64,000 nucleotides of DNA, taken from Oscillospiraceae bacterium (GTDB lineage: Bacteria > Bacillota > Clostridia > Oscillospirales > Oscillospiraceae). Location: positions 89,509-153,508 of the forward strand of contig CADBWQ010000008.1 in assembly GCA_902798545.1 (NCBI GenBank), read 5' to 3'. Shown one piece after another: positions 1 to 64,000 of the stretch. Made by a program: the position numbers and the translations under genes. Below the pieces are notes generated by a model. The model saw only the letters and a list, made by a program, of their open reading frames with translations, did no database searches and had not been told where the DNA came from. Positions within the stretch are counted from its first letter, which is position 1; every line of letters starts with the position of its first letter.

Positions 1-13
1 TTCACGTGAAACA
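1..13. promoter_or_regulatory. parS site, cut by window edge
   Basis: The first 13 bases match the last 13 of the 16-bp parS palindrome TGTTTCACGTGAAACA. The missing three bases would lie before the window. A full copy follows 20 bases later, so this is one of a pair of ParB-loading sites just upstream of parA. Confidence 0.8.
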
Positions 14-33
14 TTTTTAGAAAAACTTTTTGT

Positions 34-49
34 TGTTTCACGTGAAACA
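34..49. promoter_or_regulatory. parS centromere site
   Basis: This is a perfect match to the bacterial parS palindrome TGTTTCACGTGAAACA, the site where ParB loads and spreads near the origin. It abuts the -35 element of the parA promoter, so ParB bound here could also repress parAB. Confidence 0.95.
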
Positions 50-78
50 TTGCATTTGCTGTCGAATGCTGTTATAAT
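50..78 (+). promoter_or_regulatory. parA promoter
   Basis: TTGCAT (50-55), a 17-base spacer and TATAAT (73-78) form a sigma-A type promoter 35 bases before the parA start. The same hexamer pair and spacing is seen upstream of dnaA. Confidence 0.7.
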
Positions 79-112
79 TCTCCTGTGATTATACGAGGAG
101 ATTCTTTGACCT

Positions 113-886
113 ATGGCAAAAATCGTCGCCTTCGCCAACCAGAAAGGCGGAGTGGGAAAAACAACTAGCTGTGTCAACCTTTGTGCCTCTCTGACTTTAC
201 TTGGAAAGCGTATTCTTCTGGTTGACTGTGATCCGCAGGGGAATGCAAGTTCCGGAATGGGCGTGAAGAAAAACCGGTCCCCAAATATCTACGACATGAT
301 GATACATGACGTGCCAAGCGAGGACTGCGTTGTCCATACGGCATATGGAGATGTTATTCCAAGCGGAAGGGAATTTGCCGCAGCTACGGTGGAGCTTATT
401 TCCCACCCAAATCGTGAAAAGACACTTTATACTGCTCTGCAGCGTCTTTATACGGAATATGACTATATGTTTCTGGACTGTCCGCCCTCTCTGGAACTTA
501 TCACAGTCAATGCACTTGCCGCAGCAGACAGTGTTCTGATTCCGATGCAATGCGAATACTATGCGCTGGAAGGAATCGCTGACTTGATCAGCAGCATCCG
601 GATGTGTTCTACCCGTCTCAATCGCAGGCTCCACATAGAGGGGATTCTTCTCACTATGTATGACGCGCGGGCAAATCTGACGCTCCAAGTGGAAAATGAG
701 TTGCGCCGGTTTATGCCTGAAAAGGTGTATCAGACTGTAATTCCCCGTTCTGTTCGTCTGTCAGAGGCGCCGAGTCACGGTCTCCCTGGTGTGATCTATG
801 ACCGAAACAACAAGGGCAGTAAGGCCTATCAGGCGTTGGCAGAAGAATTTTTAAGCAAAAGCGAAGGAAGACGATCATGGCAGTAA
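113..886 (+). CDS. parA: ParA/Soj chromosome partitioning ATPase
   Basis: ParA-family P-loop ATPase of 257 residues that works with ParB and parS to segregate the origin region and, as Soj, to influence DnaA. The deviant Walker A motif KGGVGKTT lies at residues 11-18, and the switch region FLDCPPSLELITVNAL is near residue 120. No N-terminal DNA-binding extension is present, as is usual for chromosomal Soj. A GAGGAG Shine-Dalgarno lies about 11 bases before the ATG. The parB start overlaps the end by 10 bases, so the two are translationally coupled. Confidence 0.96.
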   Translation: MAKIVAFANQKGGVGKTTSCVNLCASLTLLGKRILLVDCDPQGNASSGMGVKKNRSPNIYDMMIHDVPSEDCVVHTAYGDVIPSGREFAAATVELISHPNREKTLYTALQRLYTEYDYMFLDCPPSLELITVNALAAADSVLIPMQCEYYALEGIADLISSIRMCSTRLNRRLHIEGILLTMYDARANLTLQVENELRRFMPEKVYQTVIPRSVRLSEAPSHGLPGVIYDRNNKGSKAYQALAEEFLSKSEGRRSWQ

Positions 887-1761
887 AAGAAAAACGCGGT
901 CTTGGCATCGGTCTGGAAGCATTGTTTGGCACCGACCTTCAGATGCTGCAGGAAGAGGATATCATCTCGCTCCCCATCTCAAAGGTAGAGCCGTGGCAGG
1001 ATCAGCCGAGAGACCACTTTGACGAAGAACGTCTTCAGGATCTGGCTGCATCCATATCCCGTCATGGCCTGATTCAGCCTGTGATTGTCAGAAAACTCGA
1101 TTCCGGTGTCTATCAGATCATTGCCGGCGAGCGCCGCTGGCGGGCTGCCCGGCTTGCCGGACTGACTGAGATTCCGGTCCGTGTGCTGCGCGCCGATGAT
1201 CAGAGCGTTGCAGAGCTCGCTCTGGTGGAGAATCTTCAACGTGAAGACCTGAATCCCATGGAAGAAGCCCGTGGCTATCAGAAACTCATGCAGAACTACT
1301 CCCTGACCCAGGAAGAGGCAGCTGCCGGTGTTGGGAAATCCCGTTCTGCCGTAGCAAATGCACTTCGTCTGCTGAATCTCAGTGTGCCGGTCATGGAGAT
1401 GGTCGAGAGTGGAACTCTGTCTGCCGGCCATGCCAGAACACTTCTGGCCCTGGATAATCCAGAATTACAGAAGAGGGCCGCCGACCAGGTGCTGGCAAAG
1501 ACACTTTCCGTTCGTAAGACGGAACAGATGGTCTCCAGACTGAAAAAGGAAGCAGACCGAAAAGCAGAAGAAAAAACAGAGATTGATGACGCTGTGAATG
1601 CGGTGGACTATGCTGCAGCACTTTCAGAAGAACTCTCCTCTGTGCTCGGCCGCCGTGTTGCTCTCATCGAAAAGAGCAATCGGGGAAAAATTGAGCTTTA
1701 TTATGACAATGCGGACGACAGGGAGGCTTTGATTGCTGTCCTGCGCGCCCTGCAGAAATAA
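877..1761 (+). CDS. parB: ParB/Spo0J chromosome partitioning protein
   Basis: ParB of 294 residues. It starts with the short basic tail typical of Spo0J (KEKRGLGIGLEALFG), which stimulates the ParA ATPase. The CTP-binding ParB/Srx core follows with the GERRWRAARLAG motif near residues 85-96 and LVENLQREDLNPMEEA near residue 115. The HTH then lies around residues 145-165, with a C-terminal dimerisation domain. It binds the parS sites at the window start. Confidence 0.96.
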   Translation: MAVKEKRGLGIGLEALFGTDLQMLQEEDIISLPISKVEPWQDQPRDHFDEERLQDLAASISRHGLIQPVIVRKLDSGVYQIIAGERRWRAARLAGLTEIPVRVLRADDQSVAELALVENLQREDLNPMEEARGYQKLMQNYSLTQEEAAAGVGKSRSAVANALRLLNLSVPVMEMVESGTLSAGHARTLLALDNPELQKRAADQVLAKTLSVRKTEQMVSRLKKEADRKAEEKTEIDDAVNAVDYAAALSEELSSVLGRRVALIEKSNRGKIELYYDNADDREALIAVLRALQK

Positions 1762-1802
1762 AAACCCCCCTATTCCGTACAACTGTAGAGAAGGAGAAAC
1801 AC

Positions 1803-3122
1803 ATGCTGGATATCAGATTTGTCCGGGAAAATCCGGATCTGGTCAAGGAAAACATCAAAAAAAAATATCAGGACTTCAAGCTCCCGCTGGTAGACGAGGT
1901 TATAGCACTGGATGAGAAAAACCGCGCTGCCATCACGGAGGCCAGTGATCTTCGCGCACAGAAGAATAAGCTGAGCAAGGCAAATGGTCCCTTGTTCGGC
2001 AAACTCAAAAAGGCTGCTGAAGAAGAAAAGGCTGCTATTCAGGCGGAGATTGATGCCAATATGGCCGCGGTAAAGGCCAATGATGAGCGTCTGGAAGAAT
2101 TGGAAAAGCTGGAAGAAGAGTACGCTGCTGAAATCTACAAGCGCATGCTGCTGATTCCGAATATCATTGATCCTTCCGTTCCGCTAGGTCCGGATGACAG
2201 CTGCAATGTCGAAGTTGAACGTTTTGGCGATCCGGTAGTTCCGGATTACCAGATTCCCTATCATACAGAAATCATGGAGCGTTTCAATGGCATCGACATG
2301 GATGCAGCCGGAAGAACTTCCGGCAATGGCTTCTACTATCTCATGGGCGATATCGCCCGCCTTCATTCCGCTGTTTTGGCCTATGCCCGTGACTTCATGA
2401 TTAACAAAGGCTTTATCTACTGCATTCCTCCTTTCATGATTCACGGCAACGTAGTCGAAGGCGTCATGAGCCAGAATGATATGGATGCCATGATGTATAA
2501 GATTGAAGGGGAAGACCTCTATCTGATTGGCACCTCTGAACACTCCATGATTGGAAAGTTCATCGACCAGATTTTAACAGAGGATCAGCTTCCCCAGACA
2601 CTGACCAGCTATTCTCCCTGTTTCCGCAAGGAGAAGGGTGCCCACGGCATTGAAGAACGCGGCGTCTATCGTATTCACCAGTTTGAGAAACAGGAAATGA
2701 TCGTCGTCTGCAAGCCGGAGGACTCCACGGCCTGGTATGAAAAGATGTGGCGTCTTTCTGTGGAACTTTTCCGCAGTATGGAAATCCCCGTCCGGCAGTT
2801 GGAGTGCTGTTCCGGTGATCTGGCCGATTTGAAAGTCAAGTCCTGCGACATTGAAGCCTGGTCTCCTCGCCAGCAGAAGTACTTTGAGGTTTGTTCCTGC
2901 TCCAATCTCTCCGATGCCCAAGCCCGTCGCCTGAAAATCCGTGTCAAGGGAGAAGATGGAAAAACCTATCTCCCTCACACGCTCAACAATACTGTTGTTG
3001 CGCCGCCCCGTATGCTCATTGCATTTCTTGAAAATCACCTTCAAGCAGACGGAAGTGTCACCATCCCAGAAGTTCTCTGGCCCTATATGGGCGGAACAAA
3101 GGTCCTGATTCCAAAAAAGTAA
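1803..3122 (+). CDS. serS: Seryl-tRNA synthetase
   Basis: Class II aminoacyl-tRNA synthetase of 439 residues, a normal length. Residues 1-110 form the long antiparallel coiled-coil arm that holds tRNA-Ser (MLDIRFVRENPDLVKENIKKK is partly visible at the start). The catalytic core has motif 2 (FRKEKGAHGIEERGVYRIHQF region, near residue 275) and motif 3 (NNTVVAPPRMLIAFLEN) near residue 400. A GGAG Shine-Dalgarno precedes the ATG. It sits between parB and mscL on the same strand. Confidence 0.97.
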   Translation: MLDIRFVRENPDLVKENIKKKYQDFKLPLVDEVIALDEKNRAAITEASDLRAQKNKLSKANGPLFGKLKKAAEEEKAAIQAEIDANMAAVKANDERLEELEKLEEEYAAEIYKRMLLIPNIIDPSVPLGPDDSCNVEVERFGDPVVPDYQIPYHTEIMERFNGIDMDAAGRTSGNGFYYLMGDIARLHSAVLAYARDFMINKGFIYCIPPFMIHGNVVEGVMSQNDMDAMMYKIEGEDLYLIGTSEHSMIGKFIDQILTEDQLPQTLTSYSPCFRKEKGAHGIEERGVYRIHQFEKQEMIVVCKPEDSTAWYEKMWRLSVELFRSMEIPVRQLECCSGDLADLKVKSCDIEAWSPRQQKYFEVCSCSNLSDAQARRLKIRVKGEDGKTYLPHTLNNTVVAPPRMLIAFLENHLQADGSVTIPEVLWPYMGGTKVLIPKK

Positions 3123-3180
3123 TCATACTGTATAATTACGGTTTCGTACCGTAAAATATAGAAAAAGAGAGGTATCATCA

Positions 3181-3615
3181 ATGAAAAAGTTTGTTGAAGA
3201 ATTCAAAGCGTTTATTTCCCGCGGCAGCGTTTTGGACATGGCCATCGGTGTTATCATCGGCGGAGCGTTCGGTGCAATCACCAGCTCCCTGGTGGCTGAC
3301 GTCATCACCCCGCTGCTTGCAGCCCTGTTCAAGAGTCCGAATACCGACGCTCTGAACATCACTCTGCGTGCTGCAACTGAAGAGTCTGATGCAATTGTTC
3401 TCGGTCTTGGCACGTTTGTTGGGACGATCATCAACTTCCTCGTCATTGCACTGGTCATCTTCTCCATGATCAAGGCCATGAACAAGGCATCCGAGATGGC
3501 AAAGAGCCTTGCAAAGAAGCAGGAAGAGGAAGCTGCTGCCGCAGAAGAAGAGCCGAAGCCCACTTCTGAAGAACTGCTCGCGGCCATTCTTGATGAACTG
3601 AAGAAGAAAGAGTAA
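3181..3615 (+). CDS. mscL: Large-conductance mechanosensitive channel MscL
   Basis: A 144-residue pentameric channel protein that opens under membrane tension to release solutes. The N-terminal amphipathic helix and TM1 (FKAFISRGSVLDMAIGVIIGGAFG) carry the conserved start of the family, and TM2 lies near residues 78-100. An acidic, alanine-rich cytoplasmic bundle forms the C-terminus. An AGAGGT Shine-Dalgarno precedes the ATG, and a strong hairpin terminator follows the stop. Confidence 0.95.
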   Translation: MKKFVEEFKAFISRGSVLDMAIGVIIGGAFGAITSSLVADVITPLLAALFKSPNTDALNITLRAATEESDAIVLGLGTFVGTIINFLVIALVIFSMIKAMNKASEMAKSLAKKQEEEAAAAEEEPKPTSEELLAAILDELKKKE

Positions 3616-3642
3616 TCATTTCCATTATTCATCAAATGTTAT

Positions 3643-3671
3643 GAGAGTCCGGATGATCCGGACTCTCTTCT
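3643..3671 (+). terminator. Intrinsic terminator after mscL
   Basis: Inverted repeat GAGAGTCCGGAT / ATCCGGACTCTC (3643-3654 and 3656-3667) followed by a T-rich tract. It separates the par-serS-mscL unit from dnaA. Confidence 0.85.
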
Positions 3672-3700
3672 TTATTTATATTTATATCTTCTCTTTTTTA

Positions 3701-3729
3701 TTGCATGTTGAATGATAATCTGTTATAAT
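3701..3729 (+). promoter_or_regulatory. dnaA promoter
   Basis: TTGCAT (3701-3706), a 17-base spacer and TATAAT (3724-3729). The elements are the same as those of the parA promoter. No DnaA-box-like sequence is obvious between here and the start codon. Confidence 0.7.
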
Positions 3730-3801
3730 AGATTGGTTTATAATGTACGAGTTAAAACAGTTTTTCCGTCGATCAACACTGTTTGGAAAGGGGACCTGTT
3801 C

Positions 3802-5115
3802 ATGAATTCACTGATGGACATCTGGCAGGAAATTTTGCATCATCTCTCCTCTCAACTGACCCCAACTGCAATCAACACCTGGTTCTCTGACTGTGAACCT
3901 GTTGCACTGGAGGAGAACTGTCTCGTCATTCGGACACCTTCGGAATTTAAGAAAAGTATCATCTCCCAGCGCTTCTCTTCTATTATCATCTCATATCTCT
4001 CTGATCTGTTTTCCTGTGAGTTTGATCTTTTAATTCTGGTTGGCGATGAGGAATACGAAAAAGATTCTTCCGGAGATGACGATGATCTTCCGGAAATGGC
4101 CGGATACACCTTTGACAATTTTATTGTCGGTAATTCCAACAAATTCGCACACGCCGCTGCCATTTCCGTCGCTGAAAATCCCGGAAAAAACTATAATCCT
4201 CTTTTTATTTACGGTAACTCCGGTCTTGGTAAAACACACCTGCTGTGGGCAATCGGCCACTCAATCCGGGAACGTTTCCCGGAAAAAAAGATCTCTTACA
4301 TCAAAGGTGATGATTTCACTAACGAGATGGTCAAATCCATCAAAGAAGGAAAGACAGAAGAATTTCGGAATAAACACAGAAATGTGGATCTGTTTTTGGT
4401 GGACGACATCCAGTTTATAGCCGGAAAACAGAGTACACAGATTGAGTTTTTTCATACATTCAATTACATCTATGAAGCCGGACACCAGATTGTGATTACC
4501 TCAGATCGGCCTCCGATGGAAATGTCACTCCTTGATGACCGGCTGAGGACCCGCTTTGAAGGCGGTCTTATGGCTGATATTGCTCCACCTGACCTTGAAA
4601 CAAGAATGGCCATTGCACGAAATAAGGCCTCTCGCCTCGGTCTTTTTCTTCCGGATGATATTATTGAATATATTGCATCCACTATCACTGCAAATGTCCG
4701 GCAGCTTGAAGGCGTAATTAAGCGTCTCACAGCTTACAAGGAAATACTGAACAGTGATATTACCAGAGCTTCTGTTGACAGGGCAATCGAAGATGTGACC
4801 AAAAAAGGTACCGACATTCCGAAGCCAGATAATATCATCCGTGAAACTGCAAAGTATTATTCTCTCAAGCCGGAAGATCTTAAGGGCAACAACCGCTCAA
4901 AAAACACTGCCATGGCAAGACAGATTGCCATGTATTTAATGCGCCAGCTTACAAATCTCTCTCTTAACGACATAGGCAAAGAGCTTGGGCGCAACCATAC
5001 CACCGCCCTCAGCTCCATTCGGAAGATCGAAGATCTGATGCGCAGCGATCCTGATATGACCGGCGTTATCCGCGATATCACATCTAATATTACTACGAGT
5101 TCCGGTTCCGTATGA
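3802..5115 (+). CDS. dnaA: Chromosomal replication initiator DnaA
   Basis: DnaA of 437 residues, starting at the ATG preceded by GGAAAGGGG. The reading frame is open upstream to 3712, but that part is not DnaA-like. Domain I lies at about residues 1-75. Domain III is the AAA+ core with Walker A GNSGLGKTH and Walker B LFLVDDIQF. Domain IV is the HTH that reads DnaA boxes. Domain IV is unusual: the signature reads GRNHTTALSS where most DnaA proteins have GGRDHTTVLH, and SLNDIG replaces SLPEIG. These changes match E. coli D433 and P423, both base-contacting positions. Residues matching R399, R407, Q408, H434 and T435 are kept. Confidence 0.96.
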   Translation: MNSLMDIWQEILHHLSSQLTPTAINTWFSDCEPVALEENCLVIRTPSEFKKSIISQRFSSIIISYLSDLFSCEFDLLILVGDEEYEKDSSGDDDDLPEMAGYTFDNFIVGNSNKFAHAAAISVAENPGKNYNPLFIYGNSGLGKTHLLWAIGHSIRERFPEKKISYIKGDDFTNEMVKSIKEGKTEEFRNKHRNVDLFLVDDIQFIAGKQSTQIEFFHTFNYIYEAGHQIVITSDRPPMEMSLLDDRLRTRFEGGLMADIAPPDLETRMAIARNKASRLGLFLPDDIIEYIASTITANVRQLEGVIKRLTAYKEILNSDITRASVDRAIEDVTKKGTDIPKPDNIIRETAKYYSLKPEDLKGNNRSKNTAMARQIAMYLMRQLTNLSLNDIGKELGRNHTTALSSIRKIEDLMRSDPDMTGVIRDITSNITTSSGSV

Positions 5116-5324
5116 CTTTGAACTGTTCACGGTCGAAAAGTTTAAAACATTTTGTTCATAAAAAATAATACCTTTTTTTCAACATTTTCGACAAAGTTTT
5201 GAACAGATTTATCAAACGAAAAACACCCCTGATTACAGGGCTCTTTACAAGTTTTCGACAATTTTTTTCTCTACTATCATTTATACTAAAAAATATAATT
5301 ATCTTTCTTTAATGAGGTGATTTT
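5116..5324 (+). other. Candidate replication origin (oriC), dnaA-dnaN spacer
   Basis: This is a 209-base AT-rich spacer at the usual place for a Firmicutes origin. It has no clear TTATCCACA box. Instead it holds TTTTCGACA twice (5185-5193, 5252-5260), a one-mismatch inverted copy (5131-5139) and a looser TTTTGAACA (5197-5205). A small hairpin CCCTG-ATTA-CAGGG lies at 5227-5240. A very AT-rich run (about 5261-5312) could be the unwinding element. The origin call rests on position and repeats, not on a known box. Confidence 0.55.
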
Positions 5325-6440
5325 TTGAAAATCAGATGTGAAAAAAAAGATCTGCTGATCGCTGTCAGTAATGTCTCCCGTGCAGCTCCTTCCAAGAGTC
5401 CGATTCCCGCACTGGAGGGTATTCTTTTTGAAGCTCAGGAAGAGAAAATGAAACTCACAGCCTATGATACCAGAATAGGGATCTATACAACTGTAGAGTG
5501 CAGTGTTCTGGAAGAAGGAAATATTGTCATTCCAGCCAGATTTCTGTTGGAACTGGTTCGCCGTCTTCCCGACGGAATGGTTTCCATTGATACGGACGAA
5601 AGCTTTTCAACGACAATCCGCTGCGGAAAAACAGAAGTTCATGTCATGGGTCTCGATCCGGAGAGCTTTCCTGAGCTGAATGTCGTCAATGCGCTGCAGA
5701 CCTTTGAAATCCCGGAAAACGTGATGAAGAGCATGATCAACCAGACGATCTTTTCTGTCTCAACATCGGAGACCAGACCTCTTTATATGGGAATTCTATT
5801 CGAAGTAGGAGAGTCAGATCTGACGCTGGTTGCAGTCGACGGTTATCGTTTGGCTAAACGAAATGAGACACTGGAAAATGCAAAAATGCAACCTTGCAGC
5901 TTTGTGATTCCTGGTACTTCGCTCAGTGAAGTGGAAAGACTCTGCAATTCTGAGGGAGAAAACAGAGTTATTATCGCTCTCGGTGAAAAGCACGCTTCCT
6001 TTGCCATGGGAAATACCGTTTTAATCACACGCCGCCTGGAAGGCGAATTCATGAACTATCGGAAATCTATTCCGACCAGCTTCCGGTATGAACTTGTTGT
6101 CGAAAGAGAAGAACTGATCCGTGTCATTGACCGTATCTCACTGGTAATCAAGGATAAGCAGAGTTCTCCAATCAAAATGATTGCGGAAGACGGTAACATA
6201 CAGTTTTACTGTACCACTTCCTTTGGTCATGCAGAAGACAGCATCATCTGTGAAGGGACCGGAGAAGGAATTAAGGTTGGTTTCAATGACCGCTATTTCA
6301 TGGATGCGCTGAAAGCAGCCAGTGATGAAAAGATCCGAATCTCTATGAATACGCCATCTGCTCCTATTGTCATCGAAGGTGAAGAAGGTGGAAATTATCT
6401 TTATATGGTCCTTCCTGTCCGTCTGAGAGAAGGCGATTGA
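5325..6440 (+). CDS. dnaN: DNA polymerase III beta sliding clamp
   Basis: Beta clamp of 371 residues made of three homologous subdomains, which form the dimeric ring that tethers replicative polymerase. It begins MKIRCEKKDLL and ends in the typical YMVLPVRL motif. The start codon is TTG, chosen because GAGGTGA lies four bases upstream and the N-terminus aligns with the family from this codon. It is the first gene right of the candidate origin. Confidence 0.96.
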   Translation: MKIRCEKKDLLIAVSNVSRAAPSKSPIPALEGILFEAQEEKMKLTAYDTRIGIYTTVECSVLEEGNIVIPARFLLELVRRLPDGMVSIDTDESFSTTIRCGKTEVHVMGLDPESFPELNVVNALQTFEIPENVMKSMINQTIFSVSTSETRPLYMGILFEVGESDLTLVAVDGYRLAKRNETLENAKMQPCSFVIPGTSLSEVERLCNSEGENRVIIALGEKHASFAMGNTVLITRRLEGEFMNYRKSIPTSFRYELVVEREELIRVIDRISLVIKDKQSSPIKMIAEDGNIQFYCTTSFGHAEDSIICEGTGEGIKVGFNDRYFMDALKAASDEKIRISMNTPSAPIVIEGEEGGNYLYMVLPVRLREGD

Positions 6441-6447
6441 TACAGAA

Positions 6448-6669
6448 ATGGAAATCATTTCAATTACGGGTGACTTTATTAAGCTGGATGCGCTGATGAA
6501 GTATGCCTCCCTGGTTGGATCCGGTGGAGAGGCAAAGATGGCCATTGGAGACGGTCTCGTCTCTGTAAACGGCGAAGTCTGCACCATGCGCGGAAAGAAA
6601 ATCCGTCCCGGAGATATTGTCTCTTTCTGCGGACAGGAGCTCTCAATCCGGTCAGATGAAGATCAGTAA
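6448..6669 (+). CDS. yaaA: S4-domain RNA-binding protein (YaaA/RlbA type)
   Basis: A 73-residue protein that is almost entirely one S4 RNA-binding fold (IKLDALMKYASLVGSGGEAK, then VSVNGEVCTMRGKKIRPGD). Proteins of this type sit between dnaN and recF across Firmicutes and are linked to ribosome assembly. Its last 14 bases overlap the recF start, so the two are translationally coupled. Confidence 0.88.
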   Translation: MEIISITGDFIKLDALMKYASLVGSGGEAKMAIGDGLVSVNGEVCTMRGKKIRPGDIVSFCGQELSIRSDEDQ

Positions 6670-7765
6670 AATTGTTCTCAACGGATTTCGGAACTACGAG
6701 TGGGAAACGGCAGATTTCTCTTCTCAGACGAACGTGATCACAGGGGAAAATGCTCAGGGAAAGACAAATCTTCTGGAAGCGGTCTTCATGCTCTCATGCG
6801 GGAAGAGCTTTCGGACGAGATTTGACAGAGAACTGGTCGGATTTGATTTTTCTGAAGCAGAGATACTCGCGGAAGTATTCAGTCATGATCGGGATCAAAC
6901 AATCAAGATCAGACTCTGTCCCGGGCAGGCAAAAAAGATCAGCGTCAACGGTGTGAAAAAAACGGCGGCGGAGCTGTCAGAAACAGTCAATACAGTCCTG
7001 TTCTGCCCGGACGATCTCAATCTCATTAAGGATGGGGCATCCGTACGCAGAAAAATGATGGATCAGGCCATCTCCCAGATCCGTCCAAAATACGCCATTC
7101 TTCTGACAGAGTTCAATAGACTATATGAGCACAAAACCCGTATTCTAAAAGACTGGAGGGAAAAGCCCTCTCTTCTGGATACACTGGACTCCTTCTCTGA
7201 TGCGCTCTGCCGGACTTCCGCTCAGATCATCCGCTACAGGGCTTCCTATATGAGTCGGCTGAATACGGCGGTCAAGCCGATTCATGCAGATTTTTCCGGA
7301 AAGGGAGAAGAGATTGAGCTGATCTACCATACGGTCAGTACAGTCAGAGATCCATTTGCCTCGGCAAAAGAAATCTACTATGATATCTGTGAACACCAGG
7401 AAAGCCATCGACAGGCGGAACTTGACAGTGCACAGTGTCTGACAGGCGCACACAAAGACGATGTGGAAATTCTCATAAACGGCCGTTCTGCCAGAAGCTT
7501 TGCCTCACAGGGACAGACCAGAACTGCGGCACTCTCTGTCAAACTTGCAGAACGGGAGATCATTCTGCAGGAGACGGGGGAATATCCAATCCTTCTTTTG
7601 GACGATGTGCTTTCGGAACTGGATGAAAAACGACAGGAGTTCGTACTCAACCGCATCGGCGGAGGACAGACTCTTATCACCTGCTGCGAGGATACGGACA
7701 TCTCCGGACGGACGGGCGGAAAAGTCTTTTCTGTCAACGGAGGAAAAATCAGAGAATGTACCTGA
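6656..7765 (+). CDS. recF: DNA repair / gap-filling ATPase RecF
   Basis: RecF of 369 residues, an SMC-like ATPase that helps load RecA at gaps. It begins MKISKIVLNGFRNY and has Walker A GENAQGKTNLLEA. The ABC-type signature ASQGQTRTAALSVKLAE and Walker B ILLLDDVLSELD come near residues 290-330. An in-frame start 39 bases upstream is less likely because family proteins begin at MKI. It overlaps the S4 gene by 14 bases and the downstream gene by 10. Confidence 0.95.
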   Translation: MKISKIVLNGFRNYEWETADFSSQTNVITGENAQGKTNLLEAVFMLSCGKSFRTRFDRELVGFDFSEAEILAEVFSHDRDQTIKIRLCPGQAKKISVNGVKKTAAELSETVNTVLFCPDDLNLIKDGASVRRKMMDQAISQIRPKYAILLTEFNRLYEHKTRILKDWREKPSLLDTLDSFSDALCRTSAQIIRYRASYMSRLNTAVKPIHADFSGKGEEIELIYHTVSTVRDPFASAKEIYYDICEHQESHRQAELDSAQCLTGAHKDDVEILINGRSARSFASQGQTRTAALSVKLAEREIILQETGEYPILLLDDVLSELDEKRQEFVLNRIGGGQTLITCCEDTDISGRTGGKVFSVNGGKIRECT

Positions 7766-8061
7766 ACATCGGAAAAACAACAGTCATTCAGGATAATGAA
7801 ATTATCGGAATCTTCGATTTGGATAACTGTTCTCAGTCTTTGTTAACAAGAGAATTCCTCTCCGCAGCGGAAAAAAAAGGCAGTGTTGTCAATGCTGCGG
7901 AGGATATTCCAAATTCTTTTCTTCTCTGCTCTGAGAGGGAAAAGAACACAAGTGAAAAGACGGCAGTCTATCTGTCTCAGAGCACATCCAGAACACTGGA
8001 AAAAAGAATTCATCAATTGCAAACAGAACGGAGAAACACATGGCGGAAATCAATGAACTGA
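7756..8061 (+). CDS. remB: RemB/YaaB-like DUF370 regulator
   Basis: A 101-residue protein starting [24 protein letters not shown], which matches the DUF370 (RemA/RemB) fold start; in Bacillus the gene between recF and gyrB encodes RemB, linked to biofilm matrix gene control. The conserved part covers roughly the first 75 residues. The basic tail is poorly conserved and runs 22 bases into gyrB. The regulatory role here is inferred from family and position only. Confidence 0.8.
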
Positions 8062-9980
8062 CACAGAAAGTTACAGAAGAATATGATGCTTCGCAGATTC
8101 AGGTTCTGGAAGGACTGGAAGCTGTCCGCAAACGGCCCGGTATGTATATCGGCTCCACTTCTTCTTCCGGTCTGCATCATCTGGTATATGAAATTGTCGA
8201 CAACTCCATCGACGAAGCACTCGCCGGATACTGTACACATATTGAAGTAATTATTGAACCGGGAGATATCATCCGTGTTTCCGACAACGGACGCGGAATT
8301 CCCGTGGATATCCAGGAACAGACTGGAAAGAGCGCACTGGAAGTTGTCTTTACCGTTCTTCACGCCGGCGGAAAGTTTGGCGGCGGCGGATACAAGGTAT
8401 CCGGCGGTCTGCACGGTGTCGGTGCATCTGTTGTCAATGCCCTCTCCGAGTGGCTGACGGTTCAGGTACACAAGGATGGGAAAATCCACGAGATGAGTTT
8501 TTCCCGCGGTGACATTGTGGAGCCGATTCATATCGTAGGCGAGACGGATCATACCGGTACCACGGTTCGATTCAAACCGGATCCGGAAATGTTTGACGAT
8601 ACGGTCTATGACTATGAAATTCTGCATACCCGCATGCGGGAACAGGCTTTTCTCAATGGCGGTCTGAAAATTACGCTGGAGGATCGCCGAGAGGGGCAGG
8701 AGCAGAGCGAGAGCATGTGCTATGAGGGCGGTATCCGGGAATTCGTTACCTGGCTCAACAAGCATAAGACCCCGATCCATGAGGACGTGATCTATCTCTC
8801 CGGAAGCAAAAGCGATGCGATCGCAGAGATTGCCATGCAGTACAACGATGGATTCAATGAGAATCTCATCTCTTTTGCCAATGATATCCACACCCCGGAA
8901 GGCGGTATGCATGAAACCGGCTTCAAGACCGCACTGACCAGAGTCATCAACGCTTATGGACAGAAGAATAACATCATCAAGGGCGACGACAAAGTCTCCG
9001 GTGAAGATGTGCGTGAGGGAATTTCCGCGGTGATCTCCGTGAAGCTCCCGGAGGCTCAGTTTGAAGGCCAGACCAAGCAAAAGCTCGGTAATGCCTATAT
9101 CCGCACCCTGGTAGACTCCATCGTCAACGAACAGCTGACAGAATACTTCGAGGAACATCCGGCAGCAGCCAAAGCAATTCTGGATAAGGCCATGATGGCA
9201 AACCGTGCCCGCGAAGCAGCCCGAAAGGCACGGGAATCCGTACGGCGCAAAACAGGTCTTGAGAGCGGCCAGATGCCGGATAAGCTGCAGGACTGCAACG
9301 AGCGCGATCCGTCGCTCTGCGAGATTTACATTGTCGAGGGAGACTCCGCCGCAGGTTCCGCAATTCAAGGCAGGGACAGTCGATTCCAGGCTATCCTCGC
9401 TATGTGGGGCAAGATGCTGAATGTGGAAAAAGCCAGAGCAGATAAAATCTATGGCAATGACAAGCTCTACCCGCTGATTGTGGCACTGGGCGCCGGCATT
9501 GGCGATGAATTCAATATCGAAAAGCTCCGCTATCATAAGATCATTATTATGGCGGATGCCGATGTAGACGGATCCCATATCCGTACACTGCTGCTGACAT
9601 TCTTCTTCCGCTACATGAGACCGCTGATTGAGCGCGGTTACGTCTATTCCGCAGTTCCTCCGCTTTATAAGCTCACGAGAGGAAAAACGCAGCGAGTTGC
9701 GTATTCCGACGAACAACGTGACGCCATCAGTGCAGAAATGCGCGGTGACAATCCCAATGTAAAGATTGACATTTCCCGTTTCAAGGGACTTGGCGAGATG
9801 GATCCGCACGAACTCTGGGAAACCACCATGGATCCCGAAAAACGCTCTCTCCGCAGAATCACGCTTGGAGACGCCATTCAGGCAGATCAGGTCTTTACCG
9901 TCCTGATGGGTGAAGAAGTCGAGCCGCGCAAGGAATGGATTGAGCGCAATGCCCAGTATGTGGGCAATCTGGATATCTGA
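8040..9980 (+). CDS. gyrB: DNA gyrase subunit B
   Basis: GyrB of 646 residues, the ATPase subunit of the A2B2 gyrase. The GHKL ATP site shows [18 protein letters not shown] and [15 protein letters not shown]. The TOPRIM domain has EGDSAAGSA near residue 425 and the metal-binding aspartates in DADVDGSHI near residue 505. The C-terminus ends in the family motif [17 protein letters not shown]. It overlaps remB by 22 bases and gyrA follows after 12 bases. Confidence 0.97.
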
Positions 9981-9992
9981 GGCTAAACAAAT

Positions 9993-12524
9993 ATGGCACA
10001 TAAAAGAGATTATAAACCGGAAGATATATTATTTCCAAATCAGGTTATTACGGAATCCGAACTGGTTGGAGAAATGCAGCGCAGCTACATCGACTACGCC
10101 ATGAGCGTCATCGTCGGACGCGCGCTGCCGGACGTGCGCGACGGTCTGAAGCCGGTGCACCGCCGCATCCTCTACACGATGTTTGAATCCGGACTGACCT
10201 CTGACAAACCCTTCAAGAAGTCCGCCACCTGCGTCGGTGACGTGCTGGGTCACTATCATCCACATGGCGATGCGTCGGTATATGACGCCATGGTGCGTCT
10301 AGCCCAGGACTTTTCCATGCGCTATATGCTGGTGGACGGGCACGGCAACTTCGGCTCGGTGGATGGAGACCCCCCGGCAGCCTACCGTTATACCGAGGCG
10401 AGACTCTCAAAGATCTCCAACGAGATGCTCCGGGATATTGAGAAAGACACTGTCGACTGGGACACGAACTTCGATGAGAGCCGGAAGGAGCCGAGGGTAC
10501 TTCCCTCCCGTTTTCCAAATCTGTTGGTCAACGGTTCCAGCGGTATCGCCGTCGGTATGGCCACCAATATCCCACCCCACAATCTCAAAGAGGTCATCGA
10601 TGCCTGTGTCTGTGTCCTTGAGAATCCGGAGGCGGAACTGAGCGATCTGATGCAGTATATTAAGGGGCCGGATTTTCCGACCAAGGGCATCATCATGGGC
10701 CGCAGCGGCATCCGCCAGGCCTATGCCACAGGCCGCGGCAAGGTCGTGCTGCGCGCAAGAACGGAATTTGAAGAGCACGGGCAGAATCGCACCCGCATCA
10801 TTGTTACCGAGCTTCCTTATCAGGTAAACAAGCGCCAGCTCATTCGCAACATCGCCGATCAGGTGCACGAAAAGCGTCTGGAGGGTATCTCCGACCTGCG
10901 TGATGAGACCGACCGCAACGGGATGCGCATTGTAATCGAACTCAAACGCGATGCCAATCCTCAGGTGGTGCTGAACCGCCTGTTTGCTCAGACACAGCTT
11001 CAGTCCAGCTTCTCCATCATCATGCTGGCGCTGGTCAATAACCAGTCCCAGCCGAAGATTCTGACGCTGCGGAATATCCTGGATGAGTATCTGGTCTTTC
11101 AGGAAGACCTGATCGTTCGCCGCACCCGCTATGATCTGAGGAAGGCGGAAGAGCGCGCTCATCTGCTGGAAGGATTGCTGAAGGCACAGGACAACATCGA
11201 TGAAGTTATCCGGATCATTCGCTCCAGCTATGACAACGCGAAGCAGAATCTGATGGAACGTTTCGGTTTCTCCGATGTCCAGGCACAGGCCATCTGTGAT
11301 ATGCGTCTGATACAGCTGCAGGGCCTCAACCGTGAAAAACTGGAAGAGGAGTACAAACAGCTGGAAGAGAAAATCGCCTACTACAACGAACTCCTGGCGG
11401 ATCCTGAAAAAATCAAAGGTGTACTGAAGGACGAACTTATTGCCATCCGCGACAAATTCGGCGACGAACGCAAAACTGAGATTCAGGATGTGGCAGATGA
11501 GATCGACATCGAAGATCTGATCGAAGAGGAGCAGTGCGTCTATACCCTGACTCATGGTGGATATATCAAACGCCTGCCGGTCAGTGAGTACCGCGCCCAG
11601 GGCCGCGGCGGCAAGGGTGTCCGTGCCATGGCAACAAAAGAAGAGGACTATGTACAGACGGTCTTTACTGCCTCCACCCACGATCATATTCTGTTCTTTA
11701 CCTCCAAAGGCCGTGTCTTTGTACGCAAGGGATATCAGATTCCGGAGGCCGGAAGAAATGCCCGCGGCACGAATATTGTCAACATTCTGCCTATTGAACT
11801 CGGTGACGAGAACGAAAAGGTCAGCGCTATGATCCGTGGCCGGGGCTATGAAGAGGACAAGTATCTCTTCTTCGTGACAAAGAATGGTACCGTCAAGCGC
11901 ATCAGTCAGGCATCCCTCAAAAACCTCCGCAACATCGGCATCCGTGCTATCACCCTTGAAGAGGGAGATGAGCTGATTTCCGTTATGCCGACGGAAGGCG
12001 ACGAGAACATCATGATCGCCACCAGAGACGGTATGGCTATCCGTTTCCCGGAGGACGACGTGCGCGTTATGGGACGCACGGCCGTCGGCGTCCGCGGAAT
12101 CCGTCTCCGTGGAGACGACGTAGTCATCGGCGCGGGCAGCAGCGCGGAGGGCGTGGATATTCTCAGTATCACCGAGAAGGGATTTGGCAAGCGGACCGAT
12201 GTCGGCGAATACCGTTATCAGAGCCGTGGCGGCTTTGGCGTCACCAGCCACAGAGTAACAGAAAAGACCGGACCGGTGGCATCCGTCAAGATGGTGCGTC
12301 CGGGTGAAGACATCCTGATCGTCACGGATGACGGCACCATGATCCGCGTGGCGGTTGAACATATCTCACAGTACGGCCGCTCTTCTCAGGGTGTGCGCGT
12401 CATGCGCCTCGCAGCGGGCAGCCGTGTCATCGACATGGAGAAGACCGAGCGGGAAGAAGTAACGGAACCGACCGAGGCGGAAATGACCGCAGAAGCACCG
12501 GAAGAGGAACCTGAAAACGAATGA
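9993..12524 (+). CDS. gyrA: DNA gyrase subunit A
   Basis: GyrA of 843 residues, the breakage-reunion subunit. The catalytic tyrosine lies in [11 protein letters not shown]. The quinolone-resistance-determining region reads [17 protein letters not shown], with Ser at the position of E. coli S83 (GDASVYD) and Asp at D87 apparently retained. Six beta-pinwheel repeats form the C-terminal half and include the GyrA box QGRGGKG (near residue 535). The acidic tail is rich in Glu. The stop overlaps rnhA by four bases. Confidence 0.96.
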
Positions 12525-12964
12525 AAAAGGTCAGCATCTACACCGACGGAGCCTGCAGCGGTAATCCGGGTCCCGGTGGATGGGCAGCCATCCTGATCTA
12601 TAATGATGTGGAGAAAGAGCTCTCCGGAGGTGAAAGGCAGACCACCAACAACCGCATGGAACTTTCCGGTGTCATCGCTGCGCTTCAGGCTTTGAAGGAA
12701 CCCTGCATGGTAGATCTCTGGTCCGATTCCCGCTATGTTATTGACGCCCTGGAAAAAGGCTGGGCAGAGGGCTGGAGAAAAAAAGGCTGGATGCGAAACA
12801 AGAAAGAACCGGCGATGAATCCGGATCTCTGGGAGACGCTGCTGAACCTGACCAGGCAGCATGAGATGCACTATCACTGGGTCAAAGGACATGCGGAGAA
12901 TCCTTATAACAACCGCTGTGATGCCATGGCTGTCGCAGAGAGAGACCGCTATGCCGCGGAGTGA
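12521..12964 (+). CDS. rnhA: Ribonuclease HI
   Basis: RNase HI of 147 residues, which cuts RNA in RNA-DNA hybrids. The catalytic carboxylates appear as [14 protein letters not shown] (Asp near residue 8), NNRMEL (Glu), SDSRYV (Asp) and NNRCDAMA (Asp). The [15 protein letters not shown] stretch is the classical C-terminal signature. It is fused translationally to gyrA by an ATGA overlap. Confidence 0.96.
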
Positions 12965-12998
12965 GCAGAGATCGACAATCCACGCCCGTCTTTAAGGA

Positions 12999-15900
12999 AT
13001 GAAGGAATTAGTCAATCAGATCTTAACCCATAAGGAGCTGGCCGCCCTCCCATCTTTGCTGGAGGGCGGTGGGCTTCCTGCGCTGATTTCAGGGCTATCG
13101 GCAGTCCATCGCGCAAATTTAGCCGCAGCACTATGCGAAGAAACCGGCCGGTCACTCTTTGTCATCTGTCCGGATGACACAGCTGCGGAAAACTTCGCCA
13201 GAGATCTGCGAAGCATGCTGAAGCGTCAGGCGAACTGCCTGTGTCTCCGGGAATTCAGCTTTTTGCCGGCGGAAGCCGTGTCCCGCCGCGTCGAACAGCA
13301 GAGACTGGCAGTGCTGTCGGACCTTCTGGACGCTGAACAAAAAGAAAACATCTCCGTGACGGTGGCCTCCGTGTCGGCCATTCTGCAGAGGACGATCCCA
13401 AAGGAACTGCTGAAGAAAGCAGCTTTTACCATTTCTTCTGCAGAGAGCTATGCCATTGAGGACATCGAAGAAGCGCTGCTCCGCTGCGGCTATGAACGGA
13501 CCGAACAGGTAGAGGGTCCCGGACAGTTTGCAAGACGCGGCGGTATTCTGGATCTCTTTTCTCCGGCAGAGGAACAGCCAGTACGCATGGAGTTCTGGGG
13601 CGATGAAATCGACTCAATGGGATATTTTGACATCTCCTCCCAGCGCCGGGACGAGAGTATTCTCGAATGCCGGATTCTGCCGGCAGCGGAAGCGCTGCCG
13701 ACTCTTACACCGGGAGGTGTCGAGACTCTCAGTCGGAAAATGGAAGAAATGGCCGAGCGCTACCAGAAGCGGAGAGGAAGTGCATCCGCAGGGAAAATTG
13801 CCTCAACCCTGCGCCAGGATGCCGAAAAACTCCGGAATCGACTGCTCATGCCGGATCTGGACCGATGGCTTCCCATGCTGTATCCGGCGGCAACCGGTTT
13901 TGACTATATCCCGGAAGATGCGATTGTGTTTCTGGACCAGCCGACCCGCTGTGGCGAGATGGCAAAGGAATATCGCAAGCAGCTTGGAGACGACCTGCAC
14001 GCGCTTCAGAAAGACGGGCTTTGCCCCTTCGAAGCAGACAGCTTCTGTTTTCCACCGGATGAAATTTGGAAGGAGCTGGAGCATTTCCCGCTGTTTGCCG
14101 GGGACGCTTTTACACTCGGACGCGGCGGATTTACACCGAAGACGCTCTTGAGCATCCCTGCAAAGCAGCTGCCCTCCTACGCCGGAAATGCACAGGCAGC
14201 GGCAGAGGACCTGAAAATCTATCTCAAACAGAACTATCGGGTTATAATTCTTGCGGGCGACGAGCGCAGAGCAAAGGTTTTGCAGGAATTTCTGAGAGAG
14301 CATGATATGCCGGTGATGCTCCGCCCGGAAATGGAAAAACTCCCGGCCGAGGGGGAATGCAGCATAGGTGTTGGTGCGCTGTCTTCGGGAATCGAATACC
14401 CCGCGCTGCATCTGGCAATTCTCACGGACGCCCAGCTGATCCGGGGAAAAAACAGGAAACGATCCTCCAAAAAACTCCCTGCGGACCGGAAACGGATTGA
14501 GAGCTATTCCGATCTCTCAGTCGGTGACTATGTTGTCCATGAAACCCACGGAATCGGCCGCTTTGCAGGCATCGTAAAGATGCAGGTTGACGGCTTTGAA
14601 AAGGACTACATCAAGCTCAGCTATGCCGGAACGGATATTCTCTATGTCCCGGCGACACAGCTGGATATGGTGTCCAAATACACCGGCGGCGGGGAGGAAC
14701 GCCCGGTCAAGCTCTCTAAAATGGGAGGAACCGAATGGGCGAAGACCCGCTCCCGTGCCAAGGGCGCGGCCAGGGACATGGCCCGCAAGCTGATCGCCCT
14801 CTATGCCGAGCGGCAGCGCCTGCCGGGCTATGCCTTCTCTCCGGACAGCAGCTGGCAGAGAGAGTTTGAAGAGAACTTTCCTTATACAGAGACGGATGAC
14901 CAGCTCCGCTGTACGGCAGAGATCAAGCAGGACATGGAGTCCTCGGTCCCGATGGACCGCCTGCTCTGCGGCGACGTGGGCTTCGGCAAGACGGAAGTCG
15001 CATTCCGGGCTGTCATGAAGTGCATTCTGGACGGAAAACAGGCAGCGATCCTGGTACCGACCACGGTTCTGGCCCAGCAACATTATCAGACGGCGATACA
15101 GCGCTTTTTTGGGTTCCCGGTGGAAATAGGGCTGCTGAGCCGGATGGGTGTAGGCGGCGAAAACAGCAAGACCCTCAAAAACCTGGAGAGCGGTAAGTGC
15201 GATCTGGTAATCGGAACCCATCGCCTGCTTTCCAAAGACGTCAGATTCAAAAACCTCGGGCTTCTGGTTGTGGATGAGGAGCAGCGCTTTGGCGTGACCC
15301 ACAAGGAACATATCAAGGAGCTCTCCCGCGGTGTAGATGTGCTGACACTGTCCGCAACGCCGATTCCAAGAACGCTGAACATGGCCATGAGCGGTATCCG
15401 CGATATGTCCAATATCGAAGAAGCACCTGAGGATCGGCTGCCGGTCCAGACGTTTGTCATGGAGCACGATTGGGGCATTATCGCCGAAGCAATCCGGAGA
15501 GAACTCCAGCGCGGCGGCCAGGTCTACTACCTCCACAACCGTATTGAGGATATCGACCGTACGGCTTACCGCCTGTCCCAGCAGCTGGAGAATGTCACGG
15601 TGGCAGTTGCTCACGGAAAAATGGACAAAAATGAGCTCTCCCGCGTGATGGAGAGCGTGGTCCGGGGAGAGACTCAGGTACTGGTATGTACCACCATCAT
15701 CGAAACCGGTATTGATATTCCGAATGTGAACACTCTGATCGTAGAGGATGCGGACAAGCTGGGGCTTGCCCAACTGCACCAGATCCGGGGGCGCGTGGGC
15801 CGTTCGACTCGCAGGGCATCGGCCTATCTCACATTCCGTCGAGACAAGGTTCTCACCGAGATTGCCGAAAAACGCCTCACAGCCATGCGGGACTTTGCCC

Positions 15901-16529
15901 AGTTCGGCGCCGGGATGAAGATTGCCATGCGCGACCTGGAAATTCGCGGAGCGGGCAATCTGCTTGGTGCGGAGCAGTCCGGACACATGGTGGATGTGGG
16001 CTATGACATGTATATGAAACTCCTGAATGAGGCTGTACTCGAGGAGCGGGGAATCCCGGTGCCGCAGCGGGCGGACTGCTCGGCAGATCTCGCCGTTGCG
16101 GCGAATATCCCGGACCGCTATATTCCGTCCTCGGAGCAGCGGATGGATATCTACCGCCGCATCGCCATGATTCGGACGGAAGAGGAAGCGGACGACCTGC
16201 TGGACGAGCTGATCGACCGCTACGGAGATCCGCCTCCAGGTGTGAATGCCCTTATCCAGGTGGCAATCCTGCGCGGTGTCGCGGGAAATGCAGGAATTAC
16301 GGATATCGTACAGAAGCAGGGTGAGCTGCGCTTTACCGTAAAGGAATTCGACATGGAAAAAGTGTCGGAACTCTATGCGCGGCCCGCATACAAAGGGAAA
16401 CTTCGTGTGGAGGCGAGATCCAAGCCCTGTCTCAGCCTGAAGATAAAGTCCAAGAAAAACGTCATCGACGAAGCGCGAGAATTTGCCCTCGCCTGGGGTG
16501 GGGACAAAAAGGAAAGGAGTACAACATGA
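12999..16529 (+). CDS. mfd: Transcription-repair coupling factor Mfd
   Basis: Mfd of 1176 residues, the translocase that removes stalled RNA polymerase and recruits the UvrABC system. The UvrB-like N-terminal part contains GPGQFARRGGILDLFSP. The RNA-polymerase-interaction domain begins near residue 500 (LSVGDYVVHETHGIGRF). The helicase core has Walker A LLCGDVGFGKTEVA, the DEExQ box VVDEEQRFGV and motif VI QIRGRVGRS. A C-terminal regulatory domain follows. The AAGGA Shine-Dalgarno is only one base from the ATG, which is unusually close. Confidence 0.96.
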   Translation: MKELVNQILTHKELAALPSLLEGGGLPALISGLSAVHRANLAAALCEETGRSLFVICPDDTAAENFARDLRSMLKRQANCLCLREFSFLPAEAVSRRVEQQRLAVLSDLLDAEQKENISVTVASVSAILQRTIPKELLKKAAFTISSAESYAIEDIEEALLRCGYERTEQVEGPGQFARRGGILDLFSPAEEQPVRMEFWGDEIDSMGYFDISSQRRDESILECRILPAAEALPTLTPGGVETLSRKMEEMAERYQKRRGSASAGKIASTLRQDAEKLRNRLLMPDLDRWLPMLYPAATGFDYIPEDAIVFLDQPTRCGEMAKEYRKQLGDDLHALQKDGLCPFEADSFCFPPDEIWKELEHFPLFAGDAFTLGRGGFTPKTLLSIPAKQLPSYAGNAQAAAEDLKIYLKQNYRVIILAGDERRAKVLQEFLREHDMPVMLRPEMEKLPAEGECSIGVGALSSGIEYPALHLAILTDAQLIRGKNRKRSSKKLPADRKRIESYSDLSVGDYVVHETHGIGRFAGIVKMQVDGFEKDYIKLSYAGTDILYVPATQLDMVSKYTGGGEERPVKLSKMGGTEWAKTRSRAKGAARDMARKLIALYAERQRLPGYAFSPDSSWQREFEENFPYTETDDQLRCTAEIKQDMESSVPMDRLLCGDVGFGKTEVAFRAVMKCILDGKQAAILVPTTVLAQQHYQTAIQRFFGFPVEIGLLSRMGVGGENSKTLKNLESGKCDLVIGTHRLLSKDVRFKNLGLLVVDEEQRFGVTHKEHIKELSRGVDVLTLSATPIPRTLNMAMSGIRDMSNIEEAPEDRLPVQTFVMEHDWGIIAEAIRRELQRGGQVYYLHNRIEDIDRTAYRLSQQLENVTVAVAHGKMDKNELSRVMESVVRGETQVLVCTTIIETGIDIPNVNTLIVEDADKLGLAQLHQIRGRVGRSTRRASAYLTFRRDKVLTEIAEKRLTAMRDFAQFGAGMKIAMRDLEIRGAGNLLGAEQSGHMVDVGYDMYMKLLNEAVLEERGIPVPQRADCSADLAVAANIPDRYIPSSEQRMDIYRRIAMIRTEEEADDLLDELIDRYGDPPPGVNALIQVAILRGVAGNAGITDIVQKQGELRFTVKEFDMEKVSELYARPAYKGKLRVEARSKPCLSLKIKSKKNVIDEAREFALAWGGDKKERSTT

Positions 16530-17860
16530 AAAAATTTATTATTGGCCTTTTGGTCCTCTGTCTGGTGGTGATCGGGGTTCTCGGCCTGACTGGAACTTCT
16601 ATCGGCAAATCCCCGGCAGTCCAGCATATCGTCTCTGAAAACGCGGCGGAGGCAGGGGTAATCGGCGGAGCGGACAGCGAAACCGAAATCCAGGTGACGG
16701 AAGAAGCCGCTGCAGAATCAGAGACCACAGCGTCAGTGGAAGCACAGCCGGAGCAGGCCGATGCGCCTTCTACGGTTCCTGATGAACCGGCTGTCGTCTC
16801 CGGGCGGATCAACTACGAGGCCCTCTACAGCCTGTATGAGCCGGAAGAGAAAGTCCTGAAGGTCAACGAAAAAGAAGAAACCTGGGGGGATTATTTCTAC
16901 ATTCTCTTTACCCAGTGCGGGCAGATCGAGCAATATTTCGACAGCATGGCCGCCTATTACGGCATGCAGTTTCACTGGGACGAACCCGTCGAGGAAGAAG
17001 GAGAGGGCGACACCTATGCTGAGGCCGCGCTGGAGAGCGTGGACAACCTGATGATTCAGCTCAGTGCGCTGGAGAAATTTGCTGCGGAGAACGGCGTCGA
17101 GGTCAGTGAGGAAATGCGCGACATGATCGAAGCGCAGAAGAAAGAGGACATCACCTCTGCCCTCGGAGAAGAAGGGACGGAAGAAGCCTTCTACGAGTAT
17201 CTGGAAAAAATCCATCTCTCCCGGGACATGTATGACCGCATCGTGACCCAGAACTATCTGTATCAGGAGAGTTTCAACCGGCTGTACGGTGAAAACGCCG
17301 TCAATCTGCCTGACGAAGCCGCACTGAAGTTCCTTGAGGACAAGGGCTATGTGACCGCTGCCCACATCCTGCTGCTCAACACGGATGAAGAAAGCGGAGA
17401 AAAGCTGGACGAAGCCGCTCTGGCTGAAAAGAAAGCGGAGCTGGAAGCACTTGTTTCGGAGTTACGGGCCATCGAGGACGATACAGAGCGCAAGGAGGCC
17501 TTTCTCCAGAAGGTAACAGAGATCAGCGAAGATCCGGGCAGTGCCCGGTATCCGGAAGGCTATACCTATACCGCCGGAACCATGGTGCCGGAATTTGAAG
17601 CGGCTGCTGAGGCACTGGAAGACTATGCCGTCTCTGACGTGGTGGAAACCAGCTACGGCTATCACATTATTCTCCGTCTACCGCTCTCACCGGATGCCAT
17701 CGTGGAGTTTAACAGCAGTTCCGGTGACGCAAGAACGGCACGGATGCTGGCGGCAAACCAGGAATACGGCGAGAAACTTCAGGCTACAGCCGACGCCCTC
17801 AAGCTGGAGTGGCTTCCTGGCCATGAGCAGCCGGATCTGATGTCATTTGTAGCAGAATAA
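16526..17860 (+). CDS. Membrane-anchored parvulin foldase (PrsA/SurA-like)
   Basis: A 444-residue peptidyl-prolyl isomerase acting outside the membrane. Residues 4-25 are an uncleaved signal anchor (FIIGLLVLCLVVIGVLGL) with no lipobox cysteine. An acidic linker and a helical SurA-N-like region follow. The parvulin domain spans about residues 270-395, with the usual motif set AAHILLLN, GTMVPEFEAAAEAL and TSYGYHIILRL. A long Glu/Ala-rich insert splits the domain. It overlaps mfd by four bases. The client proteins are unknown. Confidence 0.85.
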   Translation: MKKFIIGLLVLCLVVIGVLGLTGTSIGKSPAVQHIVSENAAEAGVIGGADSETEIQVTEEAAAESETTASVEAQPEQADAPSTVPDEPAVVSGRINYEALYSLYEPEEKVLKVNEKEETWGDYFYILFTQCGQIEQYFDSMAAYYGMQFHWDEPVEEEGEGDTYAEAALESVDNLMIQLSALEKFAAENGVEVSEEMRDMIEAQKKEDITSALGEEGTEEAFYEYLEKIHLSRDMYDRIVTQNYLYQESFNRLYGENAVNLPDEAALKFLEDKGYVTAAHILLLNTDEESGEKLDEAALAEKKAELEALVSELRAIEDDTERKEAFLQKVTEISEDPGSARYPEGYTYTAGTMVPEFEAAAEALEDYAVSDVVETSYGYHIILRLPLSPDAIVEFNSSSGDARTARMLAANQEYGEKLQATADALKLEWLPGHEQPDLMSFVAE

Positions 17861-17893
17861 AATCTCAGTTCTACATTCGGAGAGGAAAACAAT

Positions 17894-19579
17894 ATGAAAG
17901 TATCGGAACTGCCCTATCACAGAGTAACCATCGAAGAAGTCACCGCTGTCATGGAGGATGTGCTGGCGAGAATCAAAAACGCTGCTTCTGCAGACGAGAT
18001 CCTGAAGGCACGCGAAGACTATCTGAAGATCCAGCTGGAGTATCAGAGCAATACCGCCCTGGCCTATATGCGCTATTCCATCAATACCGTGGACGAGTTC
18101 TATGTCGCGGAGAACGAGTATTATGACGAAATCGGCCCCGCCGTACAGAATTACAACGTTCAGTATGCGTCTGCCCTGCTGGATTCTCCATTCCGCAAGG
18201 AGCTGGAGGAGAAGCTCTCTCCCGTGCTGTTCAAGGCGATGGAAGTAGAGAGAAAGTCCATGTCTCCGGAGATCGTTGAAGACATGGTTGAGGAAAACAA
18301 GCTGGTGCGGGAGTATTCCGACCTCATGAGCGGGATGGAGTTTACCTTCCGCGGCGAGACCATGCCCCGTGCCATGCTGATGAAGTACGCCAAGAGCGAA
18401 GACCGCGAGACGCGCAAGGAGTGCTATGAAGTCCTCGGAAAGGGCCTCGCCGAACACCAGGAGCAGCTGGACAGTATCTACGACCGCATGGTCCATGTGC
18501 GCGACCGCATGGCGAAGAAAATGGGCTATAAAAACTTTGTAGAGCTGGGTTATCACCGGATGGGCAGGCTCTGTTATGATGAGGAGAAAGTCAGGGTATT
18601 CCGCGAGAACATCCTGAAGGATATCGTACCGGCGGTCTCTCATCTCCGCACCGAGAATGCCAGACGGCTCGGAGTTGAAGATTATCACCTCTATGATGAC
18701 GGTGTCATCATACCCGGCGGCGACCCGAAGCCCTTTGGCAAGGCCGAGATCTTTGCTGCGGCGAGGGAAATGTACCACGCCATGGGCAAGGAGACGGCAT
18801 CTTTCATCGATATGATGCTTGAGAATGAAGCCTTCGATGTGGACAGCCGCAAGAATAAGTGGGGCGGCGGATACTGCACGGAATTCCCGAAATTCAAGCA
18901 GCCCTTCATCCTCGCCAACTTCAACGGGACCGCCGGGGATGTGGACGTCGTGACGCATGAAGCCGGTCATGCGCTGAACGCCTACCTGATCGCTGATAAC
19001 CGTTTCGCACTGGAACTGGGCTGCGGCGGAATGGAGACGGCAGAAACCCATTCCATGAGCATGGAATTCTTCGCATGGCCGTACATGGAGAAGTTCTTTG
19101 GTGACAGAGCAGACGCCTACCGCTTCATGCATGCACTGGACGCCTTCTCCTTCCTGCCCTACGGGACGATGGTAGACGCCTTCCAGCACATCGTGTATGA
19201 GAATCCCGACATGACTCCGGCCGAGCGGGATGAGGCCTGGCTGAAGCTGGAAAAGCAGTTCCGCCCGCACATCTCCATGGAGGGCATGCCCTATCTGGAA
19301 AAGGGCACTCGCTGGCAGTATCAGATGCACATCTATGAAAGCCCCTTCTACTACATCGACTACTGCCTGGCTCAGACGGCAGCTTTCTGCTTCCTGCTTG
19401 CCTCCCAGGAGGACTATGATGATGCCTTTGCACGTTACCTGCGCCTGAGCCGTCAGGGCGGCGAGAAGGTCTGGACCGACCTGCTGCAGGAAGCCGGTTT
19501 CCAGTCTCCCTTTGAGCCCGGGACATTGAAGACCCTGGCAGAGCGGATTGACGCTTTGTTGGAGAAAATCAGGGTATAA
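17894..19579 (+). CDS. M3-family oligoendopeptidase (PepF type)
   Basis: Cytosolic zinc metallopeptidase of 561 residues that degrades short peptides. The HEXXH zinc motif lies in DVVTHEAGHALNAYL (near residue 355), and the third ligand Glu is expected in GGMETAETHSMSMEFF about 25 residues on. No signal peptide is seen. It ends at a bidirectional terminator shared with the convergent flavoprotein gene. Confidence 0.9.
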   Translation: MKVSELPYHRVTIEEVTAVMEDVLARIKNAASADEILKAREDYLKIQLEYQSNTALAYMRYSINTVDEFYVAENEYYDEIGPAVQNYNVQYASALLDSPFRKELEEKLSPVLFKAMEVERKSMSPEIVEDMVEENKLVREYSDLMSGMEFTFRGETMPRAMLMKYAKSEDRETRKECYEVLGKGLAEHQEQLDSIYDRMVHVRDRMAKKMGYKNFVELGYHRMGRLCYDEEKVRVFRENILKDIVPAVSHLRTENARRLGVEDYHLYDDGVIIPGGDPKPFGKAEIFAAAREMYHAMGKETASFIDMMLENEAFDVDSRKNKWGGGYCTEFPKFKQPFILANFNGTAGDVDVVTHEAGHALNAYLIADNRFALELGCGGMETAETHSMSMEFFAWPYMEKFFGDRADAYRFMHALDAFSFLPYGTMVDAFQHIVYENPDMTPAERDEAWLKLEKQFRPHISMEGMPYLEKGTRWQYQMHIYESPFYYIDYCLAQTAAFCFLLASQEDYDDAFARYLRLSRQGGEKVWTDLLQEAGFQSPFEPGTLKTLAERIDALLEKIRV

Positions 19580-19603
19580 GAAACTCTGCCTGCAGAATAA
19601 AAG

Positions 19604-19643
19604 CAAGGCGCCGGATGAGAAAGAATTCCCATCCGGCGCCTTG
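19604..19643. terminator. Bidirectional intrinsic terminator
   Basis: A perfect 14-bp stem, CAAGGCGCCGGATG / CATCCGGCGCCTTG, lies between the convergent oligopeptidase and flavoprotein genes. A-rich and T-rich flanks allow use in both directions. Confidence 0.85.
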
Positions 19644-19680
19644 TTCATTTTTGCAATATTCGGTGAAGCAGCAGTGCGAA

Positions 19681-21660
19681 TTATCTTTTCGCGGCGTTCT
19701 TGCCAGCCAGACGGCCGAAGGTAACGCTGCGGCCTGCGGCGGCGCCAGCCAGCAGGTTCGGATAGCTGGTGGCAAAATAACCGCCGGAGCAGTCGCCTGC
19801 GACATAGAGGCCCTCAATGGGGTTGCCCTCGGTGTCAACGGCGTTGATATCGGTGTTGATGCGGATGCCGTCCATAGTGCAGATGAAGTAGCCGCCGCTC
19901 ATGCGGACGCCTTCAAAAGGCGCGGTGCGCAGGGCGGAGAGGCGGTAGGCTTCCTTGCCGAAGTCTTCGTCCTCCTGTTTGTCGAAGAGTTCGTTGTAGC
20001 GCTCGACGGTCTTCTTGAAGTTCTCCACCGGGAGGCCGAGCTTTACAGCAAGTTCCTCAATGGTGTCGGCTTTCACGACGATTCCCTGATCGCGGTACAT
20101 AGGCATGAAGTAGCCTTCGTTCAGAGCCAGAGGCCAGACGGATTCCGCGCCGTTCTCGTGGTCGAACATACGGCTGCAGCCGTGGGTGTCAAACCGCATC
20201 ATATCCTCGACATAATTGGCATCCCAGACCATGGCATAGGTCATGCCGGGCTGGGTGTAGGCTGTGTGCAGGATGTGGTCATAGCAGCCGGACTCGTTGG
20301 TGAAGCGCTCGCCCTCAAGGTTGACCTTCAGGAAAGGCTGGCTGCCCATCCAGAAGAGAACGCCGGGCGTCTGGCAGCCGACCTGGTCCGGCATGACGGC
20401 TCCGCGGTCAAAAAGCATGCCGCAGTGGGTTTCATCCATGGCGGCACCGGCCCACAGGCAGGCTTTGATGCCGTCGCCCTGGCTGCCGGGATAGGAGTAG
20501 TTGATGTTGATCATCTTGGCGGTCTCAGGCTGCAGCGCTTTCAGCATGTCCATATTCAGGCTGTAGCCGCCGGTGCAGACAATAACGCCTTTGGAAGCGT
20601 TGTAACGGACATAGCCCTTCTCAGTGGAGGCATAGATGCCGGTTACGGTGTTTCCGTCCTTGATCAGCGATACCAGCGCGGTCTTGTAGTGAATTTCGAG
20701 GCCAAGCTTCTTTGCATACTCTTTCAGAATGTTCGCCGTGGCACCGTGGGCGCCCTCGGTGTCACTCATCTGCAGGGAGTGACCGACATCATAAATGGGA
20801 TAGCGGACTGCTTCCGTGTGGCTGTCGACCTCATGGCGGAAGCGCAGACCGCCCTCAGTCACGCGGTCGGTGTACCAGTCGATGGCTTCGCCGGAGTTAT
20901 CGGCCCAGAGTTTGTAGAGGCGCTGGTCACCGTAGCCGTTGGACTGGCGGTAGAGCTCGGTGATGACGCCGAACTTGTCCGGATTGTCTCCGTCTTCCAG
21001 CTGTTCACGGCTGCCGATGGCGGCGAGGGTGTCGCGGATGCCGGAACCACCGAATTCCTCGTCCATCTTCTCAATCAGGATGGTCTTTGCGCCTTCTTCA
21101 ACTGCGGCGCAGGCGGCGAACAGGCCTGCCGTGCCGGCGCCGATGACCAGAACTTCGGTATCGACGGTCTCAACAACTTCGCTGTCATCGATGACAGGGG
21201 CTTCGCCGAGCCAGTCCGTGCTGCTCTGGGAGTCTCCGGAAGCCGCATCCGCAGCCTGCAGGAGACTGACATCGATGCCCTTGGCCTGTGCGATACAGGA
21301 TTCGCAAGCCTGCTTCACAGCGCGGGAGGTGCTGGTAGCACCGCTGACGGCGTCGATCTGATAGGTCTGAAGTTCGAGGATTTTGTCCTTGAGCTCGACC
21401 GCGGCGACCTGGCCGATGGATTCCGTCTCGCCGTCGGCAGTGATGCTGGCGTCAAGGATGCGGGTTTCATCGACCGTGATGGTCACGGTGACATCGCCGC
21501 CAAAGCCCGGAGCAGTGGCAGTATAGGTGCCGGGAATGAATTCTGCCGGGATCTCCTCTGCGGAGGCGTGGGAGAGACCGAGTGCGGAGCCGGTGGCCAT
21601 CACGCCGAGGGCCGCAGCACCGCGGAGAAAGTCTCTGCGGGATAAGGTTCTGTCAGACAT
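19681..21660 (-). CDS. Tat-exported FMN/FAD flavoprotein reductase (fumarate-reductase family)
   Basis: A 659-residue exported flavoprotein. The Tat signal RRDFLRGAAALGVMATG occupies residues 8-25 and AxA-type cleavage is likely after HASA. Residues about 40-115 form an FMN-binding domain with the flavinylation motif DAVSGATSTS, where a Thr is modified by ApbE-type enzymes. An FAD-binding-2 reductase domain with VLVIGAGTAGLFAACAA follows. Such proteins act as extracytoplasmic reductases of fumarate, urocanate or other enoates in anaerobes. The substrate here cannot be read from sequence. It diverges from a LysR gene, its probable regulator. Confidence 0.9.
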   Translation of the reverse strand: MSDRTLSRRDFLRGAAALGVMATGSALGLSHASAEEIPAEFIPGTYTATAPGFGGDVTVTITVDETRILDASITADGETESIGQVAAVELKDKILELQTYQIDAVSGATSTSRAVKQACESCIAQAKGIDVSLLQAADAASGDSQSSTDWLGEAPVIDDSEVVETVDTEVLVIGAGTAGLFAACAAVEEGAKTILIEKMDEEFGGSGIRDTLAAIGSREQLEDGDNPDKFGVITELYRQSNGYGDQRLYKLWADNSGEAIDWYTDRVTEGGLRFRHEVDSHTEAVRYPIYDVGHSLQMSDTEGAHGATANILKEYAKKLGLEIHYKTALVSLIKDGNTVTGIYASTEKGYVRYNASKGVIVCTGGYSLNMDMLKALQPETAKMININYSYPGSQGDGIKACLWAGAAMDETHCGMLFDRGAVMPDQVGCQTPGVLFWMGSQPFLKVNLEGERFTNESGCYDHILHTAYTQPGMTYAMVWDANYVEDMMRFDTHGCSRMFDHENGAESVWPLALNEGYFMPMYRDQGIVVKADTIEELAVKLGLPVENFKKTVERYNELFDKQEDEDFGKEAYRLSALRTAPFEGVRMSGGYFICTMDGIRINTDINAVDTEGNPIEGLYVAGDCSGGYFATSYPNLLAGAAAGRSVTFGRLAGKNAAKR

Positions 21661-21724
21661 AAAGAAACCTCCATGATGTTACTATTTGCCGGGAAAAAGA
21701 ATTGTGTGAAGAAAATATAACATC

Positions 21725-21753
21725 TTTACGCAGAAGGAAAAAGAATATATAAT
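21725..21753 (+). promoter_or_regulatory. Putative promoter of the LysR gene
   Basis: TTTACG (21725-21730), a 17-base spacer and TATAAT (21748-21753), about 50 bases before the LysR start. The -35 element is weak, so the call is moderate. Confidence 0.45.
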
Positions 21754-21761
21754 AAGAAGGA

Positions 21762-21784
21762 AAACGCAGGCAGAGCCTGCGTTT
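21762..21784 (+). repeat. Hairpin in the LysR leader
   Basis: Inverted repeat AAACGCAGGC / GCCTGCGTTT with a three-base loop, just after the putative promoter and 18 bases before the start codon. It resembles a terminator and might limit LysR expression. It has only a short T run. Confidence 0.5.
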
Positions 21785-21802
21785 GAGAAGGGAGGGGACA
21801 GC

Positions 21803-22753
21803 ATGAATATCACTCAATTGAGATATTTTCTGAAGACAGCCGAAGTCCTGAACTACTCCAAAGCCGCCGATGCGCTCTTTATCGCACGACAGTCGCTGCG
21901 CCAGGCCATCGCGGCGATGGAAGCGGAGATCGGCAAACCCCTCTTTGACAATGTGCGGAACAAACTGACCCTGACCGAGTATGGAACCTATCTTAACACG
22001 GCCGGGCGCGATGTCCTGCGGGCTTTTGACGAGATGGAGCAGGGACTGATCAACCTGACCGCCGGGTCAGCGAGCCTGAGAATCGGCTTCTCAATGAGCC
22101 TGTTTCCGTTTATTCTTCCGGATAACGAGATCATTTTGCGCAGTTTCCGATGCCGCTTCCCGGATATCCGGCTTCATGTGGAACAGATGGAGAACGACGC
22201 GGTGATCCGCGCGGTAATGGACGCGGAACTGGACGCAGGCTGTGTTCTGCAGATGCCATGCCGCCGGGAAGGCTGCCGCATGCATGTGCTGAAGGAATAC
22301 GAGGTCGCCCTGGATTATGAGGATCCTATGTTTTTTGGCGGGAAACGCTATCTGAAACCCGAAGACCTCGAAGGCGTACCCTGCCAGGGCATGGGAAGCC
22401 TGGAGATCAGCATGCAGCCATTCTGGGAGCTGTGCGAGAAGAACGAGATTCATTTCCCGTATCAGAAGGTCCCGCTGACGCTGGATGCGTTTTATCAGAT
22501 CAAGCACGGAAGAGCAGCAGGCTTTGACATTCTGAAGACAAATGTCCCGGAGTTTGACTGGAACAGGACCAGTGTGCTGACAGGCTTTCACTGGGAACTG
22601 GGTTTTCTCTGCTCAGAGAGAAGTGAGAACCAGGGCCTTCTGAATCTCTTCTTCCGGTTTATGGAGGGAGAGTACACCGCCCGCTGGGAACAGTACGACC
22701 GTCTTTTTGCCAGACCGGAACCGTCAGATGACGGAGCCTTGTATTTGGAGTGA
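21803..22753 (+). CDS. LysR-family transcriptional regulator
   Basis: A 316-residue LysR regulator. The winged HTH occupies residues 1-60 (MNITQLRYFLKTAEVLNYSK). A degenerate substrate-binding domain follows. It is divergent from the flavoprotein gene, the arrangement LysR regulators commonly have with their targets. A GGAGGGG Shine-Dalgarno precedes the ATG. The effector is unknown. Confidence 0.9.
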   Translation: MNITQLRYFLKTAEVLNYSKAADALFIARQSLRQAIAAMEAEIGKPLFDNVRNKLTLTEYGTYLNTAGRDVLRAFDEMEQGLINLTAGSASLRIGFSMSLFPFILPDNEIILRSFRCRFPDIRLHVEQMENDAVIRAVMDAELDAGCVLQMPCRREGCRMHVLKEYEVALDYEDPMFFGGKRYLKPEDLEGVPCQGMGSLEISMQPFWELCEKNEIHFPYQKVPLTLDAFYQIKHGRAAGFDILKTNVPEFDWNRTSVLTGFHWELGFLCSERSENQGLLNLFFRFMEGEYTARWEQYDRLFARPEPSDDGALYLE

Positions 22754-22757
22754 TAAC

Positions 22758-23711
22758 ATGAAGAAAAACAAATTTCTGGATACCGGACTCGGCGTTTTTC
22801 TCGCGGCGATCCTGGCAAATCTCCTCTGGGGCAGTGCCTCACCCTGCATCAAGCTGGGGTACCAGCTGTTTCAGATTTCGTCAGATGCTGTCATGAGCCA
22901 GATCTTCTTCGCAGGGATCCGGTTTACCCTGGCCGGGGTACTGACCGTGATCTTCGGCAGCCTTACGGAACACAGGCTGCTTGTCCCAGGAAAGGGCAGT
23001 GCCGGCATGTTGATTGCCCTGGCGCTGACACAGACGATCCTTCAGTATACCTTTTTCTACATGGGACTCTCCAAGGCGCCGGGCTACAAGGGCTCGGTGA
23101 TCAGTCCAAGCAGCGTATTCTTTGCAGTGCTGCTGGCCACAATTGTGCTCCGCCAGGAGAAGCTGACAGTGAGAAAGATTCTCGGCTGCGTCATCGGGTT
23201 TGCCGGTGTGGTGCTGGTCAGTCTCCAGAGTGCCGGGGACGCAGGGGGCTTCCGCTGGGACGGGGAGGGTTTTCTGGTCCTGGCGGCCTTCTCTTATGCC
23301 TGTTCCACCGTCCTGATCAAACGCTTTTCTCAGCGCGAGAATCCTGTGACACTCAGCGGCTATCAATTCATCATCGGCGGTTTTGTCATGGCGGCGGTCA
23401 GCTTCCTGGGGGGAGGCCGGCTCCAGCCTGTTTCAGCGAAAGCATGGCTTCTGATGCTGTATCTCGGTCTTCTCTCCGCGGTGGCCTACACACTTTGGTC
23501 CCTGCTGCTGCAGCGGCACCCGGTTTCCCATATCACGGTTTACAGCTTTGCAAACCCTGTTTTCGGCGTCATCCTCTCTGCGCTCCTCCTGGATGAGGGG
23601 AAAAACCTGAATGTGCCGCTATGCCTGCTCTCCCTGCTTCTGGTGAGCCTCGGGGTGTGGATTGTAAACAGCAGATCGAAGGGAGTGAAAAGAGAGGTGT
23701 ACACCACATGA
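22758..23711 (+). CDS. EamA/DMT-family transporter
   Basis: A 317-residue drug/metabolite exporter with two EamA repeats and about ten transmembrane helices. The first repeat begins LAAILANLLWGSASPCIKLG and the second near residue 165. The start is placed at ATG-AAG-AAA four bases after the LysR stop; an upstream in-frame start would lie inside LysR. The substrate is unknown. Its stop overlaps the next gene by four bases. Confidence 0.88.
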   Translation: MKKNKFLDTGLGVFLAAILANLLWGSASPCIKLGYQLFQISSDAVMSQIFFAGIRFTLAGVLTVIFGSLTEHRLLVPGKGSAGMLIALALTQTILQYTFFYMGLSKAPGYKGSVISPSSVFFAVLLATIVLRQEKLTVRKILGCVIGFAGVVLVSLQSAGDAGGFRWDGEGFLVLAAFSYACSTVLIKRFSQRENPVTLSGYQFIIGGFVMAAVSFLGGGRLQPVSAKAWLLMLYLGLLSAVAYTLWSLLLQRHPVSHITVYSFANPVFGVILSALLLDEGKNLNVPLCLLSLLLVSLGVWIVNSRSKGVKREVYTT

Positions 23712-24283
23712 TTTATCTGATTCGCCATGGACAGACCGAACAGAACAACAGGAAGATTCTGACCGGCAGAGCCAATTATCAGCTGAACGAAACCGGACTT
23801 GCCCAGGCGAGGGGCGCCGGAGTCTGGCTTCGGGAAAGAAACATCCACGTTGATCTTGTTTACGCAAGCCCGTTGGACCGGGCTTTGGATACCGCGGCAC
23901 TTGCCGCGCCCGGCGTGGAAACACGGATTGACGAGCGACTGATCGAAATGGAGTTCGGCCCCTATGAGGGGATGGACCTGCTTCATCCCGCCCCGGAGGT
24001 AAAAGCCTTTTTCAGCGACTTTGAGCACAACCCGCCGCCGGAGGGAATGGAGCCGCTGCATGAGATCACCGCGCGGCTCGGTGCGCTTCTGGAGGAGCTG
24101 AAGCCGTTGGCGGCCGAAAAGAATATCCTGCTCTCAACCCATGCCATTGCCATGAAAGGCGCGCTTTCCTGGCTGACGCCGCCGGAGAGGGGCAGCTACT
24201 GGTCTCGGTATATAGAAAACTGCGCCATCTACCGGACCGAAGTCAAAGACGGAGCGTATACCGAGCCGGTCCAGATCCGGTGA
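23708..24283 (+). CDS. Histidine phosphatase (phosphoglycerate mutase-like)
   Basis: A 191-residue protein of the histidine phosphatase superfamily. It opens with the catalytic motif LIRHGQTEQN and has a second His in LLSTHAIAMKGAL. It is smaller than a glycolytic mutase and more like broad phosphatases such as CobC or PhoE. The start overlaps the transporter stop (ATGA). The substrate is not predictable. Confidence 0.85.
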   Translation: MIYLIRHGQTEQNNRKILTGRANYQLNETGLAQARGAGVWLRERNIHVDLVYASPLDRALDTAALAAPGVETRIDERLIEMEFGPYEGMDLLHPAPEVKAFFSDFEHNPPPEGMEPLHEITARLGALLEELKPLAAEKNILLSTHAIAMKGALSWLTPPERGSYWSRYIENCAIYRTEVKDGAYTEPVQIR

Positions 24284-24316
24284 CGCGGAATTCAATAACA
24301 GAAAAGAATGAAGAAA

Positions 24317-24340
24317 TGCGCCCTGGGCAACCAGGGCGCA
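24317..24340 (-). terminator. Terminator of the sensor kinase gene
   Basis: A 10-bp stem TGCGCCCTGG / CCAGGGCGCA with a GCAA tetraloop. On the minus strand it is followed by a T-rich tract, so it fits the end of the minus-strand kinase better than the end of the phosphatase gene. Confidence 0.65.
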
Positions 24341-24350
24341 AAAAACATGC

Positions 24351-25310
24351 TCATTCCGGTTCCGGCTGCTGCAGGGCAACCCGCAGGACGAATTCCTCGT
24401 CTTCGATTCGGCAGGAGAGGGTCCCATCATAGTGCTCAGCCAGATACCGCATGTTCCGAAGCCCGTAGACGTGATTCCCGGGGTCGTCCTTTGTCGTCGC
24501 GGGGAGGCCGTCGCGCAGATTCGGCGCCGTCAGGAAGGTGTTGCGCACGGAGAGGACCACGGTGTTTCCCCGTTGGGAGGCGTGCAGGCGGATAGAGCGG
24601 CGCTCTTTCTCCGGGATGCGGCGGCAGCTCTCAATGGCGTTGTCCATGGCGTTCCCGATCAGGGTACAGAGATCCAGGGGCTTCACAAAGTCCAGCAGAT
24701 GCCCATCCAGATAGGGGATGCACACGATGTCCTCCGCTGCGCAGGCCGCCAGCTTTTCACCCAAAATCACGTCCACCACTGCATTGCCCGTGGAGACGGC
24801 GGTTCCATAGGGTTCGATGCTCTCCATGAGCTGTTCAATGGAAGTGTTCAGTTCCTGCTCACCGCCCTTATGAGCCCGCAGGTAGAGCAGAAAGTTTTTC
24901 ATGTCGTGGTACTTGCGGTTAAGTTCGTCGGCGTCCTGCAGTTTCTGCTCAAAGATTGCCTGTTGCTGACGCAAAACGTTTCTCATCTGTTCCTCCTGTC
25001 GCTTTTCATACTCGCTGGAGGAATGGCCGATCTCGGCGGCCAGAGTGATGACCGCAATGAGACAGCAGACGGTCATGAGAATCTGTTCGAGCTTGTTGTC
25101 CTGACTGAGGCTCTGCCCCACAATGGTGCGAATGTAGAGAAAGGGAATCACAATGGTCGCGGCGAGCACAATATCATACACACTCAGGCGGATCTTGTTG
25201 ATTTCGGGCATGAACCGCCGGATTCCACAGACCAGTCCGCATTCCAGAAGAGAAAGAGCCAGAATGAAGGGAATACGCAGCGTGAGATGCCCTTCATAGA
25301 GATAATTCAT
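24351..25310 (-). CDS. GHKL sensor histidine kinase, probably 5'-truncated
   Basis: The C-terminal half is a clear AgrC/NatK-type kinase: phosphoacceptor motif KYHDMKNFLLYL, N box GNAMDNAIESC and G box YGLRNMRYLAEHY. Only three transmembrane helices are visible in front of it, whereas relatives usually have five to seven. Just upstream of the first usable ATG (25310), the minus strand stops looking like sensor sequence and the plus strand carries the tail of another gene. No Shine-Dalgarno at a normal distance precedes that ATG, and no partner response regulator is present. I infer that the 5' end was lost in a rearrangement or an assembly misjoin. Confidence 0.65.
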   Translation of the reverse strand: MNYLYEGHLTLRIPFILALSLLECGLVCGIRRFMPEINKIRLSVYDIVLAATIVIPFLYIRTIVGQSLSQDNKLEQILMTVCCLIAVITLAAEIGHSSSEYEKRQEEQMRNVLRQQQAIFEQKLQDADELNRKYHDMKNFLLYLRAHKGGEQELNTSIEQLMESIEPYGTAVSTGNAVVDVILGEKLAACAAEDIVCIPYLDGHLLDFVKPLDLCTLIGNAMDNAIESCRRIPEKERRSIRLHASQRGNTVVLSVRNTFLTAPNLRDGLPATTKDDPGNHVYGLRNMRYLAEHYDGTLSCRIEDEEFVLRVALQQPEPE

Positions 25311-25311
25311 C

Positions 25312-25383
25312 CCCCAGAGCTGCCGGGAGACGCTCGGCCTGCCCGCCGAGGAAGAGACCGGCGGCTGGGGCGGCAAGAAGTAA
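25312..25383 (+). pseudogene. C-terminal tail of a lost gene
   Basis: The plus strand reads about 20 plausible codons ending ETLGLPAEEETGGWGGKK and a TAA stop, 18 bases before a ferredoxin gene with its own good Shine-Dalgarno. This looks like the end of an upstream operon partner of the ferredoxin, perhaps an oxidoreductase subunit. The rest of that gene is absent. The identity is a guess; the tail is too short to assign. Confidence 0.4.
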
Positions 25384-25401
25384 GGGAAAGGAGATACGAA
25401 C

Positions 25402-25674
25402 ATGAGTGTTGCAAGATTTGACCTGAACAAATGCATCGGCTGCAAGTCCTGCGTGACCGTCTGCCCGATGGACGTCTTCCGCTTTGACGAAAAGGCGAAC
25501 AAATCTGTCATCGCCTATCCCGAGAACTGCCAGAGCTGCGGACAGTGCTTTGTCAACTGCCTGGGCCGGTCGCTCACCATCGTCAACGACATGTACGGCT
25601 ATGCCCAGACCAGCTATCGCGCGGCCACCACGGTCGCCATGAACCGGACTGCACAGAAGGTCATCGACCGGTAG
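25402..25674 (+). CDS. Two-cluster 4Fe-4S ferredoxin-like electron carrier
   Basis: A 90-residue iron-sulfur protein. The first cluster motif is CIGCKSCVTVC (Cys near 12-22). The second is CQSCGQCFVNC, followed by LGRSL instead of the usual CP-x-x-A-I. The remaining 35 residues have no cysteines. AAAGGAG lies eight bases before the ATG. It was probably the small electron-transfer subunit of an enzyme whose large subunit has been lost except for its tail upstream. Confidence 0.85.
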   Translation: MSVARFDLNKCIGCKSCVTVCPMDVFRFDEKANKSVIAYPENCQSCGQCFVNCLGRSLTIVNDMYGYAQTSYRAATTVAMNRTAQKVIDR

Positions 25675-25715
25675 TTTCCAATCTAACTAATAAGATGAGG
25701 TATTAAATACTATAA

Positions 25716-25841
25716 TTGCAAAAATATTGTTTCATTGCTGCGGGTGAAGTGCCAGGTGGTTTCCGCGACACGATGCGAGTGGACGCATTGCCGGCAGAAA
25801 TGCAGCGGAGACTGCACTGGCTGCTTAATCTCAGCGTATAG
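25716..25841 (+). pseudogene. Possible C-terminal gene fragment
   Basis: A 41-codon open stretch without a credible start ends in DALPAEMQRRLHWLLNLSV and a stop. Its composition looks protein-like, and a terminator hairpin follows 18 bases later. I do not recognise the family. It could be chance. Confidence 0.25.
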
Positions 25842-25859
25842 AACAAATAGAGCAATACA

Positions 25860-25891
25860 GACCCCGCGGTTTGATATGCCGCGGGGTCTTT
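25860..25891. terminator. Intrinsic terminator, probably bidirectional
   Basis: GACCCCGCGG / CCGCGGGGTC stem with a TTTGATATG-type loop, followed on the plus strand by TTT and on the minus strand by a T-rich stretch. It lies between two gene remnants that point towards it. Confidence 0.75.
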
Positions 25892-25917
25892 GCACAATTG
25901 GATCAGATTCGTACGTA

Positions 25918-26214
25918 TTATCGCCTGGGACCGCCCTGAGGACCACGGCCCTGGGAATGCTGGGCAGGACCACCGGCGCTCTGCGGTCTTCCGGCATGCT
26001 GACGGGCTGGTTCGGGGGCTTTTCTCTGCGGTTCCGGCCGACGGATGGTCCGCCTTGGCTCTGCAGGCTGTGGATCAATGTGAGGCCGAAAGCTGCGCTG
26101 ATACTTCGGCGGCTCCGGCTGATAATTGAGGTGGAACAGGCGTTCCAGGAGAGAGGGCTTCTTATACCGGCGGTAGGTCTTGATGCGGTTGGCTACCGGT
26201 ATAACACGGGAAGT
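25918..26214 (-). pseudogene. 5'-truncated gene remnant, Pro/Arg/Gln-rich tail
   Basis: On the minus strand about 98 codons stay open up to a stop at 25918-25920 and read like a real C-terminus (RYKKPSLLERLFHLNY, then a Pro/Arg/Gln/Gly-rich tail ending GRGPQGGPRR). The frame has a stop at 26215-26217 and no start codon, so the front of the gene is missing. The terminator at 25860 lies in the right place to end it. I cannot assign a family. Confidence 0.4.
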
Positions 26215-26234
26215 TTAGACAAAGCTTAGAAAAG

Positions 26235-26273
26235 AATAACGCTGCAGTCTTTTTCAGAGACCGCAGCGTTATT
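26235..26273. terminator. Hairpin terminator
   Basis: AATAACGCTGC / GCAGCGTTATT with an inner GTCT / AGAC extension. The A/T ends of the stem give it potential terminator activity in both directions. It borders the gene-remnant zone on its right side. Confidence 0.6.
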
Positions 26274-26290
26274 GATGTGACTTTTATCCA

Positions 26291-26319
26291 TTGAAGAAGC
26301 CCCTGATTTCTGCTATACT
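26291..26319 (+). promoter_or_regulatory. Promoter of the DUF3990 / CoA-transferase unit
   Basis: TTGAAG (26291-26296), a 17-base spacer and TATACT (26314-26319), 45 bases before the first start codon. Confidence 0.6.
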
Positions 26320-26363
26320 TTCTAAATAACAGATGATTCGGGAGAGAAGGGGGTGAACGGATC

Positions 26364-26936
26364 ATGCCAGAGGAGTTAAAAAAACGGGTTTACCATACCG
26401 GCTATCAGGTGATCGAAAAACCGGATGTTCACTACGGAAGGAAGAACGCTGATTTCGGTCAGGGCTTTTATCTGACAGCACAAAGCGAGTTCGCAGGGAA
26501 ATGGGCGAAGGAACGGAAGGGCCAGCAGATCGCCCTGAACACCTATGAGCTGGATCTGACGGGCCTGGAAGTTCAGCGCTTCACCCGTGACAGCGCGTGG
26601 TTTGACTACATTTTCTACAATCGTGCAGGCAGCGCGGATTATGTCAGTGCCGATGTGATCATCGGTCCGATTGCGAATGACACAATCTATGATACGCTGG
26701 GTATCTTCACCAGCGGGATTCTCAAGAGAGAAGAAGCGCTGGAGCTCCTCATGGTCGGTCCGGAATATGAGCAGATTGCACTGAAGACAGAGAAGGCCGC
26801 GGAGCAATTGGCCTGGAAATCTGCAAGGGTCATAGAGCCGGAAGAAATTGCCGAATTCCGGGACGCGGTCGCGAAGGAACAGGAAGAATATCTCCGCGCG
26901 ATTGGCACAGCAATGGAAAACAGGGAGGAAACATGA
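26364..26936 (+). CDS. DUF3990-family protein (ADP-ribosyltransferase-like fold)
   Basis: A 190-residue protein. Its start (VYHTGYQVIEKPDVHYGRKN, then DFGQGFYLTAQSEFAGKWA) matches the DUF3990 pattern, in which an N-terminal Tyr-His and a G-x-G-F-Y-x-T strand suggest an ADP-ribosyltransferase-like fold. In other genomes such proteins often lie beside small DUF3791 partners. None is seen here. The C-terminal third is charged and helical. It overlaps the CoA-transferase start by four bases. The function is unproven. Confidence 0.7.
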   Translation: MPEELKKRVYHTGYQVIEKPDVHYGRKNADFGQGFYLTAQSEFAGKWAKERKGQQIALNTYELDLTGLEVQRFTRDSAWFDYIFYNRAGSADYVSADVIIGPIANDTIYDTLGIFTSGILKREEALELLMVGPEYEQIALKTEKAAEQLAWKSARVIEPEEIAEFRDAVAKEQEEYLRAIGTAMENREET

Positions 26937-28231
26937 TGCAAGGAGAAAACTCCGGTGTCCCGGTACACGGTACCGTGGAAGACGCCCTGAAACTCATTCG
27001 CAGCGGCGACGTGATTGCGACGCCCTGTTACGCCAACGAACCGTCCATCTTTCTGAGCCGGCTTCACACCGTTGCGGCATCTCTGGAGGGGGTGCAGCTC
27101 TGGTCAACCAATCCTGTACAGGCCTATCCGGTCATCACGGACCCGTCTCTGAACGGACATATTGATATTCTGAGCATTTTTTACGGCGCTGCCAGCCGCA
27201 GCGGGCACCCCCTGAAGCGAATCAGCCTGGCGCCCACCAACCTGAGCGCCTCGGGGCCGGTTCAGGTCCATACCGCAAAGCCGACCGTCTTTGTCGCGGC
27301 GGTCACACCCGCGGACGCCGACGGCAATGTGCACCTGTCGGTGGACCTGCAGTATTCTCTCGACTGCATGGAAGCTGCGGATCGCATCATTTTCGAGATC
27401 AATCCGAGGCTTCCCATGACTTTCGGAGAGACAGCGATGCCGCTCACAACGGCGGATCTGGTCTATGAGGCGGACACACCCCTGACCTGTGCGCCGGAGA
27501 TCCGCTCCACAGCGGTGGAGAAGGCCATTGCCGACTACGTCGTGTCTTTGGTGAATGACGGCGACTGCATCCAGATCGGCATCGGCGGCACACCGAATGC
27601 TGTCGGTCAGGCGCTTTCCACAAAGCATGATCTCGGCGTCCATACCGAGATGATCACCTCGTCCATCGGGGAACTGATTCGCAAGGGCGTGATCACCAAC
27701 CGGAGGAAAAACTTCTGCACGGGGAAAACGGTCGGTGCCTTTGCCTGGGGTGACCAGGCGCTCTATGATCTCATGGACGGCAATCCAGACTTTCTCCTGA
27801 AGCGATCCTCCTGGGTCAATGACCCCTTTGTGATCGCGCAGAATGACAACATGGTCTCGATCAATACCGCGCTTCAGATCGACCTGACCGGACAGGTGTG
27901 CTCCGAGAGCATCGGACCCCGGCAGTACTCCGGCAGCGGCGGTGCTTTCGACTTTGCATACGGCGCGTATCGCTCCAGAGGCGGGCGCAGTATCATTGCC
28001 ATAAACTCTACGGCAAAGAACGGCAGTATTTCCAAAATCCAGACCTCGCTCACACCGGGTGCCATTGTCACCATCAGCCGCAATGTGGTGGATTATGTGG
28101 TCACCGAATACGGGATTGCCAAGCTGCGGGACCGCACGGTGCGCCAGCGGGTAGAAAACCTGATTGCCGTCGCGCATCCGGATTTTCGTGCTCAGCTCCG
28201 GGAGGAAGCGGAGAAGAACATGCTCTGGTGA
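26933..28231 (+). CDS. Acetyl-CoA hydrolase / acyl-CoA:carboxylate CoA-transferase
   Basis: A 432-residue family I-type CoA-transferase similar to 4-hydroxybutyrate or butyryl-CoA:acetate CoA-transferases. GIGGTPNAVGQAL forms the CoA-binding turn near residue 220. The expected Glu nucleophile lies near VHTEMITSSIGELI (about residue 242). QYSGSGGAFDFAYGA is the conserved C-terminal loop. It likely moves CoA between short-chain acids in fermentation. The exact acyl group cannot be told. Confidence 0.88.
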   Translation: MMQGENSGVPVHGTVEDALKLIRSGDVIATPCYANEPSIFLSRLHTVAASLEGVQLWSTNPVQAYPVITDPSLNGHIDILSIFYGAASRSGHPLKRISLAPTNLSASGPVQVHTAKPTVFVAAVTPADADGNVHLSVDLQYSLDCMEAADRIIFEINPRLPMTFGETAMPLTTADLVYEADTPLTCAPEIRSTAVEKAIADYVVSLVNDGDCIQIGIGGTPNAVGQALSTKHDLGVHTEMITSSIGELIRKGVITNRRKNFCTGKTVGAFAWGDQALYDLMDGNPDFLLKRSSWVNDPFVIAQNDNMVSINTALQIDLTGQVCSESIGPRQYSGSGGAFDFAYGAYRSRGGRSIIAINSTAKNGSISKIQTSLTPGAIVTISRNVVDYVVTEYGIAKLRDRTVRQRVENLIAVAHPDFRAQLREEAEKNMLW

Positions 28232-28272
28232 CGGAATTTGACAGAGCAGAGACAAAGAGATAAAGAATAAAA

Positions 28273-28301
28273 GCGCCGTGGTCCGAATAGGACCACGGCG
28301 C
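28273..28301. terminator. Bidirectional terminator
   Basis: A 12-bp stem GCGCCGTGGTCC / GGACCACGGCGC between the convergent CoA-transferase and MATE genes. Confidence 0.85.
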
Positions 28302-28314
28302 AGTTTGCCTGATG

Positions 28315-29694
28315 TTATTCCAGCGCTGACAGATGACGGCGACGGCGGACAGAATGAGCATAATAAATAAGCTCCACCGTACAGCAGCAAAACCAGCCGA
28401 CCGGGTATCCGAAGCCAACGATCCTGGGGGTGTTGGTGACGAAGTGCGTTACCAGATAGAGGTAGATCTGCCGCACACCGACAAAGGTGCTGAGCATGAT
28501 GATCATGGGGCCGCGGGAGTCACCCCGACCGCGCAACGCGCCGGCCAGAACGTGGTTGACACAGTTGAAAAGCAGAAAGGGAACATTGGTACGGATAAAG
28601 AGCACGCCGTATTCGATGACTTTCGGATCGGGAGAGAACAGCCGCACCGCAGCAGGCGCATAGATCATCAAAACGGCAATGATGACTCCGGTGACCCCGC
28701 TGGTCAGCAGCATCGACGTTACCGTACCTTGGTCGGCTCGCTGCTCCTCCCGGGCACCGACATTCTGGCTGACGAAAGTGGTGGCGGCCATCGCCATACT
28801 TTGAATGGGCAGCAGAATGAACTGGTCCAGCTTGTTATAGCTGCTCCAGCCGGCCATCACATCCGAACCGAAGTAGTTGATATAGCTCTGGACAAAGATG
28901 TTGGAGAACGCGGTGATGACAGACTGGATTCCGGTGGGAAGGCCGATGGCAAATATTTTACGAAGAATGGGGAAATCCAGCTTCAGCTCCTTCCAGTCAA
29001 GACGATAGATTTCACCTGTCCTTGTCAGCAGACCCAGAATCAGGATGGCAGAGACAAATTGAGAAAGGATCGTCGCAACGGCAGCACCGGCAATGCCGGC
29101 CTTCAGCACAATGATAAAGAACAGGTCGAGAACAATGTTCAGGATGCTGGTGAGAATCAGAAAATAGAGAGGACGAATCGAATCGCCGACGGCGCGAAGA
29201 ATACCGCTGCCCATATTGTAGATCAGCAGCCCGGAGATACCGGCCAGATAGATTCGCAGATAGGCAGCCGCGTCCCGAAATACATCGTCCGGGGTGTTCA
29301 TCATGCGGAGAAGGGGGTTCACAAGGATCACGCCCGCCACGGAAAACAGCAGACTCAGCAGAAAGGTTGCGGCAAAGGTGGTTTCAATCGCCTTATGAAG
29401 ACCTCTTGTGTTCCCGGCACCGAAAAACTGGCTGATTACCACGCCGGCGCCGACGGAAAACCCGTTGAAGAAAAAAACCATCATATTGACGATCATGGTA
29501 GTCGAACCAATGGCTGCCAGCGCCTGCTTACTGACAAAGTTCCCGACAATGACCGAGTCCACCGTGTTGTAGAGCATCTGAAAGACATTGCCCAGCATGA
29601 GCGGGAGGGCAAAACCGATCAGCAGACGGAGGATGGAGCCCTCCGTCATGTTGTGGGTAACGGTTTCAGTTTTCCGGTGAACACTCTTAAACAT
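28315..29694 (-). CDS. MATE-family efflux transporter
   Basis: A 459-residue multidrug/toxin extrusion protein with about twelve transmembrane helices in two six-helix lobes. Family landmarks include SILRLLIGFALPLMLGN at the start, LYNTVDSVIVGNFV, and SNIFVQSYINYFGSDVMAG in the second lobe. It is likely driven by Na+ or H+. The substrate is unknown. It lies 41 bases downstream of the amidohydrolase on the same strand and may be co-transcribed with it. Confidence 0.92.
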   Translation of the reverse strand: MFKSVHRKTETVTHNMTEGSILRLLIGFALPLMLGNVFQMLYNTVDSVIVGNFVSKQALAAIGSTTMIVNMMVFFFNGFSVGAGVVISQFFGAGNTRGLHKAIETTFAATFLLSLLFSVAGVILVNPLLRMMNTPDDVFRDAAAYLRIYLAGISGLLIYNMGSGILRAVGDSIRPLYFLILTSILNIVLDLFFIIVLKAGIAGAAVATILSQFVSAILILGLLTRTGEIYRLDWKELKLDFPILRKIFAIGLPTGIQSVITAFSNIFVQSYINYFGSDVMAGWSSYNKLDQFILLPIQSMAMAATTFVSQNVGAREEQRADQGTVTSMLLTSGVTGVIIAVLMIYAPAAVRLFSPDPKVIEYGVLFIRTNVPFLLFNCVNHVLAGALRGRGDSRGPMIIMLSTFVGVRQIYLYLVTHFVTNTPRIVGFGYPVGWFCCCTVELIYYAHSVRRRRHLSALE

Positions 29695-29735
29695 CGAAGC
29701 CTGTCCCTGCCGATCCTGATCTTTCTGTTTTTTGT

Positions 29736-30887
29736 TTACGCTCTGCGATAGACCACCTGTCCGTCGATGATGGTTACCTCCGCTTCGCCGCCGATGCTGG
29801 AAAGCGGATCCGCGGTCCAGATGACCACGTCCGCGTCCTTTCCGACTTCGAGGCTGCCCACCCGGTCTTCAATCCCGAGACTCCGGGCCGGATTGATGGT
29901 AATAGCTTTCCAGGCCTCGGTTTTGTCAAGACCGGAGTTCACGGCTAGACCGGCGCACATCGGCAGATACTGCAGCGGGATCACCGGTGCATCTGTGATG
30001 ATGCTGACACAGAGACCCGCCCGGTTCAGTATACCGGGGGTGGTGAAGCTCTTGTTGGCGAGTTCAATTTTGGACTTGTGTCCGAGGCTGGGGCCGATGA
30101 ACACGGGAAAGTTTTCCTCAGCCAATTCGTCGGCAATCAGCACACCATCCGTACAGTGGTCCAGCGTTGCACGAAGCCCGAATTCTTTGGCTATCCGGAC
30201 TGCGGTGAGAATGTCATCCGCACGGTGGCAGTGGCACTTCAAAGGAATCTCGCCCGCCATGACAGGCAGCATAGCTTCCAGCTTCATGTCAAAGGTGGGT
30301 TCTTTTCCGGCAAGTTTGTCGTCACGATAGCGCCTGGCTTTGAACAGAAGTTCGCGGAGGAGCGCCGCAGTACCCATGCGGGTCATCGGGGCTTTGCTTC
30401 CGGCTTTCCCGTAACAGCCCTTGGGATTTTCACCAAAAGCACATTTCATGGCGGCGGGGTCTTTCAGAATCATCTTGTCCACCCGTTTTCCGTACAGCTT
30501 GATAACAGCGAAGGTGCCGCCCACCACGTTGGCGCTGCCCGGACCGGTACAGGCGGTGGTCACGCCGCCCTGGATTGCGTTTTTAAGCCCCTCATCCAGT
30601 GGATTGATGGAATCGATCGCCCTCATCTGGGGAGTGATGGGATCGACCATCTCGTTAAAGTCAGCGCCCTCCCAGGCCATTGCCTCGTTGTCCAGACCAA
30701 CGTGGCAGTGTGCCTCAACACAGCCAGGCGTAACAAGATGACCCCGGGCGTCAATGATTTCGGCGTCCAGCGGTGCGAGAATATCTGTGCCGATGGCTGT
30801 GATTTTCCCACCGTCGAGGAGCAGGCAGCCATTTTCAATCTCTTCTCCGACAATTGGAAGAATATGCGCGTTTCTGATGAACAACAT
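29736..30887 (-). CDS. Amidohydrolase (imidazolonepropionase-like)
   Basis: A metal-dependent hydrolase of about 383 residues. The N-terminal beta-sandwich is followed by the HxH metal motif VEAHCHVG (near residue 60), further metal-ligand candidates in KCHCHRADD, and a C-terminal NPARSLGIEDRVGSLEVGKDADVVIW segment typical of the superfamily. The start at MLFIRNAHILP fits the family and has GAAAGG 11 bases upstream; an alternative ATG at 30911 adds eight residues. The substrate is unknown. Confidence 0.85.
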   Translation of the reverse strand: MLFIRNAHILPIVGEEIENGCLLLDGGKITAIGTDILAPLDAEIIDARGHLVTPGCVEAHCHVGLDNEAMAWEGADFNEMVDPITPQMRAIDSINPLDEGLKNAIQGGVTTACTGPGSANVVGGTFAVIKLYGKRVDKMILKDPAAMKCAFGENPKGCYGKAGSKAPMTRMGTAALLRELLFKARRYRDDKLAGKEPTFDMKLEAMLPVMAGEIPLKCHCHRADDILTAVRIAKEFGLRATLDHCTDGVLIADELAEENFPVFIGPSLGHKSKIELANKSFTTPGILNRAGLCVSIITDAPVIPLQYLPMCAGLAVNSGLDKTEAWKAITINPARSLGIEDRVGSLEVGKDADVVIWTADPLSSIGGEAEVTIIDGQVVYRRA

Positions 30888-31074
30888 GCTTGTTTCAACC
30901 TTTCTTTCCATTCCATGGGCAGGCGCTACAGGCCTGATTTGAAAATCGGAGAGATCAGGACCGGATGCCTGCTGATATTAGTATAGTATAGCACGTCAGC
31001 CCGCTTCGCGCAACGCGAGAGCGCAACACAGGCAATAAAACGGAATAGATCCTGTATATGGAATGAAAAAATAC

Positions 31075-31102
31075 TTGTTTTTTGGGCCGTAATGTGTATA
31101 AT
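31075..31102 (+). promoter_or_regulatory. Promoter of the peptide ABC operon
   Basis: TTGTTT (31075-31080), a 16-base spacer and TATAAT (31097-31102) give a transcript leader of about 130 bases before the binding-protein gene. In the rest of the 30888-31241 gap I see only possible minus-strand TATACT elements near 30980, and no gene. Confidence 0.65.
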
Positions 31103-31241
31103 TCAACTATGGTAAAATAAAATGTGTCCTAAATATGCTCTGAAAAAAACCAAGGATCTCCAATATACGGGTGCTCCATGACAGAAGGCGGAGGCAGAGC
31201 TTATCCAGGTACACAAAACTATCAGACAAAGGAGACGAACC

Positions 31242-32753
31242 ATGAAACGTTATCTGGCATTCGTGCTCGCCGTTGTGCTGTGCCTGTCTCTGGGCATCAC
31301 CGCACAGGCTGCCGGCAGTGAGAAAGACAAGGAAGTTCTCCGCGTTGCGGCCAACGCTGAAGCCTCCACGCTTGATCCCGCACAGACCACTGACGCATCC
31401 TCCCAGCAGATCTTCAACAACATCTTTGAGACCCTGGTCTACGAGGATGAGGATCATAACATTGTCGGCAAGCTCGCCGAGAGCTATGAGCAGGTCGACG
31501 ATGTCACCTATGTCTTCCAGCTGCGCCAGGGCGTGTACTTTACCAATGGCGAAGAGCTGAAAGCCAGCGATGTTGTTTTCACCTATACCCGCGGCGCTGA
31601 GTCTCCCAAAATCGCCTCCTACTTCCGCGATGTTGCCTCCGTTAAGGCGACCGGTGACTATGAGGTGACCATCACCCTCAGCAAGCCCTCCGCTCCCTTC
31701 CTCGCCGGACTGACCTTTGCCTCCACTGGCATCGTCAACGAGAAAGCTATCACCGAAGCGGGTGAGAACACCGGCACCCAGCCTGTCGGCACCGGTCCAT
31801 ACAAGCTTCAGGTCTGGGACAAGGGCGTAAAGCTGGTCCTTGAGCGCAATGAAGAGTACTGGGGCGAGAAGCCCGTCTTCCGCACAGTCCAAGTTGTTGC
31901 AGTCCCCGAGAGCACCAACCGTACCATCGAGCTGGAGAGCGGCAATGTGGATATCGCTCTCGAGATCCCGACCACCGACCTCAACCGTGTCCGTGATACC
32001 GAAGGCCTCCAGCTGCTTGAGCAGCCCGCCCGCGCCACCACCCTTCTGGGCATGAACTGCAGCAAGGCACCTCTGGACGATGTCCGCGTCCGTCAGGCCA
32101 TCTCCCACGCACTGGATGTTCCCACCCTGGTGAAGGCCATCAAGGGCGACACTGTGGAAGTAGCCTACAGCGAGATCAGCTCCAATATGAAATACTACAA
32201 GGAAATCACAGAGTCCCATGACTACGATGTGGAAAAGGCCAGGGAGCTTCTGAAGGAAGCCGGCTATGAAGACGGTTTTGAGATCTCCATTCTCGTCGAC
32301 GAGAAGAAGGAAAACCTCGACATCGCGACCGTGGCGCAGCAGATGCTGCAGGCCGTAGGCATCAAAGTGAAGATCAACACCATGGAGTTTGCAACCATGT
32401 GCGCAGAGGCCTATGCCGGCAACTCCGAGCTGTTCATCGTCGGCTGGGGCAGCGGCACCATGGATCCGGACACCGTCCTGTTCAACTGCTTCCACTCCTC
32501 CAATGCGGTGGACGGCGGCAACAACTGGGCCCGTTTTGTGAATGACAAGGCCGATGAACTGCTGGAAAAGTCCCGTGTCGTCTTTGACGATGACGAGCGT
32601 GCCGCGGTCTACGGCGAGATTCAGGATCTGCTGGCCGAGGAATGCCCCTGGATCAACATCTGGGTCCGCAAGTACTTTGTCGGCATCGGCGGCAATGTGG
32701 ATTCCATGGTCATGGATCCCAACAGCTGCTACGCCTACTACAAGGTCAAGTGA
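31242..32753 (+). CDS. Peptide ABC transporter substrate-binding protein
   Basis: A 503-residue family 5 solute-binding protein (DppA/OppA-like). A classical signal peptide spans residues 1-23 (YLAFVLAVVLCLSLGITAQA), with likely cleavage after AQA. There is no lipobox cysteine at the cleavage point, which is unusual for a Gram-positive binding protein. The mature domain shows the SBP_bac_5 pattern, including YEQVDDVTYVFQLRQGVYFTN and LLGMNCSKAPLDDVRVRQA. It heads the oppBCDF-like operon. Confidence 0.9.
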   Translation: MKRYLAFVLAVVLCLSLGITAQAAGSEKDKEVLRVAANAEASTLDPAQTTDASSQQIFNNIFETLVYEDEDHNIVGKLAESYEQVDDVTYVFQLRQGVYFTNGEELKASDVVFTYTRGAESPKIASYFRDVASVKATGDYEVTITLSKPSAPFLAGLTFASTGIVNEKAITEAGENTGTQPVGTGPYKLQVWDKGVKLVLERNEEYWGEKPVFRTVQVVAVPESTNRTIELESGNVDIALEIPTTDLNRVRDTEGLQLLEQPARATTLLGMNCSKAPLDDVRVRQAISHALDVPTLVKAIKGDTVEVAYSEISSNMKYYKEITESHDYDVEKARELLKEAGYEDGFEISILVDEKKENLDIATVAQQMLQAVGIKVKINTMEFATMCAEAYAGNSELFIVGWGSGTMDPDTVLFNCFHSSNAVDGGNNWARFVNDKADELLEKSRVVFDDDERAAVYGEIQDLLAEECPWINIWVRKYFVGIGGNVDSMVMDPNSCYAYYKVK

Positions 32754-32769
32754 TCGATTCGCTTTTTCC

Positions 32770-32801
32770 GGGGGTGCGGCATGACACAGTGCCGCACCCC
32801 C
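32770..32801 (+). terminator. Partial terminator after the binding-protein gene
   Basis: A 12-bp GC-rich stem GGGGGTGCGGCA / TGCCGCACCCCC followed by TCTTGATT. Such hairpins commonly let binding protein be made in excess over the permease. Confidence 0.8.
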
Positions 32802-32832
32802 TCTTGATTATTTGACAGCCGGAGGAACGCCA

Positions 32833-33762
32833 ATGATAAAATACATTCTGAAGCGAATACTGTATCTGATCCCGGTCATGCTCCTGGTGACGCTGATCGT
32901 GTTCTTCCTGATGTCCATCACCAAGGGCGATCCCGCCCGTATCGTGGTGGGCGAGTCCGCTTCTCTGGAAGAAGTCGAAGCGATGCGGGAATCCATGGGC
33001 CTGAATGACCCGTTCTTCATCCGCTATCTGCGCTATGTCCGGGACCTGTTTCTGCACGGGAATATGGGTACGTCATATAAAAGCGGCCTGCCCGTCATGA
33101 AGGAGATCATGAGCGCTTTGCCGTCCACCATCCGACTGTCTCTGGCGGCCATTACGATTGCCATTCTGATCGGAATCCCGATCGGCATCATCTCGGCCAC
33201 GAAGCAGTATTCCTTCTTTGATAACTTCACGATGATCCTGGGGCTGATCGGTATTTCCATGCCCGTATTTTGGCTGGGCCTGCTGCTGATTCTGCTGTTC
33301 TCGGTGCGGCTGGGCTGGTTCCCGCCCTCGGGACTTACCAGCTTCCGCCATGTGGTTCTGCCTGCTTTCACGCTCGGCACCCAGTCTATCGCCGTCTTCG
33401 CCCGGATGACCCGTTCCAGCATGCTGGAGGTCATCCGCCAGGATTATATTCGTACCGTGCGGGCCAAGGGACAGACGGAGACTCGTATTACGCTCGATCA
33501 CGTGCTCCGGAATGCCCTTGTTCCCATCGTCACGGTGGTCGGCATCCAGTTCGGCAATCTCCTGGGCGGCGCGGTGCTCTGCGAGACGATTTTCTCCATC
33601 AACGGCGTCGGCCGCCTGATGGTGGATGCCATCAAGCAAAGGGACTTCCCGGTGGTACAGGGCGGTGTCCTGTTCATCTCCCTGGCCTTCTGCCTCATCA
33701 ACCTGATCATCGACATCGTGTACTCGTTCCTTGATCCGAAGATCAAGTCACAGTACAAGTGA
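32833..33762 (+). CDS. Peptide ABC transporter permease, OppB/DppB type
   Basis: A 309-residue inner-membrane permease with about six helices. It has the N-terminal MIKYILKRILYLIPVMLLVTL and the EAA loop region RTVRAKGQTETRITLDHVLRNA near residue 215, which contacts the ATPases. GGAGGA lies six bases before the ATG. The open frame extends seven codons upstream but lacks a better start. Confidence 0.92.
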   Translation: MIKYILKRILYLIPVMLLVTLIVFFLMSITKGDPARIVVGESASLEEVEAMRESMGLNDPFFIRYLRYVRDLFLHGNMGTSYKSGLPVMKEIMSALPSTIRLSLAAITIAILIGIPIGIISATKQYSFFDNFTMILGLIGISMPVFWLGLLLILLFSVRLGWFPPSGLTSFRHVVLPAFTLGTQSIAVFARMTRSSMLEVIRQDYIRTVRAKGQTETRITLDHVLRNALVPIVTVVGIQFGNLLGGAVLCETIFSINGVGRLMVDAIKQRDFPVVQGGVLFISLAFCLINLIIDIVYSFLDPKIKSQYK

Positions 33763-33776
33763 GGGGAGGGCGAAAC

Positions 33777-34640
33777 ATGAAACCGAAAAAAGAAAAGCGC
33801 TACAGTCTTGCGAAGGAGACCTTCCAGCGGCTGATGAAGAACAAGCTTGCAATGTTCGGGCTGTTTGTGCTGTTTGTGCTGGTGCTGACCGCCATTTTCG
33901 CTGATCAGATCGCCCCATACTCCTATGACGAGATGGACTTTCTCAATGCCTATCAGCCCCCCTGCAAGGGACATATCTTCGGCACGGACGAGTTCGGTCG
34001 CGACATCTTCAGCCGGGTGGTCTATGGATCCCGGATCTCTCTGAAGGTTGGCTTTATCGCGGTGAGCATCTCGGTGGTGGCGGGAGGCCTGCTGGGCGCG
34101 GTGGCCGGCTACTACGGCGGCTGGACAGATAACCTCATTATGCGTGCCATGGACGTCATCATGTCAATCCCCGCCACACTGCTGGCCATTTCCATCGCGG
34201 CGGCGCTGGGCGCAGGTCTCACAAACCTGATGATTGCCACAGGAATTGCATCCATTCCCACCTACGCCCGAATTGTCCGCGCGTCGGTGCTGGGAATCAA
34301 GGAACAGGAGTTTGTCGAGGCGGCCAAGGCGGTGGGTACCAGGGACTTCACCATTCTCTGCAAGCACATTCTGCCAAATTGCCTCGCACCCATCATTGTG
34401 CAGGCAACGTTAGGAGTTGCCTTCGCAATTCTGACGGCGGCGGGCCTGAGCTTTATCGGCCTCGGTATTGAGCCGCCCACACCGGAATGGGGCGCCATGC
34501 TCTCCAACGCCAGAACCTATATCCGCGACTATTCCTATATGTGCCTGTTTCCGGGCCTGGCCATCGCCATCACCATCTTCAGCCTGAACGTGCTGGGTGA
34601 CGGTCTCCGGGACGCGCTGGATCCCAAGCTCAGACAGTGA
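33777..34640 (+). CDS. Peptide ABC transporter permease, OppC/DppC type
   Basis: A 287-residue permease that pairs with the OppB-like subunit. The family marker GTDEFGRDIFSRVVYGSRISL lies near residue 70, and the EAA loop EFVEAAKAVGTRDFTILCKHILPN near residue 180. GAGGGGAGGG precedes the ATG. Confidence 0.92.
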   Translation: MKPKKEKRYSLAKETFQRLMKNKLAMFGLFVLFVLVLTAIFADQIAPYSYDEMDFLNAYQPPCKGHIFGTDEFGRDIFSRVVYGSRISLKVGFIAVSISVVAGGLLGAVAGYYGGWTDNLIMRAMDVIMSIPATLLAISIAAALGAGLTNLMIATGIASIPTYARIVRASVLGIKEQEFVEAAKAVGTRDFTILCKHILPNCLAPIIVQATLGVAFAILTAAGLSFIGLGIEPPTPEWGAMLSNARTYIRDYSYMCLFPGLAIAITIFSLNVLGDGLRDALDPKLRQ

Positions 34641-34659
34641 TGAAAGAGGTACCGAGCGC

Positions 34660-35643
34660 ATGAATGATTTTTTAAAAATAGAAGGCCTCACCGTGGAATA
34701 CCGCTCCGGCAGCCGTCGTGTCCACGCGGTGAACGATCTTAACCTGCATGTGGGCGAAGGCGAAGCGCTGGGCTTCGTGGGTGAGACCGGCGCGGGCAAG
34801 ACCACGACGGCGCTGAGCATCCTTCGGATTCTGCCGAACCCGCCGGCAAAGGTGCTGAGCGGCAAGGTGTTTTTCAAGGGAAAGGACCTCTTCCAGCTGA
34901 GCGATAAGGAGATGCGGGCGATCCGCGGCGAGGAAATCGCCATGATCTTCCAGGACCCGATGACCTCGCTGGACCCGGTGAAAACCGTGGGCGACCAGAT
35001 CTGCGAGATGATCCTTCTGCATGAGCACTGCTCCAAGAAAGAAGCCTGGGAAAAGGCTGGCGACATGCTGGAAACCGTGGGAATCGACCGGGACCGCGCG
35101 GAGGAGTATCCGCACCAGTTCTCCGGCGGTATGAAGCAGCGCGTGGTCATCGCCATCGCGCTGTCCTGCAACCCCTCGCTCCTCATCGCCGATGAGCCGA
35201 CGACGGCGCTGGATGTGACGATTCAGGCGCAGATCCTGGAGCTCATGAAAAAGCTCAAAAGAGAGTATCAGTCCTCCATGATCATGATCACCCATGATCT
35301 CGGCATTGTGGCGGAAATCTGCGATAATGTGGCCATCATGTATGCCGGCGGCGTGCTGGAATATGGAAGCGTCTTCGACATCTACAAGGATCCGCAGCAT
35401 CCTTACACACACGCCCTGTTCGATTCCATCCCGGATGTCCATCGGGACCAGGACCGGCTGAAGGTGATTTCCGGACTGCCGCCCGATCCCACCGACATTC
35501 CCGCCGGGTGTCCCTTCCACCCCCGCTGCCCTCACTGCACCGAGCGGTGCAAAACAGAAAAGCCGGAGGCAGTATATCTGAATGAGACCCACTGGGTCAA
35601 ATGCTTCCTGATGCAGGGAAGGGGGGGAGAGAGCCATGAGTGA
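34660..35643 (+). CDS. Peptide ABC transporter ATPase, OppD/DppD type
   Basis: A 327-residue ATPase. Walker A is GETGAGKTTTALS, the signature is FSGGMKQRVVIAIAL, and Walker B is LLIADEPTTALD. The C-terminal oligopeptide extension has a four-Cys motif (CPFHPRCPHCTERC) that in relatives holds an iron-sulfur cluster. It overlaps the next gene by eight bases. Confidence 0.93.
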   Translation: MNDFLKIEGLTVEYRSGSRRVHAVNDLNLHVGEGEALGFVGETGAGKTTTALSILRILPNPPAKVLSGKVFFKGKDLFQLSDKEMRAIRGEEIAMIFQDPMTSLDPVKTVGDQICEMILLHEHCSKKEAWEKAGDMLETVGIDRDRAEEYPHQFSGGMKQRVVIAIALSCNPSLLIADEPTTALDVTIQAQILELMKKLKREYQSSMIMITHDLGIVAEICDNVAIMYAGGVLEYGSVFDIYKDPQHPYTHALFDSIPDVHRDQDRLKVISGLPPDPTDIPAGCPFHPRCPHCTERCKTEKPEAVYLNETHWVKCFLMQGRGGESHE

Positions 35644-36622
35644 ACCACTGCTGGAGGTACGGCATCTTAAAAAATACTTCACCACGCCAAAAGGGCTGCT
35701 GCACGCCGTGGATGACGTGAGCTTCACCATCGAAGAGGGCAAAACCCTCGGCCTGGTGGGTGAGTCCGGCTGCGGAAAGTCAACCACCGGCCGTGTGATC
35801 CTCCGCCTTCACGAAGCGACCGACGGAGAGGTTCTCTACCGCGGCAGAAACATTCTGAAGCTCTCCCCCCGAGAGATGAGGGAGATGCGCCGGAAGATGC
35901 AGATCGTGTTTCAGGATCCCTATTCCTCGCTGAATCCCCGTATGAGCGTGAAAAGCCTGATCGAGGAATCTTTGCGGCAGCGCAGCCGCGGTATGAGCTC
36001 CGCAGAACGTGAGAAAAAGGTTCTGAACATCATGGATCTGGTGGGACTGGAACGGAGACTTGCAAACTCCTATCCCCATGAACTGGACGGCGGACGGAGG
36101 CAACGCATCGGAATTGCCCGTGCGCTGATTCTGGAGCCGGAGTTTGTGGTGCTGGACGAGCCGGTATCCGCGTTGGATGTGTGCGTTCAGGCACAGATCC
36201 TGAACCTGCTGATGGACCTGCAGAAGGAATTGAAGCTCACCTATCTGTTCATCTCTCACAATTTAAGTGTTGTAAAGCACATCAGCGATGAGATCGCGGT
36301 AATGTATCTGGGAAAGCTGGTGGAGACAGCGGATCACGAGACTATTTTCGAAAATCCTAAACACCCCTACACCCAGGCGCTGCTCTCGGCGATCCCCATC
36401 CCGGATCCCACGGTGCATCCGGACCGGATCATCCTGGAGGGAGACGTTACCAGCCCGATCAATCCGCTGCCCGGCTGCCGCTTTCGTACTCGCTGCCGCT
36501 GTGCCATGCCGGTGTGCGGCGAGGAATGTCCCGAGCTCATGCCAAACGGGAAGAGCATTGTGGCCTGCCACCTGTACAGCGGAACTGATGCCAAAGCCGG
36601 TCAGAGCGGAGGCCAGGAGTAA
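35636..36622 (+). CDS. Peptide ABC transporter ATPase, OppF/DppF type
   Basis: A 328-residue ATPase partner of the OppD-like subunit. Walker A is GESGCGKSTTGRV and Walker B is FVVLDEPVSALD. The signature motif reads ELDGGRRQRIGIARAL in place of LSGGQ, a variant I recall from other clostridial peptide ATPases. The C-terminal cysteines CRFRTRCRCAMPVC resemble those of OppD. Confidence 0.93.
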   Translation: MSEPLLEVRHLKKYFTTPKGLLHAVDDVSFTIEEGKTLGLVGESGCGKSTTGRVILRLHEATDGEVLYRGRNILKLSPREMREMRRKMQIVFQDPYSSLNPRMSVKSLIEESLRQRSRGMSSAEREKKVLNIMDLVGLERRLANSYPHELDGGRRQRIGIARALILEPEFVVLDEPVSALDVCVQAQILNLLMDLQKELKLTYLFISHNLSVVKHISDEIAVMYLGKLVETADHETIFENPKHPYTQALLSAIPIPDPTVHPDRIILEGDVTSPINPLPGCRFRTRCRCAMPVCGEECPELMPNGKSIVACHLYSGTDAKAGQSGGQE

Positions 36623-36625
36623 ACA

Positions 36626-38119
36626 ATGGAGCACGGTACTGAAAATCGTTTCAGGGCGCTCATGCAGAAAATCGACTATCTCACCAACATCAGCCAGACC
36701 CTTTCCTGGGACATGCGAGTGATGATGCCGAGAGATGCAGCGGAATACCGGGGCGAAGAAATGGGTTTCCTGGCCGGACAGATCCACACACTGGAGACCT
36801 CGGCGGAGATGGCGTCGCTTCTGCAGGAGTTAGAGGCGTCGCCGCTGGAAGACGCGGTTCTCAGGGCTATGGTACGGAAGGCGAGGCTTGTCTTCGACAA
36901 GCTGTCAAAAGTGCCGGAAGAACTCTATGCCGCATATGCAGACCACAATCTGAAGACCGAGCATGTCTGGACAGAAGCGAGAGCGAAGAATGATTTTGCG
37001 ATGGTTCTGCCCTGGCTGAAGCAGGAGTTTGCCTATAAGAAGGAGCTGATCAGCTGCGCCGGATTTGCCGCAGATCCTGTGACCGGACTCATGGACGAAT
37101 GGGAAGCAGGCACAACCCGCGAGCAGATCGACCGGCTCTATGGGGAGCTGAAGGCATTTCTCGTGCCTTTTGTTCAACGGCTGCAAGCCCAGCCCCAGCC
37201 AGACCAGACGCCCATGAGAGGATTTTTTCCCATAGAAAAGCAGAAGGCCTTCTGCCGCGAGGTATTGCAGGCTGTGGGATACAACTTCGACCGAGGCCGG
37301 GTGGACGAGGGAGCACACCCCTACACCACCTTCAACTTCCGCAAGGACATCCGTTTCACCTGCCGGTACTTTGAGGATGACTTTACCCGTGCGACTCTCT
37401 CGTCTCTCCATGAAGGCGGCCACGCCATCCACTGGCAGAATATGGGCGCGGATCTGGACGGTACGACACTGGCAGTGTCCACGTCGCTTTCGGTTGACGA
37501 GTCCCAGTCCCGATTCCAGGAGAACATTCTGGGACGCAGTCTTTCGTTCTGGGAGTACTTTCTGCCGGTGGCAGGGAGGTATTTTCCGGAATTGAACGGT
37601 GTTTCCCCGGAGAACTTCTACCGGGCGCTGAATGCGCTGCATATCTCTCCGATGCGGCTGAAATCGGATGAACTCACCTATAATCTCCATATCATTCTGC
37701 GATATGAACTGGAGAAAGCGCTGTTGGATGGGGATCTGTCGTTTGAAGATCTCCCCGCAGCCTGGAACGAAAAATCGAAGGCCTATCTGGGTGTCTGCCC
37801 AGAGAATGACGCCGAGGGCGTGCTGCAGGATATGCACTGGTTCAGCGGTTATATCTGTTATTTCCAGAGCTATGTGCTGGGCAACTGCTATGACGGGCAT
37901 TTCCTCCATGCCATGCAGCGGGATATCCCCGACATGTTTGACCAGGTTCGGCAGGGAGATTTCTCGCAGATTCTGAACTGGAACGTGTCGCACATTCACC
38001 GCTTTGCCTCTACCAAGACGCCTCGGCAGGTACTGCGGGACGCGACGGGAGAGGATCTCTCGGCACGACGATATCTTCAGTATCTGAGGGATAAGTATAC
38101 CGGGATTTACAGACAGTAA
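36626..38119 (+). CDS. M32 metallocarboxypeptidase (carboxypeptidase Taq family)
   Basis: A 497-residue cytosolic zinc carboxypeptidase. The HEXXH motif appears as SLHEGGHAIHWQNMG near residue 263. DESQSRFQENILGRS about 25 residues on carries the third zinc ligand Glu and matches the family. It begins four bases after the ATPase stop, so it belongs to the peptide-import operon and probably trims imported peptides from the C-terminus. Confidence 0.9.
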   Translation: MEHGTENRFRALMQKIDYLTNISQTLSWDMRVMMPRDAAEYRGEEMGFLAGQIHTLETSAEMASLLQELEASPLEDAVLRAMVRKARLVFDKLSKVPEELYAAYADHNLKTEHVWTEARAKNDFAMVLPWLKQEFAYKKELISCAGFAADPVTGLMDEWEAGTTREQIDRLYGELKAFLVPFVQRLQAQPQPDQTPMRGFFPIEKQKAFCREVLQAVGYNFDRGRVDEGAHPYTTFNFRKDIRFTCRYFEDDFTRATLSSLHEGGHAIHWQNMGADLDGTTLAVSTSLSVDESQSRFQENILGRSLSFWEYFLPVAGRYFPELNGVSPENFYRALNALHISPMRLKSDELTYNLHIILRYELEKALLDGDLSFEDLPAAWNEKSKAYLGVCPENDAEGVLQDMHWFSGYICYFQSYVLGNCYDGHFLHAMQRDIPDMFDQVRQGDFSQILNWNVSHIHRFASTKTPRQVLRDATGEDLSARRYLQYLRDKYTGIYRQ

Positions 38120-38186
38120 GCAGTTATTGGTGGATTCTCTCCGCCCGGCGGAGAAAACAAAACCCAACCTGTTAAGAGGAGAAGAT

Positions 38187-39455
38187 ATGAACAGCAAATT
38201 CAAGCGTATTCGCTGCGGCCGCCTCTACGACGGTGTTACGGAGGAGTGGAAGATCAAGTGGGAAATACTGATCGAGGGTGACCGTATCGCCGCAGTGGGG
38301 CCGTCGGTTCCCACACCCGAGGGGACGGAAGAGATTGATCTGAGCGCATACCAGGTGACACCCGGCTTGATTGACGCCCATATGCACATGGACTTCTTCG
38401 ATTGGCATACCATACGGGAGGAAGTCTATACTACCTCGGAAGAATCCAAGACCCTTGCCATTGCCCGCTGTGCAAAAAAGGCGCTTCTGAGAGGTTTCAC
38501 GACGGTGCGTCATGTAGGCGGCATCACCGGGAAAGGCTATGGCGTACTGGATGTGAAACGAGCCATCAACGCGGGATATCTGGAAGGGGCGCGTCTTGTG
38601 GCGGCGCCGCTGTTTCTGTGCTCTCCGGGGAGCCATGGCGACCTCTCCCAGGGGTTTTCACGGAATCCGGAACTCTCCGCGATGCTCCAGCATCAGAGGA
38701 CAACACTGGGCAACGGAAAAGACTTTTTCGTCGGCGCCGTAAGGGAACAGATCAAGTACGGCAGCGACTTCATCAAGATCATGGCCACGGGCGGCTTTTT
38801 CACACCAAACGATACCCCTGTGCAGCAGCAGCTTAACGATGAAGAACTGGAGGCCATTATCCGCACCGCCCATGAACTGGGTAAAACTGTGACCGCCCAT
38901 GTCTATACCCCTGCACTTATGCAGAAGCTGATCCGCTTCGGCATTGACGGCATGGAGCACGGCTCCCTCATGGACCGGGAAACAGCAGAAATGATCGAAG
39001 AAAAGGGCCTGTATCTGGTTCCAACCTTCTCTCCCTATGAGGAGGCAGTCCATTATGATCCCGAGGCCATCAAGGACAAGCAGCCAGAGTTCCGACAGAA
39101 GCTGGAGATGTACAAGGATGCGCTGCAGGCCGGCCGGGAGGTCATCTGCAGCAGCAACATCAAACTGGGCTACGGCACGGGCTTTGTGGCCAATCACCAG
39201 AATTATGAGAGCGGCTATGAATTCATGGCCTGGATGAACAGCGGGATGGATCCCTTCCGCGCACTGAAAGCCGCAACCCGCATCAACGCTGAGATCGTGG
39301 GGCTTCCGACGGAGATCGGATCCATCGAGCCCGGGAAAGCCGCAGATGTCGCTGCCTGGCGACGGGATATTATGTGTGATCCAAAGGCACTGCTGGACTG
39401 TGTGTTTGTCATGAAGGCGGGTAAGGTTTACGAGCCTGAATCCTGCCTGGACTGA
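38187..39455 (+). CDS. Amidohydrolase, prolidase-like
   Basis: A 422-residue metal-dependent hydrolase. The metal motifs are DAHMHMDFFDWH (near residue 60), a candidate carboxylated Lys in DFIKIMATGG, then TAHVYTP and DGMEHGSLMD. Related proteins cleave Xaa-Pro or N-acyl peptides. With the importer and M32 peptidase upstream, a role in dipeptide breakdown is plausible. AAGAGGAG precedes the ATG; a small GC hairpin at 38138-38154 lies in the gap. Confidence 0.85.
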   Translation: MNSKFKRIRCGRLYDGVTEEWKIKWEILIEGDRIAAVGPSVPTPEGTEEIDLSAYQVTPGLIDAHMHMDFFDWHTIREEVYTTSEESKTLAIARCAKKALLRGFTTVRHVGGITGKGYGVLDVKRAINAGYLEGARLVAAPLFLCSPGSHGDLSQGFSRNPELSAMLQHQRTTLGNGKDFFVGAVREQIKYGSDFIKIMATGGFFTPNDTPVQQQLNDEELEAIIRTAHELGKTVTAHVYTPALMQKLIRFGIDGMEHGSLMDRETAEMIEEKGLYLVPTFSPYEEAVHYDPEAIKDKQPEFRQKLEMYKDALQAGREVICSSNIKLGYGTGFVANHQNYESGYEFMAWMNSGMDPFRALKAATRINAEIVGLPTEIGSIEPGKAADVAAWRRDIMCDPKALLDCVFVMKAGKVYEPESCLD

Positions 39456-39513
39456 CCCGCTGACCGGACTGCACATGGCGCGGCTGCTCAGGAAACCATC
39501 ATTATGAACAATC

Positions 39514-39554
39514 TGCCTGCTTCGGACAGCTTTTTCGGCGATCAGAAGCAGGCA
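39514..39554. repeat. Inverted repeat after the amidohydrolase gene
   Basis: A perfect 10-bp pair TGCCTGCTTC / GAAGCAGGCA with a 21-base loop. It could act as a weak terminator for the peptide operon. No T run follows. Confidence 0.45.
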
Positions 39555-39579
39555 TAACTCATAAAAATGAGGGATGAGC

Positions 39580-39608
39580 TTGCAGACAGACAGCCTGAGT
39601 GGTAAAAT
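39580..39608 (+). promoter_or_regulatory. feoAB promoter
   Basis: TTGCAG (39580-39585), a 17-base spacer and TAAAAT (39603-39608), 54 bases before the start codon. I see no convincing Fur or DtxR box around it. Confidence 0.55.
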
Positions 39609-39662
39609 CTAACACAATTTGGCATGATTCATCTAACGCTTGTCGGGGAGAAGGAGACCTAT

Positions 39663-42011
39663 ATGACGTTACGAGAATTGCAACCCGGCCAATCTGCCCG
39701 GGTGGATCTTGTCGGTGGAGAAGGCGCACTGCGGCAGCATTTCCTGGACATGGGCGTGATTCCGGGGACAGAGGTGACCGTGGTGAAGCTGGCACCGCTT
39801 GGTGATCCCATGGAACTTCGTCTGCACGGATACGAACTGTCGCTGCGTCTGGCGGACGCGGAGAAAATTACCATCAGGCCGATTGATGGCCAGACAGCGA
39901 CCCCGATCTCGAAAAAGCGCAGTGCAGCCGTCCATCCGGGTCTTGGTGAAGAAGGCAAGTTTCATCCGAAAGGCAGCGGAGATCCTCTGCCGGATGACAC
40001 ACTCCTGACATTTGCCCTCGTGGGCAACCAGAACAGCGGCAAGACCACACTGTTTAACCAGCTGACCGGCGCCAATCAGCATGTGGGCAACTTCCCGGGC
40101 GTGACAGTGGACCGTAAGGACGGTGCCATCCGGGGGTATGAGAGAACCTCCATTACCGACCTTCCCGGCATCTATTCGATGTCTCCATATTCCAGCGAGG
40201 AGCTGGTATCCAGGAACTTCGTCCTGAATGAAAGGCCAAGGGGCATCATCAACATTGTTGATGCGACCAACATCGAGCGTAACCTCTATCTGACCATGCA
40301 GATCCTGGAGATGGGGATCCCGACCGTTGTTGCGCTGAACATGATGGATGAGATGACCGGCAACGGCGGCAGTGTGGACGTCAATGCCATGGAAGCCATG
40401 CTGGGAGTTCCGGTAGTCCCGATCTCCGCAGCAAAGAATCAGGGCGTGGACGAGCTGGTGAGGCATGCCATTCATGTTGCCCACTTTCAGGAAAAGCCGC
40501 TGCGCCAGGACTTCTGTGACAAAAACGACTACGGCGGCGCGGTACACCGCTGCATCCACGCGGTAAGCCATCTGATCGAAGATCACGCCGAGAAGGCGGG
40601 CCTCCCCTTGCGCTTCGCGGCGGTGAAGATCATCGAAGGCGATGCACTGATTCTGAATCAGCTGAATCTGGATCAGAATGAAAAGGAAATGCTGGAGCAC
40701 GTCGTCCTGCAGATGGAGACTGAGCGTGACCTGGACCGCAGCGCAGCCATCGCGGATATGCGGTTTGCATATATCCAGAAGGTGTGCAGCGAGTGTGTGG
40801 TCAAGCCTCGGGAGAGCAAGGAGCACCTTCGAAGTCAGAAGATCGATCAGATCCTCACGGGAAAATATACGGCCATCCCGATGTTCATTGCAATAATGGG
40901 CCTGGTATTCTATCTGACCTTCAATGTGATCGGCGTTTGGCTGCAGGATCTGCTGGCAGCTGGAATCGAGAGCCTGACCGCGGCGCTGGACGGAGTCATG
41001 ACCGCAGCGAATGTCAGTCCTATGCTGCACGGACTTGTGATCAAAGGTGTCTTTGAAGGTGTCGGCAGTGTGCTGAGTTTTCTGCCGATCATCGTGACCA
41101 TGTTCTTCTTTCTGTCCCTTCTGGAGGACAGCGGCTATATTGCCCGAGTCGCCTTCGTGATGGATAAGCTGTTGCGGAAACTGGGACTCTCCGGGCGCAG
41201 TATCGTCCCGATGCTGATCGGCTTCGGATGCACGGTACCCGCTGTAATGTCCACCAGAACGCTTCCGAGTGAGCGCGATCGGAAGATGACGATCCTGCTG
41301 ACGCCTTTCATGAGCTGTACAGCGAAACTCCCAATCTATGGGTTCTTTGTCAACGCCTTTTTCCCAGGCAGGGGCGGTCTGATTATGATCGGGCTCTATG
41401 TGCTGGGAATCCTGACCGGGATTGTTGTGGCGTTGCTTTACAGAAAGACCCTGTTCAAGGGCGAGGCGGTTCCATTCGTAATGGAGCTGCCGAACTATCG
41501 TATGCCCAGCGCGAGAAACGTGCTGCAGCTGCTGTGGGATAAGGCCAAGGACTTCCTGCAGAGGGCCTTTTCCGTCATCCTGATCGCGACGATCGTCGTC
41601 TGGTTCCTGCAGAGCTTCGACTTCAGACTCAATCTGGTAACCAACTCTCAGGACAGCATCCTCGCGGTTATTTCCGGGGTTCTGGTGCCGCTGTTCCGAC
41701 CAGTGGGACTCGGGGACTGGCGCATCTGCACCGCGCTGATCAGCGGGTTCATGGCCAAAGAGAGCGTGATCTCCGTGATGAAAGTCCTGTTCGGTGGCGA
41801 AGTCGGTGTGACGGCAGTCATGAGTAATCTGACAGCAGCCTCAATGCTGGTATTCAGCCTGCTCTACACCCCCTGTGTTGCAGCTGTTGCATCCGTCAAG
41901 CGTGAGCTCGGGGGAAAGTGGGCGATCTATGTGGTGCTGTGGCAGTGTGCGATCGCATGGGTCGCAGCGCTGATCGTGCGCGTGATCGGGCTTGCGCTCG
42001 GCCTTGGCTGA
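39663..42011 (+). CDS. feoB: FeoA-FeoB fusion, ferrous iron transporter
   Basis: A 782-residue protein that imports Fe2+. Residues 1-75 are a FeoA SH3-like domain (MTLRELQPGQSARV, FLDMGVIPGTEVTVV). A GTPase domain follows with G1 GNQNSGKTTLFNQ, G3 DLPGIYSMSPYS, G4 NMMD and G5 SAAKNQG. The membrane part contains the Gate motifs GFGCTVPAVMSTR and SCTAKLPIYGFFV. The ATG at 39663 has GGAG upstream; an earlier in-frame ATG at 39624 adds 13 unrelated residues. Confidence 0.95.
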   Translation: MTLRELQPGQSARVDLVGGEGALRQHFLDMGVIPGTEVTVVKLAPLGDPMELRLHGYELSLRLADAEKITIRPIDGQTATPISKKRSAAVHPGLGEEGKFHPKGSGDPLPDDTLLTFALVGNQNSGKTTLFNQLTGANQHVGNFPGVTVDRKDGAIRGYERTSITDLPGIYSMSPYSSEELVSRNFVLNERPRGIINIVDATNIERNLYLTMQILEMGIPTVVALNMMDEMTGNGGSVDVNAMEAMLGVPVVPISAAKNQGVDELVRHAIHVAHFQEKPLRQDFCDKNDYGGAVHRCIHAVSHLIEDHAEKAGLPLRFAAVKIIEGDALILNQLNLDQNEKEMLEHVVLQMETERDLDRSAAIADMRFAYIQKVCSECVVKPRESKEHLRSQKIDQILTGKYTAIPMFIAIMGLVFYLTFNVIGVWLQDLLAAGIESLTAALDGVMTAANVSPMLHGLVIKGVFEGVGSVLSFLPIIVTMFFFLSLLEDSGYIARVAFVMDKLLRKLGLSGRSIVPMLIGFGCTVPAVMSTRTLPSERDRKMTILLTPFMSCTAKLPIYGFFVNAFFPGRGGLIMIGLYVLGILTGIVVALLYRKTLFKGEAVPFVMELPNYRMPSARNVLQLLWDKAKDFLQRAFSVILIATIVVWFLQSFDFRLNLVTNSQDSILAVISGVLVPLFRPVGLGDWRICTALISGFMAKESVISVMKVLFGGEVGVTAVMSNLTAASMLVFSLLYTPCVAAVASVKRELGGKWAIYVVLWQCAIAWVAALIVRVIGLALGLG

Positions 42012-42055
42012 TATATGCAGAACATTCTATATGATCGTTTCTGACAAAAAATTAC

Positions 42056-42084
42056 TTGACAATCCAAAAAACCGGTGGTAATAT
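42056..42084 (+). promoter_or_regulatory. trp operon promoter
   Basis: TTGACA (42056-42061), a 17-base spacer and TAATAT (42079-42084). Transcription should start near 42091, just before the T-box leader. Confidence 0.8.
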
Positions 42085-42090
42085 TTAGAA

Positions 42091-42395
42091 CAATTCAACA
42101 CACTAAACCGATGAAGCGGAGATAACGGCGGGAATGCCTGCACAGAGAGCCTGCGTTGCTGAGAGTCAGGTGAGAAACAGCCCGTCAAATGGACCGCCGA
42201 GGGTGCAGTCAAATGTGCGGCTGTGAATCAGCGCACAGAGTATTCTGCAACGTGGAGGCATACGTCAGTTGCCGGGGATATGTTGGTATCCTGACAAGCG
42301 CACGGTTCGTACCGTGAATCAAGGTGGCACCGCGGATAACAAGCTTATTCGTCCTTGACAGAAGAGCATATTCTGTCAGGGACGTTTTTTATTTC
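42091..42395 (+). promoter_or_regulatory. T-box riboswitch, tryptophan specificity
   Basis: The T-box sequence AAGGTGGCACCGCGG (42321-42335) is perfect. Stem I is closed by CGGCGG (about 42126-42131) and CCGCCG (42194-42199). In the specifier-loop position the codon TGG (42190-42192) is followed by A, which fits tRNA-Trp and the trp genes downstream. Uncharged tRNA-Trp should stabilise the antiterminator and switch the operon on. Confidence 0.93.
42350..42390 (+). terminator. T-box regulated terminator
   Basis: The stem CGTCC-TGACAGAA / TTCTGTCA-GGACG with a small mismatch is followed by TTTTTT. Its 5' arm lies right after the T-box sequence, as needed for mutually exclusive folding. Confidence 0.9.
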
Positions 42396-42452
42396 TCCTG
42401 CAGAGAAAAGCGGGATACGGGACCATAACCAGAGTGAAAAGGAGTGGACAGG

Positions 42453-43484
42453 ATGATACGCGAAGCCATTGAAAAAATTGTCAACAAGGGAGACCTCAGC
42501 TATGACGAAGCCTATACCGTCATGAACGAGATCATGAACGGCGAATCAACGCCAACGCAGAATGCGGCTTTCCTCGCGGCACTGTCGACAAAAAGCGCCC
42601 GGGCGGAGACCACGGACGAGATTGCCGGCTGCGCGGCGGCCATGCGCGAGCACGCAATAAGGGTGGAGACAGGAATGGAGGTCTTAGAGATTGTCGGCAC
42701 CGGCGGGGACAACGCAAAAAGCTTCAATATTTCTACGACATCCGCACTGGTGGCGGCAGCCGGAGGTGTGAAGGTTGCCAAACACGGGAACCGGGCGGCC
42801 TCCTCCCTCAGCGGGACGGCCGACTGCCTGGAGGCGCTCGGTGTCAACATCCGCCAGAGCCCCGAGCGATGCGTCGAGTTGCTGAACGAGGCGGGCATGT
42901 GCTTCTTCTTTGCCCAGCAGTATCACACGTCGATGAAGTATGTCGGGTCGATCCGAAAGGAGCTGGGTTTCCGCACAGTATTCAATATTCTCGGACCGCT
43001 TACCAATCCCGCACGGCCTTCCATGCAGCTGCTCGGCGTGTATGACGAATATCTGGTAGGGCCGCTGACGCAGGTGCTCATCAACCTGGGTGTCCGCCGC
43101 GGCATGGTGGTATACGGCCAGGATAAGCTGGATGAGATCTCTCTGAGCGCGCCGACCACGATCAGCGAAATCCGGGATGGTTGGTACCGTACTTCGGTGA
43201 TCAGTCCGGAGGACTTCGGCTTTGCGCGATGTGCGAAGGAAGAGCTGAAGGGAGGGACACCTGCGGAGAACGCTCGGATTACCCTGGACATTCTGAACGG
43301 GTTAAAGGGACACAAGCGAAATGCGGTCCTGCTGAATGCGGGCGCAGCGCTCTATATCGCCGGCAAGGCAGAGAGCTTGAAAGCAGGAACCGTCCTGGCT
43401 GCAGAGCTGATTGATTCGGGCAAGGCACAGGCCACTTTGCAGAAGCTTATCGAGGTCAGCAACCGGCCGGAGGCAGAGGTGTGA
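42453..43484 (+). CDS. trpD: Anthranilate phosphoribosyltransferase
   Basis: A 343-residue enzyme that joins anthranilate to PRPP. The PRPP-binding [14 protein letters not shown] and the [18 protein letters not shown] segment are intact. The ATG at 42453 is chosen because AAAAGGAG lies eight bases upstream; a GTG nine bases earlier falls within that Shine-Dalgarno. It is the first gene of the operon: trpE and trpG are not present before it. Confidence 0.95.
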
Positions 43485-44263
43485 ACATTCTCGACCAGCT
43501 GGCGGATCACGCCCGGGAGCGTGTCAGGCTGGCAAAACGGAATCTCCCGGAGGAGACCGTACGGCGATATGCCCGCACCCTCCCAAAAGGAAATTATGCC
43601 TTGGAAGAGGCACTGCGGAAACCGGAGCTCTCCTTCATCTGTGAGTGCAAGAGGGCTTCGCCCTCAAAGGGCCTGATAGCCGAGGATTTCCCCTATCTGC
43701 AGATAGCGAGGGAGTACGAAACAGCGGGAGCGGACGCGATCTCCGTTCTCACAGAGCCAAAATGGTTTCTCGGGAACGACAGTTACCTGCGGGAGATTGC
43801 CGAGGTCGTTTCCGTTCCCTGTCTGCGAAAAGACTTTACCGTTGATTCTTATATGATCTATGAGGCGAAACTCCTGGGGGCCTCGGCGGTTCTGCTGATC
43901 TGCTCAATCCTGGAGCAGAGTCAGCTGGAAGAATACCATGGGATCTGCGAGGAACTGGGGCTCTCGGCCCTTGTTGAGGCACATGACGAGAGGGAAATCT
44001 GCATGGCACTTGATGCCGGAGCAAGGATTATCGGAGTCAACAACCGGAACCTGAAGGACTTCTCTGTCGATACGGAAAACAGCCGCCGCCTGCGGTCGAT
44101 GATCCCGCCGGAGGTGCTCTTCGTCTCTGAGAGCGGCGTGAGAGACGCCGGGGACGTGGTGCGACTTCGGGAGATCGGAGCGGATGCCGTACTGGTGGGC
44201 GAGGTGCTGATGCGCGCGGAAAGCAAGCGCCGGATGCTGCGGCAGCTGAAAGGAGAAGCATGA
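43481..44263 (+). CDS. trpC: Indole-3-glycerol phosphate synthase
   Basis: A 260-residue TIM-barrel enzyme, the indole-ring closing step. It shows [13 protein letters not shown] (catalytic Lys near residue 54), [16 protein letters not shown] and [13 protein letters not shown]. The start is GTG, overlapping the trpD stop by four bases. Confidence 0.95.
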
Positions 44264-44868
44264 CAAAAATCAAGCTGTGCGGCCTCTCCCGGGACTGTGA
44301 CATTGAGGCTGCGAACGCACTGCGGCCGGATTATATCGGATTTGTGTTTGCCGTGAAGAGCAGGCGCTATGTGCCGCCGGAAACGGCAGCCGAGCTGAAA
44401 CAGCTGCTGATCCCGGAGATCCGCGCAGTCGGCGTCTTTGTGGACGAAGCGCCGGAGAGGGTGGCACGGCTCCTGAACGACGGTGTGATAGACCTTGCCC
44501 AGCTCCATGGGAGCGAAGATGAGGGATACATCCGGCGGCTGAGAAATCTGACTGACGGGCTGCTGATTCAGGCCTTCCGGATCCGGACAGAGAAGGATCT
44601 CCGTCGTGCAGAAATGAGCACGGCGGACGAGATCCTGCTGGATGCCGGGGCCGGGACGGGGACCGTTTTCGACTGGACGCTGCTTCAGGGCGCGGAGAGA
44701 CGATACTTCCTCGCCGGGGGACTGAACCCGGAAAACGTGAGAGACGCAATTCGAAGCGTTGGCCCCTACGGAGTGGATGTGAGCTCCGGAATCGAGACAG
44801 ATTCCCGGAAAGACCAGGAAAAAATGGCAGCCTTTGTGGCTGCCGTGCGAGAGGAGAACAGGCAATGA
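44260..44868 (+). CDS. trpF: Phosphoribosylanthranilate isomerase
   Basis: A 202-residue TIM barrel that isomerises phosphoribosylanthranilate. The catalytic Cys is in [13 protein letters not shown] at the N-terminus and the catalytic Asp in [25 protein letters not shown] and [10 protein letters not shown] form the phosphate-binding end. It overlaps both neighbours by four bases. Confidence 0.95.
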
Positions 44869-46055
44869 CAAACCCGAGAGGACGGTTCGGGATTCACGGG
44901 GGACAGTATATCCCCGAGACCCTGATGAATGCGGTCATCGAGCTGGAAGCAGCGTATGAACACTATAAAGCGGATCCGACATTCAACCGGGAGCTCACAG
45001 AGCTCTTCAATGAATATGCCGGTCGCCCGTCCAGACTTTATGCTGCGGCAAAGATGACCAAAGACCTGGGCGGTGCAAAGATTTATCTGAAGCGGGAAGA
45101 CCTCAATCACACCGGCGCCCATAAGATCAACAACGTATTGGGACAGGCCCTCCTCGCAAAGAAAATGGGGAAGACCCGCCTCATTGCCGAGACCGGCGCC
45201 GGGCAGCACGGTGTCGCCACCGCGACGGCGGCGGCCCTGATGGGAATGGAATGCGTTGTGTTTATGGGCGAGGAGGACACCCGCCGCCAGGCACTCAACG
45301 TCTATCGGATGAAGCTGCTTGGCGCCGACGTGATTCCGGTCACGACCGGCACCGCCACGCTGAAGGACGCGGTGTCCGAGGCCATGCGCGAGTGGACCAG
45401 CCGCATCAGCGATACACACTACTGCCTGGGCTCGGTCATGGGGCCGCATCCCTTCCCGACAATCGTGCGGGACTTTCAGGCAGTGATCTCCCGGGAGATC
45501 AAGGCGCAACTGATGGAGAAGGAGGGGCGACTCCCTGACGTCGTACTGGCCTGCGTGGGCGGCGGATCCAACGCGATCGGAAGCTTTTACCATTTCATCG
45601 GGGAGCCATCGGTTCGGCTCATCGGCTGTGAGGCGGCAGGCCGCGGCGTGGATACCTTCGAGACGGCGGCGACCATCGCCACAGGCCGCCTTGGGATCTT
45701 CCACGGGATGAAGTCCTACTTCTGCCAGGACGAGTACGGTCAGATTGCCCCGGTGTATTCCATCTCGGCCGGCCTGGACTATCCCGGGATCGGCCCGGAG
45801 CATGCGTATCTGCACGACGTCGGGAGGGCGGAGTATGTTCCGGTGACGGACGAGGAAGCGGTCTGTGCGTTTGAATACCTCGCAAAAACCGAGGGGATCA
45901 TCCCTGCCATCGAGTCGGCCCATGCGGTGGCCCATGCCATGAAGCTCGCGCCGACCATGGAGAAGGACCGGATCATGGTCATTACGATCTCCGGACGGGG
46001 CGATAAGGACTGCGCCGCCATCGCGCGCTACAGAGGGGAGGATATCCGTGAGTAA
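44865..46055 (+). CDS. trpB: Tryptophan synthase beta subunit
   Basis: A 396-residue PLP enzyme. The PLP lysine sits in [10 protein letters not shown] (near residue 87), with the catalytic Glu in [14 protein letters not shown]. The phosphate loop is GGGSNAIG and the C-terminus has [13 protein letters not shown]. It overlaps trpA by eight bases, and the products form the alpha2-beta2 complex. Confidence 0.97.
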
Positions 46056-46818
46056 GATTCATCAGGCGTTTGAAAACGGGAAGGCATTCATCGCCTTCAT
46101 CACCTGCGGAGACCCGGACCTGGAGACCACGGCCGCCGTGGTGCGGGCCGCGGTGCAGAACGGAGCGGATCTCATTGAGCTCGGGATTCCGTTTTCCGAT
46201 CCGACGGCAGAGGGCCCGGTGATCCAGGGGGCCAACCTGCGCGCGCTGCAGGGCGGCGTCACAACGGACAGAATCTTTGACCTCGTCCGGGAACTGCGCC
46301 GGGATGTGAGCATTCCCATGGTCTTTATGACCTATGCCAATGTCGTCTATTCCTATGGCGCCGAGCGCTTCATCCGGACCTGTCAGGAGATCGGAATCGA
46401 CGGGCTGATCCTGCCGGATGTGCCCTTCGAAGAAAAAGAAGAATTCCTGCCGATGTGCCGCCGGTACGGCGTCGATCTCGTCTCCCTGGTCGCACCGACC
46501 TCCGAGAACCGCATCGCCGAGATCGCGGCAGAGGCGGAGGGCTTCCTCTACATCGTCTCAAGCCTGGGCGTCACCGGAACCCGCAGCGAGATCACCACCG
46601 ATCTCGGCGCCATCGTGTCCGTCGTGCGGCAGCATGCGAAGGTGCCCTGTGCCATCGGTTTCGGTATCTCGACACCCGCGCAGGCAAGGGCGATGGCATC
46701 GATCTCAGACGGGGCCATCGTGGGTTCCGCCATCATCAAGATCCTGGAGAAACACGGCAGAGACGCCGCCCCGGAAGTCGGGAAGTATGTCAGAGCGATG
46801 AAGGACGCCCTGCGGTGA
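46048..46818 (+). CDS. trpA: Tryptophan synthase alpha subunit
   Basis: A 256-residue TIM barrel that cleaves indole-3-glycerol phosphate. The catalytic Glu and Asp are in [30 protein letters not shown] and [12 protein letters not shown] match the family. It is the last gene of the trpDCFBA run. The next gene converges on it 31 bases later, without an obvious strong terminator. Confidence 0.96.
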
Positions 46819-46849
46819 GGAAGTCCTGATAACCTCTGTGCAGCAGGAT

Positions 46850-47533
46850 TCAGAAAAAACGGTTCAGAGATGAAGGGTCATTTCCCAGCAGATGGAAATG
46901 GTTCTTTCGGAAGATGACAATCCCCTCCCGATGCATCTTTCCCAGTTCCTTCGACAGACTGGTCCGTTCCAGATTCAGGTAGTCCGCCAGCTGTTGACGG
47001 TTAAAAGGAATATCAAATTCCGCGGAATGTTTCTGCAGAGAGACAGTATTCAGATAAGCAAGGATCCTTCCTCTGGCGCTCTTCGGTGCGGTGTGAAAGC
47101 TCCGGCCAGTGAGCGCCAGATTCTTATGTGCGGAGATGCGCAGCATGTTGCGCGTCAGCTTCTCCTTCCATGACGCCGGCATTGGATCGCCGAAAATACA
47201 GGAGACATCGAGAAAGAGAATACAGCAGTCCTCATTGGCCCGGACATCGACCAGCATGACCTCACCGGGGAGCAGCGCGTATGTCTCGGCGAAGAATTCT
47301 CCTGCTTTAACATGGCTTAGGATGGTGCAGTTTCCCCAGACGTCGTTGTTCTCAATGGTGACGCTCCCGGAGAGAACCAGGCCCATCCGGTCTGTCCGAT
47401 CTCCGGCGTAGAGAATGACAGCGCCCTTTCCATAGGCCTTTTCCTGTGCTTTCAACGCAGTAAGACAGGAGGATATCTCCTCACCGGACATGTCCTGAAA
47501 CAGAACAACGGGATGCAGCAGCTGCAGTTTCAT
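46850..47533 (-). CDS. Crp/Fnr-family transcriptional regulator
   Basis: A 227-residue regulator. A cNMP-type beta-roll fills about residues 15-130, with LVLSGSVTIENNDVWG visible. The C-terminal winged HTH includes FNRQQLADYLNLERTSLSKEL. The N-terminal Cys cluster of Fnr is absent, so sensing is not by an Fnr-type iron-sulfur centre. The start at 47533 has AGGAG upstream; the longer open frame to 47980 runs through the divergent ferredoxin gene. Its probable operator is the 18-bp palindrome just upstream. Confidence 0.9.
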   Translation of the reverse strand: MKLQLLHPVVLFQDMSGEEISSCLTALKAQEKAYGKGAVILYAGDRTDRMGLVLSGSVTIENNDVWGNCTILSHVKAGEFFAETYALLPGEVMLVDVRANEDCCILFLDVSCIFGDPMPASWKEKLTRNMLRISAHKNLALTGRSFHTAPKSARGRILAYLNTVSLQKHSAEFDIPFNRQQLADYLNLERTSLSKELGKMHREGIVIFRKNHFHLLGNDPSSLNRFF

Positions 47534-47557
47534 GGTTCTTTCTCCTAAAAAATAAAA

Positions 47558-47575
47558 ATGTGGTTCAAACCACAT
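47558..47575. promoter_or_regulatory. Crp/Fnr-type operator palindrome
   Basis: The perfect inverted repeat ATGTGGTTCAAACCACAT lies between the divergent regulator and ferredoxin genes. Its centre (47566.5) is about 41.5 bases before the expected ferredoxin transcription start, the class II activator position. It is 24 bases from the regulator's own start codon, where binding would favour autorepression. Confidence 0.75.
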
Positions 47576-47601
47576 ACATGATGACCTGATTTTACTATAA
47601 T
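47573..47601 (+). promoter_or_regulatory. Activator-dependent promoter of the ferredoxin gene
   Basis: A perfect TATAAT (47596-47601) has no recognisable -35 hexamer 17 bases upstream (CATACA). The operator palindrome overlaps the -35 place, as expected for a promoter that needs a class II activator. Confidence 0.6.
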
Positions 47602-47632
47602 GATCCCGGAAATACAAGAGGAGGTACAGAAA

Positions 47633-48406
47633 ATGGTAAGGAAGATCATCCATATTGATGAAGAAAAATGTAACGGCTGCGGTCTCTGCGCCAGGGCCTG
47701 CCACGAAGGTGCGATTGATATCATCGACGGAAAGGCGAAGCTGATGCGGGAGCACTTCTGCGACGGCTTCGGCGACTGTCTGCCAAACTGTCCCACCGGT
47801 GCCATCACCTTTGAGGAGCGGGAAGCCCCGGCCTATGACGCCGAAGCGGTAAAGGAGAGCCAGCGGAAGAAGGCGGAGGAGAAGGCCATGAGCGTACACG
47901 AGCAGAAGATGATGGCTCAGATGGCACAGCACGCTGCGGGACATGGCTGCCCAGGTTCCCGCTTTATGGCTTTGAAGCACAGCGGAGAGAACGCGGAGGA
48001 GCAGGTTACATCTGCAGCGGCGACAGGTGAAAGGCCCGTCTCACGACTGGCCCAATGGCCCTGCCAGATCAAGCTTCTCCCGACGAAGGCCCCCTTCTAT
48101 GACGGGGCAAAGCTCCTGATCGCGGCGGACTGCACTGCCTATGCCTATGCCAACATGCATGAGGACTTCATGAAGGGAAAAATTACGCTGATCGGCTGTC
48201 CAAAGCTGGACGACGTGGACTACAGCGAAAAACTCACCGAGATCATTTCCGCAAATGACATCAGAGGCGTCACGATTGTCAGAATGGAGGTACCCTGCTG
48301 CGGCGGGCTGCAGCGGGCCGCCGAAACTGCCCTGCGCAACAGCGGAAAGTTCATTCCCTGGCAGGTTGTGACCATCTCTCGCGACGGCAGAATCATTGAC
48401 GACTGA
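47633..48406 (+). CDS. 4Fe-4S ferredoxin with Cys-rich C-terminal domain
   Basis: A 257-residue iron-sulfur protein. CNGCGLCARAC (Cys 13-23) and CDGFGDCLPNCPTGAI carry two clusters. A charged linker leads to a second domain with cysteines in QWPCQ, ADCTAYA, GCPKLDD and VPCCGGL, suggesting another metal site. Similar proteins accompany Crp/Fnr regulators and hybrid-cluster protein (hcp) in clostridia; no hcp is in this window. The ATG has GGAGG upstream. Confidence 0.85.
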   Translation: MVRKIIHIDEEKCNGCGLCARACHEGAIDIIDGKAKLMREHFCDGFGDCLPNCPTGAITFEEREAPAYDAEAVKESQRKKAEEKAMSVHEQKMMAQMAQHAAGHGCPGSRFMALKHSGENAEEQVTSAAATGERPVSRLAQWPCQIKLLPTKAPFYDGAKLLIAADCTAYAYANMHEDFMKGKITLIGCPKLDDVDYSEKLTEIISANDIRGVTIVRMEVPCCGGLQRAAETALRNSGKFIPWQVVTISRDGRIIDD

Positions 48407-48418
48407 ATACGATAAGGC

Positions 48419-48459
48419 AAGCAGAGCACCCACCGGTGATGCCGGTGGGTGCTCTGCTT
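48419..48459 (+). terminator. Strong hairpin after the ferredoxin gene
   Basis: An 18-bp perfect stem centred on a TGATG loop, containing GAGCACCCACCGG and its complement. The T tail is poor, but stem strength and position support termination. Confidence 0.75.
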
Positions 48460-48495
48460 CGAAGCAATGTATTCAGCTCTCGTGAGAAAAAGAGA

Positions 48496-48523
48496 TTGAC
48501 AGTAACCCGCACTGTTTTATAAT
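48496..48523 (+). promoter_or_regulatory. Promoter of the GH31 glucosidase gene
   Basis: TTGACA (48496-48501), a 16-base spacer and TATAAT (48518-48523), a full consensus match. The leader is about 87 bases long and contains a small GCTGCC / GGCAGC hairpin. Confidence 0.8.
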
Positions 48524-48616
48524 ATGTGGTCGGCAATGCTTTGGGATTAGTTGTTTCTATCGCTTTACTGCTGCCGTGGCAGCCTCTCATAGCTAAGGTA
48601 CAGAAGGGAAGTTCTA

Positions 48617-51115
48617 ATGGATATTTGCAGAAAGGTTACCGGACTTGACAACCTGGCAGGAGCAGCGCTCGTCCATACCAACAGCTGTGACGTCAAAATC
48701 ATTTTCGTCACCGACGAGATCGTACGGGTGCGGGCCTCCTTCGATCATGAACTCGCGGAGGAATCCTATGTCCTCATGACGACGGCGTGGGAAGACCGTC
48801 TCGATCCCCTCTTTGAAGGTCAGCGCACACGGGTAAACCCCGTGGAACCGAAAATCATCGAAGGGGAGAAAACCATCGCCTTTGAAAGCAAGGCACTGCG
48901 TCTGGAACTGGATCGGGACCCGATCTGTATCCGCCTGTACGACGCAGACAGGACGGAACTTTACTCCACCCTTTCCGGAAGCCCCTTTATCCTCGACACC
49001 AACAAGCGCGTTACCGTCTACAGCCGCATGGAAGAGGATGACTGTTTCTATGGGTTCGGCGAAAAAGGCGGCTTGCTGAATAAAAACAAAGCCTTTCTGC
49101 GTGAGCGGGCAACCGACGCCATGGGCTATGACGCAGAGCTCACGGACACACTCTACAAACACATCCCCTTCTATATCCGGCTCAACCGTACAAGCAAAAA
49201 GGCGGTAGGACTGTTCTATCACAATTTTTACGAATCCGTGTTCAATATGGGGAAAGAAAAATCCAACTACTGGCCACGGTACACCTACTGGCAGGCTGAC
49301 GGGGGAGATATCGACCTGTTTCTGCTGGGCGGCAATACCCTGAAGCGAATTATAGACAACTATACGCTGCTCACAGGCCGTCCCGCGCTGCTGCCGAAAC
49401 GTGCGCTGGGCTATCAGGGCTCCAGCATGTACTATCCCGAATTGGAGAAGGACAGCGACGAGGCGGTTCTGGACTTCATCGACACCATCAAGGACGAGGG
49501 CTTCCCGATCGACGGGTTCCATCTCTCCTCCGGCTATACCAGCGTGAACGGAAAGCGCTGTGTTTTCACCTGGAATACCGAGCGTTTCAAGGATCCCCGC
49601 GCCTACTTCGCGGCTATGAATGAAAAGGGAGCTCAGAACGTGCCGAACGTCAAGCCCGGCATCCTTCTCTGTCACCCCCGGTTCGACGAGTTCAACAGGA
49701 AGAATGTCTTCGTCAGGGACAGCGAGAACCCGGACACCTATGCGGTCGGCTCCTGGTGGGGCGGCGACGGCGCCTTCTGGGACTTCACCAAGCCGGAAGC
49801 ACGCAGCGCCTGGAAAGATTATCTCATCGAAAATGTCATTGATATGGGTACGGACTCCATCTGGAACGACAACTGCGAGTACGACAGCCTGCTCGACAAG
49901 GACGCCAGGGTGGACTTTGACGGAAAGGGCGGCACCATCGGACAGTTGAAGCCCCTCATGTGCACTATTATGTGCCGTCTTGCAAACGAGGCAGTAGAAG
50001 AGCATAACCCGGATGCGCGGCCTTATGTGGTCTGCCGCAGCGGCAGTTCAGGGATTCAGAAATACGCCCAAACCTGGTGCGGGGATAACTATACCAGCTG
50101 GAAGAGCCTGCAGTACAACATTCCCATCATAACCGGCATGAGCCTCTCCGGGCAGCCAAACGAAGGTGCGGATATCGGTGGCTTTGCAGGACCTGCACCG
50201 AACGAGGAGCTCTTTGTCCGCTGGGTGCAGAACGGTATCTTCCAGCCGCGTTTTTCCATCCACTCCGCCTCCAACGACAACACCGTCACCGAACCCTGGA
50301 TGTTCCGTGACGCCACACCCCTGATCCGCGACGCGATTCTCCTGCGCTACCGCATGACACCCTATCTCTACTCCGCCGAGTATGAGGCGAGCCAGACCGG
50401 CGCGCCAATTATGCGGGCTCTGGTGTATGAATTTCAGAATGACGAGAAGGTCTATGATGAGAGCTTTGAGTTTCTTTTCGGACGCGACCTTCTGGTGGCA
50501 AATGTCATAGAGCCGGGCGCGCAGACTCGCAAAGTCTATCTCCCTGCCGGCTGCAGATGGTATGACTGGAACGACAAGTTCCGCTGCTACGAGGGCGGGC
50601 AGAACGTTGAGGTTCCGGTCGGTCTCTCAACAATTCCCATGTTTATCCGGGAAGGAGCGATCATCCCAATGGCGGACAACCAGCTCATGAGTATGGAGCG
50701 CGACCACACCACCGCGCTGCATCTGATCCTCGCACCGGATGCTAAAACACACAGCTACACACTCTTTGATGACGACGGTGTTTCTAACAACTTCCGCAAG
50801 GGAGGCTTCCGCAAGACGGAGATCAGCATGAGCGGCGAAAGTGTCATGAGGGTCAATTTCAAGGCTGAGGGAAACTATACCGATTTCGTTGAAACCGTCA
50901 CGGTTGAGATTATCCACAAAAACAGCAGTCCATTCTGGGTGATGCTGGGTGATCGGAAACTGAAGCACTATCTCAATCGTCGCCAATTCGACGAAAACTC
51001 TGAGGGCTGGTACTACAGCCAGTCCAAACGCGCTGTGCTGGTCAAGTACGCAAATCCCAAGAAGGATGTGTCCCTCACGGTGAGCTTTGAAAACTTTGAT
51101 CTGATTGGAATGTAA
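48617..51115 (+). CDS. Glycoside hydrolase family 31 (alpha-glucosidase type)
   Basis: An 832-residue cytosolic glycosidase with no signal peptide. The N-terminal galactose-mutarotase-like domain is followed by the barrel. DSIWNDNCEYD holds the predicted nucleophile Asp in place of the usual WxDMNE. VCRSGSSGIQKYAQTWCGDN carries the acid/base region. The altered nucleophile motif fits a GH31 subgroup other than classical maltases. It is transcribed alone from a consensus promoter. Confidence 0.88.
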   Translation: MDICRKVTGLDNLAGAALVHTNSCDVKIIFVTDEIVRVRASFDHELAEESYVLMTTAWEDRLDPLFEGQRTRVNPVEPKIIEGEKTIAFESKALRLELDRDPICIRLYDADRTELYSTLSGSPFILDTNKRVTVYSRMEEDDCFYGFGEKGGLLNKNKAFLRERATDAMGYDAELTDTLYKHIPFYIRLNRTSKKAVGLFYHNFYESVFNMGKEKSNYWPRYTYWQADGGDIDLFLLGGNTLKRIIDNYTLLTGRPALLPKRALGYQGSSMYYPELEKDSDEAVLDFIDTIKDEGFPIDGFHLSSGYTSVNGKRCVFTWNTERFKDPRAYFAAMNEKGAQNVPNVKPGILLCHPRFDEFNRKNVFVRDSENPDTYAVGSWWGGDGAFWDFTKPEARSAWKDYLIENVIDMGTDSIWNDNCEYDSLLDKDARVDFDGKGGTIGQLKPLMCTIMCRLANEAVEEHNPDARPYVVCRSGSSGIQKYAQTWCGDNYTSWKSLQYNIPIITGMSLSGQPNEGADIGGFAGPAPNEELFVRWVQNGIFQPRFSIHSASNDNTVTEPWMFRDATPLIRDAILLRYRMTPYLYSAEYEASQTGAPIMRALVYEFQNDEKVYDESFEFLFGRDLLVANVIEPGAQTRKVYLPAGCRWYDWNDKFRCYEGGQNVEVPVGLSTIPMFIREGAIIPMADNQLMSMERDHTTALHLILAPDAKTHSYTLFDDDGVSNNFRKGGFRKTEISMSGESVMRVNFKAEGNYTDFVETVTVEIIHKNSSPFWVMLGDRKLKHYLNRRQFDENSEGWYYSQSKRAVLVKYANPKKDVSLTVSFENFDLIGM

Positions 51116-51171
51116 GGGAGCCGGAAAAGCCTGTGCCAATAGGAGGATGGGATACTTTTCCAACAGCAGAT

Positions 51172-51223
51172 AAAAAGCACCAGACGGGGGCATGATTGAG
51201 AGAACCCCGTCTGGTGCTTTTTT
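51172..51223. terminator. Bidirectional terminator
   Basis: An 18-bp stem AAAAAGCACCAGACGGGG / CCCCGTCTGGTGCTTTTT with a 15-base loop between the convergent glucosidase and glycerate kinase genes. The A and T ends serve both directions. Confidence 0.92.
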
Positions 51224-51231
51224 GGTGGATA

Positions 51232-52470
51232 TCAGGATGCGTGCAGCAGGGCGACAGCGACGTCGTTGACGTTGGTCCCGGTGGGACCGGTCATGATCAG
51301 GCCGTCGATGGCCTTCAGGGCGTGATAGGCATCGTTGTCGGCAAGGACCGAATGAAGGTTCAGACCGGCTGCTCGGAGAGCAGAGAGGCTTTCGCCATCG
51401 ATGTATCCTCCCGCAGCATCCGTGGGACCGTCGGTCCCGTCACTGCCAACGGAGAAGACCGCAGCGCCGGGAAGCCCTGCGATGCCCTCACAGGCGGCAA
51501 GCGCCAGTTCCTGATTCCGCCCGCCAAGGCCTTTTCCGGTCAGGTGGACGACGGTTTCGCCTCCGGCGATAAAAGCGAGGGACTTGCCGTCGGCGACATG
51601 GCTCCTGAGAATATTTGCGAGGAAACGTCCGGCCTCCCGCGCCTCACAGGAGAGCTGGTCGGTCAGATAAACCGGTTTGTAGCCGAGCTTTTCCGCTGCA
51701 AAAGCCGCTGCAGCGCAGAGCTCGCGGACCGAGCCGTTGATGTGGGTCTCCACGTTGTGCAGTTTCTTCGGCGTCTCCTGTGCGAGCAATGCCAGCGCCT
51801 CGGAGGAGAGCTGCAGGTGATACTTTTCCACCACAGCCAATGCCTCGGCGCAGGTGCTGTGGTCGGGGTAGGCGGGGCCGCTCGCGATGCTGTCGAGGGG
51901 ATCGCCCAGAATATCGCTGAGGACAATGCTGAGGACCTTTGCCGGCTCACAGGCCAGGGCAAAGCGTCCGCCCTTCACGGCAGAGAGCCGTTTGCGGATG
52001 CGGTTCATCTCCACGATGTCGGCACCGCTGGAAAGCATCTGGCGCGTGATATCCTGCAGCTCATCGCCGGGGATCAGCGGAAGCTCAAAGAGCGCGCTGC
52101 CGCCACCGGACAGCAGAAATATTACGGTATCTTTCGCACTGAGACCCTGAACCAGGTTCAGTGCTTTTTTTGTCGCGTTGAAGCTGTTCTCATCCGGGAC
52201 GGGATGACCAGCTTCATAACAGCGCACGCCGGGGAGCTCGCCTTTCACATGGTCGTATTTCGTGATGACGACGCCATCGTCGACCTGGCCCAGCGTGTCC
52301 AGCGCAGCTTTGGCCATCTGCCAGGCGGCCTTGCCGACCGCGACGAGGAGCGTGCGTCCGTCTCCGGGCGCATAGTCCTTCAGAGCGCGCTGGACCGCGG
52401 TGTCAGGGAGAACTGCGGCCAGAGAAGTGCGGACAATCTCATCCGCGTCCCGGCGTAGCGCGGTATTCAT
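51232..52470 (-). CDS. Glycerate 2-kinase (GckA/MOFRL type)
   Basis: A 412-residue class II glycerate kinase. The N-terminal DUF4147 domain has VAVGKAAWQMAKAA and FLLSGGGSALFELP. The C-terminal MOFRL domain has IAGGETVVHLTGKGLGGRNQE and SDGTDGPTDAAGG. It makes 2-phosphoglycerate from glycerate. Its start overlaps the dehydrogenase stop by four bases, so the pair converts hydroxypyruvate to a glycolytic intermediate. Confidence 0.92.
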   Translation of the reverse strand: MNTALRRDADEIVRTSLAAVLPDTAVQRALKDYAPGDGRTLLVAVGKAAWQMAKAALDTLGQVDDGVVITKYDHVKGELPGVRCYEAGHPVPDENSFNATKKALNLVQGLSAKDTVIFLLSGGGSALFELPLIPGDELQDITRQMLSSGADIVEMNRIRKRLSAVKGGRFALACEPAKVLSIVLSDILGDPLDSIASGPAYPDHSTCAEALAVVEKYHLQLSSEALALLAQETPKKLHNVETHINGSVRELCAAAAFAAEKLGYKPVYLTDQLSCEAREAGRFLANILRSHVADGKSLAFIAGGETVVHLTGKGLGGRNQELALAACEGIAGLPGAAVFSVGSDGTDGPTDAAGGYIDGESLSALRAAGLNLHSVLADNDAYHALKAIDGLIMTGPTGTNVNDVAVALLHAS

Positions 52471-53447
52471 GAACGGGCCTCCCGGGGCTTGTTCACGACG
52501 TTGATGGGTGCGCCGTCCACATAGGACTGGAGGTTCTGGACCGAGCAGGCCATGATGCGCTCACGGGCTTCTTTCGGTGCCCAGCTGATATGCGGGGTGA
52601 TAAAGCAGTTCCTGGCCGTGAGCAGGGGATTGTCGCCCTTGATGGGCTCGGTGGATACAACATCCAGACCGGCGGCAAAAATCTTACCGCTGTTGAGCGC
52701 ATCGGCGAGGTCCTGTTCCACGACCAGCTGTCCGCGGCTGTTGTTGATAAGAATGACGCCGTCCTTCATCCTGGCGATGGATTCCTTGTTGATCATGCCC
52801 TCGGTCTCAGGAAAGAGCGGGCAGTGCAACACGACGACATCGCTGCGGGCAAGGAGGGTATCACGGTCGACATACTCGGCAATGGCTTTGCCGGCCTCGG
52901 TTTCACGGCTGCCGCTGGCAAGGACCGTCATACCAAGCGCCTTCGCGATCTTGCCGGTGGTCTGACCGATCTTGCCAAAGCCGATGATGCCCATGGTTTT
53001 GCCGGCAAGCTCAATCAGCGGATAATCCCAGAAGCACCAGTCGTCGTTATGCTCCCAGCGTCCCTCATGCACGGCCTCGGAGTGATGCGCCACATGATGG
53101 CAGATCTCCAGCAGCAGTGCGATGGCAAACTGGCCGACGGCGGCGGTGCCGTAGGTCGGGACATTGGAGACACAGATACCCTTCTCCCAGGCGTAGTTAT
53201 AGTCCACAATGTTGTAGCCGGTGGCGAGGACGGAAATATACTTCAGGTTCGGGCAGGCGTCGAAGACCGGTTTCCGAATGGGGCACTTGTTGGTAAAAAC
53301 CACTTCCGCATCACCGATGCGCTCGGCGATAACGGCGTCATTATAAGGCGTGCGGTCATAGACCGTCAGATCGCCGAAAGCGGCCAGAGATTCCCAGCTC
53401 AGATCACCGGGGTTTTCGGTGTAACCATCGAGGATAACGATTTTCAT
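52467..53447 (-). CDS. D-2-hydroxyacid dehydrogenase (hydroxypyruvate/glycerate type)
   Basis: A 326-residue NAD(P)-dependent dehydrogenase. The nucleotide fold has GIIGFGKIGQTTGK, and the catalytic residues lie in NNSRGQLV (Arg), the following Glu region and HISWAP (His). With the overlapping glycerate kinase gene it is most likely a hydroxypyruvate reductase. AAAGGAGAG precedes the ATG. Confidence 0.9.
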   Translation of the reverse strand: MKIVILDGYTENPGDLSWESLAAFGDLTVYDRTPYNDAVIAERIGDAEVVFTNKCPIRKPVFDACPNLKYISVLATGYNIVDYNYAWEKGICVSNVPTYGTAAVGQFAIALLLEICHHVAHHSEAVHEGRWEHNDDWCFWDYPLIELAGKTMGIIGFGKIGQTTGKIAKALGMTVLASGSRETEAGKAIAEYVDRDTLLARSDVVVLHCPLFPETEGMINKESIARMKDGVILINNSRGQLVVEQDLADALNSGKIFAAGLDVVSTEPIKGDNPLLTARNCFITPHISWAPKEARERIMACSVQNLQSYVDGAPINVVNKPREARS

Positions 53448-53651
53448 AGTGACATCTCTCCTTTAAGAATTTGTATACTGACAATCTTCTTATCTTATTT
53501 CATTTTGATGCTTGTCGTCATTATGTCATGCACAGGTAAAAAAGTCAATAAAGCGGAAAGATCCAATCAGATCCTTCCGCACGCTGTGTTACATCTTGGT
53601 GTTCCGCAGCGAAAGAGGCTGCAGACAGACAGAGGAAAACAACAAAGAATC

Positions 53652-53680
53652 TTGCAGAGGAGCTCAGCCTGTGCTAAAAT
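53652..53680 (+). promoter_or_regulatory. Promoter of the MFS remnant
   Basis: TTGCAG (53652-53657), a 17-base spacer and TAAAAT (53675-53680), the same hexamers as the feoAB promoter. The rest of the 53448-53726 gap holds an imperfect hairpin at 53553-53580 (GCGGAA / TTCCGC) and no gene. Confidence 0.5.
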
Positions 53681-53726
53681 GCGTAGACGTTGTAAGAAGA
53701 AAACACACGGAAAAAGAGATTGGAAC

Positions 53727-54146
53727 ATGTAAAAAACGCACTTTGCCTGGTATGTTTGCATCGGCTGTGCGCTGCTGCTGGGTGGATTCACGAGCGTCGG
53801 ATACAGCCACCTCACGGTTCATCTCAACGCCCTCGGTTATCAGCCGACGGTGACAGCGCTGGCCATCACGGTTTCGGGTGTCGCTCTGATGGCGGGGAAG
53901 ACCGGTTATGGTGTGGTCTCCGATCGCATCGGGAATTATCGCACCAACTGGCTCTTCGGTGTCATCCTGCTGATCGGTCTGACCCTGTGCTGTGCCATGG
54001 GAAATCGGCTTCCGCTGATGTTTGCAGCCATGTGCGCCTATGGCATCGGACTTGGCCTCACGACAGTGGGCCTTACGGCCTGGGTCGGAGACTGGAGCAG
54101 AGAGGACCAGTATGACGACAACACCAGGCGTTTTCAGCTGGGCTAG
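53727..54146 (+). pseudogene. Broken MFS transporter gene
   Basis: The frame ATG-TAA-AAA-ACG reads an in-frame stop as codon 2. The following 137 codons are clearly the first four transmembrane helices of an MFS transporter (THFAWYVCIGCALLLGG, with the GKTGYGVVSDRIG loop between helices 2 and 3). The frame then ends after DWSREDQYDDNTRRFQLG, where helix 5 should begin. The last two thirds are missing. Both the nonsense codon and the truncation point to a dead gene. Confidence 0.75.
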
Positions 54147-54252
54147 CCTGCATGTGGAGGACCTGCTCTTCGACACACCGATCTACCTGGTCGGCGTTGA
54201 CGGAGTAACCAGTGCGACTTTCGTCTCCTTCGGAAATTCGAATCTGGCCTGA
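54130..54252 (+). pseudogene. C-terminal fragment of an unknown gene
   Basis: In a different frame from the MFS remnant, about 40 codons read SLHVEDLLFDTPIYLVGVDG and end GNSNLA before a TGA. It is followed by a terminator. It looks like the end of another gene joined to the MFS remnant. The family is not recognised. Confidence 0.3.
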
Positions 54253-54276
54253 CGCTCAGATAATACATCAATAACA

Positions 54277-54307
54277 GAGACCCGTCGACCTGAAATTGAC
54301 GGGTCTC
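54277..54307. terminator. Terminator between gene remnants
   Basis: A 10-bp stem GAGACCCGTC / GACGGGTCTC. It sits between the plus-strand fragment and the minus-strand LysR remnant and may end both. Confidence 0.75.
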
Positions 54308-54310
54308 GTG

Positions 54311-54646
54311 CTATCCTTTTTTCAACTGACTCAGAAAGTATCGAAATGCTGCATCCCGGATGTGGTCTTTCCGGTAGATGAAAACCACATCGAGCGCGGA
54401 AAACGGGTCTTCCAGTGGATATTCCACCATAACCCCTCTTTCTATATACGGTTGGACAATAGAACGGGGGAGATATCCGCATCCGATTCCGGCACAGATG
54501 TTTGCGATCATGGCGCCGAGGGAGTTCAGAACAGTGAGTCTGTCCATATAGGGCAGAGACCTGGAAGAGAGCAGAAGCTCCAGTCTGCGGCGGAACACGC
54601 TGCCCTCAGGAAAGGTGACCAAGCATCTGGCGAAATTAGAACGATT
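54311..54646 (-). pseudogene. LysR regulator remnant, N-terminus missing
   Basis: About 110 codons match the last third of a LysR effector domain (VLNSLGAMIANICAGIGCGY, then LPRSIVQPYIERG and FRYFLSQLKKG). The HTH and most of the effector domain are absent. The frame is closed by a stop just beyond 54646. Only a TTG at 54622 could start it. I treat it as a remnant, possibly once the regulator of a neighbouring gene. Confidence 0.75.
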
Positions 54647-54660
54647 TTAATTCTGCCAGT

Positions 54661-54687
54661 ATTAAGAGAAAGGCGGCGAAGCCGTCC
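54661..54687 (-). terminator. Terminator of the AGCS symporter gene
   Basis: On the minus strand GGACGGC-TTC-GCCGCC is followed by TTTCTCTT. It lies 31 bases after the symporter stop. Confidence 0.6.
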
Positions 54688-54717
54688 ATGTGACCGCTCG
54701 TAGCAACCAACGCTCTC

Positions 54718-56058
54718 TCAGGTCTTTTCAATCTGTCTCCTGTCGTACGAGGAGAAGAAATCCTTTGCGTCTTTGACCACAATGTTGCCGAACAGAATCA
54801 GCGAGAACAGGTTGGGGATGGCCATCAGACCGTTGCAGACATCTGCTGCGTCCCAGAGGAGTTGTACGCTGATGAGCGCACCGAGGGCGCAGATCACCAT
54901 GTGCAGCACCCGGTAAATCTTTACCCTATGAGTGCCGAACAGAAAAGCAAAGGCGGATTCACCGTAGGTATACCAGCCCAGTACCGTAGACAGGCAGAAC
55001 AGAATCAGAGAAATAACGATCACGACTTGCCCAAGCCCGCCCAGATTCCACACGCCGCTGACCATGACAATCAGAGCGGTAAAGGTGCAAATGACGAAGG
55101 TATCGAAAAAGACCTCAATAATGCCGTAGAGCGCCTGCTTGACCGGTACATCCACCTTGGCCGTGGCATGCACCATGGCCGAGGAGCCGGTGCCGGCTTC
55201 GTTGGAGAAGACGCCGCGCTGCACGCCGCGTCGGATCGCGACGCCCATGGTGGCGCCCGCCACACCGCCGATCACCGCATCGCCGGTAAAGGCGGACTTC
55301 ACGATAAACCACAAAGCTTGCGGAATAAGCGTGATGTTCATGATGAGGATCACGAGCCCGAAGCCCAGATAGATCAGCGCCATGATGGGGGTCAGAAAGG
55401 TGGTCACGTCAGAAATCTTTTTGACGCCGCCGAAGATGACCAGCCCGTCGACCACCAGGATTAGAATCGCAACAATCCACGGAATCACGGTGGTGTTGCC
55501 CACAAAACCGCTGACAGCGCTGTTGATGGTGTTGACCTGCAATGCCCCGCAGGAAACAACGGAGACAAAGACCGTAAACACCGCGAAAGCGCCGCCCAGG
55601 ATCCTGGCAATGGTCTTGTGTTTCATTCCCCGGGTCAGAATATACATGACACCGCCACGGAAATTGCCGTCTTCGTCCTGTATGCGAAAATGCATGGCCA
55701 GGGCGATCTCGGCAAACTTCGTCGCCATGCCGCCCAGAGCCGCGACCCACATCCAGAAGATTGCCCCCGGCCCGCCGACGGCAATGGCGTAGGCCACACC
55801 CACGATGTTGCCGTTGCCTACACAGGAGGAAAGCGCCGTGGCCAGTGCCTTGTAGGAGCGGATCTGACCGATGCCGTCGTCCGTCTTCTTCCCGACATTG
55901 CCGACCACTTCCCGAAAGGCCGTTTTAAAGCGCGTGAATTGTACACCGCGCAGGCGGATTGTGAAGTACAAACCCACCCCGAAAAAGACCGCCAGCATGA
56001 TCGGGCCGAATAAAAAGGTCCCCAGTTCTCCCAAGATTTTTCCGATGACAGCTTCCAT
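54718..56058 (-). CDS. AGCS-family sodium:amino acid symporter
   Basis: A 446-residue membrane protein of the alanine/glycine:cation symporter family with about eleven helices. Family motifs include SSCVGNGNIVGVAYAIAVGG, PGAIFWMWVAALGGMATKF and GVFSNEAGTGSSAMVHATAK. Family members move alanine or glycine, but the leader of this gene encodes a Met/Cys-rich peptide next to a terminator, which suggests a sulfur-containing amino acid as substrate or signal. That is an inference from regulation only. Confidence 0.92.
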   Translation of the reverse strand: MEAVIGKILGELGTFLFGPIMLAVFFGVGLYFTIRLRGVQFTRFKTAFREVVGNVGKKTDDGIGQIRSYKALATALSSCVGNGNIVGVAYAIAVGGPGAIFWMWVAALGGMATKFAEIALAMHFRIQDEDGNFRGGVMYILTRGMKHKTIARILGGAFAVFTVFVSVVSCGALQVNTINSAVSGFVGNTTVIPWIVAILILVVDGLVIFGGVKKISDVTTFLTPIMALIYLGFGLVILIMNITLIPQALWFIVKSAFTGDAVIGGVAGATMGVAIRRGVQRGVFSNEAGTGSSAMVHATAKVDVPVKQALYGIIEVFFDTFVICTFTALIVMVSGVWNLGGLGQVVIVISLILFCLSTVLGWYTYGESAFAFLFGTHRVKIYRVLHMVICALGALISVQLLWDAADVCNGLMAIPNLFSLILFGNIVVKDAKDFFSSYDRRQIEKT

Positions 56059-56093
56059 TTTCTTTTCCCCTTTCCATTAAATTCCATTAAATA

Positions 56094-56127
56094 AAAACCG
56101 GGGACTCGATCTTGAGTCCCTGGTTTT
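56094..56127 (-). terminator. Attenuator terminator before the AGCS gene
   Basis: On the minus strand AAAACC-A-GGGACTC, a six-base loop and GAGTCCC-C-GGTTTTT form an intrinsic terminator, followed by ATTT. It lies between the leader-peptide stop and the symporter Shine-Dalgarno, so it must be read through for expression. Confidence 0.85.
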
Positions 56128-56147
56128 GTGCTTCTGTTCCTGTGATG

Positions 56148-56270
56148 TTATGAAACAGACCAACGCGTGAACTCGAAAAAAGGCGCGAAAAAACACATGT
56201 ACATGCGCTCAGACATGCACAGCATCTCGCAGCTCATTTTTTCGCAGAATTTCACGTTCATTTCACCCAT
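56148..56270 (-). CDS. Met/Cys-rich leader peptide of the AGCS gene
   Basis: A 40-codon ORF in the symporter leader. Its first 26 codons contain seven Met and four Cys (KMSCEMLCMSERMYMC is the core). The ORF starts about 23 bases after the expected transcription start and stops 20 bases before the terminator. Its last codons (TGG TCT GTT TCA) contain CUGUUUC, which can pair with GGAACAG at 56140-56134 in front of the terminator. A ribosome held at Met or Cys codons would leave that pairing free; one reaching the stop would cover it. The Shine-Dalgarno is weak (AATAGG); an alternative ATG at codon 4 is possible. Confidence 0.7.
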   Translation of the reverse strand: MGEMNVKFCEKMSCEMLCMSERMYMCFFAPFFEFTRWSVS

Positions 56271-56278
56271 TTAACCTA

Positions 56279-56307
56279 TTGACTTGATATGTTATTTTGT
56301 TTATACT
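56279..56307 (+). promoter_or_regulatory. Promoter of the sulfur-carrier operon
   Basis: TTGACT (56279-56284), a 17-base spacer and TATACT (56302-56307), with transcription expected near 56314. It overlaps the minus-strand promoter almost completely. Confidence 0.6.
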
Positions 56308-56328
56308 GCATTTGTTTTCCTTTGTCAA
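56300..56328 (-). promoter_or_regulatory. Promoter of the AGCS leader
   Basis: On the minus strand TTGACA, a 17-base spacer and TATAAA. The same hexamers and spacing are found before the metY leader. Its -10 shares bases with the -10 of the opposing promoter. Confidence 0.75.
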
Positions 56329-56353
56329 GGGGGAAAAGAAAGGATTTTAGACG

Positions 56354-56575
56354 ATGATGATTCAGGTTTCCGGAAAGAAAACAGAAGTTGAAAACGGAAT
56401 AACCGTCATGCAGTTGATGGAACAGCAGAAGGTGGAGACGCCCCAATATGTGACCGTTGCGGTCAACAACGCATTCCTTCCGATGGATTGCTACGAGTGC
56501 TTTTCGCTGAAGGATGGCGATGCGGTGGAGTTTTTGTACTTTATGGGAGGCGGTTGCGATGGCGCTGAGCAGTGA
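56354..56575 (+). CDS. ThiS/HcyS-like sulfur carrier protein with C-terminal tail
   Basis: A 73-residue ubiquitin-like carrier (MIQVSGKKTEVENGITVMQL, then VAVNNAFLPMDCYE). ThiS-type proteins end in Gly-Gly, where sulfur is held as a thiocarboxylate. Here six or seven residues follow (FMGGG then CDGAEQ), so a protease must trim it first, and a JAMM protease is encoded two genes on. This matches the HcyS-HcyF-HcyD set, and CysO with Mec+. The tail codons overlap the start of the next gene by 17 bases. Standard pipelines may call it ThiS; no other thiamine gene is nearby. Confidence 0.85.
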   Translation: MMIQVSGKKTEVENGITVMQLMEQQKVETPQYVTVAVNNAFLPMDCYECFSLKDGDAVEFLYFMGGGCDGAEQ

Positions 56576-57362
56576 ACAGCTGGAACGCTACTCCCGGCAT
56601 ATCATTCTGAAAGAAGTCGGGCTCAGAGGGCAGAAGAAGCTGCTGAACGCGAAGTTCCTCATCATTGGGGCAGGCGGGCTCGGATCGCCCGCCGCCATGT
56701 ATCTGGCCGCGGCCGGTGTGGGAACCATCGGCATCGCGGACGCGGATGAGGTGGATCTCTCCAATCTCCAGCGGCAGATCCTGCACGGCAACGCAGATGT
56801 AGGCAAGCCGAAGGTAGACTCCGCAAAGGAGACCATGGCGGCGCTGAATCCTGACGTGCAGGTGATCGCGCATCACTTGTTTGTCAACGCAGAGAATATC
56901 ATGGATCTGATTGAACCCTATGATTTCATCCTTGACGGGACGGACAATTTTGCGGCCAAATTTCTCATCAACGACGCCTGCGTGCTGGCGGGCAAGCCCT
57001 TCTGTCACGCAGGGATCATCCGCTTTCACGGCCAACTGATGACCTATGTGCCCGGAAAAGGCCCCTGCTATCGCTGTGTGTTCCGACAGCCGCCTCCGAA
57101 GGATGCAGTGCCCACCTGCCGCGAGGCGGGCGTAATCGGCGCTATGGCCGGCGTCATCGGTTGTATGCAGGCGCTGGAGGCCGTCAAATATATCGTCGGC
57201 GTGGGGGATCTGCTTATCGGACGGCTGCTGACCTTTGATGCGCTGGATATGGAGGCGCATGTCATTCAGTTGCCGGACAATCCTGACTGTCCGGTATGCG
57301 GTGCGCATCCGACCATTTTGCAGCCTTTCGACGAGGGCGTGGTGGAGTGTGATCTCAAATGA
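56559..57362 (+). CDS. ThiF/MoeB/HcyF-like E1 activating enzyme
   Basis: A 267-residue adenylyltransferase that activates the carrier's terminal glycine with ATP. The nucleotide motif is IIGAGGLGSPAAMYLAAAG, followed by DADEVDLSNLQRQILH and DGTDNFAAKFLIND. Two zinc-binding CxxC pairs are kept (CYRCVF and CPVCGA). The start at 56559 has GGAGG upstream; the longer frame begins inside the carrier gene. It overlaps the protease gene by four bases. Confidence 0.9.
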   Translation: MALSSEQLERYSRHIILKEVGLRGQKKLLNAKFLIIGAGGLGSPAAMYLAAAGVGTIGIADADEVDLSNLQRQILHGNADVGKPKVDSAKETMAALNPDVQVIAHHLFVNAENIMDLIEPYDFILDGTDNFAAKFLINDACVLAGKPFCHAGIIRFHGQLMTYVPGKGPCYRCVFRQPPPKDAVPTCREAGVIGAMAGVIGCMQALEAVKYIVGVGDLLIGRLLTFDALDMEAHVIQLPDNPDCPVCGAHPTILQPFDEGVVECDLK

Positions 57363-57769
57363 TCCATCTGAAAAAAGCGGACTATCTTCTGATGCTCTCA
57401 CATGCCCGAGCCTGTCTCCCGGAGGAGGCCTGCGGTCTCCTCGCCGGGCAAAGCCGGGGTGAAGAAGCCTGGGTGGAAAAGGTCTATTGTCTGGAAAATG
57501 CAGATCATTCTGCCTCCCATTTCACCATCGCGCCGGAAGAACAACTGAAGGCGATCCTGGATATGAGAGAGCGGAGACTGGAGCTGCTGGGCAACTGGCA
57601 CAGCCATCCGGAAACGCCCTGCCGACCCTCTGCGGAGGACATCCGTCTGGCGCTGGATCCGACAGCCAGTTATCTGATCCTGTCGCTGGAGGAAAACGAA
57701 CCTGTACTGCGGTCCTTTCAGATTCGGGATGGGCAGGCGAATCGGGAAGAATTAGATATTGAGGAGTAG
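57359..57769 (+). CDS. M67 (JAMM) metalloprotease, HcyD/Mec+-like
   Basis: A 136-residue JAB1/MPN-type zinc protease. EEACGLLAG provides the conserved Glu and HSHPETPCRPSAEDI matches the H-x-H...S-x-x-D zinc motif. Prokaryotic relatives remove residues after the Gly-Gly of sulfur carriers or release an amino acid from a carrier adduct. Its position after a carrier with a tail supports that role. Confidence 0.88.
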   Translation: MIHLKKADYLLMLSHARACLPEEACGLLAGQSRGEEAWVEKVYCLENADHSASHFTIAPEEQLKAILDMRERRLELLGNWHSHPETPCRPSAEDIRLALDPTASYLILSLEENEPVLRSFQIRDGQANREELDIEE

Positions 57770-57775
57770 AATTCC

Positions 57776-58744
57776 ATGGATGAAATCAAACATATCTCCG
57801 TTGAGGAGTTTTTGAAGCTGGAGCGGAACAGCCTGACACTGCTGGATCTGCGTGAGCCGGACCAGGTTCTGCTGGGGGCCGTGGAGGGCGCTGTCAACAT
57901 CCCCTTTTCCCGCGTCGGCAAGGAGCTGGAGAAGCTGCCAAAGGATAAGCCTGTCTATGTGTTTTGCCAGGAGGGCTCTTTGAGCACGGAGATCACGGAG
58001 CAGCTGCAGGATTGGGGCTATGACGCGACCAATCTGGACGGCGGCTGGCGAGCGTGGAAAAAGTGGCTGGAAGAGGCGGAGCCGATCACGCTGGATGCCA
58101 GGGGACTCAAATGCCCCGGCCCGATCGTAAAAACCGCGGACACGCTGAGAGAGATGGTGGGCGGTCAAAAGCTGAAGATCGAGGCGACCGAGGACGCGTT
58201 TGCCCCGGATATTTCGGTATGGTGCGAGCGGACCGGCAACAAGCTGCTCCGGCTGGAGGTCAGGCCCGAGGGCATCGAGGCGCTGGTCGAGAAAGCCGAG
58301 GCGCCTGTTCAAAATCCCGCTGCCGCACAGAACGACAAGACCTTTGTGGTTTTCTCCGGCGATCTGGATAAAACCATCGCCGCCTTCATTATGGCAAACG
58401 GTGCAGCGGCCATGGGGCGCAGGGTGACCATGTTTTTCACCTTCTGGGGGCTGAACATCCTGCGGCGGCCGGAAAAGGTTTCCGAGAAGCTGGGGCTGAG
58501 CCGCATGAACATGGGCGGCCTGGGTGCCAAAATGATCCGGGGCATTATGAAAGAGAAAGGCGTCAGTTCTCTTGAAGAACTGATCGACAGTGCCCGCGGG
58601 CACGGTGTGCGGCTGGTGGCTTGCCAGATGTCCATGGACATCATGGGGATCAGGAAAGAAGAGTTGATCGACGGCGTGGAGCTGGGCGGTGTTTCCACCT
58701 TCCTGGGCTCCGGTGAGCAGTCGGATATGAGTCTGTTTATTTGA
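57776..58744 (+). CDS. Rhodanese-TusA-DsrE triple fusion
   Basis: A 322-residue three-domain sulfur-relay protein. Residues 1-100 are a rhodanese with Cys64 in VFCQEGSLS. Residues 103-172 are a TusA domain with the CPxP motif (LDARGLKCPGPI, Cys113). Residues 187-322 are a DsrE-like domain with Cys283 in ACQMSMDIMG. All three persulfide cysteines are present, so sulfur could pass along one chain and on to the carrier or the PP-loop enzymes nearby. The relay direction is inferred. Confidence 0.88.
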   Translation: MDEIKHISVEEFLKLERNSLTLLDLREPDQVLLGAVEGAVNIPFSRVGKELEKLPKDKPVYVFCQEGSLSTEITEQLQDWGYDATNLDGGWRAWKKWLEEAEPITLDARGLKCPGPIVKTADTLREMVGGQKLKIEATEDAFAPDISVWCERTGNKLLRLEVRPEGIEALVEKAEAPVQNPAAAQNDKTFVVFSGDLDKTIAAFIMANGAAAMGRRVTMFFTFWGLNILRRPEKVSEKLGLSRMNMGGLGAKMIRGIMKEKGVSSLEELIDSARGHGVRLVACQMSMDIMGIRKEELIDGVELGGVSTFLGSGEQSDMSLFI

Positions 58745-58750
58745 AGGACA

Positions 58751-59452
58751 ATGAACGAAAAACGAAATCAATTAAAAGAATATCTGCTGTCTCAGGGCAG
58801 CATGGCTGTGGCCTTTTCCGGCGGCGTGGATTCCACTTTCCTTTTGAAGGTGGCCCACGACACGCTGGGCGACAAGTGCGTCGCCGTGACAGCCTCCTCC
58901 TGCTCTTTTCCGGAGCGGGAGCTGAAAGAAGCAAAAGCTTTCTGCGAGACAAACGGAATCCGCCATGTTGTGGTGCGCTCGGAAGAGTTGGAGATCGAGG
59001 GCTTTCGGCACAATCCGAAAAACCGCTGCTATTTCTGCAAGCACGAGTTGTTTGAAAAAATCTGGGACATTGCCCGTGAGCTTGGCCTGAATGCCGTGGC
59101 GGAGGGCTCCAACATAGATGACAACGGGGATTATCGCCCGGGCCTTGTCGCGGTCAGAGAGCTTGGCGTACTCAGCCCGCTGCGTCACGTCGGCCTAAAC
59201 AAGGCGGAGATCCGGGAGCTGTCCAGGGAGCTGGGTCTCTCCACCTGGGACAAGCAGAGCTTTGCCTGCCTGTCCTCCCGCTTTGTGTACGGGGAGACGA
59301 TCAATGAAGAGCGGCTTTCCATGGTGGATCGCGCGGAACAGCTGCTTCTGGATCTGGGTTTTTTCCGGGAGTACGGTTTTGCCTATGTGACCATGGATCT
59401 GACCGGCTATCGCACGGGAAGCATGAATGAGACGCTCGAGAAGACGGAATAA
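58751..59452 (+). CDS. LarE-like ATP-dependent sulfur transferase, shortened
   Basis: A 233-residue PP-loop enzyme. The ATP motif is AFSGGVDSTF. Three cysteines, C93 and C96 (NRCYFCK) and C173 (FACLSSRF), match the LarE subtype that carries a 4Fe-4S cluster instead of sacrificing one Cys. LarE proteins are usually about 270 residues. Here LLLDLGF joins directly to FREYGFAYVTMDL, so roughly 40 residues carrying the conserved HGD / ARIEV strands appear to be lost in frame. The usual lar partners (larB, larC) are absent, so the substrate is probably not the lactate racemase cofactor. Confidence 0.8.
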   Translation: MNEKRNQLKEYLLSQGSMAVAFSGGVDSTFLLKVAHDTLGDKCVAVTASSCSFPERELKEAKAFCETNGIRHVVVRSEELEIEGFRHNPKNRCYFCKHELFEKIWDIARELGLNAVAEGSNIDDNGDYRPGLVAVRELGVLSPLRHVGLNKAEIRELSRELGLSTWDKQSFACLSSRFVYGETINEERLSMVDRAEQLLLDLGFFREYGFAYVTMDLTGYRTGSMNETLEKTE

Positions 59453-59480
59453 AGGAAAGTAAAGGATATAAATCGGAGAT

Positions 59481-60248
59481 ATGCTGAATGAATTTTCCCG
59501 GACCCAGCTTTTGCTGGGGCCGGAAGCCATGGACAAGCTTGCGCACAGTCGGGTGGCTGTTTTCGGAATCGGCGGCGTGGGCGGCTATACGGTCGAGGCT
59601 TTGGCAAGAACGGGGATTGGCGCGCTAGATCTGATCGATGACGACAAGGTCTGCCTGACCAACATCAACCGGCAGATCCTCGCCACGCGAAAGACCGTGG
59701 GAAAATACAAGGTGGATGTGGCCGCCGAGCGGATCGGTGAAATCAATCCGCGCTGCGCGGTACGGACCTACAAGACCTTTTATCTGCCGGACACGGCGGA
59801 TACATTCGATTTCTCCCAATACGACTATGTGGTGGACGCCATCGACACGGTGAGCGGCAAAATACAGCTGGTGCTGGCGGCTCAGGCGGCCGGAACACCG
59901 ATCATCAGCTCTATGGGCGCGGGCAACAAGCTGGATGCATCCGCCTTTCGCGTGGCAGATATTACGCAGACCTCGGTCTGTCCGCTGGCGCGTGTCATGC
60001 GGCGGGAACTCAAGAAGCGCGGCATCCGACACCTGAAAGTCGTCTACTCCAAAGAAAAGCCGATCCGGCCGCTGGAGGATCTGAGCATCAGCTGCAGTGC
60101 CCACTGCATCTGCCCGCCGGGGACGAAGCGTCACTGCACCGACAGGAGAGATATTCCCGGCTCCGTGGCCTTCGTGCCGTCGGTCGTAGGACTGATCCTT
60201 GCGGGAGAAGTGGTAAAGGATTTGTGTAATGTGAAAGGACAGAGGTAG
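59481..60248 (+). CDS. TcdA-like ThiF-family enzyme (t6A dehydratase type)
   Basis: A 255-residue E1-like protein. VAVFGIGGVGGYTVEALARTG and DDDKVCLTNINRQILAT are the nucleotide and adenylation motifs. GSVAFVPSVVGLILAGEVV closes the family. TcdA cyclises t6A in tRNA and in E. coli works with the CsdA/CsdE sulfur system. Its place in a sulfur-relay operon fits either that role or a second carrier-activating role. Confidence 0.85.
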   Translation: MLNEFSRTQLLLGPEAMDKLAHSRVAVFGIGGVGGYTVEALARTGIGALDLIDDDKVCLTNINRQILATRKTVGKYKVDVAAERIGEINPRCAVRTYKTFYLPDTADTFDFSQYDYVVDAIDTVSGKIQLVLAAQAAGTPIISSMGAGNKLDASAFRVADITQTSVCPLARVMRRELKKRGIRHLKVVYSKEKPIRPLEDLSISCSAHCICPPGTKRHCTDRRDIPGSVAFVPSVVGLILAGEVVKDLCNVKGQR

Positions 60249-60255
60249 TCAAGCC

Positions 60256-61401
60256 GTGAGAGAAGTTTCCATATCCGAGCTGGAGCGCATGGAAGAAGGC
60301 AGTTTCCTTTTGATCGACACCAGAAGCGCGGACAATGTGCGGTATGGCATGATCCCCGGGGCGGTCCATATTCCGGAGACAGAGCTGATGGAGAACGCGG
60401 CGCGATATGCCCGGGAACTGCCTGACGGCAGGACGCTGATCGTTTACTGTCAGCGAGGCGTTCGTTCGATCGCTGTGTCTGAAGTGCTTGCCGATTGCGG
60501 CAGAGAATGCTTCAGTCTGGCAGGAGGATATCTCGTCTGGCTGAGAGCAAGCACAAATAAAGTCGAGGACAGGCAGGAGCGTCAGAAAAAGGCCGAAGAC
60601 AGCATTCGCGGGAAATTCCATAAGCAGCTCTTTTCTCCGTTTGCGAAAGCCTGCAAAGAATACCGGCTCATTGAAGACGGAGACCGTATCGCGGTCTGTA
60701 TCTCGGGCGGAAAAGACTCCATGCTCATGGCGAAGTTGTTTCAGGAGCTTCAAAGGCACCGGAAGATCTCCTTTGACCTGCTGTTTCTGGTGATGGATCC
60801 GGGCTATAACGGCGACAACCGGCGCCTGCTGGAGTACAACGCAAAGACGCTCGGGGTTCCGATCACTGTTTTTGAAAGCACAATTTTTGACGTGGTGGAT
60901 ACGGTGGAGAAAAACCCCTGCTATCTATGCGCGAGAATGCGCAGGGGGTATCTTTACAGCAAGGCGAAGGAACTCGGGTGCAACAAAATTGCGCTCGGTC
61001 ATCACTATGACGATGTCATTGAGACGATTCTGATGGGAATGCTGCACGGGGGACAGGTTCAAACCATGATGCCGAAACTGCACAGCACCAATTTTGAAGG
61101 TATGGAGCTGATCCGTCCGATGTATCTTATTCGGGAAGCGGACATCTGCCGCTGGCGGGACTGGAGCGAACTGCACTTTCTGCAGTGTGCCTGTCATTTT
61201 ACCGACACCTGCACCACCTGCCACGAGGACGGCACCACCGCCTCAAAACGCCTTGAGACGAAAAAGCTGATCGCAGCTCTGAAAGAGACAAATCCACAGA
61301 TCGAGGCCAATATTTTCAAGAGTGTTTCCAATGTGAATCTCAACACGGTGATCGCGTATAAGAAAGACGGCGTCCGGCACCATTTCCTGGAGGAGTATTA
61401 G
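60256..61401 (+). CDS. Rhodanese-TtcA fusion, tRNA thiolation type
   Basis: A 381-residue fusion. Residues 1-97 are a rhodanese with Cys65 in VYCQRGVRS. From about residue 115 a TtcA-like PP-loop enzyme follows, with CISGGKDSM at 148-156 and the cluster cysteines C222 and C225 in PCYLCARM. Instead of a single third Cys it has a cluster C311, C313, C319, C322 (CACHFTDTCTTC). The rhodanese probably supplies persulfide sulfur directly. Start codon is GTG with AGAGGT upstream. Confidence 0.85.
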   Translation: MREVSISELERMEEGSFLLIDTRSADNVRYGMIPGAVHIPETELMENAARYARELPDGRTLIVYCQRGVRSIAVSEVLADCGRECFSLAGGYLVWLRASTNKVEDRQERQKKAEDSIRGKFHKQLFSPFAKACKEYRLIEDGDRIAVCISGGKDSMLMAKLFQELQRHRKISFDLLFLVMDPGYNGDNRRLLEYNAKTLGVPITVFESTIFDVVDTVEKNPCYLCARMRRGYLYSKAKELGCNKIALGHHYDDVIETILMGMLHGGQVQTMMPKLHSTNFEGMELIRPMYLIREADICRWRDWSELHFLQCACHFTDTCTTCHEDGTTASKRLETKKLIAALKETNPQIEANIFKSVSNVNLNTVIAYKKDGVRHHFLEEY

Positions 61402-61426
61402 GGGAAAATCTTTTTTCTTTTTTCCG

Positions 61427-61455
61427 TTGACAAAGCGAGATGTTTGTGATATAAA
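61427..61455 (+). promoter_or_regulatory. metY leader promoter
   Basis: TTGACA (61427-61432), a 17-base spacer and TATAAA (61450-61455), the same elements as the AGCS leader promoter. Transcription should begin near 61462. Confidence 0.8.
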
Positions 61456-61499
61456 CATATTAATTCGATATGAAAAGTAGGATTAACGGAGGACTTGAA

Positions 61500-61580
61500 A
61501 TGCGTCAGGCGAGCTTCAACTGCATGATGTGTTGTGACATGCGCTGTGAGATGCGCATGCGCTTTGCCGTGCCTGTTTGA
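61500..61580 (+). CDS. Met/Cys-rich leader peptide of metY
   Basis: A 26-codon ORF with a strong GGAGG seven bases before its ATG. It holds six Met and four Cys; the core reads NCMMCCDMRCEMRMRF. The stop lies 24 bases before an intrinsic terminator. UUCUCC just after the stop (61582-61587) can pair with GGAGAG in the terminator's 5' arm (61607-61612). A ribosome finishing at the stop would mask UUCUCC and allow termination; one stalled on Cys or Met codons would leave it free to block the terminator. This is the logic of ribosome-mediated attenuation, inferred from sequence. Confidence 0.8.
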   Translation: MRQASFNCMMCCDMRCEMRMRFAVPV

Positions 61581-61604
61581 GTTCTCCTACTGCTTTGTCG
61601 ACGA

Positions 61605-61642
61605 CCGGAGAGCCCGATGGGCTCTCCGGATTTTTGTTTTTG
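61605..61642 (+). terminator. Attenuator terminator before metY
   Basis: A perfect 11-bp stem CCGGAGAGCCC-GAT-GGGCTCTCCGG followed by ATTTTTGTTTTT. It lies between the leader peptide and metY and must be bypassed for metY expression from the promoter at 61427. Confidence 0.93.
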
Positions 61643-61654
61643 AGGGATGAAACG

Positions 61655-61768
61655 ATGAAAGATCTGTTTGAGCTGTTGAACCGGCACAATTTCAGGAACG
61701 GACGAATGACGTCGGAACAAGGCCATAAGGTCATGGGACCGCATGAGTTCGGCTCCATTGACCGGTGA
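61655..61768 (+). CDS. Small ORF between attenuator and metY
   Basis: A 37-codon ORF (MKDLFELLNRHNFRNGRM, ending GPHEFGSIDR) with GAGGGATG upstream. It starts 13 bases after the terminator's T run. The composition looks protein-like and it is not Met/Cys-rich. I do not recognise it. It could be a small protein made with MetY or a chance frame. Confidence 0.4.
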   Translation: MKDLFELLNRHNFRNGRMTSEQGHKVMGPHEFGSIDR

Positions 61769-61784
61769 CTTTGTTCCTGCTCTC

Positions 61785-61817
61785 CCGATCAAACCTGCTC
61801 CGCTGGGGTTTGATCGG
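61785..61817 (+). repeat. Hairpin just before metY
   Basis: A perfect 11-bp inverted repeat CCGATCAAACC / GGTTTGATCGG with an 11-base loop, without a T tail. It sits 40 bases before the metY start and may stabilise the processed mRNA or add a control step. Confidence 0.6.
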
Positions 61818-61857
61818 ATCATAAAAGCGGAAATATCATGAAAAAGAGGTACATATC

Positions 61858-64000
<2,143 letters not shown>

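Follow-up and report, generated by a model that had tools for sequence, protein, structure and literature searches.

The leader of metY in the genome studied here is likely to be a two-step gate for sulfur amino acids, in which short leader peptides would act first on transcription and then on translation. We analysed a window of 64,000 nucleotides, that is, the whole stretch of DNA under study, and on its plus strand we read, in this order, a promoter, an open reading frame of 26 codons (ORF1), an 11-bp terminator, a second short frame (ORF2) and metY. Through the movement of ribosomes over ORF1 and ORF2, the cell would probably judge its sulfur amino acids. If this is true, the translation of tiny leader peptides would govern how many gut Clostridia make and take up methionine. 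The features of the locus are the following.

61427..61455, + strand: promoter TTGACA-17-TATAAA, read in the sequence
61456..61472, no strand assigned: candidate operator, inverted repeat CATAT-N7-ATATG just past the -10 box, read in the sequence
61488..61580, + strand: ORF1 with its Shine-Dalgarno sequence, putative Met/Cys leader peptide MRQASFNCMMCCDMRCEMRMRFAVPV, from sequence reading and relatives
61581..61587, + strand: putative antiterminator strand GUUCUCC directly after the ORF1 stop, pairing with 61607-61613
61605..61635, + strand: intrinsic terminator, 11-bp stem CCGGAGAGCCC/GGGCUCUCCGG, loop GAU and U tract, from sequence reading, folding and relatives
61642..61768, + strand: ORF2 with its Shine-Dalgarno sequence, putative second leader MKDLFELLNRHNFRNGRMTSEQGHKVMGPHEFGSIDR, ATG at 61655 and stop at 61766-61768
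61703..61708, + strand: CGA-AUG dicodon of ORF2 (Arg17-Met18), CGA in 146/146 aligned arginines
61714..61777, + strand: paired segments GGAACAAGG (61714-61722, after CGA-AUG) and CUUUGUUCC (61769-61777, after the ORF2 stop), predicted fold
61785..61817, + strand: hairpin CCGAUCAAACC/GGUUUGAUCGG before the metY ribosome-binding site (RBS), predicted fold
61858..63147, + strand: metY, O-acetylhomoserine sulfhydrylase family, the regulated gene (TIGR01326, 619.9 bits, cut-off 495.1)

The metY locus and its surroundings

On its 3' side, metY is followed by the gene of a second PLP enzyme, of the cystathionine class, which is cut by the window end. Upstream of metY, at 56354-61398, lies a sulfur-transfer cluster encoding a ThiS-like carrier, ThiF, a JAMM protease, a rhodanese-TusA-DsrE fusion, LarE, a TcdA-like protein and a rhodanese-TtcA-like protein. 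This cluster resembles the sulfur-carrier-protein homocysteine pathway reportedly described in Wolinella.

The source assembly consists of 50 contigs and is 91.82% complete. It contains two SAM riboswitches, one of them before metK, and six T-box matches, one of which is above the cut-off. At the gathering score, no Rfam match was obtained anywhere in the window and, with the threshold relaxed to E 1, no Rfam family was detected in the leaders of 12 loci, among them the window's own (L043); on this ground we rejected a SAM riboswitch or a T-box at the metY locus. Since the genome owns SAM riboswitches and T-box-like elements, metY uses leaders despite those systems being available. In another part of the window, a T-box-like RNA at 42102-42359, which with 78.7 bits falls short of the gathering score (93), is found directly 5' of trpD.

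ORF1 and the intrinsic terminator

The -35 box TTGACA (61427-61432) and the -10 box TATAAA (61450-61455) are separated by a 17-nt spacer; the promoter is absent from the output of our promoter scan because the rule used demands T as the last base of the -10 box. Behind it, ORF1 begins with an ATG at 61500, preceded by the Shine-Dalgarno sequence GGAGG (61488-61492), and stops at 61578-61580. Ten of the 26 codons of MRQASFNCMMCCDMRCEMRMRFAVPV specify Met (six, the start counted) or Cys (four). The terminator stem (61605-61629) starts 24 nt past the stop and is a perfect 11-bp helix with a GAT loop and a T-rich tail; folding gave a minimum free energy of -23.7 kcal/mol. A first-pass annotation of this DNA had already proposed a consensus promoter, a 26-codon, Shine-Dalgarno-preceded frame with ten Met or Cys codons and a perfect 11-bp terminator 24 bases after its stop, and all of these were recovered by direct reading, the terminator by folding as well.

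Ribosome-mediated transcription attenuators are known from the trp, his and leu operons. What is expected of such an attenuator is a short Shine-Dalgarno-bearing ORF behind a promoter, an over-representation of codons for amino acids of the pathway under control, an intrinsic terminator downstream and an antiterminator that excludes it. ORF1 has the first three, although its translation itself is inferred, and by pairing it also has the last, the release of the antiterminator by a stalled ribosome being again an inference.

We then considered whether ORF1 could be a chance frame and rejected this: among the window's 161 ATG starts that follow a Shine-Dalgarno sequence and open an ORF of 15-60 codons, it is the sole one with at least 8 Met/Cys codons and at least 28% Met/Cys. 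In 17 ORF1 peptides (window included), Met and Cys account for 160 of the 504 residues after the start, the background in 45 likely genes of the window being 4.2%. The first-pass annotation would have been refuted by a lack of conservation of the ORF or of its Met/Cys codons in relatives, which is not what we observed. Codons 8-26 of ORF1 contain 158, 123 and 140 differences at positions 1, 2 and 3, respectively, without third-position excess, and thereby give no sign of constraint at the protein level, which counts against the attenuator reading. The window's ORF1 has no family match in NCBIfam or Pfam.

A proposed alternative pairing between the post-stop strand and the terminator

Directly after the ORF1 stop, GUUCUCC (61581-61587) can pair with GGAGAGC (61607-61613) in the 5' arm of the terminator; this pairing, noticed earlier as UUCUCC/GGAGAG, in fact comprises 7 bp. 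A ribosome slowed at the Met/Cys codons of ORF1 would leave GUUCUCC free, which would then pair with GGAGAGC and allow readthrough by RNA polymerase. A ribosome that has reached the ORF1 stop would instead cover GUUCUCC, and the terminator would form. Low Met- or Cys-tRNA as the signal of this step is inferred.

The terminator was detected by script at 13 of the 17 ORF1 loci; at L164, L189, L231 and L085, folding gave a hairpin and a U tract, the energies ranging from -13.6 to -28.9 kcal/mol. MAFFT misplaced gaps in alignments of the ORF1 terminator, and the arms were therefore placed by hand. In nine close sequences (window included) aligned in this way, 98 of the 99 pair cells of the terminator are preserved; changes on both sides have occurred at pairs 5, 7 and 8, which are seen as A-U and as G-C. 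Within the same nine, all seven antiterminator pairs are present in seven (the window, L163, L165, L156, L109, L120 and L275); L189 has 6/7 and L164 only 3/7. The first of these pairs is G-C in most sequences and A-U in L109 and L120, so that the covariation check proposed earlier for UUCUCC/GGAGAG gave full pairing in 7/9 and a G-C to A-U change in two.

For the 13 of 17 loci that had a scripted terminator, we compared the pairing of each strand with its own terminator arm and with exchanged partners. On average the own partner is better (z -2.6, permutation p 0.006), also when the loci are reduced to nine (p 0.008), and at some loci the own arm is not preferred, for instance at L167 (rank 0.92) and L165 (0.75). 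At L150 and L167, a complementary strand was seen by eye inside the tail of ORF1, beyond the tested stretch, a position that fits a ribosome which, stalled upstream, would uncover it. The stall-or-terminate switch of the first-pass annotation thus draws support from pairing and covariation in relatives, but the 3/7 pairs of L164, the modest permutation p and the lack of expression data leave it short of proof. With this reserve, the attenuator reading of ORF1 is supported by the comparison of sequences.

ORF1 in relatives

As relatives, we took the named metY loci, which are the best 80 of at least 577. Their surroundings contain 1,229 starts of the kind defined above, which yielded 14 Met/Cys-rich calls, nested starts being counted apart. 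One call lies elsewhere (L239); the other 13 fall 282-373 nt upstream of metY, on the same strand, in 8 of the 80 loci (L162, L163, L164, L165, L167, L174, L189 and L231). In L231, 18 of the 42 codons are Met or Cys. The MetY proteins of L162 ('uncultured Clostridia bacterium') and L163 ('Oscillospiraceae bacterium RGIG3778') show 100% identity to that of the window, and our label 'Clostridia' is drawn from the names of loci such as these two.

Genomes of the family gave further ORF1 leaders before metY (L109, L120, L086, L138, L025, L150), before an ABC permease gene (L156) and before a MetQ gene (L085). At L275 (G354), ORF1 and its terminator stand directly before metY, without ORF2. A search for Met/Cys-rich ORFs followed by a terminator upstream of met genes in relatives had been recommended, and the arrangement indeed recurs before metY and also before one MetQ gene and one ABC permease gene. 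The 17 leaders that we analysed together have in common mainly the Met/Cys codons and a terminator-like hairpin. L162, almost identical to the window, was excluded from these 17; G322 apparently holds both L162 and L109, and this MAG may be mixed.

ORF1 is uncommon, which also weighs against the attenuator reading. A profile of its type A detected 6 of 400 family genomes; one of these matches was weak and lacked confirmation (L276 gave nothing). Other subtypes were present in five more genomes of the family sample (G126, G290, G292, G325 and G337), where they came to light through a co-occurring ORF2. A profile of a second subtype, applied to 300 genomes, returned only three of the genomes from which it had been built and one chance match. 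A degenerate second copy of ORF1, with some Met codons changed to GTG, occurs in a genome of the same genus (L278, G174:C1:248656-248721).

ORF2, a second leader between the terminator and metY

The first-pass annotation did not contain ORF2 (61655-61768), which lies between the terminator and metY and has the motif LxRxNFRxGRM. We built a profile from 14 rows of the core, taken from metY leaders, the window's peptide being one row; it matches the window peptide at E 1.4e-9. In the family sample, 194/400 genomes were hit at E<=1, many by chance at that threshold, and 98/400 at E<=0.01 by our own count of rows. The order sample gave 46/245 at E<=0.01, a count that includes weak hits and genomes of the own family, and the class sample 25/245 at E<=0.001, where G683 and G738 look like chance matches. 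In the phylum sample, the only two hits among 249 genomes are the own genome and, once more, the G683 match, which lies inside a 308-residue frame. By these profile matches, the conservation of ORF2 extends to the class; ORF2 precedes metY and genes of methionine or amino-acid transporters, and judged from the sequences it is more conserved than ORF1.

Of 111 family matches, one (under 18 bits) was omitted, and 86 of the 110 analysed precede metY, it being understood that the profile itself was built from metY leaders. Three of the 24 non-metY matches are at a contig edge (L093, L116 and L126), and two of these show a metY start. The downstream genes of 15 others, for each of which one or two libraries were scanned, encode four MetQ/NlpA lipoproteins, two family-3 binding proteins, two ABC permeases and two NMT1-type binding proteins, besides a nitroreductase, an FrdA-like protein 592 nt away and three proteins without match in the sole library tried.

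No Pfam, NCBIfam or Rfam family matches ORF2 above the cut-off. Below it, Pfam matches were obtained with one long ORF2 and, twice, with the ORF1 of L167 (E 0.043-0.21 for all of these). In 147 distinct cores, Arg10 is kept in 147, Asn12 in 145, Arg14 in 144 and Gly16 in 146, and 41/147 leaders end right after GRM. ORF2 is apparently an undescribed family of leader peptides, whose signal is unknown.

The CGA-AUG dicodon

In these cores, CGA is the codon of Arg17 in 146/146 cases, of Arg10 in only 7/147 and of Arg14 in 31/144; the denominator at Arg17 is 146 as one core (L318) does not truly match at that position. Met18 is conserved in 145/147, with a Cys codon instead in L154. The wobble base of Asn12, Phe13 and Gly16 varies; this suggests in-frame reading of the peptide, with the CGA as the sole frozen codon. 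An overlapping list, anchored on metY, was open to every CGN or AGN codon that precedes ATG in comparable surroundings; of its 111 entries (105 loci), 110 have CGAATG and one, L233, has AGGATG.

In the genes of the window, CGA makes up 78 of the 1,228 Arg codons (6.4%) and 1 of the 29 arginines that precede an ATG. Among 30 loci of 38 tRNA matches in this genome, which is about 92% complete, the tRNA-Arg anticodons seen are ACG, CCG, CCT and TCT; none is TCG, from which we infer that CGA is probably decoded by inosine wobble. In a Salmonella his-leader assay, CGA is counted among the slow arginine codons, according to the accessible part of that paper (PMC4046918).

A possible, still tentative, reading of these data is that ORF2 is a new single-codon starvation sensor present across Clostridia, in front of which a few lineages have added ORF1. 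With the slow CGA in the P site and the nascent NFRxGR behind it, the ribosome would become hypersensitive to the arrival of Met-tRNA at the next AUG, and its pause would open or close metY and the methionine uptake genes. Both the stall and the signal of this second step are inferred.

RNA pairing in three versions of ORF2

In erm-type translational attenuators, a stalled ribosome frees a sequestered ribosome-binding site. We looked for a comparable arrangement in the short version of ORF2, with a first set of 58 short leaders from 101 nonredundant loci, 43 being left out. The 22-nt segment that begins at the AUG pairs more strongly with its own metY RBS than with those of other leaders (mean -10.1 vs -7.6 kcal/mol, n=58), with a specificity of z -8.3 and a permutation p of 5e-5. 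The own RBS is in the best tenth for 24/58 leaders and not for the other 34/58. A control segment downstream shows no preference (z +2.5) and a segment upstream of CGA-AUG shows a weaker signal (z -3.4).

The second set came from the order and class samples. From its 42 loci we excluded L290 and L295 (family loci), L314 and L318 (chance-like) and four without recognised start, which left 34; removal of two long leaders and four near-duplicates left 28 for the test. The result was similar (z -5.4, p 5e-5; control z 0.15), the own RBS being in the best tenth in 9/28 and not in 19/28. Since the strand after the AUG pairs with the own RBS in both sets, a ribosome held at CGA-AUG would cover this putative anti-Shine-Dalgarno strand and free the metY start. 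The erm-like requirement of leader codons beside a strand that sequesters the RBS is fulfilled, by this evidence, in the short version.

The long version has a terminator instead of the anti-Shine-Dalgarno strand (14 sequences aligned). In L061, L141, L171, L221 and others, we see a conserved structured attenuator, ACUCCCGGGC / GUCCGGGAGC / GCCCCGG-U6. Its 1:B helix, between the strand after CGA-AUG and the terminator arm, has 96.0% of its cells paired, with 2 pairs changed on both sides (42/500 shuffles as high); for its 1:2 helix the values are 95.7%, 1 pair and 33/500. This covariation is weak because the sequences are too alike. By the 1:B pairing, a ribosome at CGA-AUG would here favour termination, opposite to the short version, and later Met/Cys codons could reverse it; the long version does not fit the rule that a stall means ON.

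The window's own ORF2 is a third version, common to L163, L164 and L189. It is longer and has other paired elements, with two strong predicted hairpins, and no clear anti-Shine-Dalgarno strand was seen in it. By eye, the pairing of GGAACAAGG with CUUUGUUCC is kept in L163, L164 and L189. The loop UCCGCU of the 61785..61817 hairpin is complementary to AGCGGA at 61826-61831, likewise by eye in the same three loci; a pseudoknot before the metY start is possible.

Promoters and candidate operators

By script, a TTGACA/TATAAT-type promoter could be fitted at 83 of 110 ORF2 loci with the spacing set to 17; when 16-18 was permitted, 17 was mostly chosen. The inverted repeat CATAT-N7-ATATG past the -10 box of the window had been overlooked in the first-pass annotation. 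The best dyad that the script finds in the window reaches only 5/7 and lies elsewhere. Relatives have stronger dyads near the same place, just downstream of the -10 box: inverted repeats such as AAACCTA-N9-TAGGTTT are present in the promoters of L034, L056, L099, L109, L120 and L137. They are likely operators of an unidentified regulator, perhaps of the Rrf2 family.

Alternative explanations

These dyads raise the question whether metY is controlled mainly at initiation, by a dyad-binding repressor similar to Rrf2 or CymR, with the leader ORFs in a minor role. In addition to the inverted repeats past the -10 box of several relatives, a divergent frame at L019 resembles by eye an Rrf2-family regulator. 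The window's own dyad is weak, however, and a repressor leaves unexplained ORF1, its terminator, the compensating changes, the invariance of CGA and the anti-Shine-Dalgarno pairing, so that we regard this explanation as unlikely. For ORF2 taken alone, a nascent-peptide arrest has to be considered, in which NFRxGR would occupy the exit tunnel while the P site holds CGA, and a small molecule (for example methionine, SAM or O-acetylhomoserine), rather than the charging of Met-tRNA, would arrest the ribosome. TnaC and SpeFL are known for a ligand-induced arrest at termination, and the 41 leaders that stop straight after GRM are like them; moreover, the residues before the Met are nearly invariant though just one Met codon is concerned. 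An invariant CGA codon is more than a peptide sensor alone would need, and no ligand is known; we keep such an arrest as a tentative possibility.

For ORF1, we also weighed a small Met/Cys-rich protein that binds metals or thiols, the hairpin being then an ordinary terminator. A strong Shine-Dalgarno sequence and a clean terminator would suit such a protein, and the absence of an NCBIfam or Pfam family for the window's ORF1 can be read either way. Apart from their Met/Cys content the ORF1 sequences diverge, the strand after the stop pairs with the terminator arm, and the frame is placed before metY, a MetQ gene or an ABC permease gene; a stable small protein is very improbable and was rejected. 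Even less credible is a hairpin that merely closes the upstream sulfur-transfer operon, with ORF1 as a fortuitous frame. The upstream gene does stop at 61401, about 200 nt before the hairpin, but a promoter intervenes, and the order of promoter, ORF1 and terminator is kept at other loci, before other genes (L156, L085) and once without ORF2 (L275), for which reasons we rejected this role. The two-step leader-peptide gate remains our preferred reading of the locus.

Relation to known leader peptides

ORF1 is probably a variant of the classical leader-peptide attenuator, itself a known mechanism. With the trp, his and leu attenuators it shares the sensor codons, an alternative pairing after the stop and an intrinsic terminator; unlike them, it mixes Met and Cys codons, precedes metY in Clostridia-like genomes, would rely on a two-helix switch and is followed by a second leader. 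His leaders are described in Bacilli (PMC2965389, seen as an extract). The first-pass annotation held a mixed Met/Cys leader on a Firmicutes homocysteine synthase gene, in place of a SAM riboswitch or Met T-box, to be non-standard; for a mixed Met/Cys leader as such, some precedent exists in Streptomyces lividans, where a putative metL leader ending in RCMCRRMCAF is annotated before metNIQ (PMC8079986). Like ORF1, metL combines Met and Cys codons before a methionine gene; within the portion of that paper available, it differs by a leaderless start, the lack of a typical terminator, its actinobacterial host and the transporter operon downstream.

Cys codons alone are better documented. Mycobacterial polycysteine ORFs (Canestrari 2020, as cited in PMC13236596) and the Cys leaders of actinobacteria, described without a conserved terminator hairpin (PMC1262725), resemble ORF1 in that Cys codons are proposed or shown to sense cysteine supply, insofar as the sections available state it. 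The mycobacterial ORFs are leaderless and have runs of Cys, whereas ORF1, with its Shine-Dalgarno sequence, its terminator and its six Met and four Cys codons, does not meet the criteria of a mycobacterial polycysteine leader. In Rhodobacterales, uORFC-8-2 before cysS also combines Cys codons (two) in a short uORF with an intrinsic terminator; phylum, gene and peptide are different, and no Met codons are described in the part of the source at hand (PMC8632094).

With the erm-type attenuators, the short version of ORF2 shares a stalled ribosome that would free a sequestered RBS; ORF2 differs by the absence of an antibiotic, the invariant CGA-AUG, the sulfur genes and its class-wide occurrence. 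Our search of the literature, limited to open-licence papers, brought up no description of ORF2, nor of a Firmicutes metY gene under a Met/Cys attenuator. If the sensor reading is true, CGA-AUG would be a natural case of one synonymous codon kept class-wide as a regulatory part, beyond the amino acid that it encodes, and the question of how codon context tunes the sensing of starvation could be brought to a simple reporter experiment. One leader, that of L221 (Faecalibacterium sp. I4-3-84), contains CGA-AUG three times.
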